From positions 1-26,964 of IMG/VR virus record IMGVR_UViG_3300004448_000181: a DNA stretch of 26,964 nt, one strand, 5' to 3'. The position numbers and the translations under genes were made by a program. The notes under the pieces are model-generated. The model had not been told where the DNA came from and made no database searches. It worked only from the letters and a program-made list of their open reading frames with translations. The DNA comes from a virus. Numbering within the stretch: position 1 is the stretch's first letter; each line of letters begins with the position of its first letter. Below, one piece after another: positions 1 to 26,964 of the stretch.

Positions 1-120
1 CAACACATGAAAAGTTCTGAAGAGATGTATAACGGTATATCACTGTCCCCGGCAATGCGTAGAGCCGCAGAGGAACATCTTTACGGGGTAAGAAACGGGT
101 TTATGCCGCCAACGAGGTAG
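1..120 (+). CDS. C-terminal fragment of an unidentified rightward gene
   Basis: The frame is open from the left edge of the window (two codons before an ATG at 7) and ends at a TAG at 118-120, so this is either the 3' end of a longer gene cut by the window or a 37-residue ORF starting at 7. The visible product is short, charged and ends in MPPTR. A ribosome binding site for the next gene (GAGGT, 114-118) lies inside its last codons, so the two are probably co-transcribed. No domain is recognisable and no function is proposed. Confidence 0.5.
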   Translation, partial: QHMKSSEEMYNGISLSPAMRRAAEEHLYGVRNGFMPPTR

Positions 121-124
121 TGAC

Positions 125-274
125 GTGGAACTAATGGACGCCATAGGGGTAGTCTGGCCTATCGCGGCGGCTTTCGTGACTCTGGTAATTGTGCTTGCAA
201 AGATGCACGCAGATATTGAGCAGATCAAAGAGAAGATTAAAGTGTTGTTTGAATTGTGGAATAACAAAAAATAA
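125..274 (+). CDS. Small single-TM phage membrane protein (holin-like architecture)
   Basis: A 49-residue protein. I chose the GTG at 125 because GAGGT at 114-118 is 6 nt upstream; the in-frame ATG at 134 would be too far from it. Residues about 8-25 (VVWPIAAAFVTLVIVLA) form one hydrophobic helix. They are followed by a charged amphipathic helix (KMHADIEQIKEKIKVLFELW) and a lysine tail. This layout is seen in small phage membrane proteins of lysis or tail-end cassettes, including some holins, but the sequence does not prove a holin. It is the last gene of a rightward operon and converges on the leftward replication operon; the shared hairpin at 275-292 follows its stop directly. Function is inferred only from architecture. 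Confidence 0.6.
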   Translation: MELMDAIGVVWPIAAAFVTLVIVLAKMHADIEQIKEKIKVLFELWNNKK

Positions 275-292
275 CCCCCTCCGAAGAGGGGG
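275..292 (-). terminator. Rho-independent terminator of the leftward operon (UUCG loop)
   Basis: Perfect 7-bp stem CCCCCTC / GAGGGGG with loop TTCG when read on the minus strand, followed there by TTATTTTTTG. The T-run lies on the minus-strand exit, so it terminates leftward transcription from the replication operon. The hairpin alone may also slow rightward transcription from the convergent gene ending at 274. Confidence 0.85.
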
Positions 293-349
293 TCAGGGAG
301 AACGACAGACAGTCGTGAGGGGTGGACCAATGCTGTCTATCGAACTTTA

Positions 350-571
350 TCACACTGTGCGCCAGAAGCGTACCCCTAAATTTCCACCTTCAATACGTAG
401 TCGGTGCTCTAGTTCCCAGTGTCTATCACAGAATATCTTGTTTACTTGCTTTATTGCCTCGTCGGTATTTATGCAGGGTACGAAGATGGAAGAGCCGATA
501 GCCATACCCTCCCAGTTAACTTCTATCATCACGCCATCGGGCGCTAGATCATACGTCTTCAATACCTTCAT
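350..571 (-). CDS. Hypothetical small phage protein (73 aa)
   Basis: This is the last gene of the leftward operon. It overlaps the end of the primase-helicase gene by 23 nt, which suggests translational coupling. The 73-residue product (MKVLKTYDLAPDGVMIEVNW... ending GVRFWRTV) has alternating beta-like and helical segments with two cysteines (in FVPCIN and IFCDRH) and no membrane segment or recognised domain. Its place after a replication gene suggests a replication-period role, but that is only context. The ORF on the opposite strand across this region is a shadow. Confidence 0.6.
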   Translation of the reverse strand: MKVLKTYDLAPDGVMIEVNWEGMAIGSSIFVPCINTDEAIKQVNKIFCDRHWELEHRLRIEGGNLGVRFWRTV

Positions 572-3380
572 CGCCAGAACCTGTATCGAACTTCATTATA
601 ATCACATCAGTAGAACCTAATTCCAGAAGGGTGCCTTTCGTTATCCGCACTTTCTTACTATAACCCTCGCATTTAGCATAGATTTCGCTTTTCAGATGCG
701 AGTAGTTAATCTGTAACTCACCGCACCATTCTTTAAGGGGTTTTGGTTTTACGTAAAATAATTTGGTGTCCGTTTCGTATCGGGCTACTAATTTGCCTCG
801 CGCTACCTGTTCGGGGATAACATGTTCATCAAGCCCGTTACCATGCGTTCCACGGTTGTCTGCGGTGCTTTTGATTTGCAGAATATAACTTATGTTTTCT
901 GCAAAGAAGTCGCCCATAATATCCTGCACTGAGCCGCCCATTTCAGTTAGCCCTCGTTTGTTTTGTGCTATAAGATCGGTACACGCCCAGTTAAATACTT
1001 TCGGTACATCAAAGTCATGAAGTCCAACCTTCTTTGAGATTATCAATCCTGATATTGTCGCAGTAAGTGTGTCCGACCAGTAACGGTTTTCAGATGTTAG
1101 CTGTGCCTTTTCATCCACCCGTCTCTGTACCTTCTTTACTATCTTTCTTGCCTCTTCTAAATTCTTCATTACCCACTGTATATAAGGGGGACCTGCATGT
1201 CCGTAGTTCCCAAACACGTTACTCTTAAATGTATCTTGCAGTTCTTTGTCTTTTACCTTGTCGAATATACGTTCTACCCGACACTCAAGTATGCGCTGTG
1301 CTTCCGCTTTCGGCATAGCCTTACCACGACTGACTGTCTCAATAACAGAAGCGTTCGCTGTGTACTGCATCAACAAACCCCACTCTCTGCCTTGGTGCCG
1401 CTCTACGTTTGCACTAGCAGTCATACGTCCTCGCTGTCTACCAGACGTGCCTTGATATATAAGGTCAGACATTTGACGTGGTGTTAGATTGGTAATTTCG
1501 TCAATGCCCGTTGGTAGGCTGTGCATAACCTCGGCACGGTTCATCTTGAACGCAACGCTATCGGCTTTATCCAAAACAAGTTTCTTTGGGTTGCCCCAAA
1601 TACCTGCCGTGGCGTACATCATCATGGTTTTGCCTGTGCCTGATTCGTTGTTAATGAACGCTACTGCACCGCAACTTTCGTTGAGTAATTCCATTAGTGG
1701 ACTACCGAAACCCATACCAAGCGCGAACTGTTGTAGTAGAAACTTGTCATCGTCCCACAATTTTAAGTTATCACGCCACACTTCATATGTACCCTTGGGT
1801 TCAAAGTGTGGGAAAAACCCTACCGTCTGATTGGCAGGTGGGTTAAATTCTATACAATCAGGTCTCACCTTTTGGTTGCCCAAAATAAAGGTATCCATCT
1901 TGTCGTTAGCCCACCCGAACTGAACGTGAGCATCGTCTGCTGTACTGGTGGCTTGTAGTTCGTCCACCCAACTTAGTGTATATGACATTAATTCATCCAT
2001 CTTTTTAACTGCTACGCCTTGAGATGAAAGTTTCTTTCTAAACTCTTCGCTAGACGTGACTGAACTCATCGGCAACGAGAACTCTTGCACCCCATCTCGG
2101 GGAAGGTGCAGACGCATGACCAGTGACTCGCCCATCTCGGGGTCTCTGATCCGCTTAACAACGTATAAGTCGTTATGGTATATTCTCTTCTCATCTACAT
2201 CGCCGTCTTCGTTGGCGGTACGTATATAAACACCGCCGTTACTACCACGTACGTATGGTGGGGGGTACTTAGGTATGACGTGGGTTGGCTCGTCTTCTTC
2301 GATGCTTTCCGCTACATAGTTACCTTCATCGTCAGTCTCAGCCTCACGTAACTTCTTACCCAACACAATAGGAGACTTGATCACACCCCATTGGGGACAA
2401 TCTCTACAGATGTCGGGGTTGTATTCGTCAAAGCGTACGCATGTATAAGGCCCTTTTATTTGCTCCACCTTACGTTTCGTATCGTCTGGTGTGTAGTCAG
2501 GATGCCCTTTGGACATGAGGTGTATTGCTTTCTCCCCATCGGTGCAGAACTTAGCAATAGATAGCCCTGCCCTCCACAATGGTTCGCTCATAGTCTCTTG
2601 GTTTCGGACTATGTATTTAAGCTGTTCACATCCTTCACCCTTCTGGGTCTTGATAAGTATGTCTTTAAACTTGTTTTCCTGATTACCCATCAGGTTTTGC
2701 ATGGTTGCGCTTAGTTCCCTTGGTATGTTTTTTGTGGGAACTGGTATCGACTCAGACCCAAGCAACTCTGAAAACTTATCAAAGTCTACCGTCTCGAACT
2801 TGGCGGTAAGGCCAAAGAACCCTACGTCTGACGGGGGGTTGGTCTTATAGTTATGTGTGTGAGGAACTCTCAACACACGTGCCGCATCTGAGGTTACTGC
2901 CGGATCAGCGTAAAAGTTTTGCTGTGCACATAACCTTTTAAGCCGCTCCGCTACAGGCAACCAATCATCTAAGCACACCGATTCTGATAAGAACCAGTAA
3001 GCATGGATGCCTCTCCCCGAATTGACCATCGTTGGTTTCGGTAGTTTGTTGTGCTTACAGAAACGTCTTAATGCCTGTATAGCCTGTTCTTGATTTAAAA
3101 ATTCTTTGCTCGGACCACAATCCAGATCGAGGAAGAAAGAGTTTAATCTCTTTACGTTATCGACTTTACGTGAACCTGCCTTATCAAACGTAGCCAGTCC
3201 GTAATAAACATCGTATCCTTCTTTATCATAATTGTGAGCGGCATCGACAACGGCATCTATCGTGTCGTAGAACTTCTGTGCTTTGCGTTCGTCACTTGAT
3301 CGTGCCGCAAACACACAGTAGTAGCCACCACTACTTAGTGCCTTCGATAAAAATGTTTTTGTTTCCATTGGTCCACCCAT
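549..3380 (-). CDS. Primase-helicase: AEP-type primase fused to DUF927-like ATPase
   Basis: A large 943-residue replication enzyme expected to prime and unwind phage DNA. Residues about 20-190 look like an archaeo-eukaryotic primase/PrimPol domain: FFLDLDCG (acidic metal-binding pair, about 85-87), SGRGIHAYW (about 121-129) and the Arg/His stretch DAARVLRVPHTHNYK (about 165-179). Residues about 260-330 resemble a PriCT linker and contain C314, C325 and C328 (C-x10-C-x2-C), a possible metal site. The C-terminal half matches DUF927-type superfamily-3-like helicases: Walker A NNESGTGKT (about 577-585) and acidic GIDEIT (about 625-630). The start is ambiguous: ATG at 3380, or ATG at 3368 (METKTF), which has GGTGGA just upstream. 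It is followed by the 73-aa gene and preceded by the ssDNA-binding protein, a normal phage replication neighbourhood. The domain calls rest on motif recognition. Confidence 0.9.
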   Translation of the reverse strand: MGGPMETKTFLSKALSSGGYYCVFAARSSDERKAQKFYDTIDAVVDAAHNYDKEGYDVYYGLATFDKAGSRKVDNVKRLNSFFLDLDCGPSKEFLNQEQAIQALRRFCKHNKLPKPTMVNSGRGIHAYWFLSESVCLDDWLPVAERLKRLCAQQNFYADPAVTSDAARVLRVPHTHNYKTNPPSDVGFFGLTAKFETVDFDKFSELLGSESIPVPTKNIPRELSATMQNLMGNQENKFKDILIKTQKGEGCEQLKYIVRNQETMSEPLWRAGLSIAKFCTDGEKAIHLMSKGHPDYTPDDTKRKVEQIKGPYTCVRFDEYNPDICRDCPQWGVIKSPIVLGKKLREAETDDEGNYVAESIEEDEPTHVIPKYPPPYVRGSNGGVYIRTANEDGDVDEKRIYHNDLYVVKRIRDPEMGESLVMRLHLPRDGVQEFSLPMSSVTSSEEFRKKLSSQGVAVKKMDELMSYTLSWVDELQATSTADDAHVQFGWANDKMDTFILGNQKVRPDCIEFNPPANQTVGFFPHFEPKGTYEVWRDNLKLWDDDKFLLQQFALGMGFGSPLMELLNESCGAVAFINNESGTGKTMMMYATAGIWGNPKKLVLDKADSVAFKMNRAEVMHSLPTGIDEITNLTPRQMSDLIYQGTSGRQRGRMTASANVERHQGREWGLLMQYTANASVIETVSRGKAMPKAEAQRILECRVERIFDKVKDKELQDTFKSNVFGNYGHAGPPYIQWVMKNLEEARKIVKKVQRRVDEKAQLTSENRYWSDTLTATISGLIISKKVGLHDFDVPKVFNWACTDLIAQNKRGLTEMGGSVQDIMGDFFAENISYILQIKSTADNRGTHGNGLDEHVIPEQVARGKLVARYETDTKLFYVKPKPLKEWCGELQINYSHLKSEIYAKCEGYSKKVRITKGTLLELGSTDVIIMKFDTGSGDEGIEDV

Positions 3381-3390
3381 TGCCTAAACC

Positions 3391-3422
3391 GTCACGGTGA
3401 AGAAATATGCCCTCACCGTGAC
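3391..3422. promoter_or_regulatory. Perfect 10-bp inverted repeat in leader of primase-helicase gene
   Basis: GTCACGGTGA and TCACCGTGAC form an exact 10-bp stem around a 12-nt loop. It fills most of the 68-nt gap between the ssDNA-binding protein gene and the primase-helicase start. No T-run follows on either strand, so it is not a standard intrinsic terminator. An operator, an RNA-processing site or a translational-control hairpin are the options; which one applies is unknown. Confidence 0.6.
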
Positions 3423-3448
3423 GTAGTTCGATTACTTTGACTATTTGC

Positions 3449-4135
3449 TTAGTCCTCATCATCCCAGTCATCAATAATCGAACTCAAATCACTATCATCC
3501 GTAGGCGGTGCGGATGCAGTCTTCTTCACAACTTTGGTAGGTTCCTCAATTGGTTCCTCAACAACTTCTTCTACAACTTCTTCCTCAACCACTGCTGTAA
3601 ACGGGTTATCCTCCTTAGAGTTGTATCCGTCTTCGGCACCAAATGGGTTTGATTGCTTACGCTCTGCAAGTTTTAGAACCTGCACTGCTTGCAGTCTTAG
3701 GGAACAACCTGCACCCATTGAACCGCTGTAAGGAATACCCTTGACTGCTACGTTCACGATGCTACCGCTTGTCAATTGAAAATCATCAGGTAGTTCGTTA
3801 GTCTTTGCATCAAACTGCGATGGCTTCTTAGTCTTATCGCCGTTGTATGCGCCCTTCAGATTAGCCTTGTGAGACCACATCCCATCATCTGTTTTCTTGA
3901 ATGGGTTTTTAATCTCAGGCCAGTTCTTTTTCTTTTCCTCAGCGTAAGTTGTTTTCATGTACGTCCACAACGCCTTGGCTGTTGCATCGTCCATGATGAA
4001 GTTTACTGAATACTCAGCACCGTCATCTGTTGGTCCACAGGATACAGAGCGTTGTTGCTCGTTATCGTATCTGTATGTCTTATCCAGTTTAGGGTACATG
4101 GCGGTTATTTTTTTAACTACGTATTGCTCAGACAT
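3449..4135 (-). CDS. Single-stranded DNA-binding protein, T7 gp2.5-like in architecture
   Basis: A 228-residue protein starting at MSEQYVVKK. This start is preceded by AAGGAGA, whereas the longer frame would overlap the upstream gene and lacks a good site. The first about 165 residues look like a beta-rich OB-fold body (LTSGSIVNVAVKGIPYSGSMGAGCSLRLQAV segments). The last about 50 are a low-complexity acidic tail (VVEEEVVEEVVEEPIEEP) ending DDSDLSSIIDDWDDED. An acidic tail with a C-terminal aromatic is the hallmark of SSB and T7 gp2.5 proteins, where it contacts polymerase and helicase. It lies directly upstream of the primase-helicase. Likely role: coat ssDNA at the phage fork. Fold assignment is inferred; the tail is directly visible. 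Confidence 0.75.
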   Translation of the reverse strand: MSEQYVVKKITAMYPKLDKTYRYDNEQQRSVSCGPTDDGAEYSVNFIMDDATAKALWTYMKTTYAEEKKKNWPEIKNPFKKTDDGMWSHKANLKGAYNGDKTKKPSQFDAKTNELPDDFQLTSGSIVNVAVKGIPYSGSMGAGCSLRLQAVQVLKLAERKQSNPFGAEDGYNSKEDNPFTAVVEEEVVEEVVEEPIEEPTKVVKKTASAPPTDDSDLSSIIDDWDDED

Positions 4136-4145
4136 AAAAGTCTCC

Positions 4146-4829
4146 TTAGTTTGCATTTGCGTCATAGACAAATCCGTCTACTTCCGCAAAGATTGACCCC
4201 CTTGAGGGCGTTGAAATTGACATTGATATAGCCTCTTTAGCTTCTTGGCTCTCAGCCATTGAAACCACAAGACCTACTTCCTCTTCCCCAAGGGGGCGTA
4301 CCGCCTTGAAAAACAGCTTGGGTACCGCACTCCCCCGATCAAACGCGCATTCGGTAATCACGGATAGAGCAGGTGTATTATGAGAACTTAGATACTGCGC
4401 GTAGGCTTGCATAGGCATCTTGCCTTCCTTCGCTTTACCGAACAACGATGTTGCAGGTAGTTGCAGTTGGTACACTTTTGTAAAGTCGTTCTCTATCACC
4501 ACGGCTAGCCGCTGTGCAAAACGACATGCACGTGACGTACCTGACCCTGACCCCTTAATATTTTGGGGGCAATCCATACAACGGTGGGCTTGGCGATCTT
4601 CTTGCTTCACCTCTGGTGCAGGTGCACTAGTATCTGCTGACCAACACTTAGGACTTGTAGGGTTACTCGCATCATAATTACCTGCGTAGTAAGACCTAGA
4701 AATCTTAGCGGCGTTCAAGATGACCACGTTAAGAGTGTCATCATACACGGTACCTTGTTCACCGTTAACATATTCACGGAACTTACTCCCGCTAATGCTA
4801 ATACGGCGGCGTTCACCTACGTTCTGCAT
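4146..4829 (-). CDS. Conserved-looking phage replication-module protein with Cys cluster
   Basis: A 227-residue protein of unknown function. Visible features are a basic N-terminus (GERRRISISGSKF) and a central cysteine group (KCWSAD, then CMDCPQN, then SRACRF) that could bind zinc or an Fe-S cluster. It is followed by beta-rich sequence (LAVVIENDFTKVYQLQLPATSLFG). It sits 10 nt from the start of the ssDNA-binding protein gene and 10 nt after the HTH gene, so it is part of the replication operon. A nucleic-acid-binding role is plausible from the basic and cysteine-rich sequence and from context, but I do not recognise a named family. Confidence 0.7.
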   Translation of the reverse strand: MQNVGERRRISISGSKFREYVNGEQGTVYDDTLNVVILNAAKISRSYYAGNYDASNPTSPKCWSADTSAPAPEVKQEDRQAHRCMDCPQNIKGSGSGTSRACRFAQRLAVVIENDFTKVYQLQLPATSLFGKAKEGKMPMQAYAQYLSSHNTPALSVITECAFDRGSAVPKLFFKAVRPLGEEEVGLVVSMAESQEAKEAISMSISTPSRGSIFAEVDGFVYDANAN

Positions 4830-4839
4830 CTGCTTCTCC

Positions 4840-5142
4840 TCACAAGTCCTCGTCGGTGTAACCTTGTCCTAACTCAATATCGGTTACTGCCGTATTAGCT
4901 ACTGCGGATACCCCACCAACTTGTGTGTCTAAATATGTAGACATACTGTCAGCAGGTTTAGCGGTATCTTTCTTGGTTAGAGCGACAGATACATCAGCAA
5001 CAGAGAAACGGTATGTGTTTCCTACTTTAATGTATGTGTCTTTTGGTATGTGTCCTTGGCGAACCCATGCGCGTATGGTCGAAACCGATACGGAAAAGTG
5101 CTTAGACAAGTCTTCGATTGGTACAAAAGGGCCGTTCATCAT
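4840..5142 (-). CDS. Excisionase/MerR-type helix-turn-helix DNA-binding protein
   Basis: A 100-residue protein. The first about 55 residues fit the HTH_17 (excisionase-type) pattern: VPIEDLSKHFSVSVSTIRAW then VRQGHIPKDTYIKVGNTYRF, i.e. a recognition helix followed by a short wing. The rest is a polar tail ending YTDEDL. Start is ATG at 5142 or the adjacent ATG at 5139; GAGGA lies just upstream. The start overlaps the stop of the Gam-like gene (ATGATGA), implying translational coupling. Such proteins act as small regulators or recombination directionality factors. No integrase is visible here, so a transcriptional or replication role is more likely, by inference. Confidence 0.75.
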   Translation of the reverse strand: MMNGPFVPIEDLSKHFSVSVSTIRAWVRQGHIPKDTYIKVGNTYRFSVADVSVALTKKDTAKPADSMSTYLDTQVGGVSAVANTAVTDIELGQGYTDEDL

Positions 5143-5537
5143 TTTTTCCTCACAGAAATTATATATTCAGAGTCTACGTTAAGTCCCATAGGGACAGTCT
5201 CAGGGTTTTCTTCAAGGAAAGTTTTTACATTAGTTTGGTTCAACCGCTTTTCCAGAAACTCGGGTACGTCATGCTCCATAACAAATTTGTGCATGGCTTC
5301 CCAATCACTGGTCCAATAGCGAGTCCTCACCGAACGGTAAAAAAGTCCCTCTGAAGTCTTTACGCTCTCAAGCCCCTGCTCTTTGCAGTAGTCGAGTAGC
5401 GCGGCTTTGACCTTATCCAGTTTCTGATTAAGGTCTTCTTCTTGTTTCTTATAGTCCGACGAAAGCTGTGCTTTCTTATCTCGGATTTTTAAGTAAACAC
5501 GTGTCAGCTTCTCAGCTAACTTCTTATCCTCACTCAT
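5139..5537 (-). CDS. Gam-like / host-nuclease-inhibitor-type phage protein
   Basis: A 132-residue protein starting at MSEDKKLAEK, chosen because AGGAGA precedes this ATG and the longer frame overlaps the helicase gene. The N-terminal about 60 residues are a charged, heptad-like helix (LAEKLTRVYLKIRDKKAQLS, then KKQEEDLNQKLDKVKAALLD), consistent with a coiled coil. The C-terminal half (GLFYRSVRTRYWTSDWEAMH, then FLEKRLNQTNVKTFLEEN, then VPMGLNV) follows a pattern I associate with phage proteins annotated near Mu Gam-like dsDNA-end-binding inhibitors. If so, it would shield phage DNA ends from host exonuclease. The family call is tentative; coiled-coil character and operon position are visible. 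Confidence 0.65.
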   Translation of the reverse strand: MSEDKKLAEKLTRVYLKIRDKKAQLSSDYKKQEEDLNQKLDKVKAALLDYCKEQGLESVKTSEGLFYRSVRTRYWTSDWEAMHKFVMEHDVPEFLEKRLNQTNVKTFLEENPETVPMGLNVDSEYIISVRKK

Positions 5538-5557
5538 TTTTGTTTCTCCTAATCGCA

Positions 5558-5572
5558 CGACAAATTGTGTCG
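5558..5572. promoter_or_regulatory. Small inverted repeat (CGACA-N5-TGTCG) upstream of Gam-like gene
   Basis: CGACA AATTG TGTCG lies 20-35 nt upstream of the ATG at 5537, in the only gap of this stretch (5538-5601). A TATTAT hexamer lies upstream on the minus strand near 5591-5596, but no well-spaced -35 was found. Possible operator or leader hairpin; weak evidence. Confidence 0.3.
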
Positions 5573-5601
5573 GGAGGTTCACTCTACTAGCGTATAATAC
5601 C

Positions 5602-7149
5602 TTAGTCAAGCAATTCTTTGTAAAGATCAATCATTTTTGTGTGTACGTCGATTCTGTTATCTAACAGTGTGTAAACACGTTTCTCTACGGCTGAACCTTG
5701 GAGCTGGACGACGGTACACTTATGATCTTGTCCTGCTCTGTGAACACGTGCGTTGGCTTGGGCATAAGTTTCTAACGAACTGGTAGGACCCCACCACACA
5801 ACTGTGTTAGCGGCGGTTAACGTGACACCATGAGCGGCGGCTTGTGGTTGGATTACTAACACCCGTGGGTTAGTATTATTTTGAAATCGGTGAAATATAT
5901 CTGTGCGTTTGGGTGCGGATACATCACCACGGATAACCTCGGTAGCTATCCCATCGTCGAGTAGTTTGTTTGTAAGGATGTCTATCGTGTGCTTGAACGG
6001 TACGAACACAAGCACCTTCTTGCTACTCTCGTCGATTACCTCACGTAAGACTTTGTATCGGTTCTTGATGTCAAACTCTAATGCCTCTCCGTTATCGGTA
6101 TACACCGCACCAGAAGAGATTTGTAGAAGTTTACTCATGATGATAGCGGCGTTAGCCCCTGTTATCTCTTCCCCTGCGGCCTGTAATACCATCTTATTCT
6201 TTAGTTCTTTATAGTATTTTGTCTGCTGACGCGTGAGTTCTACCTCTCGCTTGGCATATACCATAGGGGGCAAGTCCAGACACTCATCTTTTGTGAACCT
6301 GATAGCAGGTTGCAGTGCGTTGTAGACTGTATCCGAAGCAGTTTCTTTTGGCTTCCATTTGAAGTTGGTGATTTTGTACATCACCATATCGCGGAACGAA
6401 CCAAAGAACCTTGGCACGGCAGTGGGGTTAACTAACTTAGCAATACCGTAAGCGTCGAGGGGTGATTGAGCCGCAGGGGTACCTGTCATCATCCACAACC
6501 AAGTCTGATCGGTTAACAACTTGTTGAGTGTCTTCCATCGTTTAGTCTGTGCGTTCTTATAGTGAGTAGCTTCATCTACTATGATGCAGTCGAACCCACC
6601 CTTGGCTATGTCATCGGCTACAATCTCTACCCCATCATAGTTAATGATGACGTAATCAGAGCCTTGGTTAATAATCTTTCTGCGCTTCTCTTTAGCACCG
6701 TAAGCCACATCAACCGTGCGGTGCATGGCAAAACTAAACAAGTCATTGCGCCATGCGCTATCCATGATCGAGAGCGGGCAGATAACTAACACACGCCGTA
6801 TCTTACCTTGGGTCATTAGGAAATCGGATGCCCAGATAGCAGACGCAGTTTTACCTGTACCCTGCTCGTTAAAGCAGAAAGCCCTTCGGTTCATAGTAAG
6901 GAACGCGGAAGTAACCTTTTGGTGTTCGTAGGGTGTGTACTGACCAGACCATTGGTACTGTCCTTCAATGGGTGATGGCACCTTTATATTTAACTTCTTT
7001 AGGGTATGCGCTTCGTCTACACCCCAGTTAACTACTACTTGATTGTTTGATAGTTCTCGGCTCTTCTCGACAACTGTAGTAACTTTGTTCGGGTTTTTCA
7101 GACGCAACAGTAGCGCCTTGTTCTTTAATATTTGCACATCGTTCTCCAT
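5602..7149 (-). CDS. SNF2-type superfamily-2 DNA helicase/translocase
   Basis: A 515-residue ATP-dependent DNA translocase. Motifs in order: Q-like YTPYEHQ (about 71-77), Walker A NEQGTGKT (94-101), motif Ia LVICPLSIMDSAW, DEAH-type box IIVDEATHYKN (189-199), motif III MMTGTP (220-225), and near the end motif VI NARVHRAGQ. The compact HRAGQ form and absence of extra domains match the short SNF2-like helicases common in phages, used in replication, recombination or fork remodelling. The ATG at 7149 lacks a clear Shine-Dalgarno sequence and no alternative upstream start exists; a copy of the 17-bp palindrome lies 22 nt upstream (7171-7187). It shares the operon with VRR-NUC and RecB-like nucleases, which frequently accompany such helicases. 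Confidence 0.92.
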   Translation of the reverse strand: MENDVQILKNKALLLRLKNPNKVTTVVEKSRELSNNQVVVNWGVDEAHTLKKLNIKVPSPIEGQYQWSGQYTPYEHQKVTSAFLTMNRRAFCFNEQGTGKTASAIWASDFLMTQGKIRRVLVICPLSIMDSAWRNDLFSFAMHRTVDVAYGAKEKRRKIINQGSDYVIINYDGVEIVADDIAKGGFDCIIVDEATHYKNAQTKRWKTLNKLLTDQTWLWMMTGTPAAQSPLDAYGIAKLVNPTAVPRFFGSFRDMVMYKITNFKWKPKETASDTVYNALQPAIRFTKDECLDLPPMVYAKREVELTRQQTKYYKELKNKMVLQAAGEEITGANAAIIMSKLLQISSGAVYTDNGEALEFDIKNRYKVLREVIDESSKKVLVFVPFKHTIDILTNKLLDDGIATEVIRGDVSAPKRTDIFHRFQNNTNPRVLVIQPQAAAHGVTLTAANTVVWWGPTSSLETYAQANARVHRAGQDHKCTVVQLQGSAVEKRVYTLLDNRIDVHTKMIDLYKELLD

Positions 7150-7170
7150 CGCAACGCCGTATGGCGCGGT

Positions 7171-7187
7171 GTTAGTGTGTCACTAAC
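7171..7187. repeat. Palindrome copy 1 (GTTAGTG-TGT-CACTAAC)
   Basis: Perfect copy of the dispersed 17-bp palindrome. Its last base is part of the stop codon of the HNH-like gene, and it lies 22 nt upstream of the SNF2 helicase start. On the plus strand it is followed by TATTTTTT, which would make a weak terminator, but no rightward gene is present; other copies lack any T-run. Confidence 0.9.
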
Positions 7188-7471
7188 TATTTTTTCTTAG
7201 AGCCTTTGCTCAACGCCCCACCTGCCGTACGGTTTTTCTTTCGGCTTTGTACTGTGACGCCATCTTTGTTGGAACCCCCACGTGCCAACGGCTTCTTATG
7301 TGCTACGTCCTTGCCTTCTCTCTTGTCAGCTTTACCATTCTTGTTAGCGTCTTTACCTGTCTTATCCATCTTTCTTCTGGCACGCTGTCTTTCCATACGT
7401 GCCTTAAACTCTTTACTATCGACAGATTTGTTCTTTTGTTTCTTACGGTCTTCTTTATTTTTGTATGGCAT
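7187..7471 (-). CDS. Short lysine-rich HNH-like protein
   Basis: A 94-residue, extremely basic protein (about a third Lys/Arg). The C-terminal half (REGKDVAHKKPLARGGSN, then DGVTVQSRKKNRTAGG) resembles the core of small HNH endonucleases (D-H-K-x-P-L-x-x-G-G-x-N ... N-R). The usual acidic residue before the histidine is Ala here (VAHKKP), so catalysis may be lost or altered. GGGAG precedes the ATG. The start overlaps the stop of the RecB-like nuclease gene by one base (TAATG). Its stop codon overlaps the palindrome at 7171-7187. It may be a DNA-binding or degenerate HNH protein; a disordered nucleic-acid-binding protein is the alternative. Confidence 0.65.
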   Translation of the reverse strand: MPYKNKEDRKKQKNKSVDSKEFKARMERQRARRKMDKTGKDANKNGKADKREGKDVAHKKPLARGGSNKDGVTVQSRKKNRTAGGALSKGSKKK

Positions 7472-8142
7472 TAGTTACTCCCATTGTGAGCGCACACGGT
7501 GACAGGGCAGTGCCTTTTGCACAGACCATTCGGGCGCGGATTCCAGACGTTTTTATCGGCGGCGATCTTCATGGCTTCATACTTGCCTAGCCATTTAGTC
7601 CACAAGGAACTGGTATCGTACTCATGGTACTTCGCTTTGATAAGATCATTACTAACAACAAACACTAACCCTGCTTTAATCTTCTTTACTTCGGGGTAGT
7701 GTATAAACACAGACAGAGCCATTAGTTCTAACTGCCCTTTGTCTGCGTATCGTGCATTTTTACCAGTCTTGTAGTCGATGACCCATGCGGTTTCCCCCAA
7801 CGTGTCAACAATTAGCAAGTCAATGATCCCACGGAACCAAACATCTTTATCGTAGAATCCACATGCGGTTAGGTTCTCAGTTACGCCTACCTTTTGTTCG
7901 CATAGCTTGACCCCTCGTTTGTCGTTAAGGGAATCAAGCATTGCTTGCGCGTAGCTAAACCTCTTAGGTAGAGGGGTATCACTACCAACGTAATCTTCTG
8001 CGGCTTTGTGAAACTCGTTACCGTACAAGATCGCATCGGTCTGGACGAAAGGATACTCTTTAAGTATTTTCTCGTGGTAAAACTGTTTAGGGCATTGTTC
8101 AAATGCTTTGATCTTGCTGAACGACCACGGTGCTACACTCAT
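7471..8142 (-). CDS. RecB/Cas4-like PD-(D/E)XK nuclease with probable Fe-S cluster
   Basis: A 223-residue nuclease. It opens with WSFSKIKAFEQCPKQFYH (the SxS-x-C-P motif of RecB/Cas4 nucleases). It continues with GNEFHKAAE (H45), GIIDLLI (D108), VIDYKTGK (D123, K125) and QLELMAL (motif QxxxY-like helix). C17 together with C208, C212 and C217 (CKRHCPVTVC) matches the four-cysteine Fe-S cluster of Cas4/AddB-type enzymes. Expected activity is ssDNA or end-directed exonuclease in phage recombination or DNA processing. ATG at 8142 overlaps the polymerase stop (ATGA) with GGAG upstream. The family call is strong; substrate is unknown. Confidence 0.9.
   Translation of the reverse strand: MSVAPWSFSKIKAFEQCPKQFYHEKILKEYPFVQTDAILYGNEFHKAAEDYVGSDTPLPKRFSYAQAMLDSLNDKRGVKLCEQKVGVTENLTACGFYDKDVWFRGIIDLLIVDTLGETAWVIDYKTGKNARYADKGQLELMALSVFIHYPEVKKIKAGLVFVVSNDLIKAKYHEYDTSSLWTKWLGKYEAMKIAADKNVWNPRPNGLCKRHCPVTVCAHNGSN
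7606..7617 (+). repeat. GGAACTGGTATC word, copy inside the RecB-like nuclease gene
   Basis: One of five exact copies of this 12-mer in the window, all on the plus strand. Here it encodes D-T-S-S on the minus strand. The surrounding 19 bases CACAAGGAACTGGTATCGT match 16732-16750 with one difference. Confidence 0.6.
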
Positions 8143-9968
8143 TCACAATCTCCGTAAGATTTTCCTAGTCCACTTTCACAATTGATAGGCAGACCTGCCG
8201 CCCAGTCGGGTGTCCAACGCATACGCTCCTCAACAAACGCTCTCGATTCGATCACGTCCTCGTCTTTTACACATACGACGATGGAGTCATGCACCGTTAA
8301 CACAATACGACATCTCTTGCTGATTTGTAACATTTGCTCACCAATAATGCAACGCGCTATCGCCTGACATACATTCTCTGTTACCTTCCCACCATAAATT
8401 CGGGTGCGACCACGCCGTGTCTTGTAACTATACTCAACACCACGCTCCCCTTGCTCACCTGATAAGTCGTCATAACGTAGCATCAAACCAGAAGGAAGAA
8501 GAATCCCACGTTCTGATCCCAACACTTTCAGTACACCTTCCCTACCTATCTGTATGGTATCGCCGTTCACCATGTACTTGATCATGTTCTGACAGTCGCG
8601 CCATAGCTGATTTATTTTCCAATTAGCCTCACGATAGATATTGATAACTCGACGCGCTTCATCCAGTTCCATTTCAAACCCAAAGCCTTTTAGCTGTTCT
8701 TGAAACCTAACTGCACCCATCCCATAACCTGCGCCAAGGATAGTAGTCTTACCTACAAACCGTTGGTCTTTAGTTATTTCGTCCTCGGCAACACCGTATA
8801 TGCGAGAAGCCATCACCTTATATACATCTTCATCGTTAGCGAATGACTGAGTAATGTCATCCTGACCTGCCAACCATGCGAGTACACGTGCTTCGATCTG
8901 CGAACTATCACAGTCAATCAACGTGTGTCCTTCTGGTGCTAGGATGCTACGCTTTAACTTCTTACCATTTGGGCCACGGCTAGGTAGGTTCTGCATGTTG
9001 ATCTTGTCATCACCACCCCATCGCCCAGTGTGTGCGGCGTAGTATCTTACTGGAACCGGCAAAGTCCCACGTTTACCTATGTCTATAAACCTCTGAGTAC
9101 GTGTTTCCTCAAGGGTACTCTTCGTACCCAGACGTGCGGCTACTGCCGCTTGCACTCGGTCATCCTCATGGTCAACCAGAGCCTTGAACTCTTCGTCGTT
9201 CTTGGCGAACGCGAATGTTTCTTTGCCTGTACGTAAACTTATTTTCATAGGCGGCTTTACGCCTAGACCCTCAAGCACTGCGGCAAACTTAGGGTTAGAC
9301 ATCAAGTCTTCCTTAGATACACCTGCATCCTCAAGTAGTTGGTCTTTACGTTCACGTGTGTCTTCAAGGTGCTGTTCAAGCAACCCAATGTCCAACTCCA
9401 AGAACGGTTCAGTAAACATACGTAACGTCATGTCTATTATCATAAGTTCTTGTTTAGGAAAGCCTTTCTTTAGGAAGATGTTGAAGAGTTTGTATGTTAA
9501 CTCGACATCATTTATGCAGTAGTCACCGTACAGCGCCAAGTCTTGTTCAGAGAAATCGGCTCGACGTTTGCCTAACGCGTTTAAGACTTCGGTTCCCTTA
9601 GTGCCAATCTGGTAGCGTTCAGACAACGCCCTGAGACTGCCGCCAACTTCCACCCCGTGTAAAGCACGGGCGATACACAAAGTATCGGTATACACGCGAG
9701 GATGAATATCAAACACCCAAGAGAGAATGGCACCATCAAACAAAGTGTTGTGAGCGAGAACCATGCTTTCTGCCCAGTTGAAGGTGTGTAAGTATCGTTT
9801 AAGTTGTTCATGCGTTCCGCTTGCCCATTCAGTTCCTTCATTGTTCACCTTGATACCCACGCCAATCACCTCAAATTGGTGATCGCGTACGTACTCCTCT
9901 GTTGTTAACTTAGACAGGGAAAAATCCCTGTCATAGTATGTTTCAAAATCTATTGTGATTAAGTCCAT
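8139..9968 (-). CDS. polA: Family-A DNA polymerase with 3'-5' exonuclease domain
   Basis: The 609-residue replicative polymerase of the phage. An N-terminal DnaQ-like proofreading domain shows Exo I DFETYYD (7-13), Exo II AHNTLFDGA (72-80) and Exo III YCINDVELTY (150-159). The polymerase domain shows motif A LIDCDSSQIEAR (350-361, catalytic D354), motif B RFVGKTTILGAGYG (403-416, K407, Y415) and motif C TVHDSIVV (558-565, D561). The residue equivalent to E. coli Phe762 is Leu411. The usual Glu after the motif C Asp is Ser562. There is no 5' nuclease domain. The ATG at 9968 overlaps the previous stop by one base and has GGGGGTGA upstream. Function is certain by motif; the two substitutions are discussed separately. 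Confidence 0.97.
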   Translation of the reverse strand: MDLITIDFETYYDRDFSLSKLTTEEYVRDHQFEVIGVGIKVNNEGTEWASGTHEQLKRYLHTFNWAESMVLAHNTLFDGAILSWVFDIHPRVYTDTLCIARALHGVEVGGSLRALSERYQIGTKGTEVLNALGKRRADFSEQDLALYGDYCINDVELTYKLFNIFLKKGFPKQELMIIDMTLRMFTEPFLELDIGLLEQHLEDTRERKDQLLEDAGVSKEDLMSNPKFAAVLEGLGVKPPMKISLRTGKETFAFAKNDEEFKALVDHEDDRVQAAVAARLGTKSTLEETRTQRFIDIGKRGTLPVPVRYYAAHTGRWGGDDKINMQNLPSRGPNGKKLKRSILAPEGHTLIDCDSSQIEARVLAWLAGQDDITQSFANDEDVYKVMASRIYGVAEDEITKDQRFVGKTTILGAGYGMGAVRFQEQLKGFGFEMELDEARRVINIYREANWKINQLWRDCQNMIKYMVNGDTIQIGREGVLKVLGSERGILLPSGLMLRYDDLSGEQGERGVEYSYKTRRGRTRIYGGKVTENVCQAIARCIIGEQMLQISKRCRIVLTVHDSIVVCVKDEDVIESRAFVEERMRWTPDWAAGLPINCESGLGKSYGDCE

Positions 9969-10462
9969 TAGAAGTCACCCCCTGCTAACTCACCACCACA
10001 CGCCATATAACCTGCCCCGTCCACCCAGTTGTCTGGATGTTTCGGATTAGAATTAATACGTGCTACCTTTAGAAGTGTCATCATCACGGCGACATCGGTA
10101 GGGTGTACAGGGTAGTCAAGATGCACCGACCAGTAATCAGCTATCCTAGAGAAGTTATTCTCCATATCCCCATGATCAGCCGCACGATCCTTAGTTACGT
10201 ACGCTTTAGCAGTATCAAGAATATGACCGCGAGAAAATCCCTCTGAGTTTCCCCCAGAGGGTAGTGGCTTTTTTCTGGTGCCGTTTGCTTCCTCCTCTGC
10301 GATAAACACCTCTTTAGGCGTTCCGATCTTCTGCATTAACTTGTAAGCGTACCCATACGATACGCCAGTAGCCTTTGCGACCTGTGCAGGGGTAGCTGTT
10401 TTATTCTTAACTAAATACGCCCATACCTTATCGGCTTTGGGGGATTGTTTCTTGGTACTCAT
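9968..10462 (-). CDS. HTH plus DUF6378-like phage protein
   Basis: A 164-residue protein in two parts. Residues about 10-50 (VWAYLVKNKTATPAQVAKAT, then GVSYGYAYKLMQKIG) look like a winged helix-turn-helix. Residues about 80-164 (ILDTAKAYVTKDRAADHGDM, then NNFSRIADYWSVHL, then DVAVMMTLLKVARINSNPKH, then NWVDGAGYMACGGEL) match the pattern of DUF6378, a common phage domain of unknown function. A linker rich in Lys and Gly joins them. AGGAGAACGAC precedes the ATG, the leader shared by several genes here. It lies just upstream of the polymerase and is translationally coupled to it. A role in nucleotide metabolism or regulation is possible but unproven. Confidence 0.8.
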   Translation of the reverse strand: MSTKKQSPKADKVWAYLVKNKTATPAQVAKATGVSYGYAYKLMQKIGTPKEVFIAEEEANGTRKKPLPSGGNSEGFSRGHILDTAKAYVTKDRAADHGDMENNFSRIADYWSVHLDYPVHPTDVAVMMTLLKVARINSNPKHPDNWVDGAGYMACGGELAGGDF

Positions 10463-10540
10463 GTCGTTCTCCTAGTGCTCGTACGATATAACAAGTGACC
10501 ACAAGACCCTCGTACGGTTAAGGTCCGGTGGCTAAGTTGA

Positions 10541-10693
10541 TTACTCGGGGGATTGTGCGGCTTGCTTTCTTGCATACTTCTCACCCCACGAAAAGAATAT
10601 CCGCATGGGTGAATACTTCGGAGCAAGTAGGTAAGCCTCAACGCAATGATTTGCGATAGCTGTCCATTCAGCCCTAGTTCGTTGCTTCGACAC
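10541..10693 (-). CDS. Small phage protein with GTG start (50 aa)
   Basis: A short gene, easy to miss. GTG at 10693 is preceded by a strong GGAGGTG Shine-Dalgarno with 4-nt spacing, and the frame runs 50 codons to a TAA. It overlaps the end of the winged-helix gene by 20 nt, as is typical for coupled phage genes. The product (MSKQRTRAEWTAIANHCVEA ... FFSWGEKYARKQAAQSPE) is basic and helical, without a membrane segment. No family is recognised. The 85-residue frame over the same DNA has no comparable start signal and is probably spurious. Confidence 0.6.
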   Translation of the reverse strand: MSKQRTRAEWTAIANHCVEAYLLAPKYSPMRIFFSWGEKYARKQAAQSPE

Positions 10694-10979
10694 GTGCCAC
10701 CTCCCATAGAATGCACGCCTTACCCCATTGGGTTTTGCCGCGCCTTCCGCTATCCCTTACACGACGATCATTTGATAACTCAGATAGACGTGGTTGTACT
10801 GAAACATAAGGACGTTCAAGATGATCCGCGATGTCTTCAGTGCTCAGTGGTATAGGTGATTTGGTTAGTAGTGCGTAGACTTGTTCACGTAAGGTAACTT
10901 TCTTACCTGCGTTATCTTCAGCGGCGGCGAGACTTGTATCTCTACGCTGATAACCGATACCTTCTTCGGTGTATCCCAT
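10674..10979 (-). CDS. Winged-helix DNA-binding protein
   Basis: A 101-residue protein starting at MGYTEEGIGY; the ATG at 10979 has TGGAGA upstream, better than the TTG at 10991. The central part (VTLREQVYALLTKSPIPLST, then EDIADHLERPYVSVQPRLSE, then LSNDRRVRDSGRRGKTQWG) reads as a winged helix. Helix 2-turn-helix 3 is at about 52-72 and a basic wing (RRVRDSGRRGKT) follows. This is the pattern of small MarR/DprA-C-like phage transcription or replication factors. It is a reasonable candidate for the protein that binds the dispersed 17-bp palindromes, because winged-helix dimers favour symmetric sites, but that is inference. Confidence 0.75.
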   Translation of the reverse strand: MGYTEEGIGYQRRDTSLAAAEDNAGKKVTLREQVYALLTKSPIPLSTEDIADHLERPYVSVQPRLSELSNDRRVRDSGRRGKTQWGKACILWEVARVEATN

Positions 10980-11003
10980 AACGATCTCCAATTTTTGCAG
11001 TGT

Positions 11004-11342
11004 CTAAACAGGTGAGCCTTCAAAATCTAACTCTAACTGTCGTGGGTCGCGGTGCTTACCGCCAACATAGACCAACACGTCATCTATATTGTCTTCGTTA
11101 ATGACAAGACTTATGCCATCGTTAGCTTTTATATCAGATAAATTCTTTTCTTGCAAGGGAGTTGGTTTGTTTTTACCTGCCTTACATTCTATACCAAAGA
11201 ACTTACCCTCGTAGCATCCGATGATGTCAGGAACGCCACTCTTACCGTATCCTCCTGTAACTGGATAGAAGTAGTAGGCTCCTAACATCTTTAGGTGCGC
11301 CGCTACTTTCTTCTTAACTTTTGCTTCTGGTGTCATTGCCAT
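11004..11342 (-). CDS. VRR-NUC domain nuclease
   Basis: A 112-residue stand-alone VRR-NUC domain of the PD-(D/E)XK fold. Visible are the N-terminal helix with TPEAKVKKKVAAHLKMLG, the catalytic GVPDIIGCYEGKFFGIECK (D39, E52, K54) and the KNKPTPLQ segment that usually follows. Phage VRR-NUC proteins are proposed structure-specific nucleases that work with SNF2-type helicases, and one is encoded in this same operon. AGGAGA lies upstream of the ATG at 11342. The start overlaps the zinc-ribbon gene by 29 nt. The assignment by motif is firm; the physiological substrate is not known. Confidence 0.9.
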   Translation of the reverse strand: MAMTPEAKVKKKVAAHLKMLGAYYFYPVTGGYGKSGVPDIIGCYEGKFFGIECKAGKNKPTPLQEKNLSDIKANDGISLVINEDNIDDVLVYVGGKHRDPRQLELDFEGSPV

Positions 11343-11496
11343 CTTGTTCTCCTGTGTTGTCTACGTCAGTAACCTTTCCGCTACACTGTGTGCACTTGCG
11401 CGTATTGGGTTCTTCTGTTTGCATCAAGGGTTGCATACACCACGGACACAAACCCTCAGATAATCTTTTTTCGATTTCCCCTCGTTCGTCGATCAT
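11314..11496 (-). CDS. Small zinc-ribbon protein
   Basis: A 60-residue protein with two CxxC pairs, CPWC (17-20) and CTQC (35-38), spaced as in a zinc ribbon, followed by a polar tail. GAGGGGA lies about 7 nt upstream of the ATG at 11496. The 3' end overlaps VRR-NUC by 29 nt. It could be a DNA- or protein-binding accessory factor. No specific family can be named. The copies of GGAACTGGTATC (11509-11520) and of the palindrome (11557-11573) lie in its upstream region. Confidence 0.7.
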   Translation of the reverse strand: MIDERGEIEKRLSEGLCPWCMQPLMQTEEPNTRKCTQCSGKVTDVDNTGEQDGNDTRSKS

Positions 11497-11508
11497 GTGT
11501 TTCCCCTC

Positions 11509-11520
11509 GGAACTGGTATC
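11509..11520 (+). repeat. GGAACTGGTATC word, intergenic copy
   Basis: Exact copy in the 78-bp gap upstream of the zinc-ribbon gene, 36 nt from palindrome copy 2. It is close to the Shine-Dalgarno region of the zinc-ribbon gene but on the opposite strand. Confidence 0.6.
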
Positions 11521-11556
11521 AAAATCAAAGTCGGGGGGTGGCGAACCATCCCCCCT

Positions 11557-11573
11557 GTTAGTGCCGCACTAAC
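11557..11573. repeat. Palindrome copy 2 (GTTAGTG-CCG-CACTAAC)
   Basis: Perfect copy, separated by a single base from the stop codon of the 88-residue gene and 60 nt upstream of the zinc-ribbon start. It marks the junction between the MoxR/VWA-associated genes and the replication genes. Confidence 0.9.
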
Positions 11574-11574
11574 A

Positions 11575-11841
11575 TTACACACGGAATATCCAATAAACAT
11601 TATCATCAATCCGTCTGCCTACCGCTTCAACCTCACTGGTTGGCTTATCCAATGGGGTCATCATCAGTAGAGCAACCTTCTCTTGCATCCACAAAGGAAG
11701 GTCATCCACTGAAGGGTACTCTCCACTGACCGCGCTGTCAACTTCCATGCCAATACATGACACCTCGACAGTGTTGGTGTGTGGGTTTACGTAGACGCGG
11801 TATACGTTATCATCATGTGGTAAGTCGTTATCGCACGACAT
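11575..11841 (-). CDS. Hypothetical acidic protein (88 aa)
   Basis: An 88-residue protein starting at MSCDNDLPHDDNVYRVYVNP; the ATG at 11841 has GAGGG upstream, and the longer frame would run deep into the previous gene. It overlaps that gene by 14 nt. The product is acidic, with alternating beta-like stretches (VYRVYVN, TVEVSCIGM, NVYWIFRV) and no membrane segment. I do not recognise a family. It ends the gene series attached to the MoxR/VWA module and is followed at once by a palindrome copy. Confidence 0.6.
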   Translation of the reverse strand: MSCDNDLPHDDNVYRVYVNPHTNTVEVSCIGMEVDSAVSGEYPSVDDLPLWMQEKVALLMMTPLDKPTSEVEAVGRRIDDNVYWIFRV

Positions 11842-12706
11842 AAAACATACCCTCACCTGCGGAGAAGCCAACATCATCAACGTAATCATTGGCTTGCAGG
11901 ATATTGAGTACAGAAAGTTTCTGCATAATGTCTTCGGGTAACGTATCCGTTGTGTATCGTTTTACATCGTCACTGATCTCTACATTGTAATTACTCTCAG
12001 CATTGTCGATGTCGATCACATCAAACATCTGCTGATCCATACGCTCGTATACTCGTACAAACCACATTGGCACGGTGCGTCCTTTCAATCTATTCAGTTC
12101 ATCTTGCTTAGCAAAGAAGTCAGTAAGTCGTTCACCAAACATAGCGTCAATAAACTCATAGTTACTGTTCATCAGGTGCCGTAGTTCATTGAGTAGAGTA
12201 GACCCCTCGTTGGTACGTGAGGAATATAAACTCTGCTCCACGTCGATCACCTTGTTACGTATCTCGGTGAACTCACCCTTTGCCACTTCAACCACACTAT
12301 CCACTGCATTCGACGCGTCTCGTAGACGTGTGCCTGCTAGCTCTTGCGGTGACATCATACGTATAAACTTCTTAGCGTTACGTACTGCCACATCAAAATT
12401 GGTGGACATCTTCATGAAGTATTGCTTGCTGTACTCGGCATACTTGCCGTTCACAATCGTACGTGCTTGCACAACATACATGGGCGTACCATCACCACCA
12501 TCTCGGTAGTCACCGAAACCTACCCACCCTAGTATGTATGGGCAATCTTCTCGGTATATCCAACAACTTGCTGAGTTGCGTGGGTGCATCTTCACACGTA
12601 GTTCCTTACACACCCGCGCCGCCAGTGTCGTTGCTTCATTGTCGAGCATGTCCTTCGGACTGTTTGTTAGTGCGTCACTAACAAGTTGGTATTCATATCT
12701 AGCCAT
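11828..12706 (-). CDS. Unknown protein of the MoxR/VWA module (292 aa)
   Basis: A 292-residue soluble protein without a recognised domain. It opens MARYEYQLVSDALTNSPKDM, where codons for VSDALTN coincide with a copy of the 17-bp palindrome (12666-12682). The middle is helical (RLRDASNAVDSVVEVAKGEF, then LLNELRHLMNSNYEFID) and the C-terminus is acidic. AAGGAGAACGAC precedes the ATG at 12706. It follows the 54-aa and VWA genes closely, so it belongs to the same transcription unit and may be a substrate, adaptor or structural partner of the ATPase-VWA pair. That link is positional inference only. Confidence 0.7.
   Translation of the reverse strand: MARYEYQLVSDALTNSPKDMLDNEATTLAARVCKELRVKMHPRNSASCWIYREDCPYILGWVGFGDYRDGGDGTPMYVVQARTIVNGKYAEYSKQYFMKMSTNFDVAVRNAKKFIRMMSPQELAGTRLRDASNAVDSVVEVAKGEFTEIRNKVIDVEQSLYSSRTNEGSTLLNELRHLMNSNYEFIDAMFGERLTDFFAKQDELNRLKGRTVPMWFVRVYERMDQQMFDVIDIDNAESNYNVEISDDVKRYTTDTLPEDIMQKLSVLNILQANDYVDDVGFSAGEGMFYVVR
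12666..12682. repeat. Palindrome copy 3, inside a coding region (CGT centre)
   Basis: GTTAGTG-CGT-CACTAAC lies within codons about 9-14 of the 292-residue gene. With copy 5 it shares the reading frame and extra flanking bases (TTTGTTAGTGCG), so both encode VS-x-ALTN. Confidence 0.9.
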
Positions 12707-12723
12707 TGTCGTTCTCCTTAAAC

Positions 12724-12888
12724 TTAGCCGTTTCTGATTTTATTGAACGCATCGTGTACTTGTTGTGCGCGTCTCTTCATTGCCATACGTGCCTCGAATG
12801 TCTCCTCTGTCTCGGCACGTGTCTCTAACTGTTGTACCCTATGGGCTACAGTTTCTTCCATTAGCTTCAATGCTTCTTGATAGTCCAT
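12724..12888 (-). CDS. Small helical protein between VWA and 292-aa genes (54 aa)
   Basis: A 54-codon gene with ATG at 12888, one base after the VWA gene's stop codon, preceded by AGGGAG at a 6-nt distance. The sequence (MDYQEALKLMEETVAHRVQQ, then LETRAETEETFEARMAMKRR, then AQQVHDAFNKIRNG) is almost entirely charged helix with heptad-like spacing, consistent with a short coiled coil. The tight spacing and strong binding site make it a credible gene despite its size. It may be a partner or adaptor in the MoxR/VWA module; no family is known to me. Confidence 0.7.
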   Translation of the reverse strand: MDYQEALKLMEETVAHRVQQLETRAETEETFEARMAMKRRAQQVHDAFNKIRNG

Positions 12889-12889
12889 G

Positions 12890-14146
12890 TTACATCTCCC
12901 TTGATGTTATGTTTACGTGCTTACCTGTATCAGGCTTTGCACTCTTGTTGTCTAAGATGCACCATAGCACAGGGCAAGACCACTGACCCCATGATCCACC
13001 AAGGTACCCATCGGTGAGAACAATCGCGGCTTGTGGCTTGACACCATGCTCGGTGAGGTAGTCGGTAACGCACTCAACATTAGTGCCACCACCACCCTTG
13101 GGCTTGGTAGTCTTCACCAGTTCGTCTAGCTGGTGCATGTCGTACTTCTCGTCCTGACACACACGTGTGTCCCAGTAGAGTAAGCGGATATGATCAGGGT
13201 GCACCGTGTCGCAGATAGCCTGTATCTCTGACATGAAAGCTGTAAGTTCTAACTGACCAATGGAGCCTGACGTGTCAACGGCAATGACCAGTTCACCCAC
13301 CTGCTCGCTGATACCGCTAGGCATGTAGTAACCTGATGACACGTAACGCCTGTTCGGTCGTTGCCATGTCGAGTAGTCATTACCTGCACATGTGGTCTGT
13401 ATAAACTCACGCAATACCTCGCGCCAATCTATCTGTGGTTCGAGTAGTTGCTCAAGGTCACGATCACCACCACTGCCCATCTTACCTGCGATCAACGCGC
13501 CCTGACGTATTGCCTCGTCAACATCACGTGCTAACTCGCGCTTCTCATCTGGTGTAAGTTCGGCGGCACCATCCCAGTCATGGCTGTCGAAACCTTTAGG
13601 TGATTCATCACCTGACCCCTCGTCGCCATCTTGTGGTGAACCGTTACCACCTGATCCCTCACTATCTTCACAGTCGTCGCCACCACTATCTTGTGGTGAG
13701 CCGTTATCACGTAGGTCAATAAAGACTGCCGCTGAATCCCAGTGTCGATACTTCACATCGAGGCACCCACCTTGGGGCATGACTGCCCAACCATCGGTGT
13801 TGTCATCCGCAATCTTGATGTTGATCACATAGTCACACGCTTGGTTGGCAAGCTGAGCATCTTGGTCGTGCAGATGTCGCCATGTAGTAAGGTGTTTATA
13901 CAGCTTGTGGTATACCTCATGAAGTACAAGGAACCGTAGTTCTGCATCGTTGAGCGAGTCAATGAAGTCTCGCCCATACATCTCGTCACGTCCGTTGGTA
14001 CATGCCGTTGGTATGTTGTCCACCACCGAACGATCACCGATCATGAGGACACCTGCGAGGGCAACGTATTTAGGGTTGCCCATGATGTCAACGACAGCTT
14101 TGGATAGTCGTTGCTCTGGGGTAAGTTGTTTACCTATTGCTAACAT
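12890..14146 (-). CDS. Metallopeptidase-like plus VWA domain protein (DUF2201-like)
   Basis: A 418-residue protein with two recognisable halves. Residues about 1-145 resemble the putative metallopeptidase domain that pairs with VWA-like (DUF2201) proteins; HEVYH at 76-80 is a textbook HExxH zinc motif. Residues about 148-192 form an acidic Gly/Ser/Asp linker with the repeated unit NGSPQD. Residues about 285-418 are a von Willebrand A domain with MIDAS signature DTSGS (291-295), GGTNV (353-357) and LTDG (377-380). AAGGAGA precedes the ATG. It follows the MoxR-type ATPase directly. MoxR-VWA pairs elsewhere (RavA-ViaA, CbbQ-CbbO, chelatase I-D subunits) act as chaperone- or chelatase-like machines; the target here is unknown. 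Confidence 0.9.
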   Translation of the reverse strand: MLAIGKQLTPEQRLSKAVVDIMGNPKYVALAGVLMIGDRSVVDNIPTACTNGRDEMYGRDFIDSLNDAELRFLVLHEVYHKLYKHLTTWRHLHDQDAQLANQACDYVINIKIADDNTDGWAVMPQGGCLDVKYRHWDSAAVFIDLRDNGSPQDSGGDDCEDSEGSGGNGSPQDGDEGSGDESPKGFDSHDWDGAAELTPDEKRELARDVDEAIRQGALIAGKMGSGGDRDLEQLLEPQIDWREVLREFIQTTCAGNDYSTWQRPNRRYVSSGYYMPSGISEQVGELVIAVDTSGSIGQLELTAFMSEIQAICDTVHPDHIRLLYWDTRVCQDEKYDMHQLDELVKTTKPKGGGGTNVECVTDYLTEHGVKPQAAIVLTDGYLGGSWGQWSCPVLWCILDNKSAKPDTGKHVNITSREM

Positions 14147-14156
14147 AGTCTTCTCC

Positions 14157-15248
14157 TTACTTCTTGTCGGCGGCGAACATGTAGTTGTTGTCCATTGCCC
14201 ATTGAGTAAACTTCTTGTTGGTCATCACGACCTTGCGGTGTGCATACTTCTCGGCACTACACCCATTGGCGAACATACCTTGTGCTTCCTTGTCGAGGCG
14301 CACCATGTAGTCCATCCATGCGGCGATCCAGTCGGCTCCCATAGTAGATAGGCTACGGTAAACAACCATACACACGGCGGCGGCACTGTCAGGGACCTTG
14401 GCATTCTTGGGATCGTCCTTGATAGATTGCAGTGACGGTAGTTGGTCGGCTAGTTTGACAAAGGCCATCAAGTCCATAGCGCCACGTTCACCAATGGTAC
14501 CCATGAGTAAACCTGTTAACGTCTGATCATCGAAGTGCTCTCGTGTCTTGAGCCAGTCGGACGCGGCCTCAAGTGAGCGCGGTGTAACAAACGCGGTACG
14601 TTGTTGCTTGGGGTGGTAGATGTAGGGATTGTCATCGGGGTCTTTGACATCCTCGAACCCATGAAACAAATGGGGGTTGTCCTTACACCAACCAAGTAGT
14701 GTGTGGTCAACACCGTTGTTGATACCCCACTCGATCCACTCCATGTTGTCAGGTTTACGTGCGGTGATCACCGTTATGCGGTTCCTCGCATGTGGTGGTA
14801 GTAGATCACCGACACCCTCAGCACCAAGGTTAGTTGTAGCAAACACTAAGCTGTCAGGGTGCAGTTCGTACCCACCGATCTTGCGCTCCAACATGACACG
14901 TAGTAACGCGTTCTTCACCGCAGGGTTAGCCTTGCCATACTCGTCGATCATGAGAATGATAGGTGTCTTGTGGTGTGCGCCCAACTCCTCATTGGTCGCG
15001 TACGAAACGTAATCGGCGTTATCCAGTTGGTTCATCTTGGGTATGGTGATGTCGCCTAAGTCCTTGGTGGTACAGTCGAAGTAGCACGGTGTGTGCTTGG
15101 GTAGGTCACGTGATAACGTGGTAAGTAGTGATGACTTACCTGTACCCATGTGCCCTTGGACAAGGACGGTGCGCTTGTCACCACCCTTGAGTATTGATGT
15201 TGCGATTTGGTCTAAGCCAAGTGCGTACATTTGAATTGCTGAGTTCAT
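14157..15248 (-). CDS. MoxR-type AAA+ ATPase
   Basis: A 363-residue AAA+ ATPase. Walker A is GHMGTGKSS (32-40), Walker B ILMIDE (98-103), sensor 1 FATTN (136-140), and the HARNR stretch (153-157) supplies likely arginine-finger residues. The GKANPAVKNALLRVMLERKI region after Walker B is characteristic of MoxR/CbbQ/CobS-like proteins. The C-terminal about 150 residues are helical lid and unknown sequence. GGAGA precedes the ATG. Palindrome copy 4 lies 20 nt upstream of the start. It is encoded next to a VWA protein, the usual partner; together they probably form a ring ATPase plus adaptor that remodels or inserts metal into a target protein. Confidence 0.93.
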   Translation of the reverse strand: MNSAIQMYALGLDQIATSILKGGDKRTVLVQGHMGTGKSSLLTTLSRDLPKHTPCYFDCTTKDLGDITIPKMNQLDNADYVSYATNEELGAHHKTPIILMIDEYGKANPAVKNALLRVMLERKIGGYELHPDSLVFATTNLGAEGVGDLLPPHARNRITVITARKPDNMEWIEWGINNGVDHTLLGWCKDNPHLFHGFEDVKDPDDNPYIYHPKQQRTAFVTPRSLEAASDWLKTREHFDDQTLTGLLMGTIGERGAMDLMAFVKLADQLPSLQSIKDDPKNAKVPDSAAAVCMVVYRSLSTMGADWIAAWMDYMVRLDKEAQGMFANGCSAEKYAHRKVVMTNKKFTQWAMDNNYMFAADKK

Positions 15249-15267
15249 AATATTTCTCCGTTGATTT

Positions 15268-15284
15268 GTTAGTGCGGCACTAAC
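15268..15284. repeat. Palindrome copy 4 (GTTAGTG-CGG-CACTAAC)
   Basis: Perfect copy in the 39-nt gap between the 305-residue gene and the MoxR-type ATPase gene: 3 nt beyond the former's stop and 20 nt from the latter's start. Confidence 0.92.
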
Positions 15285-15287
15285 TGA

Positions 15288-16205
15288 TTAAAGGTCTATT
15301 GATGGAAGTGCTTTGATGACATCATCGACAGCACGTTTAGTTTCTGCGCGAAGGTAGCCATCCTCGCGCAATGCGTCTGGTGTAATACCACGTAGGGCAT
15401 CATCCAGTTTCATGCGCATCGCTGACATCTGACTGTCACCTGTTACGTTGCACACATCCAGTAGATCGACGAGATCAACCACGTTGGACACTAGCGTGTC
15501 ACGAAACACTTTCTTCTGTTCGTGATCGGCATAGTCGAGACGCTCTGACATCTTGGTCAATGCTTTGAACGCTCGTTGCCATACGTCATTCATGGCGTTG
15601 GTCAGTTGCTCGGAGTAATACGACTGGTAGTGCTCGCGTACTAACTCGTTACCCTCGTTACCTATATCCACCCTGAAGTCACCTGCATCTGGTAACGGTA
15701 TATATGAGAAGCGAAAGTTGAACTTGTTGGCTATGCTCTCCGCCGATGGATAGTCATCGTGTGAAAACAAGTTGCCAAGCCTTGCCTGTGACTGACTGAT
15801 CGCCCAGTCGTATGTGTCGATAAAGGTCTGAACCATTCGGCTGTACTCGTTCTGAACCTCGGTCATTGCCTGATGGTATTTGAAATACTGAGCAGTCGGT
15901 AGTAATCGAAGGCCAGTATCAGACCACGGCATTGTCATGCTGTAATGTAGGTTACGAACATTAGCGGTAAACTTCTGTACCGCCGTGAGTTCATCGCAGT
16001 TGCCCAGTAGTTTCTTGTGGACGTTTGCGATACCTGCATCGGCATGGTTGGTTGTGGTGACATCTTTTGATGCACGCTTGTCTAACTTGCGCCCAGTCCA
16101 TGTACTGATGCTTAACTCTACCAACATAGATGAAGAGCCAATGGATGGTGCTGTTACCGCATGGTCGTTTGTTAGTGCGGCACTAACATTGCTTTCGTGT
16201 GACAT
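15288..16205 (-). CDS. Unknown first gene of the MoxR/VWA module (305 aa)
   Basis: A 305-residue protein with no recognised family. It begins MSHESNVSAALTNDHAV; the VSAALTN codons coincide with palindrome copy 5. AGGAGAACGAC precedes the ATG at 16205. Predicted features are a polar N-terminus of about 45 residues, then largely alpha-helical sequence (NEYSRMVQTFIDTYDWAISQ, then LTNAMNDVWQRAFKALTKMS, then RDTLVSNVVDLVDLLDV). There is no membrane segment. It is the first gene after the strong leftward promoter at 16304-16332, so it heads the operon containing the MoxR and VWA genes. Helix-rich proteins commonly accompany phage MoxR ATPases, but I cannot name a domain. A later start at MLVELSIST is possible but lacks a comparable binding site. 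Confidence 0.75.
   Translation of the reverse strand: MSHESNVSAALTNDHAVTAPSIGSSSMLVELSISTWTGRKLDKRASKDVTTTNHADAGIANVHKKLLGNCDELTAVQKFTANVRNLHYSMTMPWSDTGLRLLPTAQYFKYHQAMTEVQNEYSRMVQTFIDTYDWAISQSQARLGNLFSHDDYPSAESIANKFNFRFSYIPLPDAGDFRVDIGNEGNELVREHYQSYYSEQLTNAMNDVWQRAFKALTKMSERLDYADHEQKKVFRDTLVSNVVDLVDLLDVCNVTGDSQMSAMRMKLDDALRGITPDALREDGYLRAETKRAVDDVIKALPSIDL
16171..16187. repeat. Palindrome copy 5, inside a coding region (CGG centre)
   Basis: Perfect copy covering codons about 7-12 of the 305-residue gene, 18 nt after its start. Same reading frame as copy 3 in an unrelated gene. Confidence 0.92.
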
Positions 16206-16237
16206 GTCGTTCTCCTGTGTGACATTTGGTTTAGGTT

Positions 16238-16297
16238 GTTGGTGAGAGGCTACCTGTCATAGGACAAGAGGGGGAACCGTTGAAACCTCCCACCAAC
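16238..16297 (-). promoter_or_regulatory. Inverted repeat at the 5' end of the leftward transcript
   Basis: GTTGGTGAGAGG (16238-16249) and CCTCCCACCAAC (16286-16297) pair over 12 bp with one mismatch around a 36-nt loop. The outer arm begins at about the start point expected from the promoter at 16304-16332, so the nascent leader would fold on itself. It ends 32 nt before the ATG at 16205. Possible leader stabiliser or control element. Confidence 0.55.
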
Positions 16298-16303
16298 ATA
16301 ACT

Positions 16304-16332
16304 ATTATGCCACAAATAGCGAGACATGTCAA
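16304..16332 (-). promoter_or_regulatory. Strong sigma70-type promoter for the leftward operon
   Basis: On the minus strand: -35 TTGACA (exact consensus), 17-nt spacer, -10 CATAAT (5 of 6). Expected start is near 16297, about 90 nt upstream of the 305-residue gene. It is the best leftward promoter seen and probably drives the MoxR/VWA and replication genes. Identified by consensus only. Confidence 0.7.
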
Positions 16333-16359
16333 ATGATGTCAGGACGTGTGTAGAAGTGT

Positions 16360-16437
16360 AATGTTCTGTTGTTTAGTGTAATGTTCTTACAATGTTCGGA
16401 AGCAAGTCATTGATTTACATACAATGTTCTAATGTTC
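16360..16437. repeat. AATGTTC iteron cluster
   Basis: AATGTTC occurs at 16360, 16380, 16391, 16423 and 16431 on the plus strand within 78 bp; inverted copies (GAACATT) lie at 16692 and 16701 across the AT-rich stretch. The cluster lies upstream of the leftward promoter, a layout fitting initiator or activator binding sites. Confidence 0.65.
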
Positions 16438-16501
16438 GCTGTTTGGGGGAGTGAGAACTAGCTCGGAGGGGGGCCGACGAGGACGTACAGAAACGAACAC
16501 T

Positions 16502-16518
16502 GTTAGTGCCACACTAAC
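16502..16518. repeat. Palindrome copy 6 (GTTAGTG-CCA-CACTAAC)
   Basis: Perfect copy in the non-coding region, bordering the AT-rich stretch that begins at about 16519. Confidence 0.92.
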
Positions 16519-16752
16519 TTTACCCATTAGATACAATTATTATTATATAGAACAATAGATATAAATAATAAGAAAACTAAACAAACTACAAAAGCTGATA
16601 AGCAGGTTATGCTAACGCATGTCAGTAATTGCCACTCGATGGCATCAAAACTAAATGTACGTTTGACACTTCACAAAAGCGAACAATAGCCGAACATTAC
16701 GAACATTAGTGCGAACAAAGGCTCAGCGCGACACAAGTAACTGGTATCGTGT

Positions 16753-16769
16753 GTTAGTGTGACACTAAC
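16753..16769. repeat. Palindrome copy 7 (GTTAGTG-TGA-CACTAAC)
   Basis: Perfect copy in tandem-repeat unit 1, 4 nt after the GTAACTGGTATC word. Confidence 0.92.
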
Positions 16770-16854
16770 AAAGCCAGCAGGCTGCGCTACATGCAACCAT
16801 GTGATGACGTGCACACGTGAGGCTCAGCGCGACACTAGGAACTGGTATCTTGTT

Positions 16855-16871
16855 GTTAGGGCTACACTAAC
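16855..16871. repeat. Palindrome copy 8, degenerate (GTTAGGG-CTA-CACTAAC)
   Basis: The equivalent position in tandem-repeat unit 2; one arm base differs (GTTAGGG for GTTAGTG). It is the only imperfect member found. Confidence 0.8.
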
Positions 16872-16978
16872 ACCCAGCAGCCCGGTGGCTCTAAGGTGTC
16901 ACGTGGTAACACGAACACACGAGGCTCAGCGCGACAGAAGGAACTGGTATCGACTGCGCCAAAGCGCAGGCATAAAAA

Positions 16979-16998
16979 AACCCCGCCGAAGCGGGGTT
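16979..16998 (-). terminator. Rho-independent terminator for the 17.0-17.7 kb unit (UUCG loop)
   Basis: Stem AACCCCGC / GCGGGGTT around TTCG on the minus strand, then a run of T residues (A-run at 16974-16980 on the plus strand). It closes the two-gene leftward unit at 17003-17688 and separates it from the origin-like region. A second small hairpin, CTGCGC-N4-GCGCAG (16954-16969), follows immediately. Confidence 0.88.
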
Positions 16999-17002
16999 GA
17001 TC

Positions 17003-17179
17003 TTAGTTGACAATTGAATCCCAAATTGCCGTGGGTGTTAGGCAAGAGTTAGTTGCTGTCCAATATGATTGATCCCATGACTCACAACCTAGTAACAAGT
17101 TAATGATGATGAAAGCAAACAAGAGGCCGATTGCGAAGGTGGCCGCTAGGCCACCTCCTATTTCAATCAAGCGCTTCAC
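17003..17179 (-). CDS. Small membrane protein with GTG start (58 aa)
   Basis: A 58-codon gene whose GTG overlaps the TGA of the upstream gene (GTGA), implying translational coupling; it ends 5 nt before the terminator stem. The product starts MKRLIEIGGG, has one strong hydrophobic helix (LAATFAIGLLFAFIIINLLL, about 11-30) and then a polar region of about 28 residues with two cysteines (GCESWDQSYWTATNSCLTP). Positive residues before the helix suggest N-in/C-out topology, so the cysteines could form a disulfide outside the inner membrane. It may act in host-envelope modification, superinfection exclusion or lysis; this cannot be decided from sequence. Confidence 0.65.
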   Translation of the reverse strand: MKRLIEIGGGLAATFAIGLLFAFIIINLLLGCESWDQSYWTATNSCLTPTAIWDSIVN

Positions 17180-17688
17180 TTGAGTACCGCCAAGGCAACC
17201 TTGATCTTGGCAATCATGTCAGTCAGATCGAAGGTTGCTTCCTCCGCTGTCTGGCACACCTTGATAACATCGTTCAAGTTATCGCGGACCCGTTGATCAA
17301 GTGGACGGTTGCGTGATCCTGCACCGTCTGACTTGTCACCATCTAAGCGCTTGCTGATCTGTGACTTGAAGTCACCGATGCGAGCACCGATCTGTTGTTG
17401 CCAGTATCGCTTGTCACTCTTTTGTATTTCAGTAAGTGACTTAGTGGGCTTGGCTAGCAATGCCTGATTAGACTTAGTGAAGCCCATGACAACCGCTGAT
17501 CTAAGCGCTGTCCATTCATCCGCATGGATGGTTGAACCGTCTGACTTAGGGCTGACGTAATCAGTCACCTTGTCAAACCCGTCTGCTATTAACAAGTCAA
17601 GCGCCGCAACGCCCGCCTTGTCTGCCTTGATGCCTAGCTCAACCGCGCTAGCTATTTTCTTTTGTGTTGCTGTGTTTAAAGTACGCAT
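17176..17688 (-). CDS. Unknown helical phage protein (170 aa)
   Basis: A 170-residue protein, ATG at 17688, with AGGAGAATGAC upstream (the same leader type as several other leftward genes). The sequence is alpha-helical and polar: MRTLNTATQKKIASAVELGI, a middle part with KSDKRYWQQQIGARIGDF, then SQISKRLDGDKSDGAGSRNR, and a C-terminal helix ATFDLTDMIAKIKVALAVLK. No domain is recognised. It forms a two-gene unit with the small membrane protein, bounded by its own control region and terminator. Such short independent units beside the divergent promoters often carry early host-takeover genes; that is inference. Confidence 0.7.
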   Translation of the reverse strand: MRTLNTATQKKIASAVELGIKADKAGVAALDLLIADGFDKVTDYVSPKSDGSTIHADEWTALRSAVVMGFTKSNQALLAKPTKSLTEIQKSDKRYWQQQIGARIGDFKSQISKRLDGDKSDGAGSRNRPLDQRVRDNLNDVIKVCQTAEEATFDLTDMIAKIKVALAVLK

Positions 17689-17714
17689 GTCATTCTCCTA
17701 TGATTGACAGTTAA

Positions 17715-17744
17715 GTTATGTCAGCAGGTTCCCCCTGATGACAA
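17715..17744 (-). promoter_or_regulatory. Possible weak leftward promoter overlapping an imperfect palindrome
   Basis: Minus strand TTGTCA, 18-nt spacer, CATAAC, located 27-56 nt upstream of the 170-residue gene. The spacer lies in an inverted repeat (TGTCAGCAGG TTCCC CCTGATGACA, 17719-17743, one mismatch per 10 bp), and further TGACA words lie at 17705, 17788 and 17795. The layout suggests a regulated promoter, but the hexamers are weak and an alternative (TTGTTA-N17-TGTAAT) overlaps nearby. Confidence 0.4.
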
Positions 17745-17825
17745 TTACACTATGCCAAACATATGATAACAAATCAATAGATAAACTGACAGGATGACAA
17801 GTTTACACATAATCCGATAGGCTGT

Positions 17826-17842
17826 GTTAGTGTCACACTAAC
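17826..17842. repeat. Palindrome copy 9 (GTTAGTG-TCA-CACTAAC)
   Basis: Perfect copy in the divergent control region between the leftward 170-residue gene and the rightward terminase genes. It is the rightmost copy; none is present in the structural half. Confidence 0.92.
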
Positions 17843-17892
17843 AAAACAGGATAGGCCAGACCCTACCCGCCCCCCATAGGCCACTTCACAGC

Positions 17893-18005
17893 TTGGGACT
17901 CCCTCTCTCCTATGTATTACTAGTTTACACGAACGATTGTGTTTTTTCTGAGTTCGGTACCCCCACCCCCCTTATATATGGAACACCCCCCACTAGGAGT
18001 CCCAA
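17893..18005. repeat. Long-range inverted repeat upstream of terminase (TTGGGACTCC)
   Basis: TTGGGACTCC (17893-17902) and GGAGTCCCAA (17996-18005) are exact 10-bp reverse complements separated by 93 nt containing C-rich blocks and a TATATATG stretch. The position just before the small terminase gene is where cos or pac sites often lie, so a packaging-site role is possible. No cleavage site can be assigned. Confidence 0.45.
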
Positions 18006-18010
18006 CCTCC

Positions 18011-18039
18011 TTGCACAAAAACAAATTATTGTGTATAAC
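18011..18039 (+). promoter_or_regulatory. Rightward sigma70-type promoter for the structural operon
   Basis: -35 TTGCAC, 17-nt spacer, -10 TATAAC, about 35 nt upstream of the small terminase ATG. TGTGTATAA overlapping the -10 (18030-18038) also matches a DnaA box (TTATACACA) on the other strand. A short palindrome GGTTAATAACC (18051-18061) lies downstream of the -10 and could be an operator. By consensus this is the best rightward promoter in the window. Confidence 0.7.
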
Positions 18040-18073
18040 TCGACATGAACGGTTAATAACCTGCGGAAACAGT

Positions 18074-18676
18074 ATGTCTTTAATGCTCGAACCAGAGATT
18101 GGTGTACCATACTCGGATGAAATTCCTTACATGGACCTGCGTGCACGGGCTGAAGCTGCGTGTAATACTGCTTCTATGCTAGAAGAACACGGGTTAGAGA
18201 TAGAACCTACGAGTGAAGACGAAGCAATTGCTGCAAAAATCACTTTGGCTTACGCTGACAACCCTGAAAAGACTTCTAAGAAGGTCTCGACTAAACGCGC
18301 ATCCGCTTTACCACCCGCCGCGTTGATGATGACACACAATATTCTCACCCAATTCGGACATTCTGTCGTAGAAAGCGCAGTTCAAGTCCGTCATTTGGTT
18401 ACAAACAAGTTAATTGAAGAGACTGAGAACCCAGACCCCCGCGTTCGTATCCGAGCATTGGAGCTTTTGGGTAAGATTTCGGACGTTGGGCTGTTTACAG
18501 ACAAGACCGAAGTCACAATTACCCACAGAACGACCGATGAACTACGTGAAAGCCTACGCAGTAAGCTATCAAAGCTGGTAAATCCAGAGGAAGACGTGAT
18601 AGATGCGGAGTTTGTAGACCCAGATGCCATAGATATTGATGCCGAACTAGGTATCGAGGACGAATCTGATGAGTGA
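18074..18676 (+). CDS. terS: Terminase small subunit
   Basis: A 200-residue protein starting at MSLMLEPEIGV; the ATG at 18074 lies just after the promoter, and the longer upstream frame crosses the promoter so is rejected. It recognises and binds phage DNA to start packaging. Supporting sequence is the helical core (LPPAALMMTHNILTQFGHSV, then NPDPRVRIRALELLGKISDV, then GLFTDKTEVTITHRTTDELR), a pattern typical of small terminases. An acidic C-terminal tail (EDVIDAEFVDPDAIDIDAEL) may contact the large subunit. The stop overlaps the large-subunit start. The call rests on this pattern and on immediate adjacency to terL. Confidence 0.82.
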   Translation: MSLMLEPEIGVPYSDEIPYMDLRARAEAACNTASMLEEHGLEIEPTSEDEAIAAKITLAYADNPEKTSKKVSTKRASALPPAALMMTHNILTQFGHSVVESAVQVRHLVTNKLIEETENPDPRVRIRALELLGKISDVGLFTDKTEVTITHRTTDELRESLRSKLSKLVNPEEDVIDAEFVDPDAIDIDAELGIEDESDE

Positions 18677-20222
18677 TATGGCTTTAGACTTCTCTGAAGA
18701 CGATATTCAGCGGTTGCTAGACAACCTAGACAGCTTTTCTAACGATGAAATAGCTGAAATAGATAAAATGGCGGGGGAATTGAACACCCGTAAGCAGAAT
18801 AAGGCCGCGTATGATGACCTTATAGCCTTCTGTAAGCTAATGATGCCCGAGTTTATTGTAGGTAAGCACCACCGCATACTAGCGGACATGCTTATGGACA
18901 TTGAGAGAGGGGAAAAAGACCGTGTTTGTGTGAATATACCCCCTAGGCATGGTAAATCCCAGCTTGTTTCTATCTTCTATCCGGCGTGGTATTTAGGCAG
19001 AAACCCGAACAAAAAGGTCATGATGGTTTCTCACACTACAGATTTAGCGGTGGACTTTGGGCGTAAAGTACGTAACTTAATAGCTACAGATAACTACCGC
19101 TCGGTATTCCCTACTGTAAAACTGGCACAGGATAGTAAGTCAGCAGGTAGATGGAACACAAACGTCGGAGGAGAATACTATGCTTGTGGAATTGGCTCTG
19201 CTCTTGCTGGGCGTGGCGCAGATTTACTGCTTGTTGATGATCCACATTCTGAACAAGACGTGATCAACGGGAACTTCGAGGTGTTTGCTAAAGCATACGA
19301 GTGGTTTACGTTTGGTGCGCGTACTCGTCTAATGCCCGGAGGTAGCGTAGCTATCATCCAAACTAGATGGCACATGGACGATTTGACTGGGCGTGTTACA
19401 AACGACATGGCAAAGAACAATCGCTCTGACCAGTACGAAGTGGTAGAGTTTCCAGCTATATTAGAAGTAAAAAATAAAAAAACTGATCGTTACGTGGAGA
19501 AACCACTGTGGCCTGAGTTTTTTGACTTAGAGGCACTGCTACGTACTAAAGCATCTATGCCCACGTTCCAATGGAACGCACAATACCAACAAAATCCTAC
19601 GTCTGAAGAAGCGTCGATAGTTAAGCGAGACTGGTGGAACCTGTGGGAACAAGATAGCCCCCCTTCCTCTGAATACCTTATAATGTCTTTGGACGCCGCA
19701 GCAGAAACACACAACCGTGCTGACTATACAGCACTTACTACTTGGGGCGTTTTCTTCAACGAAGATACAAATGCGTACAATATTATATTGTTAAACAGTA
19801 TAAAGAAGCGTATGGAGTTTCCTGAGTTGAAAACACTAGCAATGGAAGAGTACGCTGAATGGGAACCTGACGCGTTTATTGTGGAAAAGAAAAGTGCGGG
19901 TACCGCGTTGTATCAAGAAATGCGACGGATGGGACTGCCCGTATCAGAGTATACTCCGCATAGAGGATCGGGTGATAAGTTAGCGCGACTTAACTCTGTT
20001 GCAGATATTGTGGCATCGGGCATTTGCTGGATACCCCCTACTAGATGGGCAGAAGAAGTGGTAGAAGAGATTGCCGGATTCCCTTTTATGAGTCATGATG
20101 ACTTAGTGGACTCAACGGTGATGGCGCTTATGCGATTTAGACAGGGTGGATTTATTCGACTACCTACTGACGAGCCAGAAGAGCAACAATACTTCCGCCA
20201 ACGTCGTGGTGGGTTTTACTGA
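18669..20222 (+). CDS. terL: Terminase large subunit (packaging ATPase/nuclease)
   Basis: The 517-residue DNA-packaging motor. The N-terminal ATPase shows adenine-binding/Walker A PPRHGKSQ (91-98), Walker B LLLVDDPHSEQD (186-197) and a coupling region IIQTRWHMDD. The C-terminal RNase H-like nuclease shows acidic MSLDAAAETHNRADYTAL, an EKKSAGTALYQEM motif and SHDDLVDS. GAGGA is 8 nt upstream of ATG 18669, which overlaps the terS stop by 8 nt; a second ATG at 18678 is possible. The gene shares the operon with portal and capsid genes. The assignment is certain by motif. Confidence 0.97.
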   Translation: MSDMALDFSEDDIQRLLDNLDSFSNDEIAEIDKMAGELNTRKQNKAAYDDLIAFCKLMMPEFIVGKHHRILADMLMDIERGEKDRVCVNIPPRHGKSQLVSIFYPAWYLGRNPNKKVMMVSHTTDLAVDFGRKVRNLIATDNYRSVFPTVKLAQDSKSAGRWNTNVGGEYYACGIGSALAGRGADLLLVDDPHSEQDVINGNFEVFAKAYEWFTFGARTRLMPGGSVAIIQTRWHMDDLTGRVTNDMAKNNRSDQYEVVEFPAILEVKNKKTDRYVEKPLWPEFFDLEALLRTKASMPTFQWNAQYQQNPTSEEASIVKRDWWNLWEQDSPPSSEYLIMSLDAAAETHNRADYTALTTWGVFFNEDTNAYNIILLNSIKKRMEFPELKTLAMEEYAEWEPDAFIVEKKSAGTALYQEMRRMGLPVSEYTPHRGSGDKLARLNSVADIVASGICWIPPTRWAEEVVEEIAGFPFMSHDDLVDSTVMALMRFRQGGFIRLPTDEPEEQQYFRQRRGGFY

Positions 20223-20233
20223 GAGGCTAGATT

Positions 20234-22717
20234 ATGGCGATAGAAAAAGGGTTATATTCAGCCCCAGAGGGTTTGGATAAGGAACTAGAAGGTGGCTTAG
20301 AAGGTGTCGAAGAGATGGACACGTCTGCGCTAGAGATAGAGATTGTCGATCCTGAAATGGTTACGCTGTCTGATGGGAGTGTTGAGATCACATTAATCCC
20401 TGACATGGACGAGACTGACCTCATGGAGTTTGATGGCAACTTGGCAGAGGCGCTGGAAGACGGCGACCTGCAAGAACTATCTAGTGACTTGTTAGGGCTT
20501 GTAGAAGCTGACATCGAAAGCCGAAAAGAGTGGGCGGATACGTTTGTTAAAGGACTAGATACTCTAGGACTTAAATACGAAGAGCGTACAGACCCGTGGG
20601 ATGGTGCTTGTGGAGTGTATTCTACAGTCCTAGCAGAAGCAGCTATCCGGTTCCAAGCAGAGACAATGAGTGAGACGTTTCCCGCCGCTGGACCTGTCAA
20701 GGTTAAAATTCTTGGGGACGAAACACAAGAAAAAATTGAAGCCGCTGAACGTGTAAAGGCTGACATGAACTATGAGCTTACTGAGCGCATGGTGGAGTAC
20801 AGACCCGAGCACGAGCGTATGTTGTATAGCCTAGGGCTTGCAGGATCAGCGTTTAAGAAGGTTTACTTCGATCCTAACCTAGGACGCCAGATGGCGGTCT
20901 ATATCCCAGCAGAAGACGTTATCGTGCCTTATGGCGCGTCTACGATTGAGCAAGCTGAACGTGTCTCGCATATTATGCGCAAGACCAAGAACGAACTAAA
21001 AAAATTACAGGCAGGGGGTTTCTACCGTGATGTAGAACTAGGAGACCCTGAGCCATTCCATACAGACATCGAAGAGAAGAAAGCCGAAGACGGTGGCTTC
21101 TCTATATCTGACGACAGTCGCTTTGCCATTTATGAAATACACGCAGATTTAATTATTGATGGTGTTGACGAAGACGAAGACGAGATAGCAAAACCTTACG
21201 TTGTTACTATTGAACGTGGTACTGGAGAAATTCTCGCTATACGGCGTAATTGGAATGAAGACGATGAGCTAATGCTCAAGCGTCAACACTTCGTACATTA
21301 CGTATACGTACCGGGATTTGGCTTCTATGGCCTTGGCCTTATTCATATCATTGGTGGGTATGCTAAGGCTGGGACTTCCTTGATACGTCAGCTAGTTGAT
21401 GCTGGTACTCTGTCGAACCTCCCCGGCGGATTAAAGTCCCGAGGACTACGTATCAAGGGGGATGACACTCCCATCGAACCGGGGGAATGGAAAGATGTTG
21501 ACGTACCATCAGGTAGTATCCGCGACAATATTATGCCCCTTCCTTACAAGGAGCCAAGCCAAACTCTCTTAGCTTTGTTGAACCAGATTACGACTGAAGG
21601 TCGTAGATTGGGCGCTATTTCTGACATGAACATTTCTGATATGTCAGCTAATGCCCCTGTTGGAACTACACTGGCGTTATTGGAGAGAACTCTCAAGCCA
21701 ATGGCGGCAGTACAAGCGCGGGTTCACTACACTATGAAGCAGGAGTTTAAACTCCTTAAAGCTATCATGGCAGAGCACGCACCCGAGGAGTACGGGTATC
21801 AGCCCCTACGAGGCGAAATAGGCGCACGGCAGCTAGACTATATGATGGTGGATGTAATCCCTGTCAGTGACCCTAACAGCTCTACAATGGCTCAACGAGT
21901 CGTACAGTACCAAGCTGTGCTACAGATGGCTCAGCAAGCGCCTCAGATATATGACCTACCACAACTACATCGCCAGATGATTGAAGTGTTAGGTGTGAAA
22001 AACGCAGACAAACTTGTTCCCACAAGAGAAGATTCCAAGCCCGCCGATCCAGTCAGCGAGAACATGGATGCTCTGGTTGGCAAGCCAATACGAGCGTTTA
22101 TCTATCAAGATCATCAAGCGCATATTGCAACGCACACGTCGTTTATGCAGGACCCACAGGTTGCTCAGATGATTGGTCAGAACCCACAGGCACAGCAGAT
22201 TATGGCGTCACTACAAGCGCATATCGCAGAGCACCTTGGGTTCCAGTATCGCCAACAGATCGAAGAGAAACTTGGTGTGTCACTACCGCCTCCGGGGGAA
22301 CAACTGCCAGAACAGATCGAAGTAGATTTGTCACGTCTGGTAGCCGAAGCGGGCGCTCAAGTTATGCAGGGGCATCAGCAAGAAGCTGCGCAGAAGCAAG
22401 CGGAGCAACAGCAACAAGACCCAATCTTCCAGCAGAAGCAAGCAGAGCTACAACTCAAAGGACAAGAAGTCCAACGCAAGGCAGCAAAAGATCAGCAAGA
22501 AGCGCAGATCAAACAGGCAGACTTGCAGCGTAGATCGCAGAAAGATCAAGTCGATGCCTTGATGGGTGCTGAAAAGTTAAAGCTGGATCAACAAGAATTA
22601 CAACTAGATGCCCAGAAAGAGGGTGTTCGCGTGGCGGCAAGTCGTCGTCAAGAAAACAACAAGCTCGATTTAGAGCTTGCGAGGATGATGGCTGACAAGC
22701 CTAAACGAGGTGAATAA
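20234..22717 (+). CDS. Portal (head-tail connector) protein
   Basis: An 827-residue portal, forming the ring through which DNA enters the head. It has an acidic N-terminus of about 90 residues, then the portal core (WADTFVKGLDTLGLKYEERT, then DPWDGACGVYSTVLAEAAIR, then SETFPAAGPVKVKI). The middle contains APVGTTLALLERTLKPMAAV, and the C-terminal about 140 residues form a Gln-rich long helix (AQKQAEQQQQDPIFQQKQAE and following), resembling the barrel of P22-type podovirus portals. The length is at the upper end for portals because of this tail. GAGAGG precedes the ATG and the gene lies 11 nt after terL. The call rests on sequence pattern and gene order. Confidence 0.9.
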   Translation: MAIEKGLYSAPEGLDKELEGGLEGVEEMDTSALEIEIVDPEMVTLSDGSVEITLIPDMDETDLMEFDGNLAEALEDGDLQELSSDLLGLVEADIESRKEWADTFVKGLDTLGLKYEERTDPWDGACGVYSTVLAEAAIRFQAETMSETFPAAGPVKVKILGDETQEKIEAAERVKADMNYELTERMVEYRPEHERMLYSLGLAGSAFKKVYFDPNLGRQMAVYIPAEDVIVPYGASTIEQAERVSHIMRKTKNELKKLQAGGFYRDVELGDPEPFHTDIEEKKAEDGGFSISDDSRFAIYEIHADLIIDGVDEDEDEIAKPYVVTIERGTGEILAIRRNWNEDDELMLKRQHFVHYVYVPGFGFYGLGLIHIIGGYAKAGTSLIRQLVDAGTLSNLPGGLKSRGLRIKGDDTPIEPGEWKDVDVPSGSIRDNIMPLPYKEPSQTLLALLNQITTEGRRLGAISDMNISDMSANAPVGTTLALLERTLKPMAAVQARVHYTMKQEFKLLKAIMAEHAPEEYGYQPLRGEIGARQLDYMMVDVIPVSDPNSSTMAQRVVQYQAVLQMAQQAPQIYDLPQLHRQMIEVLGVKNADKLVPTREDSKPADPVSENMDALVGKPIRAFIYQDHQAHIATHTSFMQDPQVAQMIGQNPQAQQIMASLQAHIAEHLGFQYRQQIEEKLGVSLPPPGEQLPEQIEVDLSRLVAEAGAQVMQGHQQEAAQKQAEQQQQDPIFQQKQAELQLKGQEVQRKAAKDQQEAQIKQADLQRRSQKDQVDALMGAEKLKLDQQELQLDAQKEGVRVAASRRQENNKLDLELARMMADKPKRGE

Positions 22718-22914
22718 TGGCTAAAACCGTCTTTGACGTGCTAGTAAATAAGATCGACGAAGATATATCGTCTGCAACTCAATTTCTTTCTGGGGGGTCC
22801 GCTAAAGACTTCGCAGGCTATAAGGAAATTGTTGGCTTAATTCGGGGTCTCGAAGCCAGCAAGCAACACATTGAGGACCTCTCGCGTAACTATATGGAAG
22901 AAGATGATGACTAA
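22717..22914 (+). CDS. Small protein between portal and co-chaperonin genes (65 aa)
   Basis: A 65-residue protein whose ATG overlaps the last base of the portal stop (TAATG). Sequence (MAKTVFDVLVNKIDEDISSA, then TQFLSGGSAKDFAGYKEIVG, then LIRGLEASKQHIEDLSRNYM) is mainly helical with an acidic end. Short proteins of this type are regularly found after portal genes in podovirus-like phages; their role is unknown. It may be a minor head component or assembly factor. Confidence 0.8.
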   Translation: MAKTVFDVLVNKIDEDISSATQFLSGGSAKDFAGYKEIVGLIRGLEASKQHIEDLSRNYMEEDDD

Positions 22915-23359
22915 TACTCAGACTATTGAAGTACCTGATGCACTGAAAGCAAAAATGGCGGCGGAAGCAAAACTAGATATTCCCCCTGCCCCTGACAAAC
23001 GTGAAGTTAGTGACGAGGAATGGGAAGCACAAATGCCCAAACCTTCTGGCTATCGTTTGTTAATAGCACTACCCGATGTCGAAGAATATTATCACGACAG
23101 TACCCTCCTTAAAACAACTGACCAGATGCACAAAGAGTACATCATGTCGATTATGGGTATTGTTATAGACATGGGCGCAGATGCCTATTCAGACAAAGAT
23201 CGTTTCCCCGAAGGTCCTTGGTGTAAAGAGGGTGACTATGTGATGTTTCGTATGAACACAGGCACACGGTTTAAGGTTAACGGAAAAGAATTTAGATTGA
23301 TGAACGATGATTCTGTGGAAGCTGTAATTCCCGATCCTCGTGGCATCATGGCTGTATAG
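22904..23359 (+). CDS. GroES-like (Cpn10) phage co-chaperonin
   Basis: A 151-residue protein starting at MMTNTQTIEV; the start overlaps the end of the previous gene, with GGAAG nearby. After a polar N-terminus of about 45 residues, the sequence GYRLLIALPDVEE ... KEYIMSIMGIVIDMGADAYS ... GPWCKEGDYVMFRMNTGTRF ... LMNDDSVEAVIPDPRGI follows the Cpn10 fold. It has the opening GYRLLI strand, a mobile-loop region (DSTLLKTTDQMHKEY), a V-I-x-M-G-x-x-A turn, G-D-Y-V, and a closing strand. By analogy with T4 gp31, it would partner host GroEL to fold capsid protein; its place between portal and scaffold genes supports this. Confidence 0.85.
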   Translation: MMTNTQTIEVPDALKAKMAAEAKLDIPPAPDKREVSDEEWEAQMPKPSGYRLLIALPDVEEYYHDSTLLKTTDQMHKEYIMSIMGIVIDMGADAYSDKDRFPEGPWCKEGDYVMFRMNTGTRFKVNGKEFRLMNDDSVEAVIPDPRGIMAV

Positions 23360-23369
23360 GAGAAAACTC

Positions 23370-24398
23370 ATGCCTTTTCAAAAAGTAGAATACGAGTTTC
23401 CTGATGAGGAAACAAAAGAAAAACAAGACATCGAAGTGGAGGGTTCCAGTGCTATCGAAGTGGACATTGGAGGTAAGAAAGCTAAGGCCGCTGCTGAGAA
23501 ATCTGAGTCTGTCGTTGAAAGTGAAGCGGATACTGATGACGACGAATATGAGGTTGAAGTGGTTGATGATACGCCGAAGGCTGATCGCAACCGTAAACCC
23601 TCTGATCCCCCAGAAGACGTTACTGATGACGAGTTGGAAGACTATTCAGAGAAAGTGCGTAAACGGATACAGCATTTTAGCAAGGGCTATCACGACGAAC
23701 GCCGCGCTAAAGAAGCGGCTTTCCGTGAACGTGAAGAGTTGGAGAGACTATCTCAACAGCTTGTGGAAGAGAATAAGAAACTCAAATCCAACGTAAACAA
23801 AAATCAGACAGCATTACTTGAGCAAGCTAAGCGTAGCGCAGTAACTGACTTAGAATCTGCTAAAAAGCAGTATAAGGAAGCGTATGAAGCTGGGGACTCA
23901 GATGGTGTCCTTTCTGCACAAGAAAGCCTAACAAATGCCAAGATTAAGGCCGATAGGCTAAATAATTTCAAGTTACCAGCTTTACAAGAAGATGAAACTA
24001 ATGTAAAAATGGTACCTGAAACCACCCCACCGCCAGTGGAGGTTGATAAACGAGCGCAAGCGTGGCAAGACGCGAACGACTGGTTCAACCAAGACGTAGA
24101 GATGACAAGCTACGCGCTGGGGTTGCATAATAAACTTGTCAATGAGGGTGTAAGCCCTCAGAGTGATAACTACTACGAGAGGATTGATTCTCGTATGCGA
24201 CAGTTATTCCCCGAGAATTTCGAGGGGGAGGAAGTAGAAAAGCCGAAGAAGCAGTCAAATGTGGTTGCACCCGCTACGCGGAGCACTTCGCCTAAGAAGA
24301 TTAGGCTAACGCAAACACAGTACCAGCTCTCTAAACGCTTGGGACTTACTCCCGAACAATACGCCAAACAGGTTGCACTAGATATGAGGAAACAATAA
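23370..24398 (+). CDS. Capsid scaffolding protein
   Basis: A 342-residue protein starting at MPFQKVEYEF; AGGAGA precedes the ATG at 23370. The first about 95 residues are very acidic and low-complexity (VESEADTDDDEYEVEVVDDT). They are followed by a long coiled coil (RKRIQHFSKGYHDERRAKEA, then FREREELERLSQQLVEENKK and further heptads to about 205). A basic C-terminus (PKKIRLTQTQYQLSKRLGLT) could bind capsid protein. This composition and the position between portal and major capsid genes are typical of podovirus scaffolds. There is no protease signature, so a separate prohead protease may be absent. Confidence 0.85.
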   Translation: MPFQKVEYEFPDEETKEKQDIEVEGSSAIEVDIGGKKAKAAAEKSESVVESEADTDDDEYEVEVVDDTPKADRNRKPSDPPEDVTDDELEDYSEKVRKRIQHFSKGYHDERRAKEAAFREREELERLSQQLVEENKKLKSNVNKNQTALLEQAKRSAVTDLESAKKQYKEAYEAGDSDGVLSAQESLTNAKIKADRLNNFKLPALQEDETNVKMVPETTPPPVEVDKRAQAWQDANDWFNQDVEMTSYALGLHNKLVNEGVSPQSDNYYERIDSRMRQLFPENFEGEEVEKPKKQSNVVAPATRSTSPKKIRLTQTQYQLSKRLGLTPEQYAKQVALDMRKQ

Positions 24399-24847
24399 TG
24401 GCTACTAACAGAATTGACCGTGAATTAGAAACGCAAGAAAAAACGATCCGCAAAAAGGCTTGGACGCGTCCCGAGGTGTTACCATCTCCAAATCCCGAGC
24501 CGGGTTATGAATTTCATTGGGTTCGTATAAGCACGCAAGGGCAAGTAGATGCCACGAATGTATCCTCGAAATTAAGAGAAGGTTGGGAGCCTTGTAAAGC
24601 ACAAGATCACCCCGAGATTACGATGGTTACTGTAGAGAATGAACGCTTTGCAGAGAACGTAGTAATTGGTGGTTTGATGTTATGTAAAGCTCCATCAGAG
24701 TTAGTTGAAGAACGGTCTAGTCACTACCAACAACAGACAGACGCTCAGATGCACTCTGTAGACAACAGTCTCATGAGAGAAAATGATCCTCGTATGCCTC
24801 TGTTTAACAACAGACAAACGAAGGTTACTTTTGGAAACGGAACTTAA
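24398..24847 (+). CDS. Hypothetical head-module protein (149 aa)
   Basis: A 149-residue protein, ATG overlapping the scaffold stop (TAATG). It has a basic, charged N-terminus (RIDRELETQEKTIRKKAWTR), then WVRISTQGQVDATNVSSKLR EGWEP, and a polar C-terminus ending TKVTFGNGT. Proteins of this pattern commonly sit between scaffold and capsid genes in marine podoviruses, but the function is not known to me. A minor capsid component or assembly factor is likely. Confidence 0.75.
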   Translation: MATNRIDRELETQEKTIRKKAWTRPEVLPSPNPEPGYEFHWVRISTQGQVDATNVSSKLREGWEPCKAQDHPEITMVTVENERFAENVVIGGLMLCKAPSELVEERSSHYQQQTDAQMHSVDNSLMRENDPRMPLFNNRQTKVTFGNGT

Positions 24848-24861
24848 ATTAGGAGCTTAAC

Positions 24862-25467
24862 ATGGCTTACCCAACTGTAAGTGGCCCTTCAGGGCTAGTT
24901 CCGGTTAAACTTGTAAGCGGCGTACCTTTCGTGGGCGTAACTCGTCAATATAGCATTGCGAGTGGTTATAACACGAACATCTTTAATGGTGACGCTGTAC
25001 AACTTGTTACCGGAGGCACCGTAGAACGTGATACTGCTGACGCAGCGATGACGCCTATTGGTGTATTTCTTGGTTGTACTTATACTGATCCCTCACTGGG
25101 CTATCAGTTATTCAGCCAATATTACCCAGCAAACACCGCTGCATCTGACATCATGGCTTACGTCGCTGATGGCACTGATGTGTTGTTTAAAGTTGCTGTA
25201 CTTTCATCCGCTGCTGGCGCTACGCCAGTAATTGGCGATCTAGCGATCACTGATTTGGGTGCAAACGTAGCAATGATCAACAACGCTGGCGATACTGCTA
25301 CTGGAAATTCACGATGTGGTATTTCCGACACAACCGCTACAACTAATACATTGCCTTTGCGCATTATTAGTCTTGTAGAGGAAACCAAAAACTCATCCGG
25401 TGGGTTCACTGAGGCACTCGTTAAATGGAACGCAGGGCATCAAATGAACAACTTAACCGGCGTCTAG
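24862..25467 (+). CDS. Putative capsid decoration/structural protein
   Basis: A 201-residue protein with AGGAG upstream of its ATG. It is rich in Gly, Ala, Thr and Val, with repeated beta-like segments (GLVPVKLVSGVPFVGVTRQY, GGTVERDTADAAMTPIGVFL, VLFKVAVLSSAAGATPVI), low charge and few cysteines. Such composition and its position immediately before the major capsid gene suggest a capsid-decorating or capsid-stabilising protein. No catalytic motif is seen. Confidence 0.7.
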   Translation: MAYPTVSGPSGLVPVKLVSGVPFVGVTRQYSIASGYNTNIFNGDAVQLVTGGTVERDTADAAMTPIGVFLGCTYTDPSLGYQLFSQYYPANTAASDIMAYVADGTDVLFKVAVLSSAAGATPVIGDLAITDLGANVAMINNAGDTATGNSRCGISDTTATTNTLPLRIISLVEETKNSSGGFTEALVKWNAGHQMNNLTGV

Positions 25468-25479
25468 GAGGGATAACTA

Positions 25480-26388
25480 ATGGCTATTTCACGCGCCCAG
25501 CTCCTTAAAGAGCTACTTCCCGGTCTAAACGCACTGTTTGGGTTGGAATACGCAAAATACGGCGAAGAGCACGCCCAAATTTTTGAAACGGAATCTTCAG
25601 ATCGCTCGTTTGAAGAAGAAACTAAGCTATCCGGTTTCTCAGCAGCACCTGTCAAGGACGAAGGCTCAGCCATCGAATATGACAATGCTCAGGAAGCATG
25701 GAGTGCACGCTACGTCCATGAGACAATTGCGATGGGGTTCAGTATTACTGAAGAAGCCATCGAAGATAACTTGTATGACTCACTGTCTGCTCGTTATACG
25801 AAAGCATTAGCTCGTGCTATGGCGTACACTAAGCAAGTTAAAGCTGCGTCTATTTTGAACAATGGATTTGCTGCTGGCACCACTTACGGTGACGGACAGC
25901 CATTGCTCTCAACAGCGCATCCGCTTGTTTCTGGTGGCACCAACGCGAACCGCCCAACTGTTGCGGCTGACCTTAACGAGACTTCTCTTGAAGCCGCCGT
26001 TATTGGTATTAGCCAGTGGACAGATGAGCGAGGATTGTTGATCGCTGCTCAGCCACGGAAGCTCATCATTCCACCAGCATTGCAATTCGTTGCAACTCGT
26101 CTGTTGGACACTGATGGTCGTGTAGGTACTGCGGATAACGATATTAACGCTCTTCGCAATAACGGTTCTATCCCTGAAGGATATGCTGTTAACCACTACC
26201 TCACAGACACCAATGCTTGGTTCTTGATGACTGATGTGCCTAACGGCCTGAAGCACTTTGTTCGTACCCCAATGTCTACATCTATGGATGCTGACTTTGA
26301 CACGGGCAATTCGCGCTACAAGGCTCGTGAGCGTTATTCCTTCGGGGTTTCTGACCCACTAGGAATTTACGGATCACCCGGTGCGTAA
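25480..26388 (+). CDS. Major capsid protein, Mu gpT-like
   Basis: A 302-residue protein with a strong AGGAGGG binding site. Sequence features match the Mu gpT-type HK97-fold capsid family: AISRAQLLKELLPGLNALFG, the EHAQIFETESSDRSFEEE segment, AMGFSITEEAIEDNLYDSLS, GFAAGTTYGDGQPLLSTAHPL and the closing FDTGNSRYKARERYSFGVSDP. It would form the icosahedral shell. It is preceded by scaffold and putative decoration genes and followed by a strong terminator, consistent with high expression. Confidence 0.9.
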   Translation: MAISRAQLLKELLPGLNALFGLEYAKYGEEHAQIFETESSDRSFEEETKLSGFSAAPVKDEGSAIEYDNAQEAWSARYVHETIAMGFSITEEAIEDNLYDSLSARYTKALARAMAYTKQVKAASILNNGFAAGTTYGDGQPLLSTAHPLVSGGTNANRPTVAADLNETSLEAAVIGISQWTDERGLLIAAQPRKLIIPPALQFVATRLLDTDGRVGTADNDINALRNNGSIPEGYAVNHYLTDTNAWFLMTDVPNGLKHFVRTPMSTSMDADFDTGNSRYKARERYSFGVSDPLGIYGSPGA

Positions 26389-26394
26389 TTAGTG

Positions 26395-26417
26395 TGGGGG
26401 GCAACTATTGCCCCCCA
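26395..26417 (+). terminator. Rho-independent terminator after the major capsid gene
   Basis: Perfect 10-bp stem TGGGGGGCAA / TTGCCCCCCA with a CTA loop, then TTACTTTTTG. It ends transcription of the capsid operon. A weak promoter-like pair (TTGCCC at 26408, 17-nt spacer, TATAAG at 26431) overlaps its right arm and could restart transcription of the next gene. Confidence 0.9.
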
Positions 26418-26493
26418 TTACTTTTTGTGATATAAGATACCAATCCCTGACAGTTGCATTCCCGTAACTGACTAACCCAGACAGGAGATTAAC

Positions 26494-26964
26494 ATGGGTA
26501 CTACTACATTTTCTGGTCCTATTCGGGCTGGCACTATTCGTAACACTAATGGCACAACAGTAGGTACTGACGTAGCAAACGTCGGTTATGTTGTAATGTG
26601 TCAATCCTATACAGCCGATCTATCTGGCGGTGCACTTGCTGCGGTCGTCACCGATATGGTCATTCCCGCTAACTCTAAAATCGTTAACATTATTGTTGAT
26701 TTGGCTGTTGCAGCTAATACTACTACTAACATTAGTGTTGGTGATACTGTTGGCGGCGCTTCCACATACATTAACACTCTTGCTTCAGGAACAACCGTAG
26801 GCATCAAAGCCCTTGGTATTTCTGGCGGTGGAACCCTTGCTTGGGGTAACACAGGAACTGCTGATGAGCGTTTAACTGTTACTTCTTCCGCAGCTACTAC
26901 TGCGGGTAGCGCAGTAATTACTGTAATGTATGCACAGGCGTTTAACACTGCAATTCAACCGTAA
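26494..26964 (+). CDS. Putative virion structural protein (decoration or fibre-like)
   Basis: A 156-residue protein with AGGAGA before its ATG; its TAA is the last codon of the window, so it is complete. The sequence is almost free of charge and rich in Thr, Gly, Ala, Ser and Val (GTTTFSGPIRAGTIRNTNGT, VGGASTYINTLASGTTVGIK, VTSSAATTAGSAVITVMYAQ), the profile of beta-structured virion surface proteins. It follows the capsid terminator and may have its own promoter, so it may be expressed at a different level. Decoration protein or beta-helical fibre component are the options. Confidence 0.7.
   Translation: MGTTTFSGPIRAGTIRNTNGTTVGTDVANVGYVVMCQSYTADLSGGALAAVVTDMVIPANSKIVNIIVDLAVAANTTTNISVGDTVGGASTYINTLASGTTVGIKALGISGGGTLAWGNTGTADERLTVTSSAATTAGSAVITVMYAQAFNTAIQP

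Follow-up and report, generated by a model that had tools for sequence, protein, structure and literature searches.

The window is a contig of 26,964 bases from an uncultivated virus (IMGVR_UViG_3300004448_000181), and its genes are arranged in two arms. Genes left of about 17.7 kb lie on the minus strand and have replication functions: a primase/helicase, a single-strand binding protein, a helicase, an exonuclease, a family A polymerase, and a nuclease. From about 17.9 kb rightwards, genes lie on the plus strand, with the large terminase and portal genes first. The terminase is nearest to those of pelagiphage HTVC027P (46%), phage DSL-LC04, and cyanophage MinM2, and a DNA similarity search against known phages gave no match. 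Relatives in IMG/VR are up to 60-67 kb long, and the phages that carry the genes described here are marine, with genomes of about 60 kb.

Six open reading frames listed in a preliminary description of this DNA, at positions 11575-16205 of the minus strand, are all present (Table 1). Reading away from the promoter, they comprise 305, 363, 418, 54, 292, and 104 (or 88) codons. They appear to be real genes, because dN is lower than dS wherever dS can be computed, and this includes the 54-codon gene. The first three encode a DUF3150 protein, a MoxR-type ATPase, and a metallopeptidase joined to a von Willebrand factor A (VWA) domain. This triad opens the replication arm and lies opposite the structural arm.

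Table 1. Positions of genes and sequence elements in the window.
Feature	Coordinates	Strand	Basis or remark
DUF3150 protein, 305 aa; third triad member	15288..16205	-	PF11348
MoxR/midasin-clade AAA+ ATPase, 363 aa	14157..15248	-	phrog_1297, PDB profile matches, motifs
Metallopeptidase (HExxHxxxxH), acidic linker, C-terminal VWA; 418 aa	12890..14146	-	PF13203 + PF09967
54-codon accessory gene	12724..12888	-	37 loci
292-aa protein, specific to this phage clade	11828..12706	-	AlphaFold2
104-aa protein	11575..11889	-	hhalign probability 95.7, E=9e-9
Nuclease-like protein, 112 aa; same arm, downstream	11004..11342	-	phrog_93 endonuclease
Family A DNA polymerase; same arm, downstream	8139..9968	-	PF00476 E=2.9e-36
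170-aa protein, first gene of leftward arm	17176..17688	-	phrog_12501 HTH E=0.0038
Sigma-70 promoter TTGACA-17-CATAAT, extended TG	16304..16332 (read 16332-16304)	-	11/12 consensus match
Palindrome directly upstream of helicase gene	7171..7187	.	
Palindrome past 104-aa gene, upstream of 60-aa and nuclease genes	11557..11573	.	
Palindrome inside 292-aa gene 5' coding end, encodes VSDALT	12666..12682	.	same position in relatives
Palindrome GTTAGTGnnnCACTAAC, between DUF3150 stop and MoxR start	15268..15284	.	same position in relatives
Palindrome inside DUF3150 5' coding end, encodes VSAALT	16171..16187	.	same position in relatives
Palindrome, long leader region	16502..16518	.	
Palindrome, long leader region	16753..16769	.	
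Imperfect palindrome, long leader region	16855..16871	.	
Palindrome, divergent control region upstream of 170-aa gene	17826..17842	.	

The 363-aa protein is a MoxR-type AAA+ ATPase, as had been proposed. It matches phrog_1297 (E=9.5e-44), and a profile search of the PDB places midasin first (1.9e-46) and gives NorQ as the best prokaryotic MoxR protein (1.1e-08). Its motifs include a Walker A sequence (GHMGTGKSS), a Walker B sequence (ILMIDE), and an arginine finger (R157). These motifs and sensor 1 are conserved in relatives, which establishes the protein as a MoxR AAA+ ATPase.

The assignment of the 418-aa protein as an HExxH peptidase with a VWA domain is confirmed by matches to PF13203 (DUF2201_N, E=3e-27) and PF09967 (DUF2201, E=1e-16), both above the cut-off. 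A zincin domain, with the motif HEVYHKLYKH at residues 76-85, and a complete MIDAS (D291-S293-S295, T355, D379) identify it as a DUF2201 metallopeptidase-VWA protein. Residues H76, E77, H85, N101, and D105 and the MIDAS D, S, S, T, and D are invariant in all 93 close relatives that include the region; H80 is kept in 92 of the 93, and N109 is invariant or nearly so. The peptidase and MIDAS residues are also invariant in an alignment of 15 sequences from marine phages, N4-like phages, a jumbo phage, and plasmids. Because these residues are invariant or nearly invariant, both catalysis and metal-dependent binding appear to be under selection.

The metallopeptidase-VWA protein has matches in 693 of the phage records searched. 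The corresponding PHROG family, phrog_1314, is labelled 'HNH endonuclease' despite its DUF2201 domains, and this label is common in RefSeq phage records. In Agrobacterium phage Atu_ph07 (L109, 6839-8128), the peptidase motif is naturally HQxxH, and this phage may therefore not need catalysis. The reference record of phage rV5 (L107, 6680-8162) contains a frame-broken copy.

The 305-residue protein, previously described as an unknown, belongs to Pfam family PF11348 (DUF3150), with a score of 26.7 bits and a gathering cut-off of 24.9. Members in plasmids and in MinM2 are below the Pfam cut-off, yet they match a family profile with E values of 1e-52 to 1e-87, the MinM2 member being one of the sequences used to train that profile. 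The predicted structure is mostly helical and of moderate confidence (pLDDT 77, pTM 0.47). A fold search with this structure gave no significant match, and a sequence search of the PDB gave nothing below E=0.03. When the profile was compared with 399 sampled Pseudomonadota genomes, only one, the chosen centre, had a match. DUF3150 is thus rare in cellular genomes outside the Burkholderiaceae elements described below.

The preliminary description had grouped the MoxR and metallopeptidase-VWA genes with their neighbours as a phage module, and the co-occurrence counts support this in part. By using the VWA protein, the 292-aa protein, and several DUF3150 proteins as seeds, we gathered 185 viral loci, which were reduced to 95 groups without any common exact 120-mer. 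The counts describe this clade, because the loci were chosen by similarity to the window, and depend on contigs long enough to include the neighbours: groups with at least 3 kb downstream of DUF3150 have the VWA gene in 72 of 72 cases and the MoxR gene in 71, and those with at least 2.6 kb upstream of VWA have both MoxR and DUF3150 in 69 of 69. Before redundancy removal, the counts were 63/63 and 61/63, and 49/49 and 48/49. The gene order is mostly DUF3150-MoxR-VWA, with MoxR-VWA-DUF3150 in one distant subgroup, and a nuclease is encoded downstream of the triad in 32 of 32 groups. Independent variation of the neighbours was to have counted against the module. DUF3150 shows no such independence; within this marine phage clade, it is the only obligate partner of the pair.

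The smaller genes fare differently by the same measure. The 54-codon gene is accessory and is confined to the closest relatives (37 loci), with dN of 0.19 and dS of 0.58 in the comparison with locus L030. The 292-aa family is nearly constant within the clade, being downstream of the triad in 29 of 32 non-redundant groups, and a search of 50,697 phage records found no match up to E=1. Its sequence matches are exclusively uncharacterised proteins of uncultured phages. The AlphaFold2 model of this protein has a pLDDT of 91.1, and its comparison with the PDB found no fold match. The last gene is present, as was listed, and its length is more probably 104 codons than 88, with an ATG at 11889. This start overlaps the 292-codon gene by 62 nt, and the 104-codon length is kept in many relatives. 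According to hhalign, the 104-aa protein duplicates, as a separate protein, the C-terminal domain of the 292-aa protein. Perhaps these two proteins are phage-specific substrates or adaptors.

The same trio occurs in other genomic contexts. In cyanophage MinM2, the MoxR and DUF3150 genes are one small gene apart, and the DUF3150 and VWA genes are three genes apart. Plasmids of Burkholderia cenocepacia and Simplicispira carry MoxR, VWA, and a DUF3150 homologue (profile E values of 2e-52 and 8e-69). A genome scan revealed 33 loci in Burkholderiaceae, with VWA in all 33 and MoxR in 32, the remaining locus ending at a contig edge. These loci belong to conjugative elements with a type IV secretion system (T4SS), and VirB11, VirB2, VirB3, and VirB4 genes are also present in 27-28 of the 33. 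As in the phages, all three homologues are in one operon, but the order is MoxR-DUF3150-VWA, with DUF3150 in the middle, the flanking genes differ, the VirB genes are alongside, and no 292-aa gene was found. Conserved gene order within a single phage clade is weak evidence and by itself proves no complex; the recurrence of the trio elsewhere is stronger. The triad is a tool common to mobile DNA, namely phages and conjugative plasmids of soil bacteria.

DUF3150 is not detectable beside the pair in records of N4-like, rV5-like, and jumbo phages, Bacillus phage G, or plasmid pSYSA, and neither the triad nor the palindromes described below were found in the stretches read of HTVC027P, HTVC023P, and DSL-LC04, the nearest isolates by terminase. 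Because many phages have the pair without a recognisable DUF3150, the pair is taken as the core machine, to which DUF3150 is not essential. DUF3150 is instead a subtype-defining partner of this core.

The earlier statement that this phage gene set lacks an assigned role needs some correction (PMC7824862, PMC4193335, PMC8651126). A MoxR protein with a metallopeptidase-vWA partner is reported in group 2.2 jumbo phages, for which a role in virion assembly is proposed (PMC7824862). In N4-like phages, gp24 (AAA+) and gp25 (vWFA) are within a 14-gene core, and in N4 they are middle transcripts (PMC4193335). Similar pairs are named CobST in archaeal tailed viruses and cyanophages (PMC8651126). The pair in phages is therefore already published. 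A search of open-licence papers found neither the term DUF3150 nor any report of the triad or of its occurrence in plasmids.

The jumbo-phage pair comprises the same two proteins, with the peptidase N-terminal to VWA. In contrast, the genes studied here form a triad with DUF3150 in the replication arm of marine phages of about 60 kb, and no DUF3150 turned up in the jumbo and other large phages examined. The N4-like gp24/gp25 genes are homologous, adjacent or nearly so, and early or middle in expression, and the catalytic HExxH is kept; however, they are about 17-32% identical, belong to another phage family, and have no DUF3150 that we could find. NorQ/NorD, CbbQ/CbbO, and RavA/ViaA also combine a MoxR ring with a VWA partner. 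Their clients are cellular enzymes, and these partners are not known to have a zincin domain or DUF3150.

The use of the name CobST (PMC8651126) suggests a viral cobaltochelatase, in which the MoxR protein would be CobS and the VWA protein CobT. This already disfavoured explanation is hardly tenable here, as the VWA protein matches the Pfam families DUF2201_N and DUF2201 rather than CobT and lacks the CobT architecture, NCBIfam yields only a sub-threshold BchI/ChlI match, and CobN is absent among the window proteins scanned. CobT is also not known to have an HExxH peptidase domain.

The core pair is likewise the same as in the MoxR-vWA-centred ternary systems of biological conflict (PMC7159879), one of which might be carried aboard this phage. 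This is very improbable, because the third protein is DUF3150 rather than a VMAP, iSTAND, or FtsH-type protein, the VWA protein has no variable effector domains, and the proteins are conserved rather than diversifying.

The product of the operon is proposed to be an ATP-powered remodelling protease that acts early on a phage replication or transcription protein or on a host protein, and not on the virion; we give this reading a probability of about one half. The MoxR protein would form a hexameric ring, and the 418-aa protein would dock on it through its VWA domain, which ATP hydrolysis would turn. In the cryo-EM structure of NorQD, a VWA finger sits in the MoxR pore, and ATP hydrolysis twists the partner (PMC13036017). 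The best solved relatives of the phage MoxR protein include midasin and NorQ, each of which is known to act together with a VWA domain, and this clade-level match makes NorQD-like docking likely by analogy. The N-terminal zincin domain, placed where NorD has its N-terminal domain, might cut or open the protein held by the machine, and the selection on both the peptidase site and the MIDAS argues for binding as well as cutting. The highly conserved DUF3150 protein could be a substrate adaptor or a regulatory subunit. Gene content, domain identity, the conservation of catalytic and MIDAS residues, co-occurrence, and genomic position are observed; the docking, the proteolysis, the role of DUF3150, and the early timing in this phage are inferred.

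The timing bears on the choice of target. In the N4-like phage PEV2, homologues of the pair are annotated as early-transcribed on the basis of RNA-seq. Taken with the middle transcription of N4 gp24/25 and the position of the triad at the head of the replication arm, from which the machine would be made early, this speaks for an early-acting remodelling protease rather than for the published proposal on the jumbo-phage pair (PMC7824862). By analogy to Acidianus two-tailed virus, that proposal would make the machine a virion-assembly chaperone with processing of structural proteins, and some N4-like roseophages indeed have a second structural module near their gp24/gp25 homologues (PMC4193335). 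Here, assembly is nonetheless an improbable role, because the triad sits with polymerase, helicase, and nuclease genes, and because conjugative plasmids keep the trio without having a virion.

Early regions of phages share the trio with conjugative T4SS elements, and DUF3150 is rare in cellular genomes. This could also mean that the machine serves counter-defence or host take-over, inactivating some host protein directed against DNA that enters the cell, to the benefit of phage and plasmid alike. This is unlikely. PADLOC gave no defence-family match of note, and, unlike typical anti-defence genes, the triad is seldom missing from members of the clade and its sequences are strongly conserved.

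The predicted consensus promoter ahead of the operon is borne out by its 11/12 match to sigma-70 and by several relatives, for example L022, in which the hexamers are kept and the spacer has diverged. The same pattern did not find a promoter in about half of the relatives checked.

The 17-bp palindrome GTTAGTGnnnCACTAAC occurs at nine sites in the window (one imperfect), compared with 0.02 expected. Several sites separate a stop codon from the ribosome-binding site of the gene that follows, and those in the first codons of the DUF3150 and 292-aa genes impose the peptide VSxxLT. Other lineages have other palindromes in equivalent places, such as TTTACGGAATTCCGTAAA (nine copies in L076), TTTAGGGAnnTCCCTAAA (L072), GTTAGGGAnTCCCTAAC (eight copies in L045), and GGTTCAGnCTGAACC (MinM2). 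Among the 84 non-redundant loci that are 7 kb or longer, 65 have a palindrome with 7+7 arms in at least three copies, with 30 arm/gap types, and such sets arose in none of 143 order-1 shuffles. The sites are near the start of MoxR in 42 of 62 cases and of DUF3150 in 43 of 64, and near those of the polymerase and its upstream neighbour in 0 of 25 and 0 of 24. In each of six long contigs, all sites fall within about 7-14 kb around the triad; in MinM2, they occur genome-wide.

The occurrence of about 30 lineage-specific palindromes at equivalent positions implies a co-evolving regulator or an RNA element. The palindromes look like the operator set of such a regulator; alternatively, they may be an RNA hairpin element. 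Cluster O mycobacteriophages have 17-bp palindromic repeats (PMC4351075) that share the 7+3+7 dyad, the high copy number, and the frequent location between genes or near gene starts. Those studied here differ in having conserved positions in a homologous operon and about 30 sequences across lineages. Stoperator-type sites, which are asymmetric, oriented with transcription, and bound by the repressor of a temperate phage, were also considered and rejected; the sites here are palindromic, and their geometry instead fits the Cluster O repeats.

No repressor that binds the palindromes was identified; the 170-aa protein is a weak candidate, on the basis of its sequence. A conserved basic segment of this protein (KRYWQQQIGA...) varies roughly with palindrome type, as judged by eye in 76 sequences. 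This co-variation is suggestive, confounded by descent, and has counter-examples in L039, L170, and L172. The lineage-specific palindromes offer a natural series in which co-variation could reveal the phage regulator.

Genes for MoxR and metallopeptidase-VWA proteins occur in many phages, belong to the core set of N4-like phages, and are widely mislabelled, and their function is so far a matter of prediction. The DUF3150 triad provides a defined three-protein unit, in phages and conjugative elements, that is open to reconstitution and to a search for substrates. A speculative extension, which we consider doubtful, is that the DUF3150-type machine is a dedicated mobile-DNA protease that phages and conjugative plasmids use on arrival in the cell. 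In the marine phages, it would be under positionally fixed palindromic operators that have diverged some 30 ways, implying a fast-evolving, immunity-like regulator.

Further elements were observed in and around the leader and the replication arm. Within a non-coding leader of about 800 bp, a 34-nt direct repeat (AGGCTCAGCGCGACACNAGNAACTGGTATC) occurs three times at 16719-16955, with a spacing of about 102 nt, and is a possible origin or control element; its core, ATACCAGT, recurs near palindromes in other lineages. A protein of 164 aa (9968-10462) matches PHROGs families labelled 'phosphofructokinase', and within the clade a related small protein adjoins it. Just past a possible 58-codon gene (17003-17179), a strong stem-loop (AACCCCGCTTCGGCGGGGTT, 16979-16998) is followed by a T run on the minus strand and is likely a terminator ahead of the triad promoter.
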